A stretch of DNA of 64,000 nucleotides from Nitrospira sp. (GTDB taxonomy: Bacteria > Nitrospirota > Nitrospiria > Nitrospirales > Nitrospiraceae): positions 4,170,036 to 4,234,035 of the forward strand of contig CP060501.1 of assembly GCA_024760545.1 (NCBI GenBank). The letters are read 5' to 3'. How positions within the stretch are numbered: the first letter of the stretch is position 1; the number at the start of each line of letters is the position of its first letter. Positions 1 through 64,000 of the stretch are shown here, piece after piece. A program made the position numbers and the translations under genes. Under the pieces are notes generated by a model. That model saw only the letters and a program-made list of their open reading frames with translations. It was not told the origin of the DNA and did no database searches.

Positions 1-346
1 ATGAATTGATCAATAAACGAAAAGGATTCTGCCCCCAGAGAATCCGTGATAGTCTCGCCGGTATCACTTCCCCATCCCCGATGATCCCCGTGCCTAACGG
101 GAGAGTTGTTTGATAAACAGCGGCCGACAGCATCCTTCGTCATCCGAACTAGGGGAAGCCCGATCAAGATCTAGGGGAAAGCTGGGTCTGTATTAGGGAA
201 AAGCCTGGGTTCAAGCCTGGTTAGGAGGGTTCTGTGAGAAAAAAATCTTGCTATGTTTTGACGACTTAGGCATACTTACCGCCGACTTTCTGAGTTCATC
301 TGTCGTGGGCAACTGGTACATATTACTCACAAGGGAGGGCATCAGT

Positions 347-1636
347 ATGAAGGGACATTTTAAAAGGCGGTGGTCAAGGTTTGCAGTTGCTGGCGCCGTT
401 ATGGCCCTGGTAGCTGGAATGGGATCCACGCTGCCCAGTGCCTATGCTGGTGGCACAATCAAAGCCGATGATGATAAGTGGATTTCCGTTGGTATGGGTA
501 TCCGCACCAGCTTCAACGGCATAGAGGGCGCTGCAGGGGGCGCTTACAGCAACGACTTCAAAGTGGACAATGCTCGTATCTACATCAACGGGCAGATCCA
601 CAAGTACGTCAAGTTTACGTTCAACACGGAATGTTTCAACTGTAACGTCGGTGGTGGCGCCAGTCAGTTTGGCGGTAACTCCAACATTGGGCTGCTCGAC
701 GCGATCGGAAAATTCGAGTTCAACGAGTTGATCAACCTCTGGGTCGGACGTACCTTGGTACCGAGCGAGCGCGGTGAGTTGAACGGTCCTTACTACCATG
801 CGACCTATGATGGCTTCCGGACACCATTTTTCCCGTCTGATTTCAGCGGCAACTTCCCAAGCGGTCCTAATGGAGGTACTGGTGGACAGGCCGGTCTCTA
901 TGGTCGTGACAACGGCGCGGTCTTCTTCGGAAAGGTCCATCCATTTGGCACCCACCTGTTGTACGTCGCATCCGTATTCACAGGGAACCGTGGTGGTCCA
1001 AATCCAACTGGCAGCTTGTTGTACGCCGGTCGTCTGCAGTGGAACCTGTTGAACGATGAAGACAACCCCGGCTACTACACGAGCGGTACCTACTATGGGA
1101 CGGCTGGAGACATCCTCGCGATTTCAGGAAACGTGGTGCACCAGAAGGATGGCGCTGGTAATCCTGTGGCCAATGCTGTTTCCGATTTTACCGGTCTCTC
1201 CGTCGATCTGTTGTTTGAAAAACTGTTGCCGAACAACCTCGGTGTGTTCACATTCAACGGTGAGTTTAAGCGCTTCTTCGCAAATTACGGCACTCAGGCT
1301 TTCGAACCAGGCAATGGCGCCTTTGGAAACTGCTTTTGTATATTCAACGGCCACTCCTGGTCGGTGTATGGCTTGTACTTGATCCCGCATCAGGTTGGTA
1401 TCGGACGGTTCCAACCCTATGTTCGGTTTACCAGTATTGACCCACGCTACTCTAACACGCGGCAGGAATGGGAAACCGGGGTCAACTATATCATTGCCGG
1501 CCACAATGCCCGCATTTCTGCCTACTACCGGTATGGGGATTTCAACGGGAGCGCAGGAGGGTTCTCATTCATGGCTCCTGGTCAAGCCGTGCAAAAAGTC
1601 GATTCGTTCCATGTGGCCTTGCAGTTGCAGTACTAA
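347..1636 (+). CDS. Outer-membrane porin-like beta-barrel protein
   Basis: Exported protein of 429 aa from the chosen start. The open frame extends upstream to 248, but the ATG at 347 follows a good Shine-Dalgarno (AAGGGAGGGC, 331-340) and opens a classic signal peptide: basic KGHFKRRWSR, a hydrophobic stretch, then PSAYA cleavage. The mature part is rich in aromatic residues, Gly and Asn, with alternating polar and hydrophobic residues, begins like a beta-barrel (W-S-V-G-M-G-I-R) and ends in an aromatic-polar strand (F-H-V-A-L-Q-L-Q-Y), the typical C-terminal signature for outer-membrane insertion. It is probably a phosphate- or solute-selective type porin. Substrate is unknown. It stands alone and has its own terminator. 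Confidence 0.8.
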   Translation: MKGHFKRRWSRFAVAGAVMALVAGMGSTLPSAYAGGTIKADDDKWISVGMGIRTSFNGIEGAAGGAYSNDFKVDNARIYINGQIHKYVKFTFNTECFNCNVGGGASQFGGNSNIGLLDAIGKFEFNELINLWVGRTLVPSERGELNGPYYHATYDGFRTPFFPSDFSGNFPSGPNGGTGGQAGLYGRDNGAVFFGKVHPFGTHLLYVASVFTGNRGGPNPTGSLLYAGRLQWNLLNDEDNPGYYTSGTYYGTAGDILAISGNVVHQKDGAGNPVANAVSDFTGLSVDLLFEKLLPNNLGVFTFNGEFKRFFANYGTQAFEPGNGAFGNCFCIFNGHSWSVYGLYLIPHQVGIGRFQPYVRFTSIDPRYSNTRQEWETGVNYIIAGHNARISAYYRYGDFNGSAGGFSFMAPGQAVQKVDSFHVALQLQY

Positions 1637-1675
1637 GCACGTCGCGTGAACTAGAAAGTCTGTTCCTCAAATGAG

Positions 1676-1714
1676 AGCCGGAACCCACATCGTGGGTTCC
1701 GGCTTTTCTTTTTT
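1676..1714 (+). terminator. Intrinsic terminator of the porin gene
   Basis: A perfect 12-bp stem (AGCCGGAACCCA / TGGGTTCCGGCT) with a 4-nt loop is followed by a T-rich run (TTTTCTTTTTT). It begins 40 bp after the porin stop codon. Confidence 0.9.
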
Positions 1715-1792
1715 ATCCTTCCGCTAAAGTGTTGTTTCCTGCTGGAAGGAGCACGTGGCGGTCTCAGCCGACTAAAAGGTGAAGTGAGGAAA

Positions 1793-3967
1793 CTAGACAA
1801 GCACTAGGCCGGCAGCGCGGACCTTTCTCCACGAAGGGGTGGTCAGAAAGGTGTTGAACTCCGATGACATCCCTGGAAACAGACTGGAGGCCTCCCGTAT
1901 GTGCGGATAGGCCGGAGATGGACGTTGTGGCGTGGCCTCTCTGGTCAGTTGCTCCAGCCATTGGGCTTGCGCTTCCGGTAAGATGAGTACCTGATCTGTT
2001 TGAGATCCGGGGAGAATGACCCGTGATTTTTTACCGGTCGATGCACAGATCACCGGTTCACCCAGCCACACGAATCGGCGTTCTGCAGATGAACTGTCTT
2101 CGGCTCTCCGGGTCTTGAGCAGACGGTTCAGCCACGTGGACGGCACATGGGGGCGGGGAACGTCGCAATCGAACCATTGGCGGACATCGAGATCGAGTCC
2201 CCGCCGCTCGAGATAGTTCAAGAGTGATCGCCGTAGGCCTTCGCCGAGCCAAACCGGGGCTTCTCCACGACGATCGTCATGCAGAAGATCATTCTCGGCA
2301 AAGCCCTGAAACTCAGGTCCTAGAATACGGAGGCCATGCCCGGAAGGATTCAGACCGACCGGGCTATGGGCCGTGACGGTAAAGCGGTGCCAAAAGGCGG
2401 ATTGCAGGAGATCGGCGGCCACAAGTTGACGAACACGTTCGAGCGAATCGACCGTCTCCTGAATCGTTTCCGATGGGCACCCATACATGAGGTACGCATG
2501 GATCAGGATCCCGGCCTCTTTGAATCCTGCGGCAACCAACGCGGTCTGATCAACGGTGATACCTTTTTTCATTTTGTCCAATAAACGGTCTGAAGCAGCT
2601 TCAAGCCCCGCTGTCACGGCGATACAGCCGGAGGCAGAGAGGAGACGGCAAAGGTCCGGTGAAAAGGCGGTCTCGAAGCGGATATTGCCCCACCAGGTGA
2701 TGTCGATACGCCGCTCCAGGAGTGCGAGCGCCAGCGACTTCAAGGCAGCGGGCGGTGCCGCCTCATCAACGAAGTGAAATCCCCTCCGACCCGTCTCTGC
2801 GATGAGCTGTTCAATCTGCTGAATGAGGCGATCAGTCGGCGTCATCTCGTAGCGGCTGATGTAGTTGAGCCCTACGTCGCAGAAGGTGCATTGTTTCCAG
2901 TAGCACCCGTGTGCCACGGTCAATTTATTCCAGTGGCCCTCCGACCAGAGACGATGCATCGGGTTGGTACTGTCGAGAACGGTCAGGTAGCGATCCAGTG
3001 CCAGGCCGCGATAGGTCGGACAGCCGATGTCGTTCATCGTGAAGTCGGTTGATGAAGGGTCGTCGGCATAGACCACACGGTCCGCTTCGCGATACATCGT
3101 GCGGCACAGAGATCGGCGTGGGCGTCGGCCGGAGAGGTGTTCGATCAACGAGAGGATCGGCCGTTCACCGTTGTCGAGCGTGATGAAATCGACGTAATCA
3201 AACACTCGAAGGTCAGCCACACGGCGCAATTCTGTGTTCACGTACCCGCCGCCGATGGCTACCGGCAGATCGGGATAGTGTTGCTTGATCGTTTTTGCGA
3301 TAAGGAATGCGCCATACAGATTGCCGGGGAATGGTACGGAAAGACCGATCAGCGATGGACGGACCCGCTCGAAATGTTTCCAGAACGACATCAACATCCA
3401 TTCATCAATCACAGTTGGCGGCTCAGCTAAGGCCGCGGCGATTTGATCAAAGGAGGAGGCGGAGCGTCCGATGTGTTCGGCATATCGGCTTAAGGCAAAA
3501 TGTGGGGTGATGGTGGCTTGGACCAAATCAGCCAGGTCTTCAAGAAAGAATGTGGCCCATTGTTTAGCCCTATCAACCACGGATACGGATCGAGGGAATG
3601 TCTTACGACCCCGAAATCTTGGCCCCTGAGGTAGCACGCCAGGCTGAATCAAGTGCGAGGCGGCATCTGGCGTGTCTCCCTGCAGGAAGGCGATGACGGG
3701 TCCGACCATTGCGATGTAGCTGTGCTCCGCTTTCATCATGGCGAGCGCTTCCTTGGGAAGAGAGCCGTCGTAGTCGCGCAGTTGCCTGAAGATACATCGT
3801 AGGCCGTCAGGGCTGAACAGGCGTAGTACCATTTCAATGCCCAAGTCAGCTTGGTCGACCTGGATTCTGCGAGACTCAAGAAACCCTGTCAGATAGGCGG
3901 TGGATGGGTAGGGGGTATTGAGCTGAGTCAACGGCGGAATCAGCAACAAAACACGAGGGGAAGTCAT
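1793..3967 (-). CDS. B12-binding-type radical SAM protein
   Basis: Large radical SAM enzyme of about 724 aa. Numbering from the upstream ATG at 3982, the [4Fe-4S] ligands are C360, C365 and C368 in GCYWKQCTFCD, the CX4CX2C spacing common in B12-domain radical SAM families. The N-terminal part (LLLIPPLTQLNTPYPSTAYLTGFL, split as LLLIPPLTQ then PYPSTAYLTGFL, and later IGGGYVNTEL) resembles the degenerate cobalamin-binding domain. After the cluster motif come RRGFHFVDEA and a TAGLEAASDRLL segment, typical of the TIM barrel. The ATG at 3967 (MTSPRVLLLIPP) gives the family's usual N-terminus; neither start has a strong ribosome binding site. Substrate cannot be told. The gene is alone on its strand here. 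Confidence 0.8.
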   Translation of the reverse strand: MTSPRVLLLIPPLTQLNTPYPSTAYLTGFLESRRIQVDQADLGIEMVLRLFSPDGLRCIFRQLRDYDGSLPKEALAMMKAEHSYIAMVGPVIAFLQGDTPDAASHLIQPGVLPQGPRFRGRKTFPRSVSVVDRAKQWATFFLEDLADLVQATITPHFALSRYAEHIGRSASSFDQIAAALAEPPTVIDEWMLMSFWKHFERVRPSLIGLSVPFPGNLYGAFLIAKTIKQHYPDLPVAIGGGYVNTELRRVADLRVFDYVDFITLDNGERPILSLIEHLSGRRPRRSLCRTMYREADRVVYADDPSSTDFTMNDIGCPTYRGLALDRYLTVLDSTNPMHRLWSEGHWNKLTVAHGCYWKQCTFCDVGLNYISRYEMTPTDRLIQQIEQLIAETGRRGFHFVDEAAPPAALKSLALALLERRIDITWWGNIRFETAFSPDLCRLLSASGCIAVTAGLEAASDRLLDKMKKGITVDQTALVAAGFKEAGILIHAYLMYGCPSETIQETVDSLERVRQLVAADLLQSAFWHRFTVTAHSPVGLNPSGHGLRILGPEFQGFAENDLLHDDRRGEAPVWLGEGLRRSLLNYLERRGLDLDVRQWFDCDVPRPHVPSTWLNRLLKTRRAEDSSSAERRFVWLGEPVICASTGKKSRVILPGSQTDQVLILPEAQAQWLEQLTREATPQRPSPAYPHIREASSLFPGMSSEFNTFLTTPSWRKVRAAGLVLV

Positions 3968-4089
3968 GACTCGACATAGCATACAGAGAGACTCGAATGC
4001 TATGTCCGGCGCGGAGAGCCGGTTGTCAGCGATGTGCTCGTTTCAGTGTCGAGATCGATGTGCGCACATGGTGTGCTGGTCAGTTGCTC

Positions 4090-4443
4090 CTACTTTCTTA
4101 GGTCTAGGATACTGCCGAGCAAGGCATCTCCCGTCTTGAGAGTATGCAGGTTGGCTTCGAAACTGCGTTGCGCCAAGATTTGTTGCACCGTTTCTTCGCC
4201 AAGATCGACATTCGAAAGCTCGACCATGGCCGGGCTGCTGCCTGTGTCTCGAAGGACGGTTGGGCCTGCGGAATGATCTTTCTCAACTACCGGAAGGACG
4301 CCGCCGGTAGGTACCTCGACAAACTCCGTCTTCGATCTCTTGAAGCCGTCAGTGTTGACGTTCGCAACATTGTGTGCCACGACTTCGATCTGTTTACCAA
4401 AGGCCGTCAGGCCTGAGAGTGCGGTATGGATCGCGGAAATCAT
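4090..4443 (-). CDS. Flagellar basal-body rod-like protein (FlgC type)
   Basis: A 117-aa protein. The N-terminus, ALSGLTAFGKQIEVVAHNVA followed by NVNTDGFKR, is the conserved flagellar rod/hook N-terminal motif (ANNxANxNTxGFK). The C-terminus (VDLGEETVQQILAQRSFEAN, then L-H-T-L-K) is the matching C-terminal coiled-coil motif. It is slightly shorter than FlgC (about 135 aa). No other flagellar gene is in the window, so it may be an orphan or adapted rod-like protein. GGAGGTGCCGA precedes the ATG. The leader carries a c-di-GMP-I riboswitch, so expression is probably tied to c-di-GMP. Confidence 0.8.
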   Translation of the reverse strand: MISAIHTALSGLTAFGKQIEVVAHNVANVNTDGFKRSKTEFVEVPTGGVLPVVEKDHSAGPTVLRDTGSSPAMVELSNVDLGEETVQQILAQRSFEANLHTLKTGDALLGSILDLRK

Positions 4444-4527
4444 TCGGCACCTCCGATCGGTTGGGACTGTAATTCAGAGGAAGGTACCGGGTGAATGGGA
4501 GGGAGGTCCAGACTGGTCAGGTCGTCG

Positions 4528-4622
4528 ATTGTGTGGCAGCTAGGCTGACCCTGGAACATGTTCCGTCCCTGTTAAGGTCCCTCGGCTTTGCGTCCCACCC
4601 TCTCGGGTGGTTTGCCTTTTTC
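4528..4622 (-). promoter_or_regulatory. c-di-GMP-I (GEMM) riboswitch
   Basis: Read on the minus strand, the leader contains GGCAAACC, a hairpin ACCC-GAGA-GGGT with a GNRA loop, then GGGACGCAAAGCC, followed by GGGACCTTAAC, a short hairpin (GGAACATGTTCC), and GGGTCAGCCTAGCTGCC. This matches the GEMM core (GGCAAACC, GNRA hairpin, GGGACGCAAAGCC, then CCTAAAC and GGTAGC elements) in the right order and spacing. It lies about 85 nt upstream of the rod-like gene's start at 4443. ON or OFF behaviour cannot be read from the sequence. Confidence 0.9.
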
Positions 4623-4999
4623 ACCCTGTCGAACACTGTATCGGCTGTTCTGCCTGATACTTGAGCGAACGACTAGTTGAAGTGTAGCAGAAGCCGGTGT
4701 GTGGGAACTGCGAACGACCGCCACCAACCAGCAGGATCGAACACATAGGACGCAGGCAGACTGCTCACCTCAATCGAGGATGGCGAGTTCCTCCCGAACA
4801 CTTATAATGTGACACCCCTAGGCTTCTGGCTCAGATAATGAGTATAGGGGTATGCCAGGCCGCGACCAAACCTGTAACACTGACGGTCCTCGGGACAAAT
4901 CTCCAAGCACTGTTGCGAAACACCGAGTGATCATCGCATCGGGCGCCCCTTGTGAATGTCAGAGTAGACTCCGGCGAGCCACTTCTGTAAAGTGGCGCC

Positions 5000-5566
5000 A
5001 TGCTTTCTTCCGACAAATTTGTCCTCTATAGTGATTTCAACTGTCCTTTTTGCTATGCCCAGCATGAGCGGCTGCATCAAATGGATTTGCTGCGTCGCTG
5101 TGAATGGCGCGGAGTGCAACATGCACCGCATCTGCCGAAATCGATGAAACCTTGGCAAGGGTCGTGGGAGGCTGAACTGCGGCATGAAGTGGCGGTAGTA
5201 CAACGACTGGCTCCCGGTCTTCCTATCGCATTGCCGAGCGGTAAACCGAATACTCAGGCCGCGATCGAACAAGCGATCTCGTTGTTAGGACAGGATGTTG
5301 CGCGCGGAATGGATTTTGTTCAACGGGCATACCGCGCTTTCTGGTGTGAAGGACAAGACATTTCCGATCCAAAGATCCTGGAGCAGTTGGCGGGAGAGCA
5401 TTTCACTGAAGACGTTGACGGGCACAGTCGCAGTACCGCCCAGAAATGGGAGACGGCATGGCACGCAACAGGCCAGACCGGTGTTCCATTGATCGTTGCT
5501 CCGGATGGAGATTTCCTGGTCGGCTATGTATCGGCAGATCAGGTACGGTCCTTCTTTTCGGGATAG
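5000..5566 (+). CDS. DsbA-family thioredoxin-like oxidoreductase
   Basis: 188-aa protein with a thioredoxin-fold start, KFVLYSDFNCPFCYAQHERL, containing a CPFC active site near residue 16. The C-terminal part has the cis-Pro strand (ATGQTGVPLIVAPDG) and ends YVSADQVRSFF, as in the DsbA/FrnE/2-hydroxychromene-2-carboxylate isomerase group. No signal peptide is visible, so it is probably cytoplasmic (FrnE-like) and acts in thiol-disulfide exchange or glutathione-dependent isomerisation. The exact substrate cannot be assigned. It is a single gene with a weak ribosome binding site. Confidence 0.8.
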   Translation: MLSSDKFVLYSDFNCPFCYAQHERLHQMDLLRRCEWRGVQHAPHLPKSMKPWQGSWEAELRHEVAVVQRLAPGLPIALPSGKPNTQAAIEQAISLLGQDVARGMDFVQRAYRAFWCEGQDISDPKILEQLAGEHFTEDVDGHSRSTAQKWETAWHATGQTGVPLIVAPDGDFLVGYVSADQVRSFFSG

Positions 5567-5663
5567 GCCAAGCCGCAATCAACAAAACCGCTCCCCACAC
5601 GCCAGCTACTTAAGCGCGTTGTGTCATTGCGCTTGCTTGGTAATGCCTAAACCAGTGCTGCGG

Positions 5664-6566
5664 CTAGCGCAGCCCTTCACGGTCGAGAAACGTCAATTCG
5701 GCCACTGCAGATTTATCTAACTCACCTTTCCCCAATTCAATCAAGCGACGGTATTGGCTCAGTGTTGCATGGGCGACCGGCAGAGAGAGTCCGGCACGGT
5801 GAGCCAGGTCGAGCGCGATGGTCGAATCTTTTGCGGCATGGGCGGCGGAGAAATAACATTCGTGCGCGCGTTGCTGCATATCTTCTCCGTCGGTTTCCAG
5901 CACACGGGAGGCCGCGCCCGTTTGGCCGAAGACTTCGCGCAGTAGCGTGAGGTCGATTCCAAGCGCCGCTCCCAGTCCCAACCCTTCCGCCAGCGCGGCC
6001 GTATTACTGTTCATCACCATGTTTACGAGTGCTTTCACTTTTGCCGCCTCGCCGGCCTGGCCGATATATCGCACAGTGGTTCCGAGCGCTTCCAGGATGA
6101 CCTTCGCATTGGCAAAGACCTCGGGGTTGCCGCCGCACATCAGGTACAGTGTGCCTTGTCGAGCTTGGGTGATGCTCCCCGCCATGCACGCTTCCAGGCA
6201 TGTCCCACCCTGTGCCGTGACCAGCCGTTCAATATCTCGGTGAACGCCTGGGGAAAGGGTCGCGCAGTTGATGAAGAGCCGGTCTCGGGCTTTCCCAAGA
6301 AGGCTGGCTTCGTTGTGCTCAGAGAAGATTGAACGCATTGCCGCATCGTCGGAGATGACTGTGATAATGACGGTGGAACTGCCGGCTACCTCAGCCGGAG
6401 TCTGCGCAGCATGGATCTTGAGCTCAGCGGCTAGTGACAATGCAACCGCTGGTTGTAGGTCGTAGACCGAGGTCAGACGGAAATCACGTTCGTGAAGTCG
6501 GCGCGCCATGTTGGCGCCCATGCGGCCTATTCCGACGAACCCGATGCCGGCTGCTCTGTTCGCCAT
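5664..6566 (-). CDS. NAD(P)-dependent beta-hydroxyacid dehydrogenase
   Basis: 300-aa member of the 3-hydroxyisobutyrate dehydrogenase / GLYR1 family. The N-terminal Rossmann motif is GFVGIGRMGANMARRL. The substrate loop appears as CMAGSITQARQGTLYLMCGG, and the catalytic lysine region as GEAAKVKALVNMVMNSNTAA, with the family's usual length. It likely oxidises a small beta-hydroxyacid or reduces a semialdehyde (for example succinic semialdehyde or glyoxylate). The specific substrate is not recognisable. Confidence 0.85.
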   Translation of the reverse strand: MANRAAGIGFVGIGRMGANMARRLHERDFRLTSVYDLQPAVALSLAAELKIHAAQTPAEVAGSSTVIITVISDDAAMRSIFSEHNEASLLGKARDRLFINCATLSPGVHRDIERLVTAQGGTCLEACMAGSITQARQGTLYLMCGGNPEVFANAKVILEALGTTVRYIGQAGEAAKVKALVNMVMNSNTAALAEGLGLGAALGIDLTLLREVFGQTGAASRVLETDGEDMQQRAHECYFSAAHAAKDSTIALDLAHRAGLSLPVAHATLSQYRRLIELGKGELDKSAVAELTFLDREGLR

Positions 6567-6611
6567 GAGAAAGGTTCCTTTCCGGGGGAGCGTGATCGGC
6601 GAGCGCGATTG

Positions 6612-7895
6612 CTAGAGCTGACGATCTTCTACCGATTCAGGACGAAGTTTGCTCCATCGAAGATTGGTTTTCCCATCAGTCGTCGTAAAGCCACGGTCAT
6701 GGAGGGCAACGATGCTGACCCGTTGTTGCTGTTTTTGGACGGGGTGGAGTTGTGGGATGCCGTCTTTGGTCTGTACGGTTCCACGGAGCGTATCCACGAT
6801 CAGCAGGCTCGTGGCCGCAGAGGGTTTGATCGCCCACACGAACGTGGCGGATCCGCCCGCATAGGTGCCGGTTCCTTCCCACGCGCCGACCAAGTCCGGA
6901 TCGACCGTTTTGAGTTGGAATACCGGCACGCTGGTCGCTTCTCGCCGCAGTTTCCACAGTTCAGCCGGAATGTGCGGCGGGTCTTGATCGATCGAAAGCC
7001 TCGTCCAGGTCGCCTGGACGCTGCCGGTGCTGGCAAAGGAGTTCGGGGAATTCTTGCGGTATGTCCCTTTCCATCCAAGACCCTTGAAGGTGTTCGCTCG
7101 TTCGAGAGACCACAGCCCTGCTTCGGCATTCAAGACACCCTCAAATTGCATCATCGAAGAGAGCGACCACTCCAGGTTCGGCTGGATGATGAGCAGCAGG
7201 TCATGTTGAGTCGTACCCTGTGTCACACGAGCGTGCCACGTTCCTATCAGGCTCCCGGAATTCAGAGCCGCTGCTTTCTGGGGCCCGACCTGGGTCCCGG
7301 AGGGAGCAGGATGTGTTTGCGTGAGCGCGACAGGAGCTGTGAGAGGGACGGGTTCGGCCTTTATTCCGTGATCGGTCGGGGGGGCGGTGGGAGTGGGTGG
7401 GAGCGTCGCAGTCAACGTCGCTCCATAGCGAGTTGCGACGGTCCGGCTCAACACAGTGGCAGATTCACCGAGATGATTCTGTTTGGTCGAGGCGACGATC
7501 ACTGTCACCAGCGCATCCTTATGCATAAAAGTCAGGCGGGACAAGGTAGGAGAGGAGTCGATTCTCACCGCCCCGTCACCCAAGCCGGGTATCAGGAGGC
7601 TGTCGCGACGTAAGCGCTCTTTGTTGAACCAAGTCCGCCGGTCCTTGCCGGAGGCTTCATCAAGCTGAATGGTGACGGCATTGCCTTCGTGGCGTTGAGC
7701 TTGGAAGAGACAGGTCATCGGTTCGGTGGAAATTCCCTCCCGAACCGGTTCTCCGAGGGCTCGTTCCGCATCTGCGACCGTCATCAAGGAACAGGGGTCT
7801 GTCTTCGACGCGAACAGACTGCCCGTCTCACCACACGAAAGAAGGAATGGAAGGAGGAGAAGAAGAGATGTAGGCGGTAGTGCTCGGCGGAACAT
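6612..7895 (-). CDS. Predicted lipoprotein of unknown function
   Basis: 427-aa protein starting MFRRALPPTSLLLLLPFLLSC, with a type II signal peptide and the lipobox LLSC. The mature part begins with a domain resembling DUF3558-like lipoproteins (DPCSLMTVADAERALGEPV, then MTCLFQ), has a Pro/Thr-rich linker (TATLPPTPTAPPTDHG) near residue 190, and two similar C-terminal segments (SLIGTWHARV... and DLVGAWEGTGTY...). The two GxWxG segments suggest paired beta-sheet domains. Function is unknown. The opposite strand carries a long open frame that is a shadow. Confidence 0.7.
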   Translation of the reverse strand: MFRRALPPTSLLLLLPFLLSCGETGSLFASKTDPCSLMTVADAERALGEPVREGISTEPMTCLFQAQRHEGNAVTIQLDEASGKDRRTWFNKERLRRDSLLIPGLGDGAVRIDSSPTLSRLTFMHKDALVTVIVASTKQNHLGESATVLSRTVATRYGATLTATLPPTPTAPPTDHGIKAEPVPLTAPVALTQTHPAPSGTQVGPQKAAALNSGSLIGTWHARVTQGTTQHDLLLIIQPNLEWSLSSMMQFEGVLNAEAGLWSLERANTFKGLGWKGTYRKNSPNSFASTGSVQATWTRLSIDQDPPHIPAELWKLRREATSVPVFQLKTVDPDLVGAWEGTGTYAGGSATFVWAIKPSAATSLLIVDTLRGTVQTKDGIPQLHPVQKQQQRVSIVALHDRGFTTTDGKTNLRWSKLRPESVEDRQL

Positions 7896-8041
7896 GACAA
7901 TGTTAACTCGATGATCCGTGGTCTCGAATTGTACCGCGAATCAGCCGGGGAGTGCCAGCGGCGATTGACGGGAGGCCGGTCGCTTACGCTGGTGTGCAGG
8001 AAGGCCGTTGGTCGAAAGAAAATAGTGATAGTCCGGCACAA

Positions 8042-8461
8042 TCAGCCGGCCACGAATTTCAGTGCGACCCCATTGATGCAATAGCGAAGGCCGGTCGGCT
8101 TCGGCCCGTCCTTAAACACGTGACCCTGGTGACCCTCGCATCGGGCGCAATGCACCTCCGTACGAGGGACAAAAATTTTGAAATCGGTGCGGCTTTCGAT
8201 CACGCGGGGATCGATCGGCTGCCAGAAGCTGGGCCAGCCTGTACGGCTGTCAAACTTGTGCTCGGAGGAGAACAGCGGTAAGTCGCAGCCGGCACAATAA
8301 TAGATTCCGGACTCGTGGTTCTCATGCAGCGGGTTGACAAACGGGCGTTCTGTATCTTCATGCCGTAATACTCTGTAGGCAGTCGACGACAACTGCTTCT
8401 TCCATTCTTCATCGGCCTTTGTCACTTTGACGATTGGAGCGATCTGTACTTTAGGAGGCAT
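8042..8461 (-). CDS. msrB: Peptide methionine-R-sulfoxide reductase
   Basis: 139-aa enzyme that reduces methionine-R-sulfoxide in proteins. The two zinc-binding CxxC pairs are YYCAGCD and VHCARCEGHQGHVF, and the catalytic cysteine is in GLRYCINGVALKF. RTGWPSFW is the family's substrate motif. The ATG at 8461 is preceded by AAGGAG at ideal distance and replaces a longer open frame reaching 8548. There is no signal peptide, so it acts in the cytoplasm. Monocistronic. Confidence 0.95.
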   Translation of the reverse strand: MPPKVQIAPIVKVTKADEEWKKQLSSTAYRVLRHEDTERPFVNPLHENHESGIYYCAGCDLPLFSSEHKFDSRTGWPSFWQPIDPRVIESRTDFKIFVPRTEVHCARCEGHQGHVFKDGPKPTGLRYCINGVALKFVAG

Positions 8462-8651
8462 AAGAATCTCCTTTTGGCGTTGGATAGGACGACTGCTGAT
8501 CAGTCGTCCATCCGACACGAACCTTACATCGCCATATAACTGGGTCACCTCTTGATCCTGTTACCGAAATGGTAAAGTCCAGGAGATCGGAATGCAACTG
8601 CGATGGAGAGTGTCGTGTGACGCGCTCTCTCAGTCCGGCCTCCGCATTCCA

Positions 8652-9269
8652 TCAGGTGTTCAGAGACGTTCTCCGAAGTAACTTCCACATCTCCGGAAAT
8701 GAGAGGTTCGGTTCAGTCAGTTCCGGCCGAGTCAGATCGATGAGAATGTTGTAAAGGTGAGTGTTTGGGTTTTGCACTTGAATGACGGGGTACCAACATT
8801 CGTACCGCAGGTCCCACCGATCACGACAAGATAATCGCAAATAGCACCTGCTGAGGGGCTTCGCCCGGATTGGCGCTTCCGGACCAAGAACGATCGGGAT
8901 GGCGTGTTTCCGGTGCCGTGGCCCTTCAGGATGAATGGTTTTCACCGAAAAGTCGCCGTCCCATCCGCTCAGCTGGAGCACGCAATCGAAGGCCGCTCCG
9001 CGCCCGGCGTTTTCCAATTCCGGTGTCAACGTAATTACATCTCCGGCATTCATCGTCGAGAGGTTGGTCACACGAAGGGCGGGTTGATGTCCTTGAAACT
9101 CTTTCCTGGTTTTCGCGATGAATCCGCGGAGAAAGAACATGCCGGCTCCACCGAGGATGAGAAGCACGAATAAGCTGATCAGCACTGACCAATCCACAAT
9201 GTTCGTGTCCCGGGTGTATACGCGACAGGGTCTGAGGAAAAACCTACGTGGTGGAGAAAGAGGTGTCAA
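8652..9269 (-). CDS. Single-pass membrane protein, unknown function
   Basis: About 205 aa. A transmembrane segment (SVLISLFVLLILGGAGMFFL) lies near residues 28-47, followed by a soluble C-terminal domain with beta-strand character (DVITLTPELENAGRGAAFDC), somewhat like CARDB/Ig-like folds. A start nearer the membrane segment (GTG or TTG at N-I-V-D-W) is possible because the first 25 residues look poor. No known function. Confidence 0.55.
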   Translation of the reverse strand: MTPLSPPRRFFLRPCRVYTRDTNIVDWSVLISLFVLLILGGAGMFFLRGFIAKTRKEFQGHQPALRVTNLSTMNAGDVITLTPELENAGRGAAFDCVLQLSGWDGDFSVKTIHPEGPRHRKHAIPIVLGPEAPIRAKPLSRCYLRLSCRDRWDLRYECWYPVIQVQNPNTHLYNILIDLTRPELTEPNLSFPEMWKLLRRTSLNT

Positions 9270-9304
9270 CAGCAGAAGTAAAAGAGGTTCGCTCGGGGTA
9301 GCCG

Positions 9305-9505
9305 TTAGGGTGTGTCCCCTTGAAATCTAGGACATGAGCCTGACGTCGTCGGATAGAGGACTGGCCGGGAACGATGAAAACAGAGCTGCTCCCACGTTCC
9401 ACATTTCTGGCAGTTGCCAAACCACTCAGTGACGAGGAGAGGAATGGTTGGTTCTGCCTTCATACAGCACGTTCGGCAGAGAAATCTGGTATGAGGTTTG
9501 TTCAT
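9305..9505 (-). CDS. Small cysteine-rich protein, possible zinc ribbon
   Basis: 66 aa from the ATG at 9505, which follows GGGAAGAGC; the frame opens two codons earlier at a TTG. It has CRTCC near the N-terminus and NCQKCG in the middle, the paired CxxC spacing of a zinc ribbon. It loosely resembles the multi-copy zinc-ribbon family found elsewhere in the window but lacks the LTYYR-P tail. Function unknown. Confidence 0.45.
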   Translation of the reverse strand: MNKPHTRFLCRTCCMKAEPTIPLLVTEWFGNCQKCGTWEQLCFHRSRPVLYPTTSGSCPRFQGDTP

Positions 9506-9723
9506 GATCAAGCTCTTCCCAAAGAATCAAGTATACCTGACCGAGGAGAAATCACATGGCGAGAGGAAGTGCCGCAATTACGGACATATAGGGGCTGTGC
9601 GTGGCCCGGCTCAAACGAGGGGCAGCGGCGAGGGGACGCTTAAGAGGCGTCGAGATAGGTGTGACGAGCTTGCCCTCGATCAAACATGCCCGTATTCTAC
9701 CACCACTTCCAAGGGGGTGAGAC

Positions 9724-9996
9724 ATGGGGACCAACGAGTCTGACTCCAAGTTACGCGTGGAGTGGCAAGTGGTGAAGCACGCACCGGTGTCGTTTGGCAT
9801 AGCGTTATTAACGGTCTGTTCTTTGATCGGAGGAGGGCTTTATTGGCACTTTCACACAAAGCTAGTACTCCAGACAGACAAGATCGCATTTCTCAGAGAG
9901 GAAAATGACCGGTTAAGGAACGAAATCGAAAGGCTCGTGAAGATCAATACTCTTCAAGGCGCAGCATTGAAGGAGATCCCAGATACGAAAAAATAG
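9724..9996 (+). CDS. Membrane-anchored coiled-coil protein
   Basis: 90 aa. The ATG follows AAGGGGGTGAGAC. Residues 22-42 (VSFGIALLTVCSLIGGGLYW) form one membrane span. Residues 50-80 (TDKIAFLREENDRLRNEIER) form a leucine-zipper-like coiled coil. This is an FtsB/FtsL-like layout, but sequence alone does not support that identity. A partial copy of the structured RNA's terminator lies 1 nt after the stop. Confidence 0.65.
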   Translation: MGTNESDSKLRVEWQVVKHAPVSFGIALLTVCSLIGGGLYWHFHTKLVLQTDKIAFLREENDRLRNEIERLVKINTLQGAALKEIPDTKK

Positions 9997-9997
9997 T

Positions 9998-10027
9998 TGA
10001 AACAGGACGGAGCTTTCTTTTTGGCGT
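9998..10027 (+). repeat. 30-nt perfect repeat of the structured-RNA terminator
   Basis: These 30 bases are identical to 10959-10988, the 3' half of the terminator of the structured RNA upstream of the universal stress gene. The 5' arm and the RNA body are missing here. The two copies flank a segment of about 960 bp. Confidence 0.8.
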
Positions 10028-10141
10028 GACTGCCAACAATCGACCAGATGGCAACAGTTCAAGCTGTATGCGTGCACCACAAGTCGAAGAATTCTGACCG
10101 CTCGTCGATCTTGGGCGAGCCTCTGTTCCGCCGCAGGAACG

Positions 10142-10468
10142 CTACGAAAAATTTTTCTCTTCGACGGTGATGTCCCGATACTTTGAAATCTGAATTCGCT
10201 TGCCGGGATTCTGATGGACCTTCTTGATGACCTTGTCCTCGACGAATTGCCGTAACTCCTGGATGGACATGGGGTCAGCTAAAAACGCCTCGTTGAATAC
10301 GAGGTGCCAGGACTGCTTGCCGGCGCCGTTGGTAAAAGTGAATGTCGGTCGTATATCCTGACGGAACTTCACATCTACGAATTGCTTTTCGAGACATTCC
10401 CGTATGGACTGAAGTTTTGTCGGACCCATTCCATCTTTACCACTTTCACTGTCCACAGATTCCTCCAT
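10142..10468 (-). CDS. Hypothetical protein
   Basis: 108 aa starting MEESVDSESGKDG (a GTG five codons upstream is also possible). It contains FTFTNGAGKQSWHLVFNEAF and a lysine-rich tail. The composition is that of a small soluble cytoplasmic alpha/beta protein. No family recognised. Codon composition looks genuine and no competing frame is better. Confidence 0.5.
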   Translation of the reverse strand: MEESVDSESGKDGMGPTKLQSIRECLEKQFVDVKFRQDIRPTFTFTNGAGKQSWHLVFNEAFLADPMSIQELRQFVEDKVIKKVHQNPGKRIQISKYRDITVEEKNFS

Positions 10469-10866
10469 GACATATAGACGCACCTGTTATTACTGTATGA
10501 CTGGCACGTGGATAGTCGGTCTTACATCCTCTTCGGCAGCTGCTCCTGGGCACCCTCCTCAAACTTCAACGCTGCCAGTAATCGGCTTGGTTCACGATCG
10601 CTCTCATTTAGTCCCGTCCTGAAGCGATTGCCGCTCCTCCGATTGTTCCTTTGTTTTTGCATTGGAGCATGCGTGGAGCAGCCGGTCGAGGAATTTCTTA
10701 AACTGAGACCGGGTGTTAATCTAAATACCTCCAGATCGGTACTCGGCCTAGGTCTTGGCGACTAATCGCATTGAAGGGGGGAATGCGTCCTGCATTCATG
10801 CCTTGGTCGGAATGTTAGGGAGTCTCCCAGTACCGGCCGAGACAAGAAGATGATAGCATGACAGAA

Positions 10867-10985
10867 GAACAGAGCAGTGGAAACATTACGAACCGGTAAC
10901 GGAAACGCTATCGAGGACATGATGTAAAAATTGCGCTGTTCGTGGAGGGCTCCGTTCCTGAAACAGGACGGAGCTTTCTTTTTGG
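10867..10985 (+). ncRNA. Structured RNA with terminator, copy 1 (upstream of usp gene)
   Basis: The segment is closed by GAACAG (10867) / CTGTTC (10936-10941). Inside are two hairpins, each capped by a GAAA tetraloop: CAGTG-GAAA-CATTA and CGGTAACG-GAAA-CGCTATCG. It is followed by a strong GC-rich hairpin and T run (10948-10985). A second copy at 40239-40346 keeps the stems, with compensating changes in the first hairpin. It sits 45 bp before the universal stress gene, so it could be a leader attenuator/riboswitch or a free sRNA. It does not match any riboswitch class I can recall. Confidence 0.7.
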
Positions 10986-11030
10986 CGTTAACAATTGTAG
11001 ACCTCACGTCCCTTTACCACGGAGTCACAT

Positions 11031-11522
11031 ATGCGGATCCTTGTGGCAGTGGATGAATCCGAAAACGCGTTGCATGCCGTGCGATATGTGGGGTCGCTTC
11101 TCCGGCAGACGCCAGATGTCATCGTTACGCTCTTTCATGTGCTTAAACCCATACCACGCGGCTTATTGGAGCATGGCGGATCTGAAAATCCCCACATGGA
11201 AGAAGTGCTGAGCGATCGTTTGAGGGAAGAACGGGAGGCGTGGTTGAGGCAGGAAAAAGAGGCAGAATGCCCTATTCTCGAGCGAGCCTGCGAGACATTG
11301 ATCCGTGCCGGCTTTGACAAGAGCCGAGTCGCCCTGAAGTTTGGACATGAGGACGACATTGCGACTACTATTCTCGAAGAAACGAGAAAGGGACATCACG
11401 ACACGATCGTCGTGGGCCGCACGGGCACGACTGGAATCACGCGAATCTTCGGCGGCGGTATCACTGACCATCTACTGCGTGATGCGCAAGACGTAGCGAT
11501 CTGGATTATCACAAGGCCTTAA
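11031..11522 (+). CDS. Universal stress protein UspA family
   Basis: 163 aa. It begins MRILVAVDESENALHAVRYV, the UspA first strand and nucleotide-binding Asp. The C-terminal ATP-binding motif G-x2-G-x9-G-[ST] is seen as VGRTGTTGITRIFGGGITD, so it is probably of the ATP-binding type. It is single-domain and cytoplasmic. The structured RNA with terminator lies directly upstream, suggesting that expression is controlled by transcription past that terminator. Confidence 0.9.
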   Translation: MRILVAVDESENALHAVRYVGSLLRQTPDVIVTLFHVLKPIPRGLLEHGGSENPHMEEVLSDRLREEREAWLRQEKEAECPILERACETLIRAGFDKSRVALKFGHEDDIATTILEETRKGHHDTIVVGRTGTTGITRIFGGGITDHLLRDAQDVAIWIITRP

Positions 11523-11603
11523 GCCAAATCATTCTTTCCTATGGGTTTTCCCGGTTAGGTAACTCCTCGCAAACCGGTACGATGATTCTCGCAGGGGTAT
11601 GAC

Positions 11604-11726
11604 ATGTCGAACCAACCTTATCGAGCTGTTTTCTCTGCGGCCTTTGTCTGGGGGAGTCTAATCATATTTCTGATGCCACCAGCACCAACCTTGGCTTACC
11701 AGTTCGTGGTTCACGCCACAAAATAA
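11604..11726 (+). CDS. Small membrane or secreted peptide, 40 aa
   Basis: A short frame starting MSNQPYRAVFSAAFVWGSL, with one hydrophobic segment (AFVWGSLIIFLM) followed by PPAPTLAYQF. It could be a single-span membrane peptide or a signal peptide cleaved near TLA. A GCAGGGG stretch precedes the ATG. Too short for homology by eye. It is one of several very small membrane-protein frames in this region. Confidence 0.4.
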   Translation: MSNQPYRAVFSAAFVWGSLIIFLMPPAPTLAYQFVVHATK

Positions 11727-11995
11727 ACATCGCGTTAACACCACCGTAACTTCAGTACGGGAGACTCTTGACGGTCAGTGAGTAACGCAACCACCGCGAT
11801 GCGGAGTCGTGAACTGTGAAAACCGCATTCGCTGCTTTATCAACAGTAGCTATGCAACTTATGGTGACTGTCCAACGAAGGCACCGCCGATCTCGCGAAC
11901 AAGCTGTGCGGAACCCTTTCATGCAGCTGGCATCGCTTCTGCATTTCTTCTTTCACGGACTTCTCAGCAAATGGTGATGGCTGGAGAAAACGACC

Positions 11996-12289
11996 ATGCT
12001 GGATTATAAGCACCGCAAGATTGAGCTAACTCCCAGACGGCAAGCCGACGGAACGTGGCATTGCCAGTATCGCATTATTGAATTCAGAGAAACCTGTTGG
12101 GGATATCGCCAAGGATATCCTGAGGGAATCTTTGCCTCTCGTGATGCTGCCGTATCGATAGCCCTGGAAGAGGCGAAACGTATCGTGGACATGCTTGAAT
12201 GCCCTATCCAAGATCCACTGTCCGAATCCGACTCGGTTCTTGCAACATATGCCAGCCGGATGGGAAAACTGTTTGCGTGGGCTCGATGA
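11996..12289 (+). CDS. DGTWxCQY small protein, family copy
   Basis: 97 aa. The core is RKIELTPRRQADGTWHCQYR, then IIEFRETCW, and a helix with A-L-E-E-A-K-R-I-V-D. The same core and layout recur at 19700-19957 and, more distantly, at 18777-19058 and 37356-37583. Predicted as three strands and a helix, with Trp and Cys conserved. Function unknown. The family's repetition in this one window is its most notable property. Confidence 0.7.
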   Translation: MLDYKHRKIELTPRRQADGTWHCQYRIIEFRETCWGYRQGYPEGIFASRDAAVSIALEEAKRIVDMLECPIQDPLSESDSVLATYASRMGKLFAWAR

Positions 12290-12988
12290 TAGCTGGTGAG
12301 TTTCCGTTAGTTAGATTACGGACAATCGCCCGCCACTCGATACCCGCCTTATCGTGCGGGCTTCCGCCAATCCCGCAGTGGGACGGGGTGAGGATCAGTC
12401 TATAATCCTCCCAAAGTATGGCTCTGGTCATTGACCCGCGGGATCGGTATATCTTGCTCCCCGTCATGGGCTTGAGACTGATTTCCCCTGTGCAGCAACC
12501 CCAATGGGTGCAAGGTTTATTGGCCACCGCGGCTGTGGCAACGAAGCAGAATTCCACTTTCGGAGGCCGCTTCTATCGAAGCCCCACCGACCCCTTCCCC
12601 CCCCGGAAGCACCTTGCCTGTCACGTTCCACCTCCAGCCGAGGCAATCGCGTTACATCACCGTTAAGACCAAGAAGTGTTACCGAGAAAGCTATTCGACT
12701 AGACCGCATGGATGATAGCTTTGGAGTGTGCGGTATCACCCCTTTCCGGGCGAGGCACTCATGGAGTACAGCAGATGACCAAGAAAGAATTAGATTCCGA
12801 CAGGATAGTGGGGAAACTCGATCTCTTGCCGATGCAGAACAGGCAGTGCTCACCCATCGGGATAGGGAGAAACCTCCCGGCAAGTGGTTTGAACAGACTA
12901 CCAACCCCAAGTACAAGGAAGAGACCTCAGGCCCGTTCCGCCGTGTTCTCACTATTGGCCGGTAACAGTGTCCCTTGCTCCGCGCGGT
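12290..12988. other. Stretch without a supportable gene
   Basis: About 700 bp. Long open frames exist on both strands, but their translations are low-complexity, rich in Arg and Pro and have no good ribosome binding site. They look like random frames in GC-rich DNA. No RNA or repeat recognised. Confidence 0.5.
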
Positions 12989-13069
12989 TTAACGACCCGC
13001 AAGGTGCAATACCTCGTAGGCCACTCCGAATATGGCGGCCAATATGAATACTTCAATGAGCATTAACAT
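12989..13069 (-). CDS. Micro membrane protein, 26 aa
   Basis: Translation MLMLIEVFILAAIFGVAYEV followed by LHLAGR: one membrane span with a short basic tail. GGGAGGTGAGGACACC stands directly before the ATG, a near-perfect ribosome binding site, which is the main reason to believe it. Size is like KdpF/CydX-type accessory peptides, but no partner gene is adjacent. See the similar frames at 13254, 17714 and 22059. Confidence 0.55.
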   Translation of the reverse strand: MLMLIEVFILAAIFGVAYEVLHLAGR

Positions 13070-13171
13070 GGTGTCCTCACCTCCCTTCTCTTCTTTCTTA
13101 AGGCTACACGGCGAACATGAATTCTCGATGACGATATCGTGAACACTTCTTCATATATCTGAACCACAAAA

Positions 13172-13228
13172 AGAGGAACCTATGGAACCGCCCCACAAGT
13201 ACAGCTAGGACGGCCCATAGGTTCCTCT
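13172..13228. repeat. Inverted repeat, 14-bp perfect arms
   Basis: AGAGGAACCTATGG at 13172-13185 pairs perfectly with CCATAGGTTCCTCT at 13215-13228, separated by 29 nt that can extend the stem (CCG / CGG). It sits between two micro membrane protein genes and just downstream of the 13254-13343 gene, so it may be a terminator, a processing hairpin or a tiny mobile element. There is no long T run. Confidence 0.75.
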
Positions 13229-13253
13229 GAAGTGCCCTGCGAGGGAGGCACTT

Positions 13254-13343
13254 CTACGACTGGTGGTCCTTTCTATAGACCACGACAGCCGTCACCACGA
13301 CCCCGAGAAGCGCCGCTCCGAATATCAGCCAGTTGGCGTCCAT
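13254..13343 (-). CDS. Micro membrane protein, 29 aa
   Basis: Translation MDANWLIFGAALLGVVVTAV, then VVYRKDHQS: a single hydrophobic span with a positively charged end. The ATG is preceded by GGGAGATACGGGATACT. A long hairpin lies 26 nt after the stop. Function unknown. Confidence 0.5.
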   Translation of the reverse strand: MDANWLIFGAALLGVVVTAVVVYRKDHQS

Positions 13344-13559
13344 AGTATCCCGTATCTCCCCTGTCCTTGTTCGATACATCAGCGTACCGCAGTGAAATGA
13401 AGGACGAGTGAAGAGTGCGTGAAGAACTACTCATGCAAGGGAGCGTCGGCATCCGGGGTTTCGGCTAGGGGCCCCTCTCGCCAGCATTGCCTACAATGAT
13501 ACTGGTATGCTCAGTATCGGGAGGTCGCATAGGCGCTTGGAATACCATGGGAGGTTGCT

Positions 13560-13853
13560 ATGACAGCGGTACGGAAATTATCAGATCCTGAGATCAGAGC
13601 ACGCTTAACCAACCTGAACGCTTGGTCCTTAGATCGCGGAAAGCTCTCCAAGGAGTATAAATTCAAAGATTTTGTCACGGCGTTCGCCTTCATGACCAAG
13701 GTGGCCCAAGCAGCCGAGGCGATGGCTCATCATCCGGAGTGGTTCAACGTCTATGACACCGTGAAGGTGCACTTATCGACTCACGATGTGGGCGGTATCA
13801 GCGAGCGTGACTTTGACTTAGCCCAAAAAATCGACCATATCGCCAAAAGTTAA
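13560..13853 (+). CDS. phhB: 4a-hydroxytetrahydrobiopterin dehydratase (PCD/DCoH)
   Basis: 97 aa, the family's usual length. The active-site signature is seen as MAHHPEWFNVYDTVKVHLST followed by HDVGGISERD. The enzyme dehydrates 4a-hydroxytetrahydropterin, the product of aromatic amino acid hydroxylases, and in bacteria without such hydroxylases may serve molybdopterin or folate metabolism. GGGAGG precedes the ATG at 7 nt. Single gene, cytoplasmic. Confidence 0.93.
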   Translation: MTAVRKLSDPEIRARLTNLNAWSLDRGKLSKEYKFKDFVTAFAFMTKVAQAAEAMAHHPEWFNVYDTVKVHLSTHDVGGISERDFDLAQKIDHIAKS

Positions 13854-14039
13854 GTATGTCCCTTCCAGGATCGATCTGGGATCTGAATTGCTCGCGTAAT
13901 CTCTCCATTTCTCTTCGAGCCGAGATGTTCTGACAAATCATCCGGCATGAAAGGCATGAGGGTGGTTTTCCTGACAGGAAGGATGGATGAAGTCCTTTCA
14001 TATCGAAGGTTCAGGACGATTCTTCACCTTATCCGGTCC

Positions 14040-14243
14040 TCATCCAGGAAGTCGATAATACGTCACGAGAGCGCGCTGTCCGCATTTCTCGCAGGTTCCT
14101 TCCTCGCTGGTGGGACCATAGTCAGAGGCCGGTCGAGGGGCGAAGAGATGGGCATCGAGGAACTGTCTCTCTTTCTCCGTCTTCACTGTGTCCGGAAATA
14201 ACGTGTCGATGCATGGTTGGCAGTATTTGGCGGTTGCTATCAT
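14040..14243 (-). CDS. Two-CxxC zinc-ribbon small protein, family copy
   Basis: 67 aa from the ATG at 14243 (the frame continues upstream without support). It has KYCQPC near the N-terminus, GTCEKCGQ near the C-terminus and the ending ALVTYYRLPG. The four cysteines fit a zinc ribbon. Close paralogues lie at 16799, 17043 and 38673, and broken copies at 24309 and 63786. Role unknown; it may bind nucleic acid or protein. Confidence 0.75.
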   Translation of the reverse strand: MIATAKYCQPCIDTLFPDTVKTEKERQFLDAHLFAPRPASDYGPTSEEGTCEKCGQRALVTYYRLPG

Positions 14244-14362
14244 CGGGCTTCCAGATTTACTCACCACCCTTAAACGGAATCTATGCACCAGCAAGAGGAA
14301 CGCGGCTTAAGTACCGTGATGAGTACTCACTGCGCCTTTTGCAATCGAGTGCCCAAGTGTAC

Positions 14363-14803
14363 TTATAAACCGCTCGCCGCAGACGGGTTATGCTGTGTTT
14401 CAGTCTTTCCGTAGCCGGCCGACCAGGCGTGGTTTACAACCAGTGTCCCGGCTTCTTTACGCGACAAGAGGGGATCATAGAGCACGGTATAGCGGCTCTG
14501 TATCTCCGTTCGAAATGCGGTCTGCGCGTCGGTCGGAATCCCCGCTAGGACCGCCAAGGATGTCAAATATTCGCCATGCCCCTGCGCAATATCGCAACTC
14601 ACGCCATCATAGGCATGGGCCACGAACTGTTCTAATCGCTGGCGAGCCTTGGCAGAAGGATCGGGGAGAGGGCTGTTGCCGGAGGTGCTCGACGTAAAGT
14701 CGCCGGTCAGCTTGAAGGGAGCTCCAACGGTTTCAGTGGTCGGCCCGCAGGAGACTCCGCCCAATAAGAGGATTGGAAGAAAGAGAGCAGCGTTGATTTT
14801 CAT
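14363..14803 (-). CDS. DUF3015-like lipoprotein, copy A
   Basis: The ATG at 14803 follows a strong AGGAGG. A type II signal peptide MKINAALFLPILLLGGVSC ends in lipobox GVSC. The core FVAHAYDGVSCDIAQGHGEY followed by LTSLAVLAGI resembles DUF3015 (GxGExLxSLA). It is nearly identical over most of its length to copy B (22618-23031), but one extra base near 14430 shifts its last 25 residues into another frame, so the C-terminus (GKTETQHNPSAASGL) differs. Probably periplasmic, function unknown, perhaps already drifting. Confidence 0.7.
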   Translation of the reverse strand: MKINAALFLPILLLGGVSCGPTTETVGAPFKLTGDFTSSTSGNSPLPDPSAKARQRLEQFVAHAYDGVSCDIAQGHGEYLTSLAVLAGIPTDAQTAFRTEIQSRYTVLYDPLLSRKEAGTLVVNHAWSAGYGKTETQHNPSAASGL

Positions 14804-14954
14804 GTTTTCCTCCTGGGTAATCGAGTGCATTGGAAGAATGAATGATGTGTCTAATTGTTCTTAGCATGGTGCATGCTTCGGCATGGACTAGACAATCCCC
14901 TGGCTTCGACTTGAAGGCGAAACAGTCTCGCTATAGCCCCCCAGCCGCGGGCAG

Positions 14955-15245
14955 CCGTCCTTAGCCGACCAACACAAGCGCATGGAAGCATTCACGGTGC
15001 CTTTCACGGTGCTCTGTCTCCTGACTTCGTTAAAGATGTCCTATGAAGCCGCAAAGAAACGAGCCGAGCCGTACAACAAGATGGTGAGAGAGCTGCCGGA
15101 CATGCGGCGGGATACGATGGAGCTAGTGAAGACAGCGGTGGCAGAGAATCGGCGAGCCTACGTCATCGTCAACAACCGGTGCGAGGGGAATGCTCCGTTG
15201 ACGGTTCAGGCGTTAATGAATGCGCTGCAAGCAGTCGTGGACTGA
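14955..15245 (+). pseudogene. DUF72 C-terminal fragment, copy A
   Basis: The frame from 14955 reads SLADQHKRMEAF, then PFTVLCLLTSLKMSYEAAKK, and ends VNNRCEGNAPLTVQALMNAL plus seven residues. It matches the last third of the DUF72 (YecE-like) gene at 23296, but about 210 N-terminal residues are missing. Like copy B, it is preceded by the divergent DUF3015-like lipoprotein, so it is a duplicated block that later lost its middle. Confidence 0.8.
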
Positions 15246-15268
15246 TGAGGGGTTCGGACATGTAGATC

Positions 15269-15325
15269 GGGAGTCAATTTGATCATGTATCCCGCATGAT
15301 AAAATTCACGTAGCGGGGTGAACAT
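15269..15325 (-). pseudogene. N-terminal stub of the CQYSI family
   Basis: On the minus strand the first 19 codons read MFTPLREFYHAGYMIKLTP, matching the starts of 18777-19058 and 37356-37583, mostly with synonymous changes, then diverge into unrelated sequence that runs to the end of the DUF72 fragment. A recombination breakpoint is therefore near 15268. Confidence 0.7.
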
Positions 15326-15491
15326 GTCAGGTGGATGGCAGATCTACCATCGGCTTGATCACGCAACCTATTGAGATTGTAGATTAGTCGCTCACGACGG
15401 CGGGAAGCTTCACGGTTCGAACAGGTTTGTTACGGGGAGGCGATTCCGTCAGGATTTAACCCCACCGTGACCATCGCGTTAACTGCGTGAA

Positions 15492-15833
15492 TTACCGATC
15501 CAATGCGGGATCTTTCTGTTCATCCAGAACCTGTGTTGTTACATCTGATACCGATTGGCGGATGCTGTCTTTTTCGCCTTCCGAAAGGCCATCCATGAGG
15601 AACAAGGCCTCAGAGGCAATGGCGAAGTCTCGTATTGTTTGCCGATGGTGTAGCCTCTGTGTTTTGGATTTATGCACGAGTTGGTCGATAACGTTGGTCA
15701 TCTCAGCTGTGTAATATGATATCCAATCCATCTCGTCCTGAGTGAGAGGAATGGAATCTGGCGAAGCCGCTGCAGAAATGAGGTGTTCACAAGTGCGGGA
15801 ATAGTCCTTAACTTCTTTTCGGAGAGATATCAT
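15492..15833 (-). CDS. Small helical protein, YY-core family
   Basis: 113 aa from the ATG at 15833 (a TTG at 15857 is also open). Mostly helical. The segment IPLTQDEMDWISYYTAEMTN resembles the ELTT-E--I--Y core of the shorter proteins at 20108-20275 and 35735-35893. No membrane span or signal peptide. Function unknown. Confidence 0.55.
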   Translation of the reverse strand: MISLRKEVKDYSRTCEHLISAAASPDSIPLTQDEMDWISYYTAEMTNVIDQLVHKSKTQRLHHRQTIRDFAIASEALFLMDGLSEGEKDSIRQSVSDVTTQVLDEQKDPALDR

Positions 15834-16024
15834 CGCGCGACTGCCTTTTCTCACCAAAGTCGGCGGTCAGGCCTTCCATGAGGCCGCCGTCAGATGTAGT
15901 TATAGGATAGACTGTTAAGCCTAGGCTTTACTGGCGGGTAGGTCAACCGGAGAATGCTGGTTACGGGTTTATAAGCAAGGCTCACGGTCAGGTCATGTCG
16001 AGGCGTTGGGTAAGCAATCGACTA

Positions 16025-16438
16025 TTACACGGTCAGGGCCGCGCGGATGGCCTGGTATAACTCCTCTGGCGAGGCTTCCTTCGTCAGGTAGGCCGACGCG
16101 CCTGCGGCTTTCATGTCCTGAGCCACTGCGGCACTTGGATAAACCGAGAGCCCGATAATGACGATCTTGGGGAGCGTATCCTTGATCCACCGCGTCGCTA
16201 CGATGCCGTTCATCCTGGGCATGCTCACATCCATTAAGATAACATGGGGCTGCACCTGTTGCGCCAACACGCAGGCCAGCTCTCCGTTTTCTGCTTCTCC
16301 GACCACCGTGAACTCACCAGAGGCATTCACCATGTTTCGCAACTCCTGGCGGATCAGGCGATGATTCTCGACCACGAGCACGCGAACGGGCTGGGATGAT
16401 TGTGCACTGGAGTTGTCGGAATCGGGGTTACGTTCCAT
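16025..16438 (-). CDS. Receiver-only response regulator
   Basis: 137 aa: a single REC domain preceded by a 16-residue polar leader. The phosphoacceptor Asp is in [14 protein letters not shown], and the conserved Lys in AYLTKEAS. The acidic pocket reads VVENHRL, so one of the usual two Asp residues is Glu and the next Asn. It is closest in sequence style to NarL/LuxR-type receivers but ends at the domain boundary without a DNA-binding part, so it would signal through protein contact or be a truncated regulator. No histidine kinase nearby. Confidence 0.85.
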
Positions 16439-16798
16439 AGCCACACACAGCTGGACGAAGTGGTTTTATCCAAGAACCAAGCGGCGCCAGATTAGCTCAC
16501 CCTAACAAGAGATCATGCTAGGAGATAGCCTAGCGAGGAAATACGGCAAGCAACAGTAGGACAGAACGGGACGGGTAACGGCCGGAAACATCGGCAACGG
16601 GTCACTTACGATACTGGCGATTCACGACCTCACTTGATTCTGCACGTGAATTAATGATCGTTTCTGCCGCGAGGAGAGAGGCCACCCTGGCCCCGCTGGG
16701 AGAATGAAAGGTTCCCTCAGAAACGCCTTCACCTCGATCCGCATACCTCAAATAAGAGCTAGTTTTCTGAGCGAGCTGCCGGGCATAAGGCGATGAGG
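16439..16798. other. Stretch without a recognised gene
   Basis: 360 bp between the receiver gene and the zinc-ribbon gene. No supportable frame, RNA or repeat seen. It should contain the receiver gene's promoter. Confidence 0.4.
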
Positions 16799-17005
16799 TC
16801 AGCTTGGTATTCGATAATAAGTGAGAAGTGCTTCGTGTCCGCAGTTATCGCATATGCCCTGTTGAGTGAGAGGAAGCCTATCCTGACCGAGCACCGCAAA
16901 CTGGAAGAGGCTGGCCCTATAGTATTCAATTTGCCTTTCGGTCCTCGGAGTGATTGACGACAACCGGTCACTGCACTTCCCACAGTACTTGACTGTTTTA
17001 GTCAT
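16799..17005 (-). CDS. Two-CxxC zinc-ribbon small protein, family copy
   Basis: 68 aa. KYCGKCSDRL at the N-terminus, GICDNCGHEALLTYYRIP at the C-terminus, with a helical middle rich in Arg and Gln. It lies 37 bp downstream of another copy (17043-17231) in the same direction, so the two are probably co-transcribed. Function unknown. Confidence 0.75.
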   Translation of the reverse strand: MTKTVKYCGKCSDRLSSITPRTERQIEYYRASLFQFAVLGQDRLPLTQQGICDNCGHEALLTYYRIPS

Positions 17006-17042
17006 AGAATTCGTTGGAATGTGGCATGTGATTCCTGCGAGG

Positions 17043-17231
17043 TTAGCCTGGGAACTGAAAATAAATCAGACCCTCCGTCCGTCCACATTTATCGCATGTT
17101 CCCTTCATGTCGACTGGACGAAGCTGCCGGACACTAGTCCGGAAACGCCGAATACTATTTTCACTGCTGGCTCGTAACATCGATAACAAGTCAGAACATC
17201 TCGAACAGTATTTAACGGTCCTACTAGTCAT
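17043..17231 (-). CDS. Two-CxxC zinc-ribbon small protein, family copy
   Basis: 62 aa. KYCSRCSDLL near the start and GTCDKCGRTEGLIYFQFPG at the end. It is the first gene of a likely two-gene unit with 16799-17005. The C-terminal motif has changed from LTYYRLP to LIYFQFP, showing divergence with conservation of the cysteines, which argues for selection on the metal site. Confidence 0.7.
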   Translation of the reverse strand: MTSRTVKYCSRCSDLLSMLRASSENSIRRFRTSVRQLRPVDMKGTCDKCGRTEGLIYFQFPG

Positions 17232-17339
17232 GATTGCGCTTTCTTGGGAGTCAATTGCTTTGATTGCTTCTGGATGGTCGATTATCTAGGACTGGGTAGA
17301 AAGTGGTACTAGGACAATGCCTAGGACGATTACTAGGAC

Positions 17340-17460
17340 ATATGAGGGTAAGCCGCTGCTCAATCCAATCCTAACTTTCTCAACGCGAAGATCTTCAGGA
17401 TCTCGTCTGACGCCATTTCGCGACATGAAGTTTGAGCCGCATATCGTGGTTGTCTACCAT
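17340..17460 (+). pseudogene. Decayed DUF72 remnant
   Basis: The translation contains YEGKPLLNP and SRLTPFRDMKFEPH, which match YNGKPLF and LVLTPFREAKFHEH of the DUF72 gene at 23296, with the parts between them mostly deleted. Only a short relic remains. Confidence 0.55.
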
Positions 17461-17535
17461 GCCCAAGAACGGCAAAGACACCTAGCTGTCGATTTATTTA
17501 TCCTCGGTTCTCGTACAAAGATCTGTCTCACGAAC

Positions 17536-17614
17536 AGGCGCACCCTGCCCCCGGCATAAGCTTGGGTTCCCATATCGACTTTGCAACACGAGGACAAAAG
17601 GAGGGTAGCGGCAA
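17536..17614. repeat. Imperfect 75-bp repeat, copy 1
   Basis: Shares GGCGCACCCT, TTTGCAACAC and GGACAAAAGGAGGG-type blocks in the same order with 20004-20080. Each copy ends in a strong ribosome-binding-like sequence with no convincing gene after it. Confidence 0.6.
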
Positions 17615-17713
17615 GTACTAACCGCTTTTTAACTTTGTAGACGGGTCAAAGATGGTCCTGCCAGCATGTTGTTGTACCTTACCCTTACCAGATATCAAGT
17701 GAGGCACAACGAT

Positions 17714-17800
17714 CTATTCGCGGCCTACTAATAAGGCCAGCGTATACATCACCCCCACAATGGCACTCAAGATACTCAGTTCGATAGCCAGTGATCCCAT
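17714..17800 (-). CDS. Micro membrane protein, 28 aa
   Basis: Translation MGSLAIELSILSAIVGVMYT followed by LALLVGRE: one membrane span. The leader AAAGGGGGTGAGAATCG is an excellent ribosome binding site. It has the same size and arrangement as the other micro membrane frames in this zone. Confidence 0.55.
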   Translation of the reverse strand: MGSLAIELSILSAIVGVMYTLALLVGRE

Positions 17801-17927
17801 CGATTCTCACCCCCTTTCTAAATTGTCGTGGTCCCCTAAATATTGCTGTCCCGACATGTTCGAACAACTCTAGCGTATTTTCTTGATAACGCCAGTTTTT
17901 GCTGGTAATGACTCAGAACCCGATGGA

Positions 17928-18527
17928 TCATGGTGTGTCATAGTGCTCTGCCATCGCCGTGGCACCACGACTGCCACATGCTGCATTGTTGTGGTCTGCG
18001 TTAAGGCCCAGCCCAACCTGCTCCAACGGCCTTCTCTCTCGGAATGCTAGCAAGTCTGCCAGAATTTCGGTGATCGTCCGACTTAACCGGTTGATTTCAT
18101 CCACTGACGCGACATTCCCACCTGCTTGCTTTTTTCGATTGAAAGACCGTACAGGTGTACCCGCGTCGATCAACCAGAGTGAACGCACTAACTCATTCCT
18201 TCGACTGGCCACGCTTTCTATCCTATTCAGAATCCCCCGAAAATATTCGCGGTCCTTCTCTTTGTAGAGGAGCCATTCCTCGCTGGAGCGTAATTTCTCC
18301 ACCAGATGTTTAGTAGACAAGTCCCTTGTCAGAACGTGGGCCGTCCGAGTGGCAAGCCCCCATGCGTCCCAGGCAAAACTTTCCAAGGAGATATGGAGTA
18401 GGGAAAAACGGATGGTCAGTTTGCCAAGGGCTCTCTCATAGGGAGCCTCAAAATGTGCTTGTGCTCGAAAATTCCTCTCCAACTTTCGGAACGCATCAGC
18501 AGCCATGTCACTATCCTGGTTCACCAT
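17928..18527 (-). CDS. Hypothetical helical protein, possibly HEPN-like
   Basis: About 199 aa from MVNQDSDMAADAF; the open frame reaches 18725, but the upstream part is low quality, while AGGAAACG precedes the chosen ATG. All-helical. LLHISLESFAWDAWGLATRT and SRRNELVRSLWLIDAG recall HEPN-type proteins, in which an R-N-x-x-x-H motif is catalytic; here Arg occupies the His position, so RNase activity would be doubtful. No antitoxin partner is evident. Confidence 0.5.
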   Translation of the reverse strand: MVNQDSDMAADAFRKLERNFRAQAHFEAPYERALGKLTIRFSLLHISLESFAWDAWGLATRTAHVLTRDLSTKHLVEKLRSSEEWLLYKEKDREYFRGILNRIESVASRRNELVRSLWLIDAGTPVRSFNRKKQAGGNVASVDEINRLSRTITEILADLLAFRERRPLEQVGLGLNADHNNAACGSRGATAMAEHYDTP

Positions 18528-18776
18528 CCCAATCGTTTCCTGTTTGCTCCTCGTTCTCAGGAACCATGTCGAATAGAAAATTCCATGCCCGAATGGACAG
18601 CAAGTAATGAGCCTACGGCGATTTCGCGGAAAGGATATGCATTCACACGTATTGTCGTGTGTCTGGTAACAAGAGGTGCGATGAGGTGGATCATTTGGAT
18701 ACAGGTAGAATCCAAATGGATTCATGCTTTTTAGGGGAAAATGTAGCGACTAAGCGACCGCTTGGCTTCAGCCTAG

Positions 18777-19058
18777 TCAAGCCAGGGACAATTTCTCAGC
18801 GTCCTCTGTCCGTTTATTTAAGCGCTGGGGGGCAAGTTCAGAATCTATCTGGACTTTGGCGGCTTTCAAGGCAGCGATTTCGGCAGCAAGCGAGGTGAGG
18901 AACTGCGATGTGATACATCCCCCTTTCGAATTCACCTTGACTCTCAGGCCCTCCATAAGAATGGAGTACTGACATCCCCATTGTCCATCCTCGTGGCGTT
19001 GGGGATCCAATCTGATTATGTATCCCGCATAATAAAAGTCACGCAAAGGAGTAAACAT
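18777..19058 (-). CDS. CQYSI small protein, family copy
   Basis: 93 aa. N-terminal MFTPLRDFYYAGY, then DGQWGCQYSILMEGLRVKVN, then an Ala-rich helix (SLAAEIAALKAAKVQID). Over the first 75 residues it is very close to 37356-37583. The C-terminal 20 residues are extra. It lies just downstream of 19100-19288, a pair that recurs in decayed form near 37.4-37.7 kb. Function unknown. Confidence 0.7.
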   Translation of the reverse strand: MFTPLRDFYYAGYIIRLDPQRHEDGQWGCQYSILMEGLRVKVNSKGGCITSQFLTSLAAEIAALKAAKVQIDSELAPQRLNKRTEDAEKLSLA

Positions 19059-19099
19059 GATTACATAAACTGTTGGGAACCTCGGCGACGATGCCTCCC

Positions 19100-19288
19100 T
19101 TATTTGGTTTTAGTTAGGAGCTCTTTCAGTTTGTTGTACCCCGGCGCCTCGGGATGACAGTAATATTCGGTCAGAGACCCATTGCCATTCCTGATCGAAA
19201 TGCGGAAACTGTTTCCATGAGCCTCGATTTTGACCGACTCGGCAATGTTCAAATACAGATCCTTATTTACCTGGACGATGTTGTCCAC
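19100..19288 (-). CDS. Small hypothetical protein, 62 aa
   Basis: Starts at GTG (19288) with GGAGA upstream. Contains ESVKIEAHGNSFRISIRNGN and the tail NKLKELLTKTK. Short beta-rich start with a helical end. Its C-terminal 18 residues recur on the minus strand at 37624-37677 beside the second CQYSI gene, so the two genes form a duplicated unit. Confidence 0.5.
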   Translation of the reverse strand: MDNIVQVNKDLYLNIAESVKIEAHGNSFRISIRNGNGSLTEYYCHPEAPGYNKLKELLTKTK

Positions 19289-19699
19289 CTGCTATTCTCC
19301 GCAAAGACGAATCTGTCGTTCAGCCCATCTACCTAGCACTCTCGCCTGACCAGTGAGAATCGGTCGTCGTATTCAGCTCCTTATGTATACTTGTGACGAG
19401 GGGATAGCTAGGGCCGCCTCTCTCGCCTGGTCAGCACAAAAAGGCCCTAGGGTGACTAGGCTTGGGTAAAGGGCTGATTGCCCCTAGTACACTTTATTCA
19501 TAGCCGTGGGTATTTCCTACAGACTAGTGTGAGTCAGCCTGATGATCCTCTCTGCTTCCGTGTGAAGCCTGTGTTACTAGCCGGTGCTCCGATAGGTGAC
19601 GAAACCTTCTAGCAATATTTCTAGCCCAAACAGAGGAAACTCCTAGTTGTTGCGAGTAGGTGTTCGAGGGGGGAAATAGCTCAGCGGGGAGAATCATCA

Positions 19700-19957
19700 T
19701 TGCCGACATACAAGCAACGCAGAATCGAGTTAGTCCCCATCTGTCAGGCTGACGGGACGTGGCAATGTTCGTATGCCATTATTGAATTCAAGCAAGCCTG
19801 CTGGAGGTGTCAGGAAGGGCACCTTGAGGGTACCTTCTCGTCCCGCCAAGAGGCCAAATCGGCTGCCTGGAAGGAAGCGAAACAGATCGTCGATGCATTT
19901 GAACCATATGCTTTGCCGCCTCTGCGTCCGAGTCGATTACGCGACATGATCCACTGA
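19700..19957 (+). CDS. DGTWQCSY small protein, family copy
   Basis: 85 aa, TTG start with GGGAGAATCATCA upstream. The core RRIELVPICQADGTWQCSYA, IIEFKQACW, then WKEAKQIVDAFEPY parallels 11996-12289 throughout. Function unknown. Confidence 0.65.
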   Translation: MPTYKQRRIELVPICQADGTWQCSYAIIEFKQACWRCQEGHLEGTFSSRQEAKSAAWKEAKQIVDAFEPYALPPLRPSRLRDMIH

Positions 19958-20003
19958 CGGGTACTCAAGGGAAGTGGACCTAAGTACCTGCCAGCCCCTC
20001 GAA

Positions 20004-20080
20004 TCGGCGCACCCTCCACCCGTCATAGGCTAAGGTTCCATATTGGGTTTGCAACACCTGGACAAAAAGGAGGGCGGAAA
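20004..20080. repeat. Imperfect 75-bp repeat, copy 2
   Basis: Partner of 17536-17614: GGCGCACCCT, GGTTTGCAACACC, GGACAAAAAGGAGGGCGG. The following ATG opens only a 23-codon frame antisense to the next gene. Confidence 0.6.
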
Positions 20081-20107
20081 TGCAAAGTCTAGATAGCATT
20101 CACTTAT

Positions 20108-20275
20108 CTACAGCAAAGACCGGCATGCGACGGGGAACTTCCCGGCCATAGAAACGAGATAGTATTGAATGATATCTCGCTCATCCGTCGTCAGTTCCTC
20201 TGGTAACACGCCATCTCCCAGCAGATGCTCCGAGGCGTACACAAATAAATTCACTTCCTGGCGAATAAAATCCAT
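20108..20275 (-). CDS. Small helical protein, 55 aa, YY-core family
   Basis: Translation MDFIRQEVNLFVYASEHLLG, then DGVLPEELTTDERDIIQYYL, then VSMAGKFPVACRSLL. The 52-aa frame at 35735-35893 has the same length, ELTT-E--I--Y core and the M-(I/A)-x-KFP ending. Shared constraint between two separated copies supports real coding. Soluble, helical, function unknown. Confidence 0.6.
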   Translation of the reverse strand: MDFIRQEVNLFVYASEHLLGDGVLPEELTTDERDIIQYYLVSMAGKFPVACRSLL

Positions 20276-20388
20276 GGAGCCATCGCTTTCTGAGACATAA
20301 CGGATACCCTTATGCTTGTTTAGGGTATCCTGCCCCTTCGTGATAGGGTCTGTATAATGCCACTATGCGCATCTACTGACGGACTTCC

Positions 20389-20490
20389 TCAATTATCACG
20401 CTGCAGCGTGGTCGCATGGCCTTGCTCCGTGACATAAGCTTTGACCACGTCTCCTGTCTTCACCGTATACAACTTGGTACTCTTGTCGAC
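20389..20490 (-). pseudogene. C-terminal remnant of an HVDK OB-like protein
   Basis: On the minus strand it reads VDKSTKLYTVKTGDVVKAYV then TEQGHATTLQRDN and a stop. This matches the end of the intact gene at 24580-24903 (VDKSTQLDSVKPGDMVRAYV). The signal peptide and first half are absent. Confidence 0.75.
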
Positions 20491-20704
20491 ACTAGGGCAA
20501 AAGGACCTTAACAGAGGCTATTAAAATCCGTCTGGCAAGATCGTCTTGTCACCTGCGGCTTGATTTATTCGGGTATCGACCCTCCTCTCGCGGATCCAAA
20601 AAGAAATCAATTTGAACCACTCTGATGATTGGGTCGCGTATGATCACAAGCGGACATAAAGGCCATATTGGAGTAGGCATGGCCCCGGGACAGTACTCTT
20701 TCAC

Positions 20705-21094
20705 TTATGTCGTGACATCCGCCTCCCACGACACGCTTGCCGGGCACCATTGCCAAATACCGAGGCTGATGATGCGGGTCAGTGACGCTGGGATACAGAC
20801 AGTGCGGTCCACTGTCACATGGCGGTTGATTAACTTCGTTGGTTCGCCACAACGTTTCAGATAATCATCGGCTTTGATGTCGTGCAGGGTTATGTGAGGG
20901 ACGAAGAATGCCAACACAGGAATCGGAAGAACAGCCAAAGACGAATTATCCACTCCCTCGGACCCTGAACAATGGGTGCCGGTCTTAGCAGATTTCACAT
21001 CGTCGTGGATTAAGGCCTTTGTACAGCCGCTTAGCACGCATAGCAGAGATACCGACAAGGAAAGCACTCTAAATAAACCAGGTAACTCCCCCAT
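20705..21094 (-). CDS. Predicted lipoprotein
   Basis: 129 aa. AAGGAG precedes the ATG. Signal peptide with lipobox VLSGC (LSVSLLCVLSGC). The mature part contains LHDIKADDYLKRCGEPTKLI and a hydrophobic patch SLGIWQWCPASVSW. Small outer-membrane or periplasmic lipoprotein of unknown role, of the general size of Bor/YceK types. Confidence 0.6.
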   Translation of the reverse strand: MGELPGLFRVLSLSVSLLCVLSGCTKALIHDDVKSAKTGTHCSGSEGVDNSSLAVLPIPVLAFFVPHITLHDIKADDYLKRCGEPTKLINRHVTVDRTVCIPASLTRIISLGIWQWCPASVSWEADVTT

Positions 21095-21489
21095 AACAAC
21101 TCCTTTCCTTTAATGGCCTCGTGTATTAGCCTGCCTCAGACATGCTGGCATCATCACACTGGCTGACCTCCTCAATACGACTGAGCAGCAAATCTTGATG
21201 AATAAGGGGTGCGGAGAACAGACGCTGCGCAAAATTGGGGCACTGCTGACCCGCCTCGGACTGTCATTCAAGCCAGCTAAAGAATCACCCAGCACACAGA
21301 CATCAGGAAGCATCCGCGTTTAAAAATCAGGGAACAAGAGCAAGAACGACATACCCCTCAGTCGATATAGAAACTACCGCCGCTCACTGGATGGAAACCT
21401 GCCTAAATGGCGGGGCATTACCTTTTTGAGGTGCTAGTATCGCCGCCCTTTTTCGCGGCATCGATTGATCCGGCATACCATTTATCAGC

Positions 21490-21640
21490 TCAGGTTTCGA
21501 GCTCGTCCTTACGGTCGCCGTAGCGTTCTTGGACCTTACCTTTGAACTTGGCGTAGTTTCCTTCAATCTGCATCAGATCATCATCGGTAAACTTCCCCCA
21601 CTGTCGTTTGAGCTCTCCCTTAGAATTGATCCCATTTCAC
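21490..21640 (-). pseudogene. CsbD-family protein, N-terminally damaged
   Basis: The minus-strand frame reads KGELKRQWGKFTDDDLMQIE then GNYAKFKGKVQERYGDRKDE, the CsbD stress-protein repeat. The expected start (V-K-W-D-Q-F, cf. MNWDQIEG) is present at 21640 but runs into a stop after six codons because about 5 codons have been lost and the frame has shifted. Confidence 0.75.
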
Positions 21641-22058
21641 ATATCTCTTAACTCATGGCATGGCGAGGAACGACTAGCTTAGTCCCTAGCGAATATAGTG
21701 GGGGTGGCTCCTAACACCGCTATATTAGACGATGATTCAACGTCCTCGTTGCAGCGCAACGGTCTCACCTTCTCCGCGTGTGGCGAAAGAGCCATGAGCG
21801 AAGACGAACCCTGGTCAAAGTATGGTTGATAAGAGCCCCGGAATGTACCAGGCATGCCCTTGCTATTAAGTCCTACGGATTTATCACGCACCAAGTAGGG
21901 GGTTGGCATAGGCCCACCAACAAACTGGAGGTTTTCCCGGACTGTTTCATCCCCGCGAGGTCTTCCCAGTACTGAGCCACCCTGCTGCTGACTATCATAC
22001 GCTTAGCTTGGAATATGGAGTCCAAACACGAAGGAAGGGCAAATGTGAGGTGATAAAG
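21641..22058. other. Stretch without a recognised gene
   Basis: About 420 bp. Short frames only, none with a good start site or recognisable motif. Confidence 0.4.
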
Positions 22059-22148
22059 ATGGATGACATTTATCCCATGGTTGCCATTGTCGTGTTCTTG
22101 TGGGGCCTCATGATTTGGGCCTCAATTCCAGAGGAAGAGAAAAGATAG
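22059..22148 (+). CDS. Micro membrane protein, 29 aa
   Basis: Translation MDDIYPMVAIVVFLWGLMIW, then ASIPEEEKR: acidic start, one span, charged tail. GAGGTGATAAAG precedes the ATG. A hairpin starts inside the stop codon region. Confidence 0.6.
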   Translation: MDDIYPMVAIVVFLWGLMIWASIPEEEKR

Positions 22149-22168
22149 ACAATCTTGATTTGTCTATC
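22144..22168 (+). terminator. Hairpin after the micro membrane gene
   Basis: Perfect 9-bp arms GATAGACAA / TTGTCTATC with a 7-nt loop, overlapping the stop codon of the 29-aa gene. There is no T run, so termination is uncertain; it could stabilise the message end. Confidence 0.5.
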
Positions 22169-22617
22169 AGACTCAAGGGCAAGGTGCGGACGCATCTATC
22201 GCCGATACACAGCGGCGTACGTCTGTTTGAGAGGCTTAAAAGAACTGGATTACGGGCTATTGTGATTAGGAAGGTGGAATAGTCTTCTATTTGTGGGAGT
22301 GACATCAAACCGCTATGACAGCGCCTGACGAAACAGATCTATTAAAAACAACTCAAGGAGATTCGGAACTATCTCAAAAACAAGTTTCCTGGGTAACAAA
22401 TAATCAAACCTTCGGTCCATAACATCGAAGCATTTTCCGAACGCATAGAGCAAATCAGGGCCTAGCCACAGTCGGGTGTAGGCGGCGTGAACGTCGCGAT
22501 GGCCAAAAGCAATGACGGCACAATTCCCTATCTTGTCGGATGCTGCCCAGGGGAGAAGTTCGATAACCTCCCCCTTACTAGTCCAAGCTTACTCATAAAC
22601 CTCTCGCCGCAGTCGGG
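22169..22617. other. Stretch without a recognised gene
   Basis: About 450 bp. Nothing supportable seen on either strand apart from the 3' flank of the lipoprotein copy B. Confidence 0.4.
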
Positions 22618-23031
22618 TTATGCTTTTTTCAGTCTTTCCATAGCCAGCCGACCAGGCATGGTCAGAACCAGCCTCGAGGCCTCTTTAGGCGACAAGAGAG
22701 GATCAGATAGCACGGCATAGCGGCTCTGCATTTCCGTTCCAAATGCGGTCTGCTCGTCCATCGGAATCCCGGCGAGGACCGCTAGAGACGTTAAATACTC
22801 GCCATGCCCCTGCGCAATATCGCAACTCACGCCATCATAGGCATGGGCCACGAACTGTTCCAATCGGTGGCGAACCTTGGCAGAAGGATCGGGGAGAGGG
22901 CTGCTGCCGGAGGTGCTCGACGTAAAATCGCCAGTCAGCTTAAAGGGAGCCTGAAGGGTTTCAGTGGTTGGCCCGCAGGAGACTCCGCCCAGCAAGAGAA
23001 TTGGAAGAAAAAGAGAAGTCGTGATTTTCAT
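22618..23031 (-). CDS. DUF3015-like lipoprotein, copy B
   Basis: 137 aa from the ATG at 23031 (leader GGGGGAAAGC). Signal peptide and lipobox GGVSC as in copy A. The core FVAHAYDGVSCDIAQGHGEY is identical. Its C-terminus is SRLVLTMPGRLAMERLKKA. Since this frame ends in a compact helix while copy A runs on, B is probably the ancestral form. It is divergent from the DUF72 gene, as in copy A. Confidence 0.75.
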   Translation of the reverse strand: MKITTSLFLPILLLGGVSCGPTTETLQAPFKLTGDFTSSTSGSSPLPDPSAKVRHRLEQFVAHAYDGVSCDIAQGHGEYLTSLAVLAGIPMDEQTAFGTEMQSRYAVLSDPLLSPKEASRLVLTMPGRLAMERLKKA

Positions 23032-23295
23032 GCTTTCCCCCTGGTTAATCAATTATAGAAAGAACGAATGGTCTGACTAGCTATCACTAGCATAATGTGT
23101 CTACGGCGTGGACTAGACAAAGCCCTGGCGTGGGGGCGACTACCGGCCCGCGATGTAGTTTCTCGGCTAGGCTCGCGTTGAGGAATATTCGAATCTACTG
23201 CGGTAGGAATCGACCCGATCGGTTGGTCTGGTCAATTTGAAGCCCTCCTGGAGCATGCTGGCGTCACATTCCCCGCTGGGGTAGAATTCCGCCCC

Positions 23296-24184
23296 ATGCC
23301 TCTTTCCCCGCTCGTTCGATTCGGGACTTCCACCTGGACCTATGAGGGCTGGCAAGGTCAGGTGTACCTGAGGCAGTACGCCAAGACGACCTTTGCACGA
23401 GAATGCTTAGGCGAGTATTGCCAGTATCTCTACAACGGGAAGCCGCTCTTTCGGACGGTCGGTAATGACTCCACCTTCTACCGGCCTCCATCCGCTAACC
23501 AGCTTCGCAAGTACCTGAACCAAATCCCCGAAGACTTCGAGATGTGTTTTAAGGTGTTAGAAGACATCACCATTCCTAGTTTTGCCACTCATTCCAGATA
23601 TGGGCTGAGAGCAGGCAAGCTAACCCCCCATTTCCTTGATGCCAAACTCTTTAGGGACCTGGTCCTGACGCCATTTCGAGAGGCAAAGTTCCATGAGCAT
23701 ACAGGGCCTTTCCTCTTTGAATTTCAGCGACATGGGTTTTCTGTGGAGGGGTTTTGTACCCGACTGGATGCGTTCTTTACTCAACTACCGAAGGAGTTTA
23801 AGTACGCTGTTGAAATTCGCAATGCTGGATTACTTGGTCCTGCTTACCGCCAAGTGTTAGAACGGCATGGGGTGGCTCACGTCTATAATCACTGGTGTTA
23901 CATGCCGTCGTTGGCAGAGCAGCACAAACGCATGGGAGAAACCTTCACAGCTCCCTTTACCGTACTGCGACTCCTCACCACCCTTGAAGATGTCCTACGA
24001 GGCAGCCAAGAAGCGGGCGGAACCGTATAACAAGATTGTGGGTGAACTCCCCGAAATGCGAAAAGATGCGGTTGCACTCATTCAGCAATCGGTCAAGGCA
24101 GCCAAACCAGCCTATGTCCTCGTGAACAACCGCTCAGAGGGGAATGCCCCTACCACCATTCAGGCATTGGTTGACATGATCTAA
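23296..24184 (+). pseudogene. DUF72 (YecE-like) protein with a frameshift
   Basis: The first 230 residues are a typical DUF72 TIM-barrel protein: VRFGTSTWTYEGWQGQVYLR, ECLGEYCQYL, NDSTFYRPPSANQL, FKYAVEIRN, YNHWCYMP. Near 23984-23986 one extra G in CTTGAAGATG shifts the frame, so the conserved end (KMSYEAAKKRAEPYNK ... VLVNNRSEGNAP) continues in the next frame to 24184. The fragment at 14955 has the uninterrupted version. It is either a recent pseudogene or a sequencing error. DUF72 function is poorly known. Confidence 0.85.
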
Positions 24185-24308
24185 ACTGTCTCCTTTCATG
24201 TTGTCGGCCTAGGGTTACTCCCAGTTCCGCGCCCCATCTCAGCCGATCAGACTTGATTTCCTTCCAATAAATAAATCCAACGCAGCTCACCATGCATGAG
24301 GTGCGATC

Positions 24309-24500
24309 ATGAGGATCACCGCTAAATTCTGTTCTCGGTGTCGTGAGAGGTTGTCGTACATCTAGACGAGGAATGACCTGGAGATACAGTTTTACTGGGC
24401 CAGCGTCCGCCGACCCGGTGCGGTCACGCAAGAGGGCCTCTGCGAAAACTGTGGGCGCAAGCAGATGCTGACCTATTATCAGCTCCCAAGCTGGCCTTGA
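24309..24500 (+). pseudogene. Zinc-ribbon family member with internal stop
   Basis: The frame from ATG 24309 reads MRITAKFCSRCRERLSYI, then TAG at 24363-24365, then TRNDLEIQFYWASV ... GLCENCGRKQMLTYYQLP. Both CxxC pairs and the tail are kept, so the loss is a single nonsense change. Confidence 0.8.
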
Positions 24501-24579
24501 GACTTGAGAATCTAGTCAGATTGTCTTGGGACTGACGACTCTTCACCGAGAACGATTCAATACTGCACAGAGGTGTTGT

Positions 24580-24903
24580 ATGAGAACATTCCTACCTTCG
24601 ATACTGGTGGTTGGACTGTTGGGCTCTGGACTCGGTGTGACTTACGCAGCCGATCCCTATCCAACAGATGCTATGGCGGGGAAGGAAACAAGTCCCAGCC
24701 TCAAGGAGCGTTTGACGGAAGACACCATTACAGGTCCCTTAATAAAAACAGAAGGTGAGTATTACTTCATCCAGGCCGATCGTGGGTTGCAGAGGATCCA
24801 CGTCGACAAAAGTACCCAGTTGGATTCTGTGAAGCCAGGCGACATGGTCCGAGCCTATGTGACAGACCAAGGCCATACGACGACCTTGCAACGTTTGAAG
24901 TGA
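24580..24903 (+). CDS. Periplasmic OB-like protein, HVDK family
   Basis: 107 aa from the ATG at 24580 (AGAGGTGTTGT upstream). Signal peptide MRTFLPSILVVGLLGSGLGV ending TYA. The domain reads GPLIKTEGEYYFIQADRGLQ, RIHVDKSTQLD, VKPGDMVRAYVTDQGHTTTL: small beta-barrel features. The same domain occurs twice in 31432-31941 and as fragments at 20389 and 29352. The role is unknown; it is probably a periplasmic binding or adaptor fold. Confidence 0.75.
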   Translation: MRTFLPSILVVGLLGSGLGVTYAADPYPTDAMAGKETSPSLKERLTEDTITGPLIKTEGEYYFIQADRGLQRIHVDKSTQLDSVKPGDMVRAYVTDQGHTTTLQRLK

Positions 24904-24975
24904 ATCAGTGTCGGAGCACGACACCAGGTTTTCACCCAGTGCCAGGCTGGATGTGAAAGTCATACTATGAAAGTG

Positions 24976-25034
24976 GAACAGCCAGTGAAAATATTATGAG
25001 ACATCCCTCCCTAATATAGAAACTGCGCTGTTTC
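24976..25034 (+). repeat. Degenerate short copy of the structured RNA
   Basis: GAACAGCCAGTGAAAATATT at the start and AACTGCGCTGTTTC at the end echo the outer parts of the RNA at 10867 (GAACAGAGCAGTGGAAACAT ... TTGCGCTGTTC). The second GAAA hairpin and the terminator are missing. Confidence 0.4.
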
Positions 25035-25927
25035 CATTAAACTCGGAGAGCATTGTCTTCTTTTAATCTCTTCAGGTCTCCTGACCTGTTCCACGAGGCC
25101 AACTCGCGAGATTTTCGAACAGATTTCTGAAAGTCACATCAGATTCACCCCGGCCTTGAGGTATGGGGCCTTGAGCACGAATCTGGGCTCAGAGTTGTAC
25201 CTATGAAGGCAAGAAGAGTGATACTGAGGCTCACAGGGAGTAGATAAAGAAAATGCCTTTTCTATCCGTGCCCCCACTTCTTGTGTCCTCCAATTTCAAA
25301 CGCCGGCCAATCGTTTGCTGACAGACGGTACCGTCGATGCACCCTTACTCTGTGATATATCCTCACTGAAAGACCTCCGGGACTCCACTGTCTTCGCGCA
25401 GTCGAAGAAACCGATCAGGTTATCTTCAATCAGTTTGTCGGTATGCGTTATGGGGAGGTGACTATGAAGCTGTGGGCTATGGATGTGTATCTGGTCCTGT
25501 GCGGTAAGTGGCATTGAGTTCGCGACTCCGTTATCGCTTTCTGCCGATGATCGAGACAAGGCGGAGGCAGGGCCCGGGTCAACATGGTGCCATCTCCATG
25601 CCTGTGAGATATATGGCGATGCAAGCGCCTATTGCGTGCATGGCTGCATAACCGTCCATATCCAAGATCCTGAGAAAGCAGCAAATACGCCTTACTTTAA
25701 ATGGCTCATAAGGGAGCGGGTAGGTTATATTAAAGGCCTTTTACGGTGTGTATTGCTCTTTGCCTCGTGGTGGAACATCCGTCGTGTTAGGCTTGGTGGA
25801 TTAAGGAGATGATTTCGGGCTATCCAGATATATATGTGTAGAGCAATTTGCTCCTGTTGCTTCGTGCCGCAGTCAACCCATCCTCTCGCTTGATCTGCGC
25901 CACCGAACGCACAGGAGGTACCATCCG
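25035..25927. other. Stretch without a supportable gene
   Basis: About 890 bp. Several overlapping frames of 60-110 codons on both strands lack ribosome binding sites and recognisable motifs. No repeat or RNA noted. Confidence 0.4.
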
Positions 25928-27877
25928 CTAATTGGATGTGTGGGGAAGCCCCACTGAAACCGACGAAGGGCAGATGTTTTCTCCACCGGCTACGGGGAAA
26001 GCTTTGGCCAGAATACGATCCATCGCAGATTTCAGTGAGTGCCCCGTCATCTCCTCCGGACGAGTCTGCATGGAAGCCTGAAAGGATGGAAGCAACCCCA
26101 GCGTGTCGAGGATGGTGGGGGTGATGTCGACGACCGAGGCCTCGCACAGTGATGCGAGCGCCTCACCTTCCTCCTGGCCGCCTCGTACAAAGAGGATCGG
26201 CACGAGGGAGTCTGAGGCATTGAGATGCCCATGGTCGGAATGAAAGTGTCGATGCGTGGACACGTCGAGCTGCTCCAATACCCGCCCGTCCTGCTTATTG
26301 AGATAGGTCAGGTGTTTCGACCGGTCGGCTAATAGAATGATATCCGGAGCACTCAGAGGATCCGTAGGGAGCCGTGATGCGAGGCCCGTCACCCGTCGGA
26401 CGGCCATGGGGTAGGAGGGACTGTTTAACCGACTGTACTCCAGAGAGATGGCCGGTGATAGCTGCACCGTGGTTCCATCAAATTGATAGGGAAGATAGTC
26501 ATAACGGTTCTCTTGTTTGATGAGGACCGCGTCCGGGTCCTGGTGATTGGCATGAAGCGTGAGCAGGACATGTTCCACAATCGGCACGAGGTCACGGTGG
26601 TAGTCAGGATTCTCTGTCCACTCCCCGGTCGAGGGCTTCACATGGAATCCCAGCGCCCCGCCATTCAGTGTGGCCACCACATTGGACTCTCTGGCAATCG
26701 CTCCTCTTGAGAACAATCCAAACGCGGCACGGATTTTTGATCCCAAGGTTTCGTCGATCAAGGACGGCAGTTCAAGACGATAGGCCGTCCCTCGCACCGT
26801 ATTCAGTTCATCAAACACGAGCTTCAGGTCGTCGATGCCAACGGCGGTATTCCAATCAATGGCCGTATGCCCATGGTCCGAGACCAGCACGAAGAGGGTG
26901 CGTTCCAGCACGGCCTCATTCCGCACTCCGCTCCATCGAATCGGATCGATGGACCTCATCCCAGATCCCGTCGAGGCGTGGTGCTGCTTGGTAAGCGCCG
27001 GATCGCCTGCGATGAATTTGGCAATAAGATCATCGAGGTGGGCAAGATATTCTAAACGGGCCTGTTCCGGGTCTTCCGGCGAGACATGCTCGGCATGGTC
27101 CAGTCCGGCAAAATAGATTGTCAGGACACTCGGAAGTCGTAATGCACCCGATGTCAGGTCGCCGTCATTGAATTGTTGGATCGCATGGACGGCATCCCAT
27201 AACGCGTTTGCATCGACGGCGGTACTTCGGTTCTGGGTATAACTCAGAAGCGTGTCCACATCCGCCGGGATCACTCCCGCCCCACTGCCACGCGTGAGCA
27301 TGTGGTGCACGACGATGCTCTGCCCGCCATGTTGGTCGATATGTTCATAGAGGGTCTTGACCTGAGGGTTGAGATCGTCGGAGAGGAAGTCGTCCGCTAG
27401 TTGCACCTTCAGCGCATCGAGATGATACTCTGTGTAGTACCGAGCGACGGCGCGATCTCGGGAAAACAGGCTATTCCCTGCAATGCCATGGGCGCCGGGA
27501 AACACACCGGTAAAGGCCGACGTCCAGGCTGGGTAGGTGTAAGAGGGGAACACTGTGGTCGATTGTTGGACAGCCACCCCCTTGGTGAAGACCAATCTGC
27601 CCGACTCCGCCCGCACCCCAAACAGATCGTGCAGGCCCCCCACTTTTCGCGAAGGACTGTGTTCGAGATAGTGGACCAACGTGTCGTGTGCGAGTCCATC
27701 AATCGCAAAGATCACAACATGCTCAATCGGATGACCATTCAGCACCCCCTGCAATCTGCTCTGGGTAGGGTGTGGGGCTGGAGCGGGGAGGAGGCGTTTG
27801 CAGCCGGGTAGCCCGAGAAGGAAGCAGACCAGCAACACGACCGGTAGAATGTATGTGATAGTGGATCTGGAACTCAT
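25928..27877 (-). CDS. Nucleotide pyrophosphatase/phosphodiesterase-family lipoprotein
   Basis: About 649 aa from the ATG at 27877, which follows GGGGAAGGGG. Signal peptide with lipobox GLPGC. Alkaline-phosphatase superfamily metal sites: VVIFAIDGLAHDTLV, with Thr following FPSYTYPAW as probable nucleophile region, LDHAEHVSPEDPEQ, VSDHGHTAIDW, and HFHSDHGHLNASDSLVPILF. Acts in the periplasm or on the outer membrane, hydrolysing phosphodiester or pyrophosphate bonds; the substrate is unknown. Single gene. Confidence 0.85.
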   Translation of the reverse strand: MSSRSTITYILPVVLLVCFLLGLPGCKRLLPAPAPHPTQSRLQGVLNGHPIEHVVIFAIDGLAHDTLVHYLEHSPSRKVGGLHDLFGVRAESGRLVFTKGVAVQQSTTVFPSYTYPAWTSAFTGVFPGAHGIAGNSLFSRDRAVARYYTEYHLDALKVQLADDFLSDDLNPQVKTLYEHIDQHGGQSIVVHHMLTRGSGAGVIPADVDTLLSYTQNRSTAVDANALWDAVHAIQQFNDGDLTSGALRLPSVLTIYFAGLDHAEHVSPEDPEQARLEYLAHLDDLIAKFIAGDPALTKQHHASTGSGMRSIDPIRWSGVRNEAVLERTLFVLVSDHGHTAIDWNTAVGIDDLKLVFDELNTVRGTAYRLELPSLIDETLGSKIRAAFGLFSRGAIARESNVVATLNGGALGFHVKPSTGEWTENPDYHRDLVPIVEHVLLTLHANHQDPDAVLIKQENRYDYLPYQFDGTTVQLSPAISLEYSRLNSPSYPMAVRRVTGLASRLPTDPLSAPDIILLADRSKHLTYLNKQDGRVLEQLDVSTHRHFHSDHGHLNASDSLVPILFVRGGQEEGEALASLCEASVVDITPTILDTLGLLPSFQASMQTRPEEMTGHSLKSAMDRILAKAFPVAGGENICPSSVSVGLPHTSN

Positions 27878-28033
27878 AGCGGGCCCCTTCCCCTGGTGAA
27901 TGTAGGCGGGCATTCTAGCAAGAGATGCGGCCTCTCTGTAGGCGGGGATGTGAAGGATTGACGTCGACTGCGAGGCCCCCCCTGAGGAACGCTATGCATA
28001 GGGGACCCCGCCTGAGGAAGGACTGAAGAAGGC

Positions 28034-28318
28034 TTACTTAATTTCGTGGACCTTTCCTGTCACGGCGTCCACATAGACTTTGTAGGTAGATTTCCCCTCT
28101 ACGATCTCAATCTTGTAGACCACACGACCATCGTCTTTCCCAATATTCGCTTCAACTGTTTTGCCAGGGCGGGCCTGCTCCGCGGTTTTAATCGCGTCGA
28201 TCATGCTCACGGTGGATTTGTTACTCAGCTCTCGATCACTTTCGAAGAGGGCCCAGGCCGGCATCACCGTCCCAGCGAGCAACAGCAGCATTCCAGCCAA
28301 CAAACTAATCTTTTTCAT
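28034..28318 (-). CDS. PepSY-domain exported protein
   Basis: 94 aa. AAGGAG precedes the ATG. Signal peptide MKKISLLAGMLLLLAGTVMP ending AWA. The PepSY domain is seen as MIDAIKTAEQARPGKTVEAN, YKIEIVEGKSTYKVYVDAVT and GKVHEIK. PepSY proteins bind or inhibit peptidases or act as small periplasmic modules. Monocistronic. Confidence 0.9.
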   Translation of the reverse strand: MKKISLLAGMLLLLAGTVMPAWALFESDRELSNKSTVSMIDAIKTAEQARPGKTVEANIGKDDGRVVYKIEIVEGKSTYKVYVDAVTGKVHEIK

Positions 28319-29690
28319 TGAGTCACTCCTTGGTTAAAAGTCTAACGTCCATTTGATGGAATAGTATTATTCCTCTTACCTACCTTTTATACCTAGGCAA
28401 CCCCCTAAGTGAAACATCAGAAATTCGCGATTTCTTAAACATCGACCTTGTACCTTGCCGCGCGTTTCGATAGGCTTCTGAAAACCTGTGCGTCCGACCT
28501 GCTTTCATACCTGGCAGATCCTTTGAGCAGCCGCTGCGAAACGGAACGATGAGACTATCAAACGGTAGGTCTTAGGTGGGGAGGAAGTGTTCGAGATAAC
28601 TACCGGGCTGTGGGTGGATCAGGGGTGCACCGTAGGCTTTCGTATCACACGGTCTGTTCGATGGCATAGCCCAACGCATCAATCGAGCACTCTTTGGGCA
28701 AAGAGATGAACGCGCTGGCCGATTGCATTGTGATAACGGGCGCCAGTGTAGTGGCGTTGTGACGCTGGAAAGCGGGTATGGTCCCTCCTATTGCATTGCG
28801 TTTGACCAGCCTACGATCCGCAGCTCCGTCAGTGTTTCTGAAAGCTGATGAAGTCCCAAGAATGCAACAAAACCAGCAAGTCGTGGTGCTCTCCGACGCC
28901 GGCGCAGATCTCCGGCAGGCACGGGAGTCTTTCCATGTTAACGGCCATATATTCACGTCACCCTCCGCTTGACCCTTTCTTTAGCAGGCCATCAACCAAG
29001 GGCTCGCGAACGTGCGAGTAGGGATCGGCACGGAGATCTCGCGGGAACGGGAGCGAATCACGCACGGGTTGGGACAGGGTAACGTCGAGGAGGCACGCAG
29101 GCGGTTGCCCCATGCTCCCTGTCGGTTCCATGTTTACAGAACTCTCCCTCCGGCATTGGCAGAATCCAGAACGTCAAGGGGTTGATACTGTGGTCCACGG
29201 CGTGACCCAGAGCCCGTGTCGCAGGGCATTTACCCAGTAGGTCCTCCTGCTCACAAGGTCTATGCTCTAGATGTCGATACGGGCACTATTATGAAAGGGA
29301 GGATTTATGATTCAGCGAAGTCTTGAAATGGCGAGTAATATTCAATCAAGAATACAGACGGCGAACAGATAAAAGTGCATGTGGACAAGAGCACGAAGCT
29401 GGACAAGGTCGCAGACGGCGATATGGTCAAAGCCTACGTCGTACTATTGCTCCTCGGGTGCTCCTGAAGGAACTCGAGCGAAAATTCTACGGTCTTAAGC
29501 CCAATCGTCTCCTCGGATCTACAGTGGATGGGTGCCCCCTCAGAGAAAGCGGCGGGGGCGGGCATGCTGGGCAGCCCACCGCGTGGGGATGGGGCTACTT
29601 CTCAACCCGCAGTAATCTGGTCACATGGTCTTTATCGGTGGCCCGATTCCGGACATTGTCTTTACTCTATCACGCATAGGTGTTCTTACC
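28319..29690. other. Gene-poor stretch with relics
   Basis: About 1.37 kb. On the plus strand, 28870-28972 reads VVVLSDAGADLRQARESFHV then NGHIF, which recalls the DDE-type LSDG core of ISKra4-like transposases and may be a transposase relic (weak). A clearer relic of the HVDK family lies at 29352-29444. The rest has no supportable gene. Confidence 0.35.
29352..29444 (+). pseudogene. Internal fragment of an HVDK OB-like protein
   Basis: Reads NTDGEQIKVHVDKSTKLDKV then ADGDMVKAYV, matching the middle of 24580-24903. No start or signal peptide and no proper end. Confidence 0.7.
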
Positions 29691-30317
29691 GTGACCGCTC
29701 CACCTCCGAAACATTTCTTGTTGCTCCGCGAGTTTCATCTGGCCGATGTGCTTACCTTGGCCAATGCTGCCTGCGGACTCGCCGCCGTGTTCTTCGCCAT
29801 GCACTATATGAGCAGCCGGTCGCCGGCCCATTTCTTCGCCGCGATAGCCTTATCGCCGGCGGCGCTGCTCTTCGACTGGCTCGACGGCCGGGTAGCTCGG
29901 TGGCGGCATCAGCAGTCGGTGCTCGGACGTGAATTGGATTCACTGGCCGACATTATCTCCTTCGGGGTCGCACCGGCCGCTCTCGGATTCGCTGCCGGTC
30001 TGCGGGGAGGGTGGGACTGGATCGCACTGACGTACTTCGTCTGCTGCGGGGTGAGCCGACTTGCCCGCTATAATGTAACCGCCGATCGCCTCTCCGGGGG
30101 GAGGGACAAGGTCGCCTATTTTGAAGGCACCCCGATTCCCACCACCGCGTTGCTTACCGGCCTCCTCGCCGTGGCCGCCTGGCAAGATCGACTCGACGAG
30201 CGTCTCTACTGGGGCGCATGGACCCTCGGACTCTGGGATCTACATCCATTGTCCCTCATGTTCGCCATTTCCGGAACACTGATGATCAGCAAAACTCTCC
30301 GCATCCCTAAACTCTAG
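29691..30317 (+). CDS. pssA: CDP-diacylglycerol-serine O-phosphatidyltransferase
   Basis: 208 aa from GTG 29691 (an ATG at 29625 is also in frame). Membrane enzyme of the CDP-alcohol phosphatidyltransferase family. The catalytic motif D-G-x2-A-R-x8-G-x3-D-x3-D is complete: DGRVARWRHQQSVLGRELDS then LAD. REFHLADVLTLANAACGLAA is the typical PssA N-terminus. It catalyses phosphatidylserine formation for phosphatidylethanolamine synthesis. No psd gene is adjacent. Confidence 0.85.
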   Translation: MTAPPPKHFLLLREFHLADVLTLANAACGLAAVFFAMHYMSSRSPAHFFAAIALSPAALLFDWLDGRVARWRHQQSVLGRELDSLADIISFGVAPAALGFAAGLRGGWDWIALTYFVCCGVSRLARYNVTADRLSGGRDKVAYFEGTPIPTTALLTGLLAVAAWQDRLDERLYWGAWTLGLWDLHPLSLMFAISGTLMISKTLRIPKL

Positions 30318-30545
30318 GGCGCATGCGCGTCAGTATGCGATATATTTTACATTTCGGGACGATGATTAGACGCCTCTGATTACTGAAAGGCCACACGCGC
30401 GGTGACCTCCCCCCGGTTGTTAAGCCACATACTCAATTAGACTTGCATACAGTGACCCGCCCCGCGAATGTAGGCCGAACCAGATCTGCATGCAATAAGG
30501 GATATTCCTAGCTCCCAGGACGCGCGTTGAGAATATCGTGACGGA

Positions 30546-30785
30546 ATGGGACAGCACAATAAAGAGGCGTGTCCTGAGATCAAACAGCGTGTGGATGTGC
30601 TGGCGGAATGGATGCTCACCCATGGGCCCTTTGCCATGCAGGAACGACATCGTAACGCCAATTCAATGGAGCGGTTGTACTGGCATTATGGTTATCTCAT
30701 GGCACTGCAAGACATGCTCTCTATGGAACAAGGAGGCATCGAGCAAGTGGACCCTCCCATCACAGAAAAGGAGCGGGCATCATGA
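30546..30785 (+). CDS. Small hypothetical protein
   Basis: 79 aa. Acidic and helical, with HNKEACPEIKQRVDVLAEWM and SMERLYWHYGYLMALQDML. It overlaps the next gene by four bases (ATGA), so the two are translationally coupled. No family recognised. Confidence 0.6.
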   Translation: MGQHNKEACPEIKQRVDVLAEWMLTHGPFAMQERHRNANSMERLYWHYGYLMALQDMLSMEQGGIEQVDPPITEKERAS

Positions 30786-31324
30786 GCGAGCACAACGCAG
30801 TCGTCGCCATTTATGACACGCACACCGAGGCCGAGGCCGCCATCAAAGAGCTCAAGCGAGCATCCTTCAACATCACGAAGCTTTCAATCGTCGGGAAGGA
30901 CTACCACTCAGACGAACACGTGGTGGGCTATTACAACACCGGTGATCGGATGAAATACTGGGGCACACTCGGCGCACTCTGGGGCAGTGTCTGGGGGTTG
31001 CTCCTGGGCGCAGGGTTCTTCGCCATCCCGGGGATCGGCCCGGTGTTGATCGCGGGACCTCTTCTCGGGTGGGTCCTGGGGGCGCTTGAAGGGGCGGTCG
31101 TAACCGGGGGCATGACGGCGATTGGGGCAGGGCTCTATAGCTTGGGAATTCCAAAAGATAGCGTTCTCAAGTACGAAATGGCGCTGAAATCCAACAAGTT
31201 CATCCTGGTGGCTCATGGCACGGCGGACGAGGCCGCGCAGGCCCGAAAGATTCTCCACACGACACAACCGCATGTACTCGACACACATACGACGGTACCT
31301 GAAGAGAAAGGCGCCGTGGCCTAG
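30782..31324 (+). CDS. DUF1269 / general stress protein 17M-like membrane protein
   Basis: 180 aa. The N-terminal ferredoxin-like part VVAIYDTHTEAEAAIKELKR resembles the 17M/YflT domain. A glycine-zipper hydrophobic region follows (WGLLLGAGFFAIPGIGPVLI, GPLLGWVLGALEGAVVTG) and a second alpha/beta part (KFILVAHGTADEAAQARKIL). Likely associates with the membrane in stress. Coupled to the upstream 79-aa gene. Confidence 0.8.
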   Translation: MSEHNAVVAIYDTHTEAEAAIKELKRASFNITKLSIVGKDYHSDEHVVGYYNTGDRMKYWGTLGALWGSVWGLLLGAGFFAIPGIGPVLIAGPLLGWVLGALEGAVVTGGMTAIGAGLYSLGIPKDSVLKYEMALKSNKFILVAHGTADEAAQARKILHTTQPHVLDTHTTVPEEKGAVA

Positions 31325-31431
31325 TATGTATTGTTCGTGATCAGCATATCTCCCCTCGGTTGCAAGGAAGGATTTCAATCGTAGAGGCCATATTCCAGGA
31401 ACACACGAGTTCTGAACCGAAAGGACCTGAT

Positions 31432-31941
31432 ATGACGAAACGACTCATGCTGTGTCTGTTCGCATTGATCACGGGTTTCATGATGGCACCCTTTTCCCAT
31501 GCCGGAGAGTCCAAGCTGATCGAAGGGAGCGTCCTCAAGATCGAGGGAGAATTTTATACCGTCCACGACACGGCGGGCCACGAAGTCCGCCTCCACGTTG
31601 ACAAGACGACGTATCTGGAGGGCGGCGTGTTCAAAGTCGGTGACAAGGTCGAAGCTCACGTGACTGAGAAGGGTCATGTTCGCTCCATGATCCACTTGAC
31701 TGGGTCGGGCACGATGGCCACGCCTGGCTCCAAGATTGTGGAAGGTGACGTGCTGAAAACCGAGGGGGAGTATTACATCGTCCGTGATCGATCGGGCCAC
31801 GACGTGCGCCTGCATGTCGACAAGACGACACATCTGGAGGGCGGTCCCTTTCGAGTCGGAGATAAGCTCGAGGCTTATGTGACGGAACAGGGCCATGCTC
31901 GATACATGTATCACATCGCACAATTCCAGCCGAGTCCTTAG
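31432..31941 (+). CDS. Periplasmic protein with two HVDK OB-like domains
   Basis: 169 aa from the ATG at 31432 (AAGGACCTGAT upstream). Signal peptide to MAPFSHAG. Two tandem copies of the same 65-residue domain: IEGSVLKIEGEFYTVHDTAG ... LHVDKTTYLEGG ... VTEKGHVRSM and VEGDVLKTEGEYYIVRDRSG ... LHVDKTTHLEGG ... VTEQGHARYM. Internal duplication is evident. Function unknown. Confidence 0.8.
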   Translation: MTKRLMLCLFALITGFMMAPFSHAGESKLIEGSVLKIEGEFYTVHDTAGHEVRLHVDKTTYLEGGVFKVGDKVEAHVTEKGHVRSMIHLTGSGTMATPGSKIVEGDVLKTEGEYYIVRDRSGHDVRLHVDKTTHLEGGPFRVGDKLEAYVTEQGHARYMYHIAQFQPSP

Positions 31942-32057
31942 GCGCAGATGGCCCACTGATTAGGACAGCAGATCGAACCGTTTGACAATCAAATGTGTCG
32001 GGAAAGGGATGGCGAGATCTCTTGAATCGATGAGTTGATGCGCTGCTTTCAGAGCCA

Positions 32058-32368
32058 ATGATACTGATACCTGGTGTTGCGCATGCGGAGGAGTCACACA
32101 GCAGCCATCGAACATTCTCGGGAGTCGTGATCAAACAGGGCACCGGGATCACCGTAAAGACGCCAGAGGGAGCTGAGTTTCAGGTTAATGAAAATCAATC
32201 ACATCGTCACGGCCATGTCGCCTTCAAGGAAGGTGATGAAGTCAGCGTGGTCGTAGATGAAACAACGCAGCCATTGACCTTCATCACAATGGCAAAGAAG
32301 GAAAACATACCTTCGTCACCTGCAAGCTAATGCAGCTTGGCAAAATGGAAAAGCAAGTCAAACTCTAG
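32058..32368 (+). pseudogene. Frameshifted periplasmic small protein (SRRHGH family)
   Basis: MILIPGVAHAEESHSSHRTF has only the tail of a signal peptide. The domain GVVIKQGTGITVKTPEGAEF ... HRHGHVAFKEGDEVSVVVDE matches 55107-55598. Near 32303 the frame shifts: the homologous continuation T-F-V-T-C-K-L-M-Q-L-G lies one frame over, ending at 32368. Both ends are therefore damaged. Confidence 0.7.
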
Positions 32369-32549
32369 TCACTCGATGGATAACTCGCGCAGTAACCTTC
32401 TCTCACTCTCGCCGATAGGGATCTTGATCAGGGTGGTGCATCCATCGATGTGCCATGTCCAAATTGCTGCGGGCCTCCAAGGTCTCCTGACCTAGCCCCC
32501 TTAAACGGGTCCAGATCCTCTGTTAGGGTCGGGCCGAAAGGAGGGCTGT

Positions 32550-32828
32550 ATGCCACGTCTGCGTCACACCGTCGAACAGATCCTCAGCAAACTGCGTGAA
32601 GCCGAAGTCGCCTTGAGCAAAGGCCAGCCGGTTGCGCAAGTCTGTCGAACCCTGAGCATCACCGAGCAAACGTACTATCGGTGGCGCAACGAGTACGGCG
32701 GTCTCAAAGTCGATCAAGTCAAGCGCCTGAAGGAGCTGGAACGCGAGAACAGTCGCTTGCAACGAGCGGTGGCCGAGCTGACCGTCGATAAGCTGATCCT
32801 GAAAGAAGCCGCGGAGGGAAACTTCTAA
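32550..32828 (+). CDS. IS3-family transposase OrfA
   Basis: 92 aa. HTH region RHTVEQILSKLREAEVALSK ... VCRTLSITEQTYYRWRNEYG and a leucine-zipper tail (LKELERENSRLQRAVAELTV). Intact, but cannot transpose without the broken OrfB. Confidence 0.9.
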   Translation: MPRLRHTVEQILSKLREAEVALSKGQPVAQVCRTLSITEQTYYRWRNEYGGLKVDQVKRLKELERENSRLQRAVAELTVDKLILKEAAEGNF

Positions 32829-32851
32829 GCCCAGCGCGCCGACGGCAGACG

Positions 32852-33661
32852 GTGGACCACTGCTGCGTGACGCTGGGCCTCGCCGAACGCCGCGTCTGTC
32901 GCGTGCTGGGCCAACCGCGCTCGACACAACGCTATCAGCGTCAGCCCCCGGATGATGAAGCGCCGCTGACTGCGGCCATCATCCGGTTGGCGAGCCAGTA
33001 TGGCCGCTATGGGTATCGCCAGGTGACCGGATTGCTGAGGAACGATGGCTGGCGGGTGAACCATAAGCGTGTGGAACGGATCTGGCGGCAAGAAGGGCTG
33101 AAGGTGCCGAAGAAGCAGCCGCCGCGTCGGCGGCTCTGGCTCACGGACGGTTCCTGCGTGCAACTCCGAGCGGAACGGCCGAATCACGTCTGGGCGTATG
33201 ACTTCATGGCGACTCGGACGGAAGACGGACGTCCAGTGAAACTGCTGACGATTGTGGATGAATACACGCGGGAGTGTCTGGCCATTGATGTGGCGCGACG
33301 GTTGCGATCGGACGATGTCCTCTTTCGACTTGCGGAGTGATGTGTCCAGCGTGGGGTACCACGACATAGTCGCTCGGATAACGGCCCCGAGTTCGCCGCC
33401 AAGGCAGTGCGCGAGTGGCTCTAGCGCGTCGGCGTGCAGGCGCTCTTCATCACCCCAGGCAGTCCGTGGGAGAACGGCTATATTGAAAGCTTCAACGGAA
33501 AGTTACGGGATGAACTGTTGGATCGGGAGTTGTTTGCTACACTCTGGGAGGTCCAGGTGCTCGTGGAACGGTGGCGCCCGACGTATAACCGGATTTGGCC
33601 CCATAGTGCCTTAGGCTATCGTCCACCCGCTCCGGAGTCCATCGTGCCGCATTGCGCATGA
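32852..33661 (+). pseudogene. IS3-family transposase OrfB, broken
   Basis: The first part (AERRVCRVLGQPRSTQRYQR ... HVWAYDFMATRTEDGRPVKL, first catalytic Asp) ends in a TGA at 33338-33340 after a frame shift. The rest contains SDNGPEF with the second Asp, an in-frame TAG near 33422, and SPWENGYIESFNGKLRDELL with the catalytic Glu, ending at 33661. At least one frameshift and one stop. Confidence 0.85.
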
Positions 33662-33860
33662 CTCACATGCACGCTGGTACAACCACAGGGGACAGGTCAA
33701 GCTTCCGCTACGCAAAGTACGTTTTGTCTCCAGGGATCGTCAGCGCAGTATTTTCAAACGGTTAGAATCGCTGTGGCGCAATATAACAGCTTCCGTTCCA
33801 TTGCCCCTGGGACGACAGCTTGCCGATACTGTTGCAGAACAGCTATTCTGAATCACTGGC

Positions 33861-34532
33861 ATGACACGATCCGGCGTCATATTTTATCCTTTCCATCTGT
33901 GCCACGAGCGCACCTTGCAGTGGCTGCTGGAGCGGTATCAGCAGGTGCATTTCCGGGACTATATGGCCATACAAGTCAGTCCTTTCTGCGGAACAACGGC
34001 CTTTCCCGAACGTATGGGAGATTCCTTCCCCGACCTCCTGGCAAGCAAACGACTGGTGCAGGGGTACAACGTCAGCGGACCGCTCAAGCCGGACACCTGC
34101 ATCGCCGTGGATCGTGATCTAACAGATTCAACGTGGCGTGGGCTCTTTCATAGCGCGCTGGTGGAGAATCGCCGATTCCAACGCGGTCTGTTCGACGGCA
34201 CAGACATCACTGGGCGTCACAAAGCTGGCCATGCCGAGCAGACCTTGATGGTTCGTCTGAAGGATGTTTCGTTCGAGACGACTCCCTTTACGGTGGCTGG
34301 TATCCGTCAACTCAGCCGGCGACGGCTCATCGGCAGAGAAGCTGATCTCTTCGACTATGGCCTTGCCCTACTGAAAACCTCCGCCTCACTGGTGTATACA
34401 ATAGAACTGGCGACGGCTGAACAGCTGGCCGTTGCGACTGACTCGCGCGCCCATTTCACATTACTCACTCGGCTAATAGAACGAATGGGCTTCACGATCG
34501 AGAATGGGTTGGTCGAACAAGGCATGTCTTAA
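33861..34532 (+). CDS. Hypothetical protein, 223 aa
   Basis: Soluble protein without signal peptide. IFYPFHLCHERTLQWLLERY opens it, then FRDYMAIQVSPFCGTTAFPE. The C-terminal half is helical (LLKTSASLVYTIELATAEQL, FTLLTRLIERMGF). It appears complete, with balanced composition. No family recognised and no partner gene, lying between the IS and the tRNA relics. The ribosome binding site is weak. Confidence 0.6.
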   Translation: MTRSGVIFYPFHLCHERTLQWLLERYQQVHFRDYMAIQVSPFCGTTAFPERMGDSFPDLLASKRLVQGYNVSGPLKPDTCIAVDRDLTDSTWRGLFHSALVENRRFQRGLFDGTDITGRHKAGHAEQTLMVRLKDVSFETTPFTVAGIRQLSRRRLIGREADLFDYGLALLKTSASLVYTIELATAEQLAVATDSRAHFTLLTRLIERMGFTIENGLVEQGMS

Positions 34533-34750
34533 CCATTACACTCAGGTCTGCTAGAACCTCCGCCCATGCCTGCCCCATCAACGCCCCAAACAATTCCGGA
34601 TGTCACTGAAGACATTGAGACCGGCAGTGGCAGCGGATTGGGGGAGAAGCCGGGATAACGGAATATTCGATCAGATCAGGGCAAATGACGCCGTGTAATT
34701 CTGCTTTGGGCCGATAGCTGATGCTGACTGCCGGTCGAGGCTCAACTGCT

Positions 34751-35190
34751 ACAATTAATTCCGGTCGAGAAGTGCATTCGAAGACATCGTGAACTAGACT
34801 GGCCTACAGCCCGGTAGAGAAAAGCTTCCCACGCGCGTCCCATTGCATCTCTGGGAGAGTCAACTGATGAAATCGAGATCGCCAATGTCGCGAAAATTGG
34901 GGCGAGATTGCGAAGAGTAGAGAACCTAACTATCGTCTCGAGACTCGGTGGCGGGGGGACCAACATTACAACTCTCCGATTAATTCGCGGTCGAGATTTG
35001 AACTCGTGAATAGTTGGAACTAGACTGGCCAAGCCCCCCACAGAGAGTGCTCCCTCAAACCAGCCCCATCGCCTCTCTGGTACAGAAGATTTGGAGATTC
35101 GAGGGCGGCAATCTCGCGGAAATGTGGGCGATTTTTAGAAAGATAGAGAACCTAATAAACGCCTCGAGACTCGGTGGCGGAAGGGGCGAG
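34751..35190. repeat. Tandem 225-bp repeats carrying tRNA-Ser 3'-end relics
   Basis: Two diverged units of about 226 bp. Shared blocks: TTAATTC-CGGTCGAGA, GGAACTAGACTGGCC-like, TAGAGAACCTAA, and CTCGAGACTCGGTGGCGG. Each unit boundary carries the tRNA-Ser 3'-end sequence; the last boundary runs into the clearest copy at 35175. This looks like an array of old attachment sites. Confidence 0.75.
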
Positions 35191-35240
35191 ATTTGAACTC
35201 GCGGATGGGTTACTCCATCTCCGGTTTTCAAGACCAAACC
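35175..35240 (-). tRNA. tRNA-Ser (TGA) 3'-half fragment
   Basis: On the minus strand: anticodon arm GGTCTTGAAAACC (loop CTTGAAA, anticodon TGA), variable arm, T arm GCGAG-TTCAAAT-CTCGC, acceptor 3' strand and CCA. The sequence 5' of the anticodon arm has no D arm or acceptor 5' strand, so it is a partial tRNA, the part left at phage or island attachment sites, not a functional gene. Confidence 0.75.
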
Positions 35241-35734
35241 AAACCATATGCCTCCAATTCCTCAAACATACAGAAGGACGTGAAAACTCACAACAGGAGC
35301 GAGTCTTAAGCGGATTGGAAGGTTTGCATCTAGTTGCGTGGGGTGTGAGGGGAGGGAGGGGCAACGGTGACACTTATGGTTACACCTTTATTTCTAGCAC
35401 CTACCCAGGAGAAGACCCCCCGGGCTCTTTGCTGCAGGCGGCCTGACCACCCTAGAGGACACCGACGACTAGCCATGTATTCACAGCGTTCCTGCTACCA
35501 GAGCGACCACCCCGGGTCTTCCCAAAACGATTCGCTCCCAAAAGGAACCCCCGCGTCCAAGGAACCCCGGCACCGTCCTTCGGTCCCTTGAAGCGGCGGG
35601 GCTAGGGGCGGAAGCGGCAAGTCTGCCGATTTGACAGCAGATGATGGCAATCCACTCATGGTGTGGCGGTGGTATCCTTAAAGGATAATCAACTGTCGGC
35701 CAGGTGAGCCGCGATGCTAGCAAGAGGACCACTC

Positions 35735-35893
35735 ATGGATATTCAACATGAGGACATTAAGCGTTTCATTGTCGCCTCGCATAACTTGCTCAATCCCAGC
35801 GTGAAACTAGACGAGTTGACCACGATGGAACGAGGACTGATTCAACATTATGTGTCTATGATTGCCGCGAAATTTCCAGCGGTCACCCCCTAG
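35735..35893 (+). CDS. Small helical protein, 52 aa, YY-core family
   Basis: Translation MDIQHEDIKRFIVASHNLLN, then VKLDELTTMERGLIQHYVSM and IAAKFPAVTP. AGAGGACC precedes the ATG. Matches 20108-20275 in length, in the ELTT-E--xI-xY core and in the KFP ending. Confidence 0.6.
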   Translation: MDIQHEDIKRFIVASHNLLNPSVKLDELTTMERGLIQHYVSMIAAKFPAVTP

Positions 35894-36000
35894 CTGACTC
35901 GCACGCTTTACGGAAGTACATGCTTGCAACTCAGCGGCTACAGCGAACCGGTTTGGCTTGCGCTGGATGGTTTGGAAGCCCCGTTTAGTCCTGAAGCTAT

Positions 36001-36402
36001 CTAACGCAGTCCGGTTAGCTCCCATTCATCTATAATTTTCCTGCCCCATTCGAAGCCGGCCTCGTAGCATTCATCAAAACTTGAATAAGGAAAATTGTCT
36101 TCGATGGCCTTTCCCCGGACGAACGGATCAATCAATTCACGACTATTGCCTTTTGGGAAAAAGATGTCTACTCGCCTTTTAAATAACCCTTTCCTTTCCG
36201 CGCTCTCACACGGCCATGAGTGCATTGTGATGCCTTTGTAATTAGTGTAGCCTCCCCCGTGTGATCTGATTTGGTCATTCACATCATCTCCTCCGTCGAA
36301 ATGAATCCCCCCAGCAAGGAATGCGCCCAAGTAGAGTCTCATTGGAATCCGATGTTTGTCGTAGGCGACCGAGTTACGAAGTGAATCGATTCCGATTCTC
36401 AT
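36001..36402 (-). CDS. Hypothetical protein
   Basis: Up to 133 aa; MRLYLGAFLAGGIHFDGGDD may be the true start. Contains GGGYTNYKGITMHSWPCESA and ends FDECYEAGFEWGRKIIDEWE. The terminal GRKIIDxWE and YKG elements recall the CQY/YKG small-protein group, so it may be a distant relative. Otherwise unrecognised. Confidence 0.45.
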   Translation of the reverse strand: MRIGIDSLRNSVAYDKHRIPMRLYLGAFLAGGIHFDGGDDVNDQIRSHGGGYTNYKGITMHSWPCESAERKGLFKRRVDIFFPKGNSRELIDPFVRGKAIEDNFPYSSFDECYEAGFEWGRKIIDEWELTGLR

Positions 36403-36765
36403 AGAATCAAAATGGATTCAGGTGCCTGCATCAATCGCGGCTGATCGAAAGGCCGTCACGGAAAGGATAGTCGTGTAGACGGAGCCTACCGGAAATGATA
36501 GAGAAGGCGATGCCTGTCGGCCAAATTTTTGGACAGATTCTCGCGAGTGAGATGAGGTAGGTGGCGTTCACACGTCGGATTGTGATTGGCTACTTCGATC
36601 ATGTGCAGGGGCATGAAATCGTCCATCATCTGCGGCAGCTAAAGTTTAATCGGCTGCTCAACTCACGTTGCACAACTACAAGCGGCATGTGACGGCTTAT
36701 TCGATATCCAGCCTCGGCTGGCCGAGTATCTAACCGAGTCGGGTGTTTTAGACTTCGGGTATGTC
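36403..36765. other. Mostly non-coding stretch
   Basis: Contains the start-less upstream extension (from about 36648) of the frame that becomes 36766-37008: IQPRLAEYLTESGVLDFGYV. No other gene seen. Confidence 0.4.
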
Positions 36766-37008
36766 ATGACCTATGCTGATATATTTTGCGTGGCCCACGA
36801 GCTGTTCGATATGACGGCCGTGGACATCAATCATCGTGAGAGGGTGTACCCCCCACCCGACAGAGAGCTTATTCAGCTCGAGAAGGACTTGATCCAGGGC
36901 CTTCCGAAGGATGTGGCTGAGGCTTACCGTCAAGACCAGCTTCGGCGAACGGAGTTTGAGAGCGAGGTAATTCTGCGTGTTCGGGCTGTTCGTGAACAAC
37001 GAAAATAG
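36766..37008 (+). CDS. Hypothetical protein, possibly N-terminally truncated
   Basis: 80 aa from the ATG: MTYADIFCVAHELFDMTAVD, then NHRERVYPPPDRELIQLEKD and a basic helical tail. The same frame stays open about 118 bp further upstream without any start codon, so this is probably the 3' part of a longer, decayed gene. No family recognised. Confidence 0.45.
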   Translation: MTYADIFCVAHELFDMTAVDINHRERVYPPPDRELIQLEKDLIQGLPKDVAEAYRQDQLRRTEFESEVILRVRAVREQRK

Positions 37009-37082
37009 AAGCGTATAGGAGTTATTTCCCCTTCGGCAGCTGATCCTCCTCAAACCTTATCGGCTCCAGCTAATCGGCTTAG

Positions 37083-37319
37083 CTATCCCACCGAAGCTCC
37101 GGGGATTTCGCCATCAATGATCAGCTTGCCGTAGTTAATACAGATGGCCTCGGCTTCGTCCTTACTCGCATATGCTTCGTCTTTGAGGAAATGAAGCGAG
37201 TGTTCTTGGTTGTGAATGGACCACGAAATGAAAAGGTTCAATCCCCACATGCCGCTCTCCACAAGCTGCTGCGGTGCAGGCCGAATGATGAATCCTTTGT
37301 AGGCCACTGCTCGGGTCAT
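37083..37319 (-). CDS. YKGFII small protein
   Basis: 78 aa. AAGG lies upstream of the ATG. YKGFIIRPAPQQLVESGMWG, a beta segment LFISWSIH, then ASKDEAEAICINYGKLIIDG. The strand-strand-helix layout with a terminal GK-IID motif resembles the CQY family next door (37356-37583), so both may belong to one superfamily. Confidence 0.6.
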   Translation of the reverse strand: MTRAVAYKGFIIRPAPQQLVESGMWGLNLFISWSIHNQEHSLHFLKDEAYASKDEAEAICINYGKLIIDGEIPGASVG

Positions 37320-37355
37320 GTCGATTTACCTTGAGCACGTTAGTGAATAGAACGC

Positions 37356-37583
37356 CTACACCCAAGAATCAATCTGGCCCTTCGCGGCCTTCAACGCGGC
37401 TATTTCTGCAGCAAGCGATGTTGGGAAGTCCGTTTCCACACATCCCTCCTTCGAATTCACTCTAACCTTCAGGCCTTCCATAAGAATGGAATACTGGCAT
37501 CCCCATCGCCCATCCGCTTGGCGTTGAGGAGTGAGTTTGATCATGTATCCCGCATAGTAAAAGTCACGCAAAGGAGTAAACAT
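37356..37583 (-). CDS. CQYSI small protein, family copy
   Basis: 75 aa. MFTPLRDFYYAGYMIKLTPQ, RQADGRWGCQYSILMEGLKV, Ala-rich helix ending AAKGQIDSWV. Very close to 18777-19058, with differences concentrated in the helix. Lies 36 bp upstream of the YKGFII gene, so the two may form a unit. Confidence 0.7.
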   Translation of the reverse strand: MFTPLRDFYYAGYMIKLTPQRQADGRWGCQYSILMEGLKVRVNSKEGCVETDFPTSLAAEIAALKAAKGQIDSWV

Positions 37584-37623
37584 GATTGAATGGATCGCTG
37601 GTGCCTCGGCGAGTAAGCCTCCC

Positions 37624-37677
37624 TTATTTGGCTTTCAATAGGAGTTCTGTCAGTTTATTGAGTGGCTCGGAGTGACA
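37624..37677 (-). pseudogene. C-terminal relic of the 62-aa protein
   Basis: Minus strand reads CHSEPLNKLTELLLKAK and stop, matching the tail CHPEAPGYNKLKELLTKTK of 19100-19288. It stands beside the second CQYSI gene exactly as the intact gene stands beside the first. Confidence 0.7.
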
Positions 37678-37917
37678 CAGATTGAGGAAGCGGTCCAACG
37701 GTACGAACATTTGTCTCAACAACGAGAACCGGTCGAGAGCGCATTGCGTGACCTCATAAGTGAGATGAGCATAGGCATACATTTATGTGCGTTGACGAGG
37801 CTATACCTACACAGAGTGGGGCACTATCAACAACTAGGCGGTGGCTCTAGTAACAATACGAATGTTGCTGGGTGCTACGCCAGATACCGGGAGGACAATG
37901 TCCAGAAGCTGAGGTGA
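37672..37917 (+). CDS. Doubtful small protein
   Basis: Up to 81 aa from a GTG with GGAG close upstream. The first 30 residues (IEEAVQRYEHLSQQREPVES) look like a genuine helical protein; the rest (GGGSSNNTNVAGCYARYRED) does not. It may be the 5' end of a broken gene. Confidence 0.3.
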   Translation: MTQIEEAVQRYEHLSQQREPVESALRDLISEMSIGIHLCALTRLYLHRVGHYQQLGGGSSNNTNVAGCYARYREDNVQKLR

Positions 37918-37923
37918 AAGAGC

Positions 37924-38097
37924 ATGAGCGCCCAAGACTACAAAAAGTTGAGCTCTCGAGAGCGCCGGGTCCTTCAATCGGTGTGGGGTGGGCTGAGCGT
38001 CAAGGAATATGACGAGGAGGATTGGAAGAGACCAACATGGATTCATGAACAGACAGCGAGAACGTTCAGCATACGCACTCATGCGTGGAGCGGATAA
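37924..38097 (+). CDS. Short LuxR-type HTH-like fragment
   Basis: 57 aa. YKKLSSRERRVLQSVWGGLS then VKE resembles the start of the LuxR/GerE DNA-binding domain (LSSREREVLxLxAxGLSxKE). After that the match is lost. GAGGTGAAAGAGC precedes the ATG. A remnant, or a very small regulator. Confidence 0.4.
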   Translation: MSAQDYKKLSSRERRVLQSVWGGLSVKEYDEEDWKRPTWIHEQTARTFSIRTHAWSG

Positions 38098-38198
38098 CCT
38101 TCATCGGGTCGGATGGATTCTTGCCGGGAAGTTTCTTCGGCTTGGGGTTTGGCTTTGGTCCCGGCACGGACTCATCATGCCGGAGCCCAAGCCCGATG

Positions 38199-38564
38199 TC
38201 ACGAAGGGGAGAGGGAACTCTTACCAGTGCTTGGGTCGTTGAGGTGTGCTCTGATCCGTCTCACGAGGTCTGTGCCTTTTCGGGTCAATGTGAGCAGGAC
38301 ATAGCGGTCATCCTGAGGAGAGCGCTGCCTTTTCACCCGGCCTCCCCGCTGTAGGCCTCTCAACATAAGGCTCATGGTGGGACTAGTGACGCCGAGGACC
38401 CTCGCACAATGCTGGGCATGGGTACCGGGGGATTGTTCGAGATAGAGCAACACACCGGCTCGGACTGGTGTCACACCAAGCGCTGACAACTCGGGCCGGT
38501 ACTGACGCAACACCTTGATGGGGATCGTCCAGGCGTCAGATCGTCCTTTCTGGTGACCGCTCAC
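38199..38564 (-). CDS. MarR-family transcriptional regulator
   Basis: 121 aa from GTG 38564 (GACGAGG upstream); an upstream extension to 38648 is unsupported. Winged-helix features: LGVTPVRAGVLLYLEQSPGT, CARVLGVTSPTMSLMLRGLQ, and the wing with D-x-R in SPQDDRYVLLTLTRKG. Dimerisation helices are short. Target genes unknown; no divergent efflux gene is present. Confidence 0.8.
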   Translation of the reverse strand: MSGHQKGRSDAWTIPIKVLRQYRPELSALGVTPVRAGVLLYLEQSPGTHAQHCARVLGVTSPTMSLMLRGLQRGGRVKRQRSPQDDRYVLLTLTRKGTDLVRRIRAHLNDPSTGKSSLSPS

Positions 38565-38672
38565 ATCAGCCTCGTCGTTCCGTGTCTGCCATAAGGATCT
38601 GCAATTCGAGTGAGACGGAGCATGGCACTCCCAATCAGGTGTGCCCATGAAGCTGATTGAATCGACAGTCTG

Positions 38673-38882
38673 TTAATCTGGTTTTCTGTAGTAGGTAAGA
38701 ACCGTCGTAAGGCCGCATCTATCACACGATCCCACTTCAGTTTGTGGAAACCTTTGATCATTCAGAGTCGTCCCCTCAACCAGTCTTCTGGCGTCCCAGA
38801 ATTCTTTCTCTGTACCTGTCTTCACTGATGCGAGTGATAACCTACGAATACAGTCCGGGCAGTACTTTGCTGTGTTGGTCAT
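38673..38882 (-). CDS. Two-CxxC zinc-ribbon small protein, family copy
   Basis: 69 aa from the ATG at 38882. KYCPDCIRRLSLASVKTGTE, then GSCDRCGLTTVLTYYRKPD. The longer open frame upstream (to 39041) has no support. Same arrangement as the 14-17 kb copies. Confidence 0.75.
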   Translation of the reverse strand: MTNTAKYCPDCIRRLSLASVKTGTEKEFWDARRLVEGTTLNDQRFPQTEVGSCDRCGLTTVLTYYRKPD

Positions 38883-38943
38883 GGTGAATCTCGATTGGCG
38901 AAACCGCGCCTTACTATGGAATGGGACTGGTCGAGCGTCGGCT

Positions 38944-39285
38944 TCATCGATGCGGATTCCAATACGCCCGGAACTTTGTGCGCTCACAATACCGAACGAT
39001 TCGCGTGACATACTCGTCCGGAAGCGTCCAGCCATTGGCATAGCCTTTTTGATTGAGGGCGGTCACGACTTGAGGAACCTGGGACTGAGGGAATAGGTCC
39101 CGCCGATCCACTTGCAGCGAAGGCTGAGCTTTGCGGGACTGAAAGTACCGGATTACGAAAAACCTAAGAGGACCCAACATCCACCAACCACGGACGACTT
39201 GAGCCGAACGAAGCAGCCATCGTCTCTTGTGGAGAAAAATTCTGAATCGGTAGTAGAACTGGGAAATTGGTGTCAACACCGCCAT
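38944..39285 (-). CDS. Hypothetical protein, perhaps truncated
   Basis: 113 aa from the ATG at 39285, which has the strong leader GAGGAGAT. MAVLTPISQFYYRFRIFLHK, basic and aromatic, then VVTALNQKGYANGWTLPDEY and a stop soon after FRAYWNPH. The last part recalls the entry of phytanoyl-CoA dioxygenase-like proteins, so this may be an N-terminal remnant. Low certainty. Confidence 0.45.
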   Translation of the reverse strand: MAVLTPISQFYYRFRIFLHKRRWLLRSAQVVRGWWMLGPLRFFVIRYFQSRKAQPSLQVDRRDLFPQSQVPQVVTALNQKGYANGWTLPDEYVTRIVRYCERTKFRAYWNPHR

Positions 39286-39385
39286 ATCTCCTCTGTGAAA
39301 TAGGAGTGGCAGAGCCGCTGAAAGCTGAGCCTCCAGCAACGCCGACATCACTCTGTGAATATGCAAACTGTGAGTTCAGGCAGTG

Positions 39386-39682
39386 CTATGCTTGGGGAGG
39401 ATGGAAGACGGAGGTCACAAAGACAGGAAGATGAACCGTTGATTGACCAATGATAAGCAGACGGCTTGAACCTGATGTTTCTGGTTCAGGAACCACCGGG
39501 GTGAGCGGAGAGTCTTCCGAGACAGACTCCACAAGTGTGTCTGAAGACGTGAGGAGATCGATCAGGGTACCGGGCAGTCCCAACATCTGCGTGCATACAC
39601 ACATGCACAGAAGTCCGACCACCACGAGCACTCCATACCGGCGATATGACACTCCCCCGATTCTCATGTATGAAGACTGCAT
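39386..39682 (-). CDS. Small exported protein
   Basis: 98 aa from the ATG at 39682 (AAAGGT upstream). Signal-like YRRYGVLVVVGLLCMCVCTQ, then a Ser/Glu/Pro-rich segment (SEDSPLTPVVPEPETSGSS) and a hydrophobic end (VHLPVFVTSVFHPPQA). Unknown function. Confidence 0.45.
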   Translation of the reverse strand: MQSSYMRIGGVSYRRYGVLVVVGLLCMCVCTQMLGLPGTLIDLLTSSDTLVESVSEDSPLTPVVPEPETSGSSRLLIIGQSTVHLPVFVTSVFHPPQA

Positions 39683-40238
39683 ACCTTTACTGCTTATGCG
39701 CTTGTTGACTAAATGTTGCTTTACGAACCAAGCAATTAAATTCAACTGCAGCACAAGGCATGCCACCCGGCAGAACCATTGCTCAAATACACCATCATCT
39801 TGATGCAACTCCCTGAAAGTTTGGAGAGATACATCCAACGTGAGAGTTCGTAGAACCTAAAGTTGATATATGGCGAAGTGAAGGATATGACCTTCATCGC
39901 CGACAGTCACCAGAGTTCTTTAGATGATGTTGGCCAACAGGCTGGAGAATGGTTATACCCGACCGTGGCCGCGCTGATGTTATCGGCACGCTGAGATTTC
40001 GGGGCGGTTGGAGACTAATAGATTGAATTTATTCACTGAGGCCATGTCGGGCGTTCCCAAATCCTGTTGTTCAGTAACACGGTATTTACATCTCTCTAGC
40101 GTTGATGCCCGATCCTTATCCCAGGGGTCTGCCTAGTGTGATAATCATACAAGACAGACCTTCACTCTCATTGTAGCTATACATGTGTGTATACCAATAT
40201 TGGTTGAGACATGAAAGCGGTAGCATGACTTTAGAACG

Positions 40239-40346
40239 GAACAATGGAAACATTGTGAACCGGTAACGGAAACGCTATCGCCTGATGTAAACTTTGCGCT
40301 GTTCGATGAAGGCTCCGTCCTTGTGAGAGGACGGAGCCTTCTTTTT
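40239..40346 (+). ncRNA. Structured RNA with terminator, copy 2 (upstream of GNAT gene)
   Basis: Closing stem GAACA (40239-40243) / TGTTC (40300-40304). Hairpin CAATG-GAAA-CATTG is perfect here. CGGTAACG-GAAA-CGCTATCG is identical to copy 1. The terminator has a perfect 12-bp stem AAGGCTCCGTCC / GGACGGAGCCTT and C-T5. Upstream flank TAGCATGAC is shared with copy 1. It lies 45 bp before the acetyltransferase ATG. Confidence 0.7.
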
Positions 40347-40390
40347 GCCTCGAAAATATTATTGATTATGCTCAACAGGAGTTGCGAGCC

Positions 40391-40672
40391 ATGATCCCAA
40401 GCGATCAAGTAACCTATAATGAGCCTGAAAAACGCTATGAAATGCCGTTCGGCAACCTGGTTTACGCCAATGTCCGGAAGGATAAGAATACGCTCGATAT
40501 AGATTATGCTTTCGCGCCGCAAGAATTGCCCGGCAAGGGTGTGGCCGGGGAATTCATGAGTAAATTAATGGAAGTGGTGCGTGCGGAAAAACTGAAGGCG
40601 GTGCCCCTATGCGGCTATGCCGCCAGTTGGCTCCGGCGGCATAGCGAGTATCAGGATCTGATTTCTGATTAG
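40391..40672 (+). CDS. Small GNAT N-acetyltransferase (YjdJ-like)
   Basis: 93 aa from the ATG at 40391. FGNLVYANVRKDKNTLDIDY, then FAPQELPGKGVAGEFMSKLM (acetyl-CoA loop as P-x-x-x-x-G-x-G-x-A) and KAVPLCGYAASWLRRHSEYQ, all typical of the short GNAT family related to YjdJ/At1g77540. Probably a stress- or metabolism-related acetyltransferase. Placed behind the structured RNA and its terminator. Confidence 0.85.
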   Translation: MIPSDQVTYNEPEKRYEMPFGNLVYANVRKDKNTLDIDYAFAPQELPGKGVAGEFMSKLMEVVRAEKLKAVPLCGYAASWLRRHSEYQDLISD

Positions 40673-40756
40673 TGCCAAGCATCGTCTTTCTGGATCGGTC
40701 GGCAAGGCGCGGAACTGATGCGCCTGCCCTGTGGCAACTTCACCTTCAATTGATCC

Positions 40757-40819
40757 GAAGGGAATGCGCCGTTGACGGTTCAGGCGTTGATGAACGCGGT
40801 GCAGGTCGGCGGGATTTGA
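40757..40819 (+). pseudogene. DUF72 C-terminal scrap
   Basis: Reads EGNAPLTVQALMNAVQVGGI and stop, matching the extreme C-terminus of the DUF72 fragment at 14955-15245 (EGNAPLTVQALMNALQ). Confidence 0.75.
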
Positions 40820-40984
40820 GTAGTCTCACCATTTCTAGAACTCACGCAAAGGTTTTCTGCAGACCGGAAGGGTGGCCGGAATATTTCCCAACAACCATCG
40901 GCCTATGGGCGACGAGGCTGCGATGAAGACACAGTTGTGTGCAGATGAAAAAACAGTAGCCTGTCCAGCAAAGGACCCCGTTCT

Positions 40985-41608
40985 TTAGAGCAAATGATTG
41001 GCCCAGTGTTCTTCTGAGACCAGCGCGAGCGGATGGCCCCGTCCAATGAGGCGCAATGCGCTTTGGATCGTTGGATTACGCGGGGAATAAAACCTGTCTC
41101 GAGTGTCGACCGCACCGATAATGACATAGTTCGTCTTTGAGTTGACCGCAGTCTGAAACGTGCCACCTCGTTCCGTAATCTCATAGTCAATGTTCACACG
41201 CGGTCCCATGACGAAGCGACCAGTGAGGCAGAAGTTGTGATTGGGGAAGACGACAGGCGGTGCTGGCTTCGTCAGTATCGGAGCGAGTGAGTTGTCCAGG
41301 GCGGGCGTGTCGCTCGTCGCTTCGCTCAGGATAGCAATGGTATGAAAGAGATCTAGTCGTTCGACAATTGGCGGGATCTGACCTTCCAGAATGTCATTAA
41401 TCCGTGCAGCGAGAACGTTCGCAGGCCATACGTCGACAGTGTGTTGGTTTGCATCGAGCCAGCGTTGTAAAAGGTCTCGCTTTTCCTTTGTGATCTCCGC
41501 AAGTGGTGCCTTGAACTTAAGAATCTGGTCTCGGAGGGCCTTAATATGTTCGTCTCCTTCGTCATCGAGCGGGGGAGGTCGACGTAACATGTAGAGTCGT
41601 TTAGGCAT
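40985..41608 (-). CDS. BRCT-domain protein
   Basis: 207 aa. The N-terminal half is helical (ALRDQILKFKAPLAEITKEK). The C-terminal 85 residues form a BRCT domain: NFCLTGRFVMGPRVNIDYEI, ERGGTFQTAVNSKTNYVIIG, and the conserved Trp in LVSEEHWANHLL. Such domains outside NAD-dependent ligase bind DNA ends or phosphopeptides, so a DNA-repair or phage-related role is possible. Single gene. Confidence 0.75.
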   Translation of the reverse strand: MPKRLYMLRRPPPLDDEGDEHIKALRDQILKFKAPLAEITKEKRDLLQRWLDANQHTVDVWPANVLAARINDILEGQIPPIVERLDLFHTIAILSEATSDTPALDNSLAPILTKPAPPVVFPNHNFCLTGRFVMGPRVNIDYEITERGGTFQTAVNSKTNYVIIGAVDTRDRFYSPRNPTIQSALRLIGRGHPLALVSEEHWANHLL

Positions 41609-41748
41609 AGCTACAAAGGATTGTTCCTTTGACGGCTAGTTGAGTGCACTTCCCCTTCGATTAGGAGATTAGAACGGCAACGATCAGTATGTTTCAGTTC
41701 ATCGAAAACAAAGGTGTGTGAGCAATTGCACAGTTAAGGTAAACGCAG

Positions 41749-42192
41749 CTACTGAGTAATCGGCCTTGCGGCAACCATGGGCTGTCCATCGTCATCTGCA
41801 GGTATGTACTCGGGTACTGAAACTTGGATAGTGTGTCCTGGATTGATCGATTCTCGAACAAGATGTTTTCTGCCAGCCAATAGTTCTCCCGCCGTGCTGT
41901 TGTACCTGACACTAATTTCTATCCATTCCACGCGTTGATGACCTGTGTTGGTCAGCGTAACGGTCAGCTTTGCCATGCCGAGATTGTCGACTTGCGTGAA
42001 AGATTTTGACTTGATCAAAAGCGACTGAGCGTTTACAGGATTCTGGATTAGTGGTGCTTGTTGGACCTCCCCGAGGCTGGCTTGAACACTCGAAACACCG
42101 ATTAACGATGCGAGCAGAGCTACAGACAGCAGCGACAATGTGACTGTTGCTAGCGACAAGCTACCAATAGAGTTCGAGCTGGATGTATTCAT
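41749..42192 (-). CDS. Exported protein of unknown function
   Basis: 147 aa from the ATG at 42192 with a strong AAGGGGAGG. Long signal peptide or membrane anchor (ATVTLSLLSVALLASLIGVS ... VQA). The mature part is a single beta-sandwich-like domain (GMAKLTVTLTNTGHQRVEWI then EISVRYNS). Ends in a Pro-rich tail. Unknown. Confidence 0.65.
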   Translation of the reverse strand: MNTSSSNSIGSLSLATVTLSLLSVALLASLIGVSSVQASLGEVQQAPLIQNPVNAQSLLIKSKSFTQVDNLGMAKLTVTLTNTGHQRVEWIEISVRYNSTAGELLAGRKHLVRESINPGHTIQVSVPEYIPADDDGQPMVAARPITQ

Positions 42193-42251
42193 TGCGACCT
42201 CCCCTTGGATACTGATCACCGTCCGTGCGTCCCTGGCGTATATCCGTTAGA

Positions 42252-42398
42252 TCATTTGCCCTTGCCCTTGTCGCGGTACTCCTTCAGAAGGTCCTCGATC
42301 GCATGTTCAAGGAGTTCATTTATATACCGTTGTTCGACTACCGAAAGATGTTCCAAATCCTTCATGAGGTGAGGATCAAGACGAACCCCATTGATGCC
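42252..42398 (-). pseudogene. Ribbon-helix-helix-type fragment
   Basis: The frame reads GINGVRLDPHLMKDLEHLSV, VEQRYINELLEHAIEDLLKE and a Lys-rich tail, like the arc/MetJ-type RHH proteins. The start is missing: the nearest ATG (in CTCATGGCC) is in a different frame. Confidence 0.5.
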
Positions 42399-43159
42399 TG
42401 ACTCTTGCTGAACGTGGCCTGGCCATGAGTGGGCAAGCTGTAGCAGAGAATCTCCGGGCTATCAATTCGCGGTGGATGACACTGTTTTGATATATGGCGG
42501 TGAATCCAGTCTTCAGCTAACCCTTCTCTGCAGAAATTCCCTGTATCAGAGAAATCTACAGGGAAATTTGAAATTACCGTGCGGTTTTTGCCCATTTGTT
42601 CTAGGGAAAGGCCTATCTCATGCGGCTGTTGACGATTCCCTCAAGAATTCCACGCATTCGAAGAAACAGGGAATTAACAGGGAATAGTTTATGCTGAGGG
42701 CGTTTCCCAATCAAGGGGTAGGTGTCCCATTAATTGCCTTTCAAGACGGGAATGAACGGCACCATGAAGTAGTTTCAGACATGTGCACTGCCGTACTCTA
42801 AATGTGGACAGGTCATTGCTAGATTGTGACCAGTCTCTTTAGAGAATTCAGTCACTGCCAAGGCTCCACTCCTCAAGGGCTATCTGGTAGGACCCGCCTG
42901 CTCCTCCATACCGAGGTCCACGGTCTTCATCTGCCGCGATCATCTTGAACAGATTCTGCTGTGCTTCCGGCACCTTCTGTGAGGACTTCACCCTGTCTAC
43001 GGGCTAACCGGGGGCACAACACCAGCGATAAATGTGCAAAGGCATGGAAAGTTTGGCTAACCGTTTGCTAGCATTAGCCTCTGTTCGTTTTAGCGTTAGC
43101 AACAGTATGTATTAGTGATTCACAATTGTGCGGTTGCCCTTCACTCAGGGAGGTAAATT
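42399..43159. other. Stretch without a recognised gene
   Basis: About 760 bp. It contains AAATTCCCTGTA ... TACAGGGAAATTT (42534-42569), an imperfect inverted repeat of unknown meaning, and several CAGGGAAT-like words (42660-42690). No supportable frame. Confidence 0.4.
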
Positions 43160-43444
43160 ATGACCTGTCCCCACGTGACCGCTCTAAAGCCCGTTCCCGC
43201 TCGCACTTTAGGATGTGAAGAATGCCTGAAAATTGGATCGTCCTGGATGCATCTCCGTCTCTGCCTAACCTGCGGTCATGTCGGCTGCTGTGACAGCTCA
43301 CCTAATCGCCACGCAACAAAACATTTCGCGCACACGACCCATCCGGTGATGGCCTCTTTCGAGCCTGGCGAACGATGGGCCTGGTGTTACGTTGATCATA
43401 TGGATCTGGACGTGCCGGCGCGTGTCGTGCCGTTCTTGCAGTAG
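43160..43444 (+). CDS. UBP-type zinc-finger protein
   Basis: 94 aa. GGGAGG precedes the ATG. The full ZnF-UBP set is visible: CPHV near the start, GCEECLKIGSSWMHLRLCLT, CGHVGCCDSSPNRHATKHF and HPVMASFEPGERWAWCYVDH. In bacteria these small domains often neighbour or fuse with redox proteins; here the next gene is a thioredoxin-reductase fusion 37 bp on, and the two probably share a message. Confidence 0.9.
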   Translation: MTCPHVTALKPVPARTLGCEECLKIGSSWMHLRLCLTCGHVGCCDSSPNRHATKHFAHTTHPVMASFEPGERWAWCYVDHMDLDVPARVVPFLQ

Positions 43445-43481
43445 AGAGTCAGGCTCTTTGTCCTCATGAGGAGGTTGAGAC

Positions 43482-45122
43482 ATGGCCGACCACAACTTGT
43501 CCACGGTCGCCTTTCCCACCCTCGACGACGTTCAAGTCGCCACGCTGGCCAAGTTCGGCACGCACCGGGGCTTGCGTGACGGGGAGCACCTGTTCAAGGC
43601 AGGCGATCGTGACTACAAATTCTTCGTCGTCGAGAGCGGCGCAGTGGAGATCTTGGAGCATTCGAGCGGCGAGCCCAAGGCAGTCACCCTGCACGAAGTC
43701 CATGCTTTCGGCGGCGATGTCAGTTTGGTGACTGGCCGGCCTGCGCTGATCAGTGCGGTGGCTCGTGGCGACACCAAGGTCTTCGAGATCGCGCCCAGTG
43801 ACATCAGGCGCATCATGGGCGAGCGGCCGGCACTCGGCGAGTTGCTGCTTCGCGCATTTATTGCGCGGCGCGAATTGCTGGTGGCGTCGGACTTTCAAGG
43901 ACTCCGAGTACTCGGGGCTGGCTCCTCGCGCGACACCTTCCGTATTCGTGACTTCCTCGCCAGGAACCAGGTGCCGTTCACCTGGATCGATGTGGATCAT
44001 GACCCTCAAGTGGGCGCACTGCTACGGAGCTTTGGCCTCAGCGAGGCTGAAACTCCGGTGGTCGTCTTCGGATCCGAGCCGTTACTACGAAATCCAACGA
44101 CCCGAGCATTGGCCGACCTCATCGGAGTCAGACGGCCGCTGAGACAACAGGTCTATGACTTGGTGGTTGTTGGTGGGGGTCCGGCGGGGTTGGCCGCAGC
44201 CGTGTATGCATCATCAGAAGGGCTCGCCACCGTCGTGATCGACGCGACCGCTCCGGGCGGACAGGCCGGCACGTCCTCCAAGATCGAGAACTACCTCGGC
44301 TTCCCGACCGGCATTTCCGGCTCAGACCTTGCGAACCGCGCCATTTTGCAAGCCCAGAAATTCGGCGCCCAGTTCTCGTCTCCCACCCAGGTTGCACGCT
44401 TGGAGTACAAGAACGACAAGACCGTCGTCTGGTTCGACGCTGACGAGCATGTCTCGACTCGATGCGTGTTGATTGCGACGGGGGCTGAGTATCGCAAGCT
44501 GGATGTTCCAAGGCGTGAGCAGTACGAGGGCTTGGGCGTCTACTATGCTGCCACTACGACAGAGTTGCAGCTCTGTCGGGGCTCGGAGGTCATTGTGGTA
44601 GGGGGAGGAAATTCAGCCGGACAAGCCGTCATGTTTCTTTCGGAACAGACCCTGCGGGTATTCTTACTTCTTCGCGGAGGGGACCTGCGTAAAAATATGT
44701 CCAGCTATCTGGCGGACCGCATCGAGGGCGCCGACAACGTCGAGGTACTGCCCGATGCGGAGATTTGCCGCATGCTAGGAGACCAGTGGCTGGAAGCCGT
44801 CGAAATCAAGAACCTCCGCACTGGCGAGACACGAACGGTCCAGACCTCTGCCCTCTTTACCTTTATCGGGGCAATCCCCTGCACCAATTGGTTGCCCGCT
44901 GAGATAGAGACCGACTCTAAGGGTTTCATAAAGACTGGGCGACTGGTGTCAGCCTCGCCGTTCTGGACTGCCCACCGGGAGCCGTTCCTGCTCGAGACTA
45001 GCCGTCCTGGCGTCTTCGCCGCGGGGGACGTGCGGCTCGGTTCCACCAAGCGCGTGGCCTCTGCGGTGGGGGAGGGAGCGATGGCGGTGCAGTTCGTTCA
45101 CGAATACCTCGCCTCCGGTTAA
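43482..45122 (+). CDS. Cyclic-nucleotide-domain / glutaredoxin-like / thioredoxin-reductase-like fusion
   Basis: 546 aa in three parts. Residues about 15-125: cNMP-binding jelly roll (GEHLFKAGDRDYKFFVVESG, FGGDVSLVTGRPAL). About 140-215: thioredoxin/glutaredoxin-like strand-helix unit without cysteines (RDFLARNQVPFTWIDVDHDP, ETPVVVF). About 225-545: FAD/NAD flavoprotein (DLVVVGGGPAGLAAAVYASS, GGQAGTSSKIENYLGFP, VIVVGGGNSAGQA, GVFAAGDVR). At the place of the usual CATC pair stands AATT (VYYAATTTE), so it cannot use the normal dithiol. Follows the UBP gene. Confidence 0.9.
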   Translation: MADHNLSTVAFPTLDDVQVATLAKFGTHRGLRDGEHLFKAGDRDYKFFVVESGAVEILEHSSGEPKAVTLHEVHAFGGDVSLVTGRPALISAVARGDTKVFEIAPSDIRRIMGERPALGELLLRAFIARRELLVASDFQGLRVLGAGSSRDTFRIRDFLARNQVPFTWIDVDHDPQVGALLRSFGLSEAETPVVVFGSEPLLRNPTTRALADLIGVRRPLRQQVYDLVVVGGGPAGLAAAVYASSEGLATVVIDATAPGGQAGTSSKIENYLGFPTGISGSDLANRAILQAQKFGAQFSSPTQVARLEYKNDKTVVWFDADEHVSTRCVLIATGAEYRKLDVPRREQYEGLGVYYAATTTELQLCRGSEVIVVGGGNSAGQAVMFLSEQTLRVFLLLRGGDLRKNMSSYLADRIEGADNVEVLPDAEICRMLGDQWLEAVEIKNLRTGETRTVQTSALFTFIGAIPCTNWLPAEIETDSKGFIKTGRLVSASPFWTAHREPFLLETSRPGVFAAGDVRLGSTKRVASAVGEGAMAVQFVHEYLASG

Positions 45123-45126
45123 GCGC

Positions 45127-45876
45127 ATGAGTCCTCTTGTCTCGTTCCGACAAGTTTCGGCTCGCATCGGTCAGAAACATATTCTGAACGATCTCAGTTT
45201 CGACGTCGAAGCTGGCGAGACCCTCGTGCTCCTAGGTCGTAGCGGCTCTGGCAAGACCACCGCCTTGAAAATGGTGAATGGCTTGCTACTGCCAAGCGCC
45301 GGTGCTGTCATGATCGAGGGGACATCCACGACCGCCTGTGACCTGATCCGGCTGAGGCGACGCACTGGGTACGTGATTCAGGATGCGGGCCTCTTTCCAC
45401 ATTTTACTGTGGCTGCCAATGTCGGACTGGTTCCGCGTCTTGAAGGTTGGGAGCTCCGCGACATCGACATACGCGTCAAGTATTTGCTGACTCAGCTCGG
45501 GCTTCCGCCGGTGCATTTCGCCACGCGCTATCCCCGCGAGTTGTCCGGCGGCCAACGTCAGCGGGTGGGGGTCGCCCGCGCACTCGCAGCAGATCCTCCG
45601 TTGTTGCTGTTGGACGAACCCTTTGGCGCGCTTGATCCGGTGACCCGTGTGGAACTGCAGCAGCAGTTCCTCGACCTGCGCGATCGGTTCAAGAAAACAG
45701 CTCTGCTCGTCACCCATGATGTCCGCGAAGCGTTGTTACTGGGTACCCGTATCGGGGTGCTTCACAATGGTCGATTGGTTTTCCTGGGTGGACGCTCCGA
45801 GTTCCTCAAGGCCGACGGGAAGGAAGCTCGGGCCTTTCATACGTGCATCGAGGAGAAGTGGAAAGAGACGATCTGA
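45127..45876 (+). CDS. Osmoprotectant-type ABC transporter, ATPase
   Basis: 249 aa. Walker A LLGRSGSGKTTALK, signature LSGGQRQRVGVARAL, Walker B LLLLDEPFGALD, H-loop VTHDVREALLLG. Closest in style to OpuCA/glycine-betaine-choline importers, consistent with its permease and binding-protein neighbours. Starts 4 bp after the flavoprotein stop and overlaps the permease by one base. Lacks the C-terminal CBS domains of longer OpuCA. Confidence 0.92.
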   Translation: MSPLVSFRQVSARIGQKHILNDLSFDVEAGETLVLLGRSGSGKTTALKMVNGLLLPSAGAVMIEGTSTTACDLIRLRRRTGYVIQDAGLFPHFTVAANVGLVPRLEGWELRDIDIRVKYLLTQLGLPPVHFATRYPRELSGGQRQRVGVARALAADPPLLLLDEPFGALDPVTRVELQQQFLDLRDRFKKTALLVTHDVREALLLGTRIGVLHNGRLVFLGGRSEFLKADGKEARAFHTCIEEKWKETI

Positions 45877-46493
45877 TGTCTTCCGCGTTGGCGCGCGACA
45901 TACTCGATTTGACGCTTGAACACCTGTTCCTGGTGAGCCTCTCCATGGCGATTGCCTCGGCCCTTGCCATTCCGGCGGGCATTTTGCTCACTCGACGCAC
46001 GTTCCTTCAACGGTGGGTGCTGGGATTTGCGAATATCATGCAAACCGTGCCAAGTTTGGCGGTCTTCGGATTTTTAATTCCTCTTCCCTTCCTGGGTGGG
46101 ATCGGCAAACACGCGGCGATTGTCGCCCTCGTACTGTACGCGCTCTTGCCAATCCTGCGAAATACGCTCACCGGCATTCTGGGTGTGGACCCAGCCGTGC
46201 GCGAATCTGCGATCGCCATGGGCATGACGGGACGGCAGCTTCTCTGGGAGGTCGAGCTCCCGCTGGCGGCAAGGACGATTTTGGCCGGCCTGCGTATCGC
46301 GACCGTGACCACGATCGGGACGGCGACGATTGCCGCTGCCATTGGCGGCGGCGGACTCGGTGTATTTATTTTCCGCGGCCTGGCCTCCGTCGATACAACG
46401 CTGCTTCTGGCCGGTGCGGTTCCGGCTGCCGTGCTCGCGGTGGCGGCCGATCGAGGTCTCGAATGGGTCGAACACAAGTTATCGCCTGTTTGA
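45876..46493 (+). CDS. Osmoprotectant-type ABC transporter, permease
   Basis: 205 aa with about five membrane spans. Contains QTVPSLAVFGFLIPLPFLGG and the EAA loop (ESAIAMGMTGRQLLWEVELP then LAARTILAG), characteristic of OpuCB/ProW. The TGATG overlap with the ATPase gene indicates coupling. The last 31 bp overlap the start of the binding protein. Confidence 0.92.
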   Translation: MSSALARDILDLTLEHLFLVSLSMAIASALAIPAGILLTRRTFLQRWVLGFANIMQTVPSLAVFGFLIPLPFLGGIGKHAAIVALVLYALLPILRNTLTGILGVDPAVRESAIAMGMTGRQLLWEVELPLAARTILAGLRIATVTTIGTATIAAAIGGGGLGVFIFRGLASVDTTLLLAGAVPAAVLAVAADRGLEWVEHKLSPV

Positions 46494-47353
46494 TCACTGG
46501 ACTGTGGGCCGCAGGAATCGTCGGCTGTACGAAGGAACCTCCAATTACGGTCGGCTCGAAGAATTTTACCGAGCAAGTTGTCCTCGGCGAGATCGTTGCA
46601 CAACATCTGGAACATCGGCTTGGCCGCCGCGTTGATCGAAAACTCAACTTGGGAGGGACCATGTTGGCTCATCAAGCGCTCGTGCGTGGAGAGATTGATC
46701 TCTATCCGGAGTACACGGGGACAGCGCTGACGACGATTCTGAAGTTACCGCCTGCCCATGATCCAGCGGCAGTAACGGCCCTCGTCCGAGCGGAATATCG
46801 GGCGCAATTCGGCGTCGAATGGATGGAGTCCTTGGGCTTTAATAATACCTTCGCGATGGTGATCCGTGGAGACGATGCTAGGAAGAACGGGATTGAAAGT
46901 TTGAGCGACGCAGCGCGGTATTCTCCAGGCTGGAACCTTGGTGTGGGCTATGAATTCCAGCAGCGACCCGATGGATTGGACGGGTTATTGAACACGTATC
47001 ATCTTCCCCTGCAGGGATCGCCTAAGACCATGGACCTCGGATTGCTGTACAAGGCACTCGATCAACGACAGGTGAGCATGGTGGCCGGAAATGCCACTGA
47101 TGGCCAGTTGTCGGTTTTGGATGTGGTGGCTCTCAGGGATGATAAGGGGTATTTCCCACCGTATGACTGTGTGTTAGCCGTGCGGAGCGAAAGTCTCGAA
47201 GCCAACCCCCAGTTGTGGCAAGCCCTCACTGAATTGGCTGGGCTGTTCAGTAACGCAACCATGCGTAAACTGAACTATCAGGTGGACGGGGTCCATCAGC
47301 CCATCAAGGAGGTCGCCGAGCAGTTCCTTCGGGAGGGAGGGTTACTTCACTAG
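46463..47353 (+). CDS. Osmoprotectant-type ABC transporter, substrate-binding lipoprotein
   Basis: 296 aa from the ATG at 46463; upstream codons in the same frame are antisense/shadow sequence. Lipobox GIVGC. ITVGSKNFTEQVVLGEIVAQ, LGGTMLAHQALVRGEIDLYP and EYTGTALT are the OpuAC/ProX-type substrate-binding signature for quaternary ammonium ligands. Ends convergently with egtD, whose stop overlaps by 4 bp. Confidence 0.92.
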   Translation: MGRTQVIACLITGLWAAGIVGCTKEPPITVGSKNFTEQVVLGEIVAQHLEHRLGRRVDRKLNLGGTMLAHQALVRGEIDLYPEYTGTALTTILKLPPAHDPAAVTALVRAEYRAQFGVEWMESLGFNNTFAMVIRGDDARKNGIESLSDAARYSPGWNLGVGYEFQQRPDGLDGLLNTYHLPLQGSPKTMDLGLLYKALDQRQVSMVAGNATDGQLSVLDVVALRDDKGYFPPYDCVLAVRSESLEANPQLWQALTELAGLFSNATMRKLNYQVDGVHQPIKEVAEQFLREGGLLH

Positions 47354-48318
47354 TCGGCGATCAGAAGGCTCTCGGCAAACGTCCATTCAGAATCAAGCCA
47401 TTGAGCTTCGCACAGAAATCCTGTTTGTTGAGCAATGCCAGAAATCTCCTCAACTCGGAATTTGTGGCAGGCTTCTGTCCAGATCGTTTCACCTTCTCTG
47501 AAGGTACAGGTAAAGTCCGCGGCCCGAATCGATACGGTTTGTTTCTTGGTCGAGCGGAGGTGCATTTCGATGCGCCGATCCACTTCGTCATACCGGACGA
47601 CATGCTCGAAGTGCCGCAGGATAAAGTCTCCTCCGAGTTCCCGATTAATCCGAGCAAGCAGATTCAAGTTGAAAGCAGCAGTTACACCCGTCGGGTCATC
47701 GTAGGCCAGCAACATATCATGGATCGATTTTTCCACGTCAGTTCCAAGCAGAAGTGCGTCCTTGGGCTGCAACTGGTGGCGGATGTCGCGCAGAAAATTC
47801 TCTGCTGCCGGCGGATCAAAATTGCCGATGCTACTTCCAAGGAATAGGACCAGCAGGGTCTGATCCGGTCTTCGGCGAGCCGCCGCTTCCTGAAGCCCTT
47901 CCAAATACGATTTCTCCAGCCCGACCATGCTCATTGCGCCGACGGCTCCTAGTTCTTGGTGACATTTAATAAGGGCTGCGGCGGATATATCGATAGGAAA
48001 ATAGGCAACTGGCTCTCGGTCGGCAAGTGCCTCCAATAGCCAGCGAGTCTTTCGTCCGGTGCCACTTCCCAGTTCTATGACTGTAATAGGGGGTGGAAGA
48101 TGATTGAGTATTTCCCCGGCATGACGACGGAGGAGGCGCCCCTCAGCGCGGGTCAGTCCATATTCTGGTAGCAGGGTGATTGCTTCAAACAGTGCCGTTC
48201 CCAAATCATCATATAGATACTTCGAAGGGAGTTCGCGTTGGCCCACCTTACTAAGGCTATCGCTTACTGCATCGGCGAATTCCTGGGCGGCATTGGCTTG
48301 CTCAGTTTCTGAGAGCAT
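47350..48318 (-). CDS. egtD: L-histidine N-alpha-methyltransferase EgtD
   Basis: 322 aa. SAM-binding VIELGSGTGRKTRWLLEALA. SKYLYDDLGTALFEAITLLP and EYGLTRAE are the EgtD entry, and LLVLFLGSSIGNFDPPAAEN the family motif. It trimethylates histidine to hercynine, the first step of ergothioneine synthesis. The ATG at 48318 is preceded by GGAGGA inside the end of egtB, 4 bp apart. No egtA, egtC or egtE is in the window, so the sulfur donor step may follow the EgtB type that uses cysteine directly. Confidence 0.93.
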   Translation of the reverse strand: MLSETEQANAAQEFADAVSDSLSKVGQRELPSKYLYDDLGTALFEAITLLPEYGLTRAEGRLLRRHAGEILNHLPPPITVIELGSGTGRKTRWLLEALADREPVAYFPIDISAAALIKCHQELGAVGAMSMVGLEKSYLEGLQEAAARRRPDQTLLVLFLGSSIGNFDPPAAENFLRDIRHQLQPKDALLLGTDVEKSIHDMLLAYDDPTGVTAAFNLNLLARINRELGGDFILRHFEHVVRYDEVDRRIEMHLRSTKKQTVSIRAADFTCTFREGETIWTEACHKFRVEEISGIAQQTGFLCEAQWLDSEWTFAESLLIAD

Positions 48319-48322
48319 CCAG

Positions 48323-49561
48323 TTAGTCCTCCACACAGCGAAATCCGGCATAGACATAAGGGTAGTCGGGCCGGAACCAGTTGCGAAATGATCGCCGCAA
48401 CAATCGAGCGTCTGTTCGCGGGGACGCACCCTTGAGTACGTAATGGTCGCCACCAAAGAACTGGGCCGAGTAGCCGGGATAGAATGAAAAGGTTTGGAAT
48501 CCAGGGAATGGCTGGAAGGCCGTCGACGTCCATTCCCATCCGTTCCCGACCAGTTGAGAAACTCCGAATGCGCTGTCACCCAGCGGGGTTGCGGTCACGG
48601 GAATAGGGTCCCATCGGTACCCGCCGAAGTTACCCCGTTGGCTATCAGGCAGTTCATTGCCCCAGGGATAGACTCGTTCTTCATCACCATGTACCGTTCC
48701 GTACGTGGCTCGATGAAATTCGGATTCGGTGGGCAATCTCTTGCCGGTCCAAGCTGCAAAGGCGGACGCCTCTTCGTGAGTGGCATAGACCGGCCAATCG
48801 AATGGCAGCGGAACTTCTTCCCACATGCCTCGCCAGTACCACTGGCCCTTATGCCTCCTCCAGAAGTGAGGCGGGCTACCGCCGGCGCGAACGAATTTGA
48901 GATACTCTCCATTCGTAATTTTGTATTTGTTCATTGCAAACGAGGCGACCGTCACTTCATGGCTCTCGAATTCGTTGTCCCATCCAAACTGCTTCTTGCC
49001 ATAGGCATCCTCGCGCGATTGACCTAGCGTGACCGTTCCACCGGGGATTTCAAGCATCACCTGAATGGGAGCTACGCTCTGGGGAGGTGATGCTACCAAG
49101 GGGATATGCTTGTGTTCGATCGAAAGGGAGTGGAGGAGATAGGCAAAGGTCTCGGCATGCATCAACCGATGCTCCAGTGCGATGGAGAGCAGTTGTTCTG
49201 ATGTCTGGTTGTAAACATCGCTCAGTGCTTGCCGAACGCGGCGGTTGTATTCTCGCACTTCTGCTATTTCCGGCCAATCCGAGCGCTCATCCTGTTGGGT
49301 TTGTCCTGGTTTCGGATCAATGCCGAACGCAAAGAGCTGGTCGAATTCTGGAGAGAAGGATGGAACCACTACTGCTTGGCTCAGAAGGTTCCAGTCAAAA
49401 GCCTCGAGATGCCCGAGGTAAAAAATTATCCGGTGGCGCTCGGGGACCGGTCGTTCATAAAACGCCTCTGGTCGAACGAGACCGAATAAGGCATCTGTGT
49501 TCGTACGAGCATGAGTCAGGATCTGTGCGAGACAGGTTGTCGTGGCCGTCATTGTATGCAT
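48323..49561 (-). CDS. egtB: Sulfoxide synthase EgtB
   Basis: About 412 aa (start ATG 49561; a GTG at 49603 is open). N-terminal DinB-like helices with metal histidines (H65, H145, H149 counting from 49603; HRLMHAETFAYLLH), then an FGE-sulfatase domain: GGTVTLGQSREDAYGKKQFG, FAMNKYKITNGEYLKFV, GKRLPTESEFHRATYG, and GNGWEWTSTAFQPFPGF. A non-heme iron enzyme joining a thiol to hercynine. Directly upstream of egtD. Confidence 0.9.
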   Translation of the reverse strand: MHTMTATTTCLAQILTHARTNTDALFGLVRPEAFYERPVPERHRIIFYLGHLEAFDWNLLSQAVVVPSFSPEFDQLFAFGIDPKPGQTQQDERSDWPEIAEVREYNRRVRQALSDVYNQTSEQLLSIALEHRLMHAETFAYLLHSLSIEHKHIPLVASPPQSVAPIQVMLEIPGGTVTLGQSREDAYGKKQFGWDNEFESHEVTVASFAMNKYKITNGEYLKFVRAGGSPPHFWRRHKGQWYWRGMWEEVPLPFDWPVYATHEEASAFAAWTGKRLPTESEFHRATYGTVHGDEERVYPWGNELPDSQRGNFGGYRWDPIPVTATPLGDSAFGVSQLVGNGWEWTSTAFQPFPGFQTFSFYPGYSAQFFGGDHYVLKGASPRTDARLLRRSFRNWFRPDYPYVYAGFRCVED

Positions 49562-49906
49562 CGAGACGCATCTTGCTCGGGAACAGCGGCCGTATTTCTT
49601 CACGATAACATCGAGCTGCGTACGGTACAGCGTCAGGCTAATAGGCTAGATATGATCGAGAAAGACCACAGCTCGGGTTTTCCCTAGTTGATGAATCAAG
49701 GAGAAAGTACACACTCCGTCGGCGAATGATACTCCGACGCTTAATATTCAATTCTTGTATTCGGATTCTTCCTCTGAAGCCTTTACCGACGACTATCGCA
49801 TCAATGTGATGCTCAGCCTCGTCGGAACAAGTCAATCAAAGAGGACATTACAAATGCTACGGAGAACGAAATGATCGGCCAATAGACAAAACAAGAGGAG
49901 GCAATC

Positions 49907-50602
49907 ATGAGCACCACTGAAGTCCGTAGTGACAACACGATCGGCAAGGCGGTAGCCGCAAAAGTGGATATGAAGCTCGAGATTGTGGTCATCCCCGTCT
50001 CGGATGTCGGCCGTGCGAAGGAATTCTATGAAAGGCTCGGGTGGCGGCTCGACGCTGACTACGACAACGGTAAAGACTTCCGCGTGATTCAGTTCACACC
50101 GCCAGGCTCCGGGTGCTCGGTCATCTTCGGTACGAATGTCACCGCGGCCGCACCCGGCTCCGCCCAAGGCTTGTACTTGATTGTTTCCGACATTAAGGCC
50201 GCCCGCAAAGAGCTGCTTGATCGCGGTATCCAAATCAGCCAGGTGTTTCATGACGCCAGCGGTGTGTACGCTGGTAAGGACGAACCGTATCTGTTTGGGC
50301 GGCTCCGGGTCAGTGGTCCGGATCCCGAGCATCGCAGCTACCGCTCATTCGCCTCGTTCCATGATCCCGACGGCAACGGCTGGCTGTTCCAGGAAATCAC
50401 AACTCGATTACCCGGTCGCATCGACTCCTCGGCGACGACCTTTGCATCGGTGAGCGATTTGGCGAGCGCGTTTCGGCGTGCAGAATCTGCCCACGGAGTA
50501 CACGAAAAGAACGTACTGGGGGGAAAGCGCGACGAAAACTGGCCCGAGTGGTATGCCGCATACATGGTGGCGGAACAGGCGGGGACGGTGCTACCGACGT
50601 AA
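49907..50602 (+). CDS. VOC-family (glyoxalase/dioxygenase) protein
   Basis: 231 aa. GAGGAGGCAATC precedes the ATG. Residues about 22-165 form a VOC domain: LEIVVIPVSDVGRAKEFYER, LGWRLDAD, GLYLIVSDIKAARKELLDRG, ASFHDPDGNGWLFQEI. A C-terminal extension (about 60 aa, ending WPEWYAAYMVAEQAGTVLPT) resembles a helical add-on seen in some glyoxalase-like proteins. Metal-dependent lyase, dioxygenase or resistance protein; substrate unknown. Confidence 0.85.
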   Translation: MSTTEVRSDNTIGKAVAAKVDMKLEIVVIPVSDVGRAKEFYERLGWRLDADYDNGKDFRVIQFTPPGSGCSVIFGTNVTAAAPGSAQGLYLIVSDIKAARKELLDRGIQISQVFHDASGVYAGKDEPYLFGRLRVSGPDPEHRSYRSFASFHDPDGNGWLFQEITTRLPGRIDSSATTFASVSDLASAFRRAESAHGVHEKNVLGGKRDENWPEWYAAYMVAEQAGTVLPT

Positions 50603-50670
50603 GCGACGAAAGCGTCATCGTCGGCGATTCGCGTAGAGTGACCTGCAATCTTTGTTAAAGGAGGTGTCTG

Positions 50671-52050
50671 GTGCCGCGGCATTTCGATGCCATCATCATC
50701 GGGACTGGTCAGGCAGGCCCGGCTTTGGCTGCGCGGCTTGCGGCCGGAGGCATGGCAGTCGCCATTATTGAACGCCACGAGTTTGGCGGCACTTGTGTGA
50801 ATACGGGGTGTATCCCTACAAAGACTCTTGTTGCAAGCGCGTACGCGGCACATGTTGCCCGCCGAGGCCCCGAATATGGTTTTGCTGTCAATGGCGATGT
50901 GCGCGTCGATATGAAACGGGTGAAAGAACGCAAGGACGAAATTTCTGGACGGTCGAATAAGGGCGTGGAGGAATGGTTGCGAGGACTCAAAAACTGTACG
51001 GTGATCCAAGGCCATGCTCGCTTTCAGACGTCCCACACTGTGGTGGTCAACGATGATGTCCTGCAAGCCGAGAAAATTTTCATCAACGTTGGAGGACGCG
51101 CCTCTGTTCCCGCGATGCCGGGGATTCAAGATGTCCCATTTCTCACAAACTCTTCAATGATGGATGTCGACTTCTTGCCGGAACATCTCGTCATCATTGG
51201 CGGAAGTTATATCGGCCTGGAATTCGGCCAGATGTATCGCCGCTTCGGGAGTGAAGTCACGATCGTCGAAATGGGACCGCGCCTGATTGGGCGTGAAGAC
51301 GAAGATATTTCCGACGCCGTGCGCCAAATTTTGGAAGTAGAGGGGATACAGACCAAATTGAATGCGAAATGCATATCACTGGCGAAGCGCAACAGCGGTA
51401 TCGCTGTGGGCATCGGATGCGATGAGGGTCCGCCTGAAGTAGTAGGCACGCATGTCCTTCTGGCGGTGGGACGTATTCCCAACACGAACGACCTGGGGCT
51501 CGATCGGGCAGGGATTGCGACCGACCAACGAGGCTACATTGTCGTTGATGATCAACTGCAAACGAACGTGTCCGGCATCTGGGCCCTGGGTGACTGTAAC
51601 GGCCGCGGCGCCTTTACGCATACGGCTTACAACGATTACGAGGTCGTTGCGGACAATCTCCTGGGCGGAGACCACCGCCGCGTGTCGGACCGAATCCAGG
51701 CGTACGCTCTATATACAGACCCGCCATTAGGCCGATGCGGCATGACGGACGTCGAAATACGAAAGTCTGGGCGTGCTGCACTCGCGGCGAAACATCCGAT
51801 GAGCCGAGTGGGCCGGGCTGTGGAGAAGGGAGAAACCCAAGGTTTCATCAAAATCTCCGTTGATGCTGAAACAAAACACATTCTGGGTGCGGCGATTCTT
51901 GGGACCGGAGGCGATGAAGTGGTTCACGTGTTGCTGGACGTCATGTATGCAAAGGCGCCTTATACGGTCATACAGCGCGCAATGCATATCCATCCGACGA
52001 TTGCAGAGTTTCTTCCCACCGTCTTATCCAAACTGGAACCCTTTGCGTAG
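50671..52050 (+). CDS. Mercuric-reductase-like pyridine nucleotide-disulfide oxidoreductase
   Basis: 459 aa, GTG start after a perfect AAAGGAGGTG. FAD motif IIIGTGQAGPALAARL, redox pair C42/C47 in GGTCVNTGCIPTKTL, NAD motif VIIGGSYIGLEFGQMY, second FAD site GIWALGDCNGRGAF, and C-terminal His-Glu HIHPTIAEFLPTV. It lacks both the N-terminal metal-binding domain and the C-terminal Cys pair of true MerA, so it is a class I disulfide reductase-like enzyme, not proven to reduce mercury. Confidence 0.88.
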   Translation: MPRHFDAIIIGTGQAGPALAARLAAGGMAVAIIERHEFGGTCVNTGCIPTKTLVASAYAAHVARRGPEYGFAVNGDVRVDMKRVKERKDEISGRSNKGVEEWLRGLKNCTVIQGHARFQTSHTVVVNDDVLQAEKIFINVGGRASVPAMPGIQDVPFLTNSSMMDVDFLPEHLVIIGGSYIGLEFGQMYRRFGSEVTIVEMGPRLIGREDEDISDAVRQILEVEGIQTKLNAKCISLAKRNSGIAVGIGCDEGPPEVVGTHVLLAVGRIPNTNDLGLDRAGIATDQRGYIVVDDQLQTNVSGIWALGDCNGRGAFTHTAYNDYEVVADNLLGGDHRRVSDRIQAYALYTDPPLGRCGMTDVEIRKSGRAALAAKHPMSRVGRAVEKGETQGFIKISVDAETKHILGAAILGTGGDEVVHVLLDVMYAKAPYTVIQRAMHIHPTIAEFLPTVLSKLEPFA

Positions 52051-52124
52051 GAGGCAGCAATCGGCGGTCGACGCTACCGACGCGGATTGTTCCTAGTGAC
52101 AACACGCGTTCGAGGTATACAACC

Positions 52125-52616
52125 ATGAGCAGCTCACGGAAGACAGCCATCTTGACCGGAGCCTCGCAGAGGATCGGCGCGGGAATCGTGAAGGGGTTTA
52201 TCGACCGAGGTTTCAACGTCGTTTCCAATTCCCGGAACGTGACCCAATCCAGCGAGGTCGTGGCTTCCAACCAGGTCGCTCTGGTGGATGGCCATCTTGG
52301 CAAACCAGCCACTGCAGCCGAGATCATCCAGACGGCGTTGTCTCGCTTCGAGTCGATCGACGTACTGGTCAATAACGCCGGTATCTTCATCAACAAGCCG
52401 TTCATGGATTACACCGCCGAAGACATCAGAGTGCTCGTCTCGACGAACGTCATGGGCTTCTTGCACATCACTCAACTATCCATCAAACAAATCTTAGCGC
52501 AAAAGACCGGCGGGAGCATCGTCACGATCACGACAGCTCTTGCTCGCAACCCGATTCTGGGCGTGACAGCGGCGATACCGATTGGTCCTAGGATATGTCA
52601 TATCCCGGTTTTTTGA
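52125..52616 (+). pseudogene. Short-chain dehydrogenase, C-terminally truncated
   Basis: N-terminal 152 residues closely match the intact SDR at 61657-62385: AILTGASQRIGAGIVKGFID, LVNNAGIFINKPFMDYTAED, GGSIVTITTALARNP. The similarity stops at GVTAAIP (about 52582), and 10 foreign residues follow before the stop, so the active-site Lys region and the last 85 residues are missing. The joint coincides with the start of the TPR lipoprotein gene. Confidence 0.85.
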
Positions 52617-54301
52617 AGAGAACTGCACTTTTTCTGGTCGCATTCATGACAGCGGCATTCGCCGCCTGCACAACCGAGCAGCCATACAATCTAGCTGGAC
52701 AGGAGAGAACAGGCAAACTGGGCATGGTAGTTTTCCCAACTTCCTGCTCTAACCGTGCGCAAGCGAACTTCCTGCGGGGGGTGGCCGCGCTTCATTCCTT
52801 CTGGTATGAAGTGGCACTCGACGAGTTTCGGGCGTCCACCACAATTGACCCGAATTGCACGATGGGCTACTGGGGCGAGGCGATGGCGCACAATCACCCG
52901 CTCTGGGGTGATCCGCAGGAGACTGAGGAGGCGCGCAAGGTACTCGCAAAGATCACCAACATTCCGATACTGACGTCCCGCGAGTTCGGCTTTTTGCATG
53001 CGATCAAGGTTTTGTATGGCGAGGGCGAGAAGCCTGCCCGTGACCGTGCATACTCGGCAGCAATGGAAAAACTCTTCCATGACTATCCGAATGATGTGGA
53101 GGTGGCACTTTTTTATGCGCTTTCGTTGATAGGGACTGTCGGTGCGGATGATCCAGCGGGTTTGAAAATTCGATTGCGGGCTGGTGCCATCGCTTCTGAT
53201 GTGTACCAAAAGAATCCCAATCATCCGGGCGCAGCGCATTACATCCTGCACGCATATGACGACCCCGAACACGCTGCCCAAGCACTCCCCGCCGCGCGGC
53301 GCTATGCCGAAATCGCCCCCGCAGCCCCCCACGCTCTTCACATGCCTTCGCACATCTTCCTGCAACTCGGAATGTGGGCTGAAGCTGCAGCCTCAAACGA
53401 AGCTTCGTGGACGGCTTCGGATCAATGGGTGAAGCAGAACAATCTGCCCATCAGCAAGCGCGATTACCACGGCCTGCATTGGTTGCAGTACATCTATTTG
53501 CAACAAGGACGCTACGGTAAGGCGGAACAATTACTCAACATTATGCGACAAAGCCTCGCCGAATTTCCGAAAGATGACCCTTACAATCTGATGTTCGGAT
53601 CATTCACCTATGCCAGCATGACGGCCGCATTTGTGGCAGAGACAGAGCGATGGGACGCGGCGTCGCCCCTGTTGGATTTACCTCGAGCGGGGATGGAGGA
53701 CGTCAAATCTAAGGTGGGGGGCAGTCCCAAACCAGCATATGTCGTCATCCCTCAGATTCCAGCTCTCTTCACGCGGGGTTTAGTCGCAGCCGTGCAGGGG
53801 TTGCGCGATGCTCCAAAGTATAGAGTCGAGATTGCCACCATTCGTGAGGAAAAATCCGGCGAGAAAGAGCCTTTCATCGCGCAAGTGGTCAGGATGACGG
53901 AGATTCAAGAGCTGGAAATCGCCGCCATTGTCAATCTCGAAAAGCATGACGTTGACGGTGCGATCAAAACCATGAAACTCGCCACCGCACTGGAGGAAGC
54001 AATGTCACCACCGTCAGGCCCGCCTATAGTGATCAAACCCCCACACGAATTGTTCGGCGAGATACTGTTGCGAACGGGCCACCCCAAAGAAGCCGCACTC
54101 GAGTTTTCGACTTCGCTCCTCAGACACCCGAATCGTGCACGTTCGTTACTGGGGGCGGCACGCGCTGCTACCAAGATCGGAGATACTCGACGCGCAGCAC
54201 ACTTCTATACTCAATTCGCCCATCAATGGCAGCAGGGCGATGCGAAGCTACCAGAGCGAGGCGAGGCGGAGAATTACTTGAATCAGATGGGTTCACCTTA
54301 G
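52595..54301 (+). CDS. TPR-repeat lipoprotein
   Basis: 568 aa. Signal peptide LFLVAFMTAAFAAC with lipobox FAAC. Multiple TPR-like helical pairs: GVAALHSFWYEVALDEFRAS, MGYWGEAMAHNHPLWG, HIFLQLGMWAEAAASNEASW, HWLQYIYLQQGRYGKAEQLL, and near the end LLRTGHPKEAALEFSTSLLR. Periplasmic or outer-membrane scaffold of unknown partner. Starts inside the truncated SDR. Confidence 0.8.
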   Translation: MSYPGFLKRTALFLVAFMTAAFAACTTEQPYNLAGQERTGKLGMVVFPTSCSNRAQANFLRGVAALHSFWYEVALDEFRASTTIDPNCTMGYWGEAMAHNHPLWGDPQETEEARKVLAKITNIPILTSREFGFLHAIKVLYGEGEKPARDRAYSAAMEKLFHDYPNDVEVALFYALSLIGTVGADDPAGLKIRLRAGAIASDVYQKNPNHPGAAHYILHAYDDPEHAAQALPAARRYAEIAPAAPHALHMPSHIFLQLGMWAEAAASNEASWTASDQWVKQNNLPISKRDYHGLHWLQYIYLQQGRYGKAEQLLNIMRQSLAEFPKDDPYNLMFGSFTYASMTAAFVAETERWDAASPLLDLPRAGMEDVKSKVGGSPKPAYVVIPQIPALFTRGLVAAVQGLRDAPKYRVEIATIREEKSGEKEPFIAQVVRMTEIQELEIAAIVNLEKHDVDGAIKTMKLATALEEAMSPPSGPPIVIKPPHELFGEILLRTGHPKEAALEFSTSLLRHPNRARSLLGAARAATKIGDTRRAAHFYTQFAHQWQQGDAKLPERGEAENYLNQMGSP

Positions 54302-54383
54302 CGTGGTCAGAGACAGAACTGCCTAACGATTCACTCAAGAGCCGAGGAAATCATGCCGCTCGCTGGTCGTCTTGTTCACGACA

Positions 54384-54500
54384 TCAAGCGATGCCAGACT
54401 CAGAGAATAATTCGGTGAGAAGTTCGTTGGAGACGGCCTGCAACTTCTCAACGGTCTCAAGGTGCGTGGGGCTTAAACGGGCATGCTTGAAATAGCGCAT
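54384..54500 (-). CDS. Small protein, 38 aa
   Basis: Translation MRYFKHARLSPTHLETVEKL, then QAVSNELLTELFSESGIA. A strong AAAGGAG lies before the ATG. Single amphipathic helix. Function unknown. Confidence 0.45.
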   Translation of the reverse strand: MRYFKHARLSPTHLETVEKLQAVSNELLTELFSESGIA

Positions 54501-54567
54501 GAGATCGAACTCCTTTGAACATTCTTACACTCTTATGGCTGGGTAAAAGCCGTGAAGGGAGATTGTC

Positions 54568-54711
54568 ATGCCAAAAGCCATTTGGAATGGGGCGACGTTA
54601 GCCGAAAGCAGCGAGGGGCAGGTGGTCGAAGGGAACTACTATTTCCCGCGCCAGTCAATCAATCGAGAGTACCTCCAATCAAGCGTGAAGCGGCCAGCCA
54701 TACCATTATAG
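54568..54711 (+). pseudogene. DUF427 N-terminal fragment
   Basis: GAAGGGAGATTGTC then MPKAIWNGATLAESSEGQVV, EGNYYFPRQSINREYLQ. This is the conserved DUF427 entry (MPKAxWNGxVLAES... VEGNxYFPPESVNREY). The frame ends at 47 codons, about half the domain. Confidence 0.75.
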
Positions 54712-55106
54712 TTGACGTGCAATGACTCTGCGTAGAACCATCTTTACGCCATCAGGTCTGGTCGGCTGCCACCTCCGGGAGCATGTCCCATATGCCGTGG
54801 GTATGGCGGAAGCTGGGTAAATTAGTATGTTTTCATAACTTCCTCCCATAGAGAATCGTCACAGCGCACGAGGAACATGTCCGGCCTAGGGATCTGGAGT
54901 ATGGACAGTTTTGTAATGGGGCTTAGCCTAATGGGTCTTCATGATAATAACCACAACCTGCCGTCGGGTCCTGGAAGGCTCACCGGCGGCACCTTGTGAG
55001 AAAGGCGGTGGCGTATGGCAACCTCTTCCATTCCTTCCGTTTGAAATGATGTACACCGAGTTCCCTGTAAAGGCATAACTCAACCGATAAACCCGAGGAG
55101 GATGGC
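54712..55106. other. Stretch without a recognised gene
   Basis: About 395 bp. No supportable frame. Leader of the next gene at its right end (CGAGGAGGATGGC). Confidence 0.4.
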
Positions 55107-55598
55107 ATGCAGACAAGGGGGTTCTTCGTCGCATCAATACTTATGGGGCTCATTCTGTGTGTCCCACTTGCCGCGAATTCAGCTGAAAAACAGGATGCAA
55201 CCCACAGGAAGCTTACCGGCATTGTGGTGACGAAAGCAGGCGGGCTCACAGTCAAAACAGCGAACGGGACTACATACCAAACAAACGAGAATGCCTCTCG
55301 ACGACACGGACATGAAACGTTCAAAGCCGGTGACGAAGTTTCGTTCATACTGGACGGGAATAATCTCGTCATTGATACGCATCTCAAGGGTGAGGAGGGT
55401 GAACATCAATTTGTGACTGGGAAGTTGGTCTATATGGGGAGGGATAAGAAGATCGTCAAGCTGCAAACCAGCGAGGGTGATAAAGAGTTCCCGCTATAGA
55501 GGCTTGAGGTGAAAGCGACGAATATCGCTGAAGGCTCCATGGTTACCGTGGAACTCAATGAGGCAGGGACAGTAATCGACCTGCATCGGGCCAAGTAG
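55107..55598 (+). pseudogene. Periplasmic small protein (SRRHGH family) split by an amber codon
   Basis: AGGAGG leader. MQTRGFFVASILMGLILCVP ... signal peptide to NSA. Domain GIVVTKAGGLTVKTANGTTY, NASRRHGHETFKAGDEVSFI, then EHQFVTGKLVYMGRDKKIVK. A TAG at 55497-55499 interrupts; the same frame continues RLEVKATNIAEGSMVTVELN then EAGTVIDLHRAK to a TAG at 55596-55598. Full length would be 163 codons. The first 130 aa may still fold. Paralogue at 32058. Confidence 0.75.
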
Positions 55599-55944
55599 GG
55601 ACAGAAGTCCAACTGTCTGAGGGCTATTGGAGATCGTCCAGTAGGTAAAGGTTAAAGAGGTGAGGGGACTGTAGGCTAATTATAACTAGTGGCTGATCAG
55701 GAATATGTAATATTGCTGCACTCCGCGTTCGGTCTGCTATGGCTCATTCACTTGAGACAGGTCGCTCTGTGACATAAGGGTGCTGTACCAAGAGCAACTC
55801 CGCGAACCAATGCGTGAGTCATCGTTCCCGCGCCACCCGACACCCAACGAGTGCACCTTTCTTTTTTATTCGGGTTGTGCAACCCACAGGTCCTTGGTTT
55901 CCTGACTCAACTTGGGTTCCATCGCCCCTCCGCATCTTCACTGG

Positions 55945-56060
55945 TTAAATTTCGTCTTCTGACATCCTCTTGAAGTTTCGAATAAGCGATAGAAACTGTC
56001 CCTGGCAATAGCCTATCAGCTGGCAGGCTTTGGCGACCTGGCCGAGCCCACTCGACCTAT
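55945..56060 (-). pseudogene. Possible transposase N-terminal relic
   Basis: Minus-strand GQVAKACQLIGYCQGQFLSL then IRNFKRMSEDEI resembles the HTH of IS481-type transposases (RVxEACRLMGYSRxxFYR). Too short to be certain. Confidence 0.3.
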
Positions 56061-56626
56061 GGGGTTGTTCCCCATGATGGAGAGGGAGTGTCGCTTCTCC
56101 CAACTGTCTCAAGTCCCCGCACCCGAGGCAGCTGACCAACAAGATGAATCGCTGGCGCACATCGAGCCAGAGACACTCCTGGGTCGCTGTTACATTGCTG
56201 GTGATCGAGCGCGACTGCGAGGGACCCATGGCCCTTGCCCTCAATCGCTGCTTCAGGCTGCCTATAGGCGGAGTACGGCGAGGCAACTACGGAGAGCTTT
56301 GGGTCGCATGGTATTTGCAGTGCAAGCGGTTCGGAATTTCGCCTAAAAGGAACTTGACTCGGAATACTGAGCCTGCTCAAAATATGATGACGTTGGCAAC
56401 CCTTCAAACTGGTCGAAGACGGTGGCGCTCTCATAAGGAATTTGCACGATGCCCTGCTCATCTTCGAAGTGCCTGCAGTTGGTCGAGTGTTCGGGATGAA
56501 AGGGTTCACTCCCTATACGCCAAGTCAGTATTATGAGTAGACGACTAAACGGTAGCCGCTAGCGCCCAACAGCGATGTTTCAGAGCACCACTACCTGTCA
56601 ACGCAGAGACCGATCACTCTGAACCT
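56061..56626. other. Stretch without a supportable gene
   Basis: About 565 bp. Open frames on both strands are basic, Cys/Trp-rich and unrecognisable, with no ribosome binding sites. It holds the upstream region of the nitrile hydratase operon. Confidence 0.4.
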
Positions 56627-56647
56627 GTGACCCTTCACCCATATGCA

Positions 56648-57649
56648 ATGATGTCACGGAAAATACCAGTGACCGTCATTTCAGGGTTTCTCGGCGCCGG
56701 GAAGACGACGCTGGTCAATCATGTCCTCACGCACCACACTGGCGCCAATATCGGGGTAATCGTCAATGAATTTGGCGAGGTCGGGATTGACGGGGACCTG
56801 ATCGTCGCGGACGAAGACGCGCTGATAGAGATCCGTAACGGCTGCGTCTGCTGTACCGTGCGTACCGACCTGGTGGCCGGTGTGAAAGTGCTGTTGGCAC
56901 GCGATGATATCAAGCTTGACCGCCTCATCATCGAAACCTCAGGGCTGGCTGATCCGGCGCCCGTCTTACAGACGTTTCTGGCTGACGCAGAACTCTTGGC
57001 CCTCGTCGAACTGGAATCTGTTGTCACCCTGGTCGATGCAGCCAATCGTCAGCATCAGCTTGACGATGACATGGCCCGTGAACAGATTGCTTTTGCCGAT
57101 CTGATTATACTGAACAAAGTTGATTTGCTGGAGAGTGATGCCCTCGAACCACTGGAACGCGATCTGCGCGCCATCAATCCGGTCGCGGCTATCATCCGCA
57201 CCACGCACTCCGAAGTGGCAGCCGAGACGCTCCTCGGCGTCCCCCGGTTCTCGTTGCCCCATGTGCTGGCGATCGAACCCGGTATTCTGGAAGGCTCGCA
57301 CGACCATGACCACGACACGTCCATCACCTCCTGCGCGGTGGAGACCAGCCAACCCCTTGACCCGGAGCGCTTTCATCGCTGGGTCAATCAGCTCGTTCAA
57401 CGACAGGGGCAACACCTCCTGCGCATGAAAGGGGTGTTGAATTTCCAGGGCGAGGCCCGGCAGTTTTACTTTCATAGCGTACACATGCTGCTGGACGCAA
57501 AGCCCGGAAAGCGGTGGTCGTCAACGGAGACGCGCCAGAGTCGATTCGTGTTCATCGGCCGTCACCTAGATCGCGCGATGCTCCAACGCGGATTTCTCGA
57601 TTGCGTACACGACCTTGCTTGTCATCCCGTTGCCCAACCGGTCTTGTAA
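56648..57649 (+). CDS. CobW-type GTPase, nitrile hydratase activator (P47K-like)
   Basis: About 333 aa (ATG 56648; GTG 56627 also possible, neither with a good ribosome binding site). Walker A ISGFLGAGKTTLVNHVL, metal motif CxCC in NGCVCCTVRTDL, LIIETSGLADPAPVL, ILNKVDLLE. A His/Asp-rich tract (SHDHDHDTS) near residue 225 suggests metal delivery. C-terminal CobW domain with GVLNFQG. In nitrile hydratase clusters these G3E GTPases load the active-site metal. First gene of the operon, 12 bp before the beta subunit. Confidence 0.9.
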   Translation: MMSRKIPVTVISGFLGAGKTTLVNHVLTHHTGANIGVIVNEFGEVGIDGDLIVADEDALIEIRNGCVCCTVRTDLVAGVKVLLARDDIKLDRLIIETSGLADPAPVLQTFLADAELLALVELESVVTLVDAANRQHQLDDDMAREQIAFADLIILNKVDLLESDALEPLERDLRAINPVAAIIRTTHSEVAAETLLGVPRFSLPHVLAIEPGILEGSHDHDHDTSITSCAVETSQPLDPERFHRWVNQLVQRQGQHLLRMKGVLNFQGEARQFYFHSVHMLLDAKPGKRWSSTETRQSRFVFIGRHLDRAMLQRGFLDCVHDLACHPVAQPVL

Positions 57650-57661
57650 TCGGAGGGTGTC

Positions 57662-58408
57662 ATGAAACTCCAACACTACATTGGCGGTCTGGAGAATCTT
57701 GGACCGGTCAATTTTTTTGACAAAAAAGTGTTCATGGCAGAGTGGGAAAAGCGCATTTTCGGCATTCACACCGTGATGATGGCGGAAAGCGCCCATTTGG
57801 CGAACGCGCTGCCGAAATATCCGATTGCGCAAGTACCGACTACGTTCAAGGACACCTGGACTTGGGCCTCACTGCGGACCGGTGCCGAAGGTATGCACCC
57901 GTTCGAATACTTTAAATATCGGTATTACGAAAAATGGCTAATGGGGATCAGTCAATTTTTCGTCGAGCGCGGCTATATTGCCGCCGAAGAGCTGGCTACC
58001 TTGACCGAGCACTACCGTGCGAATCCCAAGGCGGCACTACCTGAGCATCACAATCCCGCACTCAAGGAACAGGTCATCAGGTATCTCCATCACGGGGACT
58101 CCGCCCTGCGCACACCGGTGGCTCCGGCCCGCTTTCGCGTCGGCGACACCGTCACCGTCGCCGATCCGAAAGCCGCCGATCACACCCGACTGCCGGGATT
58201 CTTGCGGAACAAGCGGGGGACCATCAGTGAAGTGTACCCGGGCGCGTTCGAATATTTTGTATCCACCGGTCCAGACGGCTTAGTCGGACCGCAGCAGGTG
58301 TATGGGGTGGCGTTTCACGCCTCGGACATTTGGGGAAGGGACAAGAGTGAACCTCACACTATCATTTATGCCGACCTGTTCGATGTCTATCTTCTGTCAA
58401 CTCACTAA
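57662..58408 (+). CDS. nthB: Nitrile hydratase beta subunit
   Basis: 248 aa. HYIGGLENLGPVNFFDKKVF, then MAEWEKRIFGIHTVMM is the conserved beta-subunit start, and GMHPFEYFKYRYYEKWLMGI the helical region. The C-terminal SH3-like barrel has RFRVGDTVTVADPKAADHTR and GVAFHASDIWG. It forms the alpha-beta heterodimer that hydrates nitriles to amides. Twenty bp before the alpha gene. Confidence 0.93.
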   Translation: MKLQHYIGGLENLGPVNFFDKKVFMAEWEKRIFGIHTVMMAESAHLANALPKYPIAQVPTTFKDTWTWASLRTGAEGMHPFEYFKYRYYEKWLMGISQFFVERGYIAAEELATLTEHYRANPKAALPEHHNPALKEQVIRYLHHGDSALRTPVAPARFRVGDTVTVADPKAADHTRLPGFLRNKRGTISEVYPGAFEYFVSTGPDGLVGPQQVYGVAFHASDIWGRDKSEPHTIIYADLFDVYLLSTH

Positions 58409-58428
58409 CATCAAGTGAGGGACCACGC

Positions 58429-59052
58429 ATGGCCGAACTATTCGAGTACGATGAGAACCGCGAAGCCAGCAACGCGGCCAAAGTCCACGCACTCGAAGCG
58501 CTATTGATCAAAAAAGGTGTGCTCGGCAGTGATACCGTCGATGCGGTGCTCAGCCATTTCGAAACCGTGGCAGGCCCGTTTAACGGCGCTCGTATCGTGG
58601 CGCGGGCGTGGGTAGACTCAGCATACCAACATCGGTTGCTGGAGGATACGCCGAAGGCCATCGCCGAACTAAACTTCCCGGGGATGACAGGCGCCGAAGG
58701 CGAACACATGAAAGCCGTCGCCAATAGTGCAACGGTGCACAATCTGGTGATCTGCACTCAGTGCTCGTGCTATCCGTGGCCGGTGCTCGGCCTGCCGCCC
58801 TACTGGTACAAAGATCCGGTGTTCCGGGCGCGTGGGGTGCGAGAACCGCGCGCCGTGCTCCGTGAACTCGGTGTGCCGATTTCGGCAGAGAAGGAAGTGA
58901 GGGTATGGGATAGCAGCGCACAGATCCGCTGGTTTGTCCTTCCTGAACGGCCGGCGAACTCGGAACACCTGACCGAAGCACAACTTGCTGCGCTGGTCAC
59001 ACCAGAAGCCATGATGGGAGTGGCACTGGTTCCCTCTCCGCCAATCAGATAA
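58429..59052 (+). CDS. nthA: Nitrile hydratase alpha subunit
   Basis: 207 aa. The metal claw is V-I-C109-T-Q-C112-S-C114-Y. Thr after the first Cys is the hallmark of cobalt-type enzymes (iron-type has Ser); Gln replaces the usual Leu. YPWPVLGLPPYWYKDPVFRA follows as in the family. C112 and C114 would be oxidised to sulfinic and sulfenic acid. Cytoplasmic. Order beta-alpha is that of cobalt-type clusters. Confidence 0.95.
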   Translation: MAELFEYDENREASNAAKVHALEALLIKKGVLGSDTVDAVLSHFETVAGPFNGARIVARAWVDSAYQHRLLEDTPKAIAELNFPGMTGAEGEHMKAVANSATVHNLVICTQCSCYPWPVLGLPPYWYKDPVFRARGVREPRAVLRELGVPISAEKEVRVWDSSAQIRWFVLPERPANSEHLTEAQLAALVTPEAMMGVALVPSPPIR

Positions 59053-59057
59053 GGCCC

Positions 59058-59402
59058 TTGATGTTTACTCGATTCGAAGAATATGCCGCGACGCAAATGC
59101 TTGGGCAACCGGACTCGCCACCGCGGAGCGAAGGAAAACTGTTCTTTGCCGAAGCATGGCAACGCACGGTGTTCGGTCTGGCACTGGCGCTGTCCAAGGA
59201 AGGCCATTTTGAATGGGAGGATTTCAGGCACAATCTGATTCATGCGATCGCGGCGTGGGAACAAAATTCGTGTGCTGGCGAGATCAAATGGGACTACTAC
59301 GAGCACTACACCAGGGCGCTGATTGAAGTACTCGAACAATGCGGAGTGCTCGAGCCGGGCGAACTGGAGCGGCAGATGACTCCAGACAGGCCAAACACGT
59401 GA
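59058..59402 (+). CDS. Nitrile hydratase accessory protein (P14K-like)
   Basis: 114 aa, homologous to the beta-subunit N-terminal helices: FFAEAWQRTVFGLALALSKE, FEWEDFRHNLIHAIAAWEQN, YYEHYTRALIEVLEQCGVLE. Such proteins act as self-subunit-swapping chaperones for cobalt insertion. Five bp after the alpha gene. Confidence 0.9.
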   Translation: MMFTRFEEYAATQMLGQPDSPPRSEGKLFFAEAWQRTVFGLALALSKEGHFEWEDFRHNLIHAIAAWEQNSCAGEIKWDYYEHYTRALIEVLEQCGVLEPGELERQMTPDRPNT

Positions 59403-59597
59403 CCTCCCATTATTTCCGGACTCATACTGGTCCTGATGGGGGACCGGCATACAGTGTTGTCTGGGCCTGAGTATTCATCGGTCTGTGCAATCATCGGACC
59501 TGCCCGGCGCAGCAGATACGGCTGCTCTTGGATGACTTACGTGTGAGCGTGGTTTCCTTGCTTCCAGGGGCGCACTCCCGAGAATCAAGGAGGATGT

Positions 59598-60587
59598 ATG
59601 GCAGCGCAGCCAGTCAGTCAATCCGATAGGTTGTACCTAGACAGTCTTACCCTCGCACTAGTCGTCAGCGGCCTGGGTATCTGTACAGAGGAGGCGGTCG
59701 CGGATCTGCGCCGTTATCTCGAGTCCCAATCGATCACGCACACCTCAGGGGAATTCGACGCGTCCCTGGAGCGTGCGAAACGGTACTTTTCCCAAGGGGA
59801 CGCCCATCTCTTTCTCTGCGACGGAGAGCCTTGTCAGCAACGGAGAGGTTTTGAGGCCACCTCCACCGCGCTGCAGTCTGAGGCGGAACGCATTTGCTGT
59901 CGCATATCACCCACGGCCTGCCAAGGGCCTTGCAAGCAAGCGCCGGTGGCGATGCTGCGGGTGGGCCATGGATGTGAATTATTTTCCCAATTCGTCGGCC
60001 CTCGGGAATGGGAGGCGGTATTGGGGTTGGCTCAACGAGCGACTCAGGCAAAGACCTTGCTCGTCGATGCCGGGACGGCGCAGCCGTTCCGGTTCGATCC
60101 CGTCCATGAACCGCAAAAGCCCAGTGCCGCGCTCGAACATGTCCGGTTTCTGTTAGGACATTTCGAAGGTGTGGTGGAGTTGCCTCATGAGCAACGATCT
60201 ATTCAGAAGGAAGTGGTCGGAAGTTGGGAGGCGGGGGGGCGCTTTGTGAGTCTTCGGATGGCGGCCACCTATCGACGGACGAATGGTGAGTGGGATCGAC
60301 ATCAGGCCTTTATTATCCTGGGCCCGGACGATAAGACGGGGGCTCTCGTCAGCCGCGCTTACACGGATGGGGGATTGATCCATGAGTTTGACATCGTCAT
60401 CGAGGAAAGGCGGCTGATGTTTGCGGATCGGGTGCCGCACCACGTGTCCGCAGTGGCCGCTCGAAAAGTGCTGATTCCCACCGCGCATGGCTATCATGAG
60501 ACTCTGGAATTAGACCGGGGCCTTGGGGTCTACGAACCCTATTACACTATCCCCATGCAAAGGAAGGAGCGCTCGATTTCTTCATGA
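59598..60587 (+). CDS. [2Fe-2S] thioredoxin-like ferredoxin fused to a lipocalin-like domain
   Basis: 329 aa, AGGAGG leader. Residues about 68-150: cluster ligands C74-x4-C79 (FLCDGEPCQQ) and C108-x3-C112 (TACQGPCKQAP), the NuoE-type arrangement. Residues about 175-320: a beta-barrel similar in style to DUF1579/lipocalin-like domains (LGHFEGVVELPHEQRSIQKE, AFIILGPDDKTGALVSRAYT, LELDRGLGVYEPYY). Lies 195 bp after the nitrile hydratase operon in the same direction. The partner is unknown. Confidence 0.75.
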   Translation: MAAQPVSQSDRLYLDSLTLALVVSGLGICTEEAVADLRRYLESQSITHTSGEFDASLERAKRYFSQGDAHLFLCDGEPCQQRRGFEATSTALQSEAERICCRISPTACQGPCKQAPVAMLRVGHGCELFSQFVGPREWEAVLGLAQRATQAKTLLVDAGTAQPFRFDPVHEPQKPSAALEHVRFLLGHFEGVVELPHEQRSIQKEVVGSWEAGGRFVSLRMAATYRRTNGEWDRHQAFIILGPDDKTGALVSRAYTDGGLIHEFDIVIEERRLMFADRVPHHVSAVAARKVLIPTAHGYHETLELDRGLGVYEPYYTIPMQRKERSISS

Positions 60588-60655
60588 CTCCGCTGGGGAC
60601 GGAGGAGGAAAGGCGAACGAAGGACGGGCGCATGCAAAGCATATATGCGTGAATG

Positions 60656-60847
60656 TTTGATGACCTGTTCTCCTCGTTCTTTGATCTTCGTCCCTTTCTT
60701 GGAGACTTCCAGATCTAAAAACTCCCAGCCCTTCATCGTGGGAAACTTCCCACAAGGATGCTTCACCATGGCCCCAAACGGGATAAGCTGAAAGATCTTT
60801 CCGACGGGATACTCCTTGTCCGGCACGCTGTCGCGGAAGATCCGCAT
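60656..60847 (-). pseudogene. Cytochrome P460-like C-terminal fragment
   Basis: Minus-strand MRIFRDSVPDKEYPVGKIFQ, MVKHPCGKFPTMKGWEFLDL then EVSKKGTKI. The GxFPxTxGWEF segment and spacing recall cytochrome P460 / related exported proteins, but the haem site and signal peptide are absent. The frame runs on into non-homologous sequence. Confidence 0.4.
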
Positions 60848-61161
60848 CGCTCCTTACAACTTCTTCGGATCATCGTGCCTGAAATATGTATTTCTGATCT
60901 TTGGCCATTCGAAGATGCAGCCAATGCTTTGCTCTGTCACGGTTATGTCTTGAGCGACACGCCGGATAGCATAAATAGCCCGAGCTCGGTCGCAAGGAGG
61001 GTCAGTTTAAAGACATAGGCCGAAAATTTTCCGATCATCGAGATCTAATGGCACATGTGGTGTACTCCTTCCTTGATGATAGCCTTCCAAAATGAGAGAC
61101 CGTGCAGTGGTCTCGCGACGTATCGTCATACATATAGTAAAGTTCTTCATTGCCGGTTGGA
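60848..61161. other. Stretch without a recognised gene
   Basis: About 315 bp, no supportable frame or RNA seen. Confidence 0.35.
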
Positions 61162-61638
61162 TCAGGTCTGCACTTCTAAGATGAATTCCACCTCGACCGG
61201 CGCGCCGAGTGGAAGGCTTGCGACGCCATAGACCAAACGGCACGGGTTCTTGTCTTTTCCGAACACGGCTTGGAGCAACTCCGACGCCCCGTCAGCAACT
61301 ATCGGATGATCACGAACATCTCCTGAGGTCGCCACCGACACACCGAGTCGGACGATCCGCGTCACGTTGTCGAGCGAGCCCAAATATTGTCGCACCACCG
61401 CGAGGCCATTCAGCGCCGCGAGGTGAGCGGCCCGGCGACCTGTTTCGACATCAAGCTCTGCGCCAACGCGTCCAACGAATTTCGCCTCGTGGTCTTCCGT
61501 CGGCAGCATCCCGGTCAGAAACAGAAGATTGCCCGTCTGGACCGCTTCCACATAAGTGCCGAACGGCTTCGGCGGCGCCGGGAGTTTGATGCCAAGTTCT
61601 TTCAACCGCGTCTCTGCACGTATTGAGTCGGCAGTCAT
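61162..61638 (-). CDS. RidA/YjgF-family protein
   Basis: 158 aa. GGAGAG before the ATG. LKELGIKLPAPPKPFGTYVE, GNLLFLTGMLPTED, AALNGLAVVRQYLGSLDNVT, NPCRLVYGVASLPLGAPVEV then EFI. It belongs to the longer RidA subgroup (about 150 aa), deaminating reactive enamines/imines; the substrate Arg is present (CRLVYGV). Last gene of a minus-strand group. Confidence 0.88.
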   Translation of the reverse strand: MTADSIRAETRLKELGIKLPAPPKPFGTYVEAVQTGNLLFLTGMLPTEDHEAKFVGRVGAELDVETGRRAAHLAALNGLAVVRQYLGSLDNVTRIVRLGVSVATSGDVRDHPIVADGASELLQAVFGKDKNPCRLVYGVASLPLGAPVEVEFILEVQT

Positions 61639-61656
61639 GATGCACTCTCCATTTCA

Positions 61657-62385
61657 TTACCAGCGGCCGAAGTGGGAACCGCCATCGACGTACAGGATGT
61701 GCCCCGTGACGGTCACGGCTTCGGTCAAGTACATGACGGCATCCGTGATGTCTTTGACTGTCGAGGGGCGGCCCATCGGCGACAGGCTTTCCATCATAGC
61801 CTTCGGAGTCTCGCGGTGAAGCGGCGTCGTAACGACGCCCGGAGAGACGGCATTCACGCGGATGCCGTCCTTGGCGTACTCCATGGCCAAGTGCTGGGTG
61901 ATGGTTTCAAGGCCGCCCTTGGTAATCATCGGCACGGCGGCCGTGACGCCTCTGATCGGGTTACGGGCGAGTGCCGCCGTGATTGTGATGATGCTTCCGC
62001 CGGTTGTCTGTGCCAACATGTGTTTGACGCAGTATTGGGTGAGGTAGAGGAAGCCTTCCACATTCGTCGAAATAAGCGCCCTGAAATCTTCAGCTGTGTA
62101 GTCCGTGAAGGGCTTGATGAAGAAGATGCCAGCGTTATTGACTACGACGTCGATCGACGTGAAACGGGACAGCGCCGTCTCAACGACCTTGGCGGCAGTG
62201 GCTGGCTCGCCGATGTGGCCGTCCACCAGCGCGACGTGGTCGGACGCCCCGACTTCGGTGGATTGGGTCACATTACGGGAATTGGCCACGACGTTGTACC
62301 CCTGGTCGACAAACCGGTTGACAATTCCCGCGCCAATCCCTTGCGAGGCTCCGGTTACGATGGCGGTCTTCCGGCGGTTGTTCAT
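61657..62385 (-). CDS. Short-chain dehydrogenase/reductase, intact copy
   Basis: 242 aa. NAD(P) motif AIVTGASQGIGAGIVNRFVD, NNAGIFFIKPFTDYTAED, GGSIITITAALARN, RVNAVSPGVVTTPLHRETPK, GHILYVDGGSHFGRW. At the active site the Y-x3-K motif reads P-M-I-T-K, so the Tyr is missing while Lys and the Ser/Thr region remain. 18 bp from both neighbours (RidA and NTF2-like). Confidence 0.88.
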   Translation of the reverse strand: MNNRRKTAIVTGASQGIGAGIVNRFVDQGYNVVANSRNVTQSTEVGASDHVALVDGHIGEPATAAKVVETALSRFTSIDVVVNNAGIFFIKPFTDYTAEDFRALISTNVEGFLYLTQYCVKHMLAQTTGGSIITITAALARNPIRGVTAAVPMITKGGLETITQHLAMEYAKDGIRVNAVSPGVVTTPLHRETPKAMMESLSPMGRPSTVKDITDAVMYLTEAVTVTGHILYVDGGSHFGRW

Positions 62386-62403
62386 AGTCGTCTGCTGGCC
62401 CAG

Positions 62404-62769
62404 TCAGTGGTCGCCATCATAGAAGAACTGCTCGCGTGTGATCTTGTCGTTTGTGACCGTGTAGACACCGACCTCCTCCAAGGTAATCCGTCGGCCGGTG
62501 GATTTAGGGGTGACGTCGAGGGTGAAGTAGACGGTGAACTGATCGGGTGTCGCGCCGTTGTAGAACGGCCCGGCCACGGTCTCGCCGTGGAAGGTTTTGT
62601 CGGAGACCCAGTCCTCGGATTTCTTGATCACCGGGCCCTGGCCGGCGGTTTCCTTGCCATCGGCTTCAACCGACACGATGTTGGGCGCGTACATCGAATG
62701 CATCACGTCGAAGTTCTTGCCCTGTCGACAGAGCTCCACAAACTTGCTTGCGACGGTTCGAAGACTCAT
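62404..62769 (-). CDS. NTF2-like / SnoaL-fold protein
   Basis: 121 aa from the ATG at 62769, GGAGGC upstream. VASKFVELCRQGKNFDVMHS then MYAPNIVSVEADGKE is the cone-fold entry; QFTVYFTLDVTPKSTGRRIT and EEVGVYTVTNDKI the sheet. Could bind or isomerise small molecules. Eighteen bp before the SDR gene. Confidence 0.85.
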   Translation of the reverse strand: MSLRTVASKFVELCRQGKNFDVMHSMYAPNIVSVEADGKETAGQGPVIKKSEDWVSDKTFHGETVAGPFYNGATPDQFTVYFTLDVTPKSTGRRITLEEVGVYTVTNDKITREQFFYDGDH

Positions 62770-62863
62770 GGTTGCCTCCAATGGGTTGAATGTGGTGAAC
62801 GGGGTAGTCGGTGCGCCATGCGCCGCGTCCATCGGTATATCTCGATCGCCGTGTCGTCCGATA

Positions 62864-63277
62864 TCACATTGTTAACACCACGCGGAACCGCGCCTTGCCG
62901 CTTAACATGCGCTCGTAGCCGGCCGCAGCTTGTTGGAGCGGAATCGTCTCGACCATGGGCCGAATGCCCGTGAGGGCGCAAAAGTTCAATGTCTCTTCTG
63001 AATCCCGAGCGGTCCCTGCCGGCCATCCTTGAATAGACCGGCGGCTGAGAATCAGTTGAACGGGCGCCACACTGATCGGATCGGTCGACGCCCCAACCAC
63101 GAGCAGTTTCCCCCCCACTCCGAGTCCGCCCACGAGCGCCGATATGGCTTTGCTGTCCGGCGCGGTCGCCAGAATCACCGACGCTCCTCCAAGGGACGTC
63201 AGTTCTTTCGCAATGTCGACAGCCTCTGTATCGAGATAGTGAGCGGCTCCAAGCTTCAGGGCCAGGGCCTCAACGAT
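62864..63277 (-). pseudogene. Zinc-type alcohol dehydrogenase, C-terminal part only
   Basis: Reads ALALKLGAAHYLDTEAVDIA, GASVILATAPDSKAISALVG, GLGVGGKLLVVGASTDPISV and ends with GYERMLSGKARFRVVLTM. This is the second half of a medium-chain (CAD/YahK-like) dehydrogenase. It is cut off abruptly near 63278, after which the sequence is unrelated. Heads the minus-strand group. Confidence 0.85.
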
Positions 63278-63785
63278 TTACAGAGGATCTTCGACGGCTG
63301 CCAGCGGATCGGGAAAGGTCGCCTGACATTCCAGACATCGCAGCTGGCCCGATTTGGACCCATCTCCTGAGCGAACCTCATCCACTGCACGACTGTGTAT
63401 ACACGCCGTGCGCTACTTCAGCGATGATGCCGGTTCAACGGCTACACGTGTTTGGGGTGGAGGCAGCATAGACAGGACTCCTTTCTGACGTGTGTATGAT
63501 GTTCACATCCAATCTGCTCCCGGCCCCTTGCCAGAGGAGATTGCGGAGGAGACGAGCCAGTCGCAGGCACGGATGTACTCGTGAAGTTCTTTGTGCAAGC
63601 GGGAGAAAAGAAAGGGGGACGCCGCATAGACATCCGTGTTCTCACAAGGTGTCGGCGGAGGGTCTTCCATAACCCGACGGCAAGTTGTGGGTTGGATTAT
63701 AGGTGAAGAAGCCTATGACTATTCGAGTGGGCTGTCAACCTGGGTCGCTGCGCTGTTATTGCTAGGGCAGGCAGCAATGCTCTAA
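63278..63785. other. Stretch without a recognised gene
   Basis: About 500 bp following the dehydrogenase breakpoint. Small basic frames only. Confidence 0.35.
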
Positions 63786-63977
63786 GTCTGCCAAAGCCAT
63801 CTTTCAAATACTGCTCGGGATGCTGCTGCAGGCTATCGAAGGTCACCCCGACCACTCCAAAAGGCAATCCAGACTTATTGGGTAAGACTTCGCAAACTTG
63901 GTTCAGTCATTCAACCTGGAGTTTGCTATAACTGTGGACAAAGTGCGGTTCTCACCTCTTATCGGATACCAGACTGA
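63786..63977 (+). pseudogene. Zinc-ribbon family member, N-terminus decayed
   Basis: Reads VCQSHLSNTARDAAAGYRR then QPGVCYNCGQSAVLTSYRIP and D. The C-terminal CxxC and YR-P tail are intact; the N-terminal pair has become C-x2-H and a stop codon lies immediately upstream with no start codon. Confidence 0.65.
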
Positions 63978-64000
63978 ACAACCGAGTGGAGATTACACTG

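Follow-up and report, generated by a model that had tools for sequence, protein, structure and literature searches.

Two look-alike sequences lie on the forward strand of the window (the whole 64,000-nucleotide stretch analysed, G000:C1:4170036-4234035), and a covariance model built from 19 copies places them at 10866-10983 (copy 1, 124.9 bits) and, terminator included, at 40233-40346 (copy 2, 110.7 bits). In copy 1, helix P1 pairs 10867-10872 with 10936-10941 and P2 pairs 10874-10878 with 10930-10934; an internal loop (10879-10882/10926-10929) leads to P3 (10883-10888/10920-10925) and P4 (10894-10901/10906-10913), which is capped by a GAAA loop at 10902-10905, and an intrinsic terminator with a stem sequence conserved family-wide follows at 10947-10983. 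From the end of the terminator to the next ATG on the same strand there are 47 nt at copy 1, where the gene encodes a Usp-family protein, and 44 nt at copy 2, where it encodes a GNAT protein; an earlier note on this DNA had reported both starts, at 45 bp. The note's description of the pair is borne out, since the common TAGCATGAC flank, a second hairpin that does not differ between the copies, and both terminators are present, and we think the flank is best read as the -10 box and start-site region. The degenerate piece that it had seen is a third copy at 24975-25062 (+; 28.0 bits, E=7e-5 in the window), in which the P4 hairpin and the terminator stem are lost. Folding compared with shuffled sequences gave z scores of -7.3, -6.1, and -4.2 for copies 1, 2, and 3, respectively. 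The note could match the element to no known class, and when Rfam 15 was searched at gathering and relaxed thresholds, no family reached the gathering threshold for it, and the best sub-threshold matches were far below and mostly over the terminator. The window's only Rfam gathering match is a c-di-GMP-I-GGC riboswitch (RF03167) at 4531-4625 (-), at 68 bits.

From sequence comparison, we conclude that the two window sequences are copies of a previously unlisted family of small-RNA (sRNA) genes in Nitrospira. A covariance-model search of 175 Nitrospiraceae genomes confirmed a conserved structured RNA with a terminator and many homologues with covarying stems. The window's genome (4.8 Mb) has 15 model matches and a second genome of the same species has 10, with 8, 7, 5, 4, and fewer in others; the matches total 61, about 58 of them credible once three fragments are dropped. 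They are found in 22 of the 175 genomes, about 21 of these being credible carriers (the single match in G023 is marginal), and the carriers include the sister genera g12, g14, g17, and g141. A broader sample of the phylum yielded nothing convincing outside Nitrospiraceae, where a weak match in another family (L088), consisting of the outer stem and terminator only, was discarded. When all species genomes were scanned with 17-mers, only Nitrospira records gave model scores above 100 bits, and the public contigs with strong matches carry the name Nitrospira sp. Plasmid and phage collections held no copies; three chance 17-mers in viral contigs were followed up, and none matches the model. In the open-access literature, outside which most subscription journals lie, we found no paper on a regulatory small RNA in Nitrospira or on this element, and nothing relevant to the element in its REP-type literature. 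Nitrospira matter as nitrite oxidisers both in soils and in water treatment.

The alignments support a structure consisting of one long irregular hairpin followed by the conserved terminator. The hairpin comprises the P1/P2 stem, a symmetric 4x4 purine internal loop (mostly GGAA opposite AAAA), P3, and P4 with its tetraloop cap, which is GNRA in 54 of 57 copies (GAAA 43, GAGA 6, GCAA 3, GUGA 2). Among the unpaired positions, conservation is highest in GGAA, AAAA, and the GNRA loop; nearly all of the RNA is helical, leaving almost no single-stranded seed. We used three alignments: A1, a structure-blind MAFFT alignment; A2, the 61 model-aligned matches; and A3, a second structure-blind MAFFT alignment of 25 diverse copies. 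In A1, helix P3, which exists in the long hairpin only, is paired in 97.4% of cells, and the double changes (33 versus 12.9) agree with the long hairpin. RNAalifold returned the same hairpin from A3, where double changes back 13 of 22 pairs. In A2, 91.1% of cells are paired, double changes occur in 32 of 36 pairs, and there are 270 double-change cells versus 83.8 in shuffles; these A2 counts lean towards the model that aligned A2, whereas A1 and A3 are independent of that model.

The earlier note had proposed a three-way junction with paired GAAA hairpins, which minimum-free-energy folding, RNAalifold, and covariation do not support, favouring the long hairpin over hairpin 1. The first-hairpin changes that it had taken as compensating (CAGTG/CATTA to CAATG/CATTG) are two one-sided wobble changes, and no pair in that hairpin is changed on both sides between the window's two copies. 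Hairpin 1 shows one double change in 95 cells of A1, compared with 8 in the single P3 column pair 20/62 of the long hairpin (C-G 10, U-A 8, U-G 1).

Alignment of the upstream sequences revealed a block, TAGGGNNTTTNCCNAGTAC, followed by TAnnnT before the RNA, which we describe as a putative operator (consensus CTAGGG-N5-CCnAGT) and a -10 box at fixed spacing. Allowing at most 3 mismatches, the operator is found in 44 of the 58 credible copies, all 44 of which have TAnnnT at an offset of 36-41 (shuffles, 0.17%); the remaining 14 or so, including window copy 2, have a weak operator. Copy 1 has the operator TAGGGAGTCTCCCAGT at 10816-10831 (+; PWM 36.4) and the -10 box TAGCAT at 10854-10859 (+), 38 nt from the operator start and about 7 nt before the predicted RNA start, and the predicted transcription start is the first base of P1. 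At copy 2, the same -10 box lies at 40221-40226 (+) and the operator at 40183 is degenerate (PWM 12.8) and fails the operator pattern test, while degenerate copy 3 is preceded by an operator-like sequence at 24925-24940 (+; PWM 17.8). In class II activation, the activator overlaps the -35 position. An operator centred near -41 and a -10 box with no recognisable -35 are thus what a promoter dependent on such an activator would show. Each copy would then be a complete small transcription unit, comprising an activator operator, a -10 box, a hairpin RNA of about 80 nt from the predicted start site, and an intrinsic terminator. Comparison among the copies shows the RNA with its structure, the terminator, and the promoter to be conserved together, and the RNA to be independent of neighbouring genes. 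Because every copy carries a terminator and most also have a stress-type promoter of their own, the family probably represents free-standing regulatory sRNAs, and not riboswitches of the adjoining genes; the independent sRNA that the note had named as its alternative is therefore the reading we support. One degenerate copy without a terminator (L047, G007:C29:58930-58972) differs from the other copies read in running straight into a ribosome-binding site and an ATG.

The same promoter class appears to be common to the sRNAs and to stress genes, and it clusters with two NarL/LuxR response regulators and a hybrid kinase. TAnnnT stands at this offset at 12 of 27 operator sites from other parts of the genome, where 1.3 would be expected (p=1e-9); searched on its own with one mismatch, the operator pattern shows no enrichment (33 matches versus 37 in the reversed control), so that enrichment appears only together with the -10 box. 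The window holds 8 sites with PWM of at least 13, among them the sites of copies 1 and 3, versus 0 in 10 resampled single-strand sequences, with a PWM trained partly on these same window sites. Genus-wide, the combined operator and -10 pattern gave 37 matches versus 6 in the reversed control, several of the matches being in closely similar conserved promoters. The regulon is sampled here through pattern searches and local stretches, and the figures are not an exhaustive count. Several of the window's other sites are found ahead of stress-type genes; two of them, without an sRNA, lie upstream of a YflT-type stress protein gene (site 30497-30512 (+), PWM 22.5; gene 30782-31324) and of a PepSY-domain gene (site 28392-28407 (-), PWM 14.4; gene 28034-28318 (-)), and with them the stress-gene setting suggested by the note holds up. 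In a 40 kb region (C1:30000-69999), the promoter is found near genes for a holin-like protein, DUF326, DUF2934/YtxH, a TPR protein, and a large hybrid kinase. Within it are genes for two response regulators (C1:50783-51424 and 51486-52148), each combining a receiver with a GerE (LuxR-family) domain, and a hybrid kinase containing HisKA_3 adjoins one sRNA copy. Superoxide dismutase and Ku are encoded in the region as well, by genes with no identified operator of their own. Near-identical promoters recur in several genomes, including two without the sRNA (G010 and G001), which suggests that the promoter class extends beyond the sRNA family; judging by sequence similarity, we take these recurring promoters to be that of the holin-like gene.

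Given the inverted-repeat form of the predicted operator, its promoter position, and the gene neighbourhood, we infer that a NarL/LuxR regulator binds it. We consider it likely that the sRNA family belongs to a stress regulon, with a response regulator as its probable switch, and we are nearly as confident that the RNAs are transcribed and that a NarL/LuxR-type response regulator activates them within that regulon. The covariance-supported RNA family, a promoter signature for the candidate stress regulon, and two candidate regulators together make a Nitrospira stress response directly testable. Further stretches of the window contain regulon-type promoters or regulators. A strong promoter of this type (PWM 24.6) lies at 11540-11593 (+), immediately past the Usp gene, and neither a clear sRNA nor a long open reading frame (ORF) follows it. 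Others, at 16970-17340 (-) and 24210-24500 (+), precede similar small cysteine-rich (zinc-ribbon-like) multicopy ORFs. A single-domain response regulator receiver without an output domain is encoded at 16025-16444 (-), inside the stress island, and a similar one lies upstream of another sRNA copy (L038).

Among known systems, the family would work most like the CiaR-dependent csRNAs and LhrC, in both of which a two-component system drives sibling sRNAs; on the tests made, it is a homologue of neither. As in those families, multiple copies share a regulator-type site that is also found at protein genes. In the csRNAs, the site for the regulator immediately precedes the -10 box, and a terminator closes each RNA; CiaR recognises a direct repeat, whereas the Nitrospira operator is an inverted repeat and NarL/LuxR-like. 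Streptococci have several sibling csRNAs per genome in the CiaR regulon alongside protein genes, as described in two sources (PMC3091779, PMC8186281). The likeness is that of several sibling sRNAs per genome and protein genes in one response-regulator regulon, which in Nitrospira is a predicted one; the two differ in phylum, have no sequence relation, and differ in number, with 2-6 csRNA copies as opposed to up to 15 in Nitrospira, a copy number higher than in any of the sibling-sRNA families compared. LhrC of Listeria has five copies and needs the two-component system LisRK under envelope stress (PMC4132741), and is similar in being a multicopy sRNA tied to a two-component system, for which we have candidate regulators here. 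LhrC pairs via three CU-rich sites, and none is evident in the Nitrospira RNA. The LhrC Rfam model gave no credible match to the family, with one sub-threshold hit (20.6 bits) on the opposite strand. RsmX/RsmY/RsmZ and CsrB/CsrC are also duplicated sRNAs with an upstream palindrome under a LuxR-type response regulator (a role that is putative in Nitrospira) and with GGA in loops; they differ in having many GGA hairpins, whereas the Nitrospira RNA is one long hairpin with a loop conserved as GNRA and not GGA.

How such an RNA works is a question raised by the lack of a detectable Hfq: we found no match in the window's genome, using a search that was positive in 5 of 14 controls. We rank protein binding first, base pairing second, and CsrA sequestration as a special case. 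Because the RNA is nearly all helical, has hardly any seed, and comes from a genome with no detectable Hfq, our leading guess, which we hold tentatively, is that the RNA, once released, acts in trans, most likely as the partner of an RNA-binding protein that would contact the GNRA-capped stem and the GGAA/AAAA purine loop; many copies would raise the RNA dose under stress. It is somewhat doubtful that these stand-alone sRNAs instead pair with mRNAs, in the Hfq-free manner of LhrC and the csRNAs, through the purine-rich loops or the pyrimidine-rich terminator tail. Pairing is established for multicopy sRNAs that two-component systems control (LhrC, PMC4132741), and the CUCC of the terminator arm together with the tail CUUUCUUUUU could meet a Shine-Dalgarno or purine-rich sequence, but that tail aside, no conserved pyrimidine-rich stretch is left unpaired, conservation among unpaired bases being highest in the purine motifs and GNRA loop, and the missing Hfq also counts against pairing.

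CsrA is encoded in the window's genome, 45 of 57 copies have GGA in the internal loop and 45 of 57 have it at the apical loop, and the promoter logic is like that of GacA-Rsm. These features would suit a counterpart of RsmX/Y/Z under LuxR-type response regulator control, in which the GGA motifs sequester CsrA. We regard this as unlikely, and the reading is weakened by the loop and by the distribution of CsrA. The conserved apical feature is GNRA (including GAGA, GCAA, and GTGA), in a tetraloop and not the usual ANGGAN hexaloop, and the enrichment of core GGA is small (2.5 versus 1.9). CsrA is present in most RNA carriers and is widespread also without the RNA; with CsrA in 128 of 175 genomes and the RNA in about 21, CsrA does not track the RNA, and three genomes with RNA matches (G085, G070, and G232, two of the three incomplete) have no CsrA match. 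Returning to protein binding, a fuller scheme would be a Nitrospira stress response without a dedicated stress sigma factor, in which a NarL/LuxR-type regulator turns on stress genes together with as many as 15 copies of a GNRA-capped sRNA that works without Hfq and sequesters a candidate RNA-binding protein; taken as a whole, we find this scheme distinctly doubtful.

That the element is a dispersed repeat (MITE- or REP-like) with no cellular function is very improbable. Copies number up to 15 per genome, differ within one species (15 versus 10), sit in some cases in duplicated gene cassettes, and are sometimes degenerate, all of which would fit a repeat; against this are the compensatory changes across five genera, the conserved promoter-RNA-terminator unit, the single copies that a sister genus retains at one locus, and the absence of terminal inverted repeats or target duplications in a casual, not systematic, look.

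The note's main reading, a cis-acting riboswitch or attenuator of the downstream stress gene, is scarcely credible: a structure followed by a terminator resembles an attenuator and both intact window copies have a same-strand gene start within 50 nt, yet the strand of the downstream gene is random over the family, the downstream genes have no common function, and neither a conserved antiterminator pairing nor an Rfam riboswitch match was seen. Among ORFs called mechanically with a minimum length of 90 aa, the nearest one downstream is same-strand at 22 copies and opposite-strand at 24, and this equal frequency argues against a leader. In four genomes of sister genus g12 (L163-L166), the RNA lies just after hflX and the downstream genes differ, and in three species (L043, L052, and L053) it is divergent from the same HAMP-array protein gene. 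Where the second genome of this window's species has a homologue of the GNAT gene (88%), the similarity starts exactly after the copy 2 terminator, and the sequence before that homologue is unrelated and without the RNA. Since same-strand genes start within 50 nt, some readthrough is possible at the window copies of these otherwise free-standing sRNA genes.

Several sRNA copies have a gene for a small secreted protein family (...IHVDKSTKLD..VKAYVTDQGHTTTLQR; window 24526-24903, L035, L037, L039, and L182) 70-100 nt upstream, which suggests that the copies have partly spread with gene cassettes. A DUF72 gene is present in fragments (window 14982-15245 and 23296-24184, L034, and L040), and similar C-terminal fragments precede some sRNA copies. 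An IS3-like transposase remnant, judged by eye from ORF translations, lies at 32550-33614 (+) of the window.
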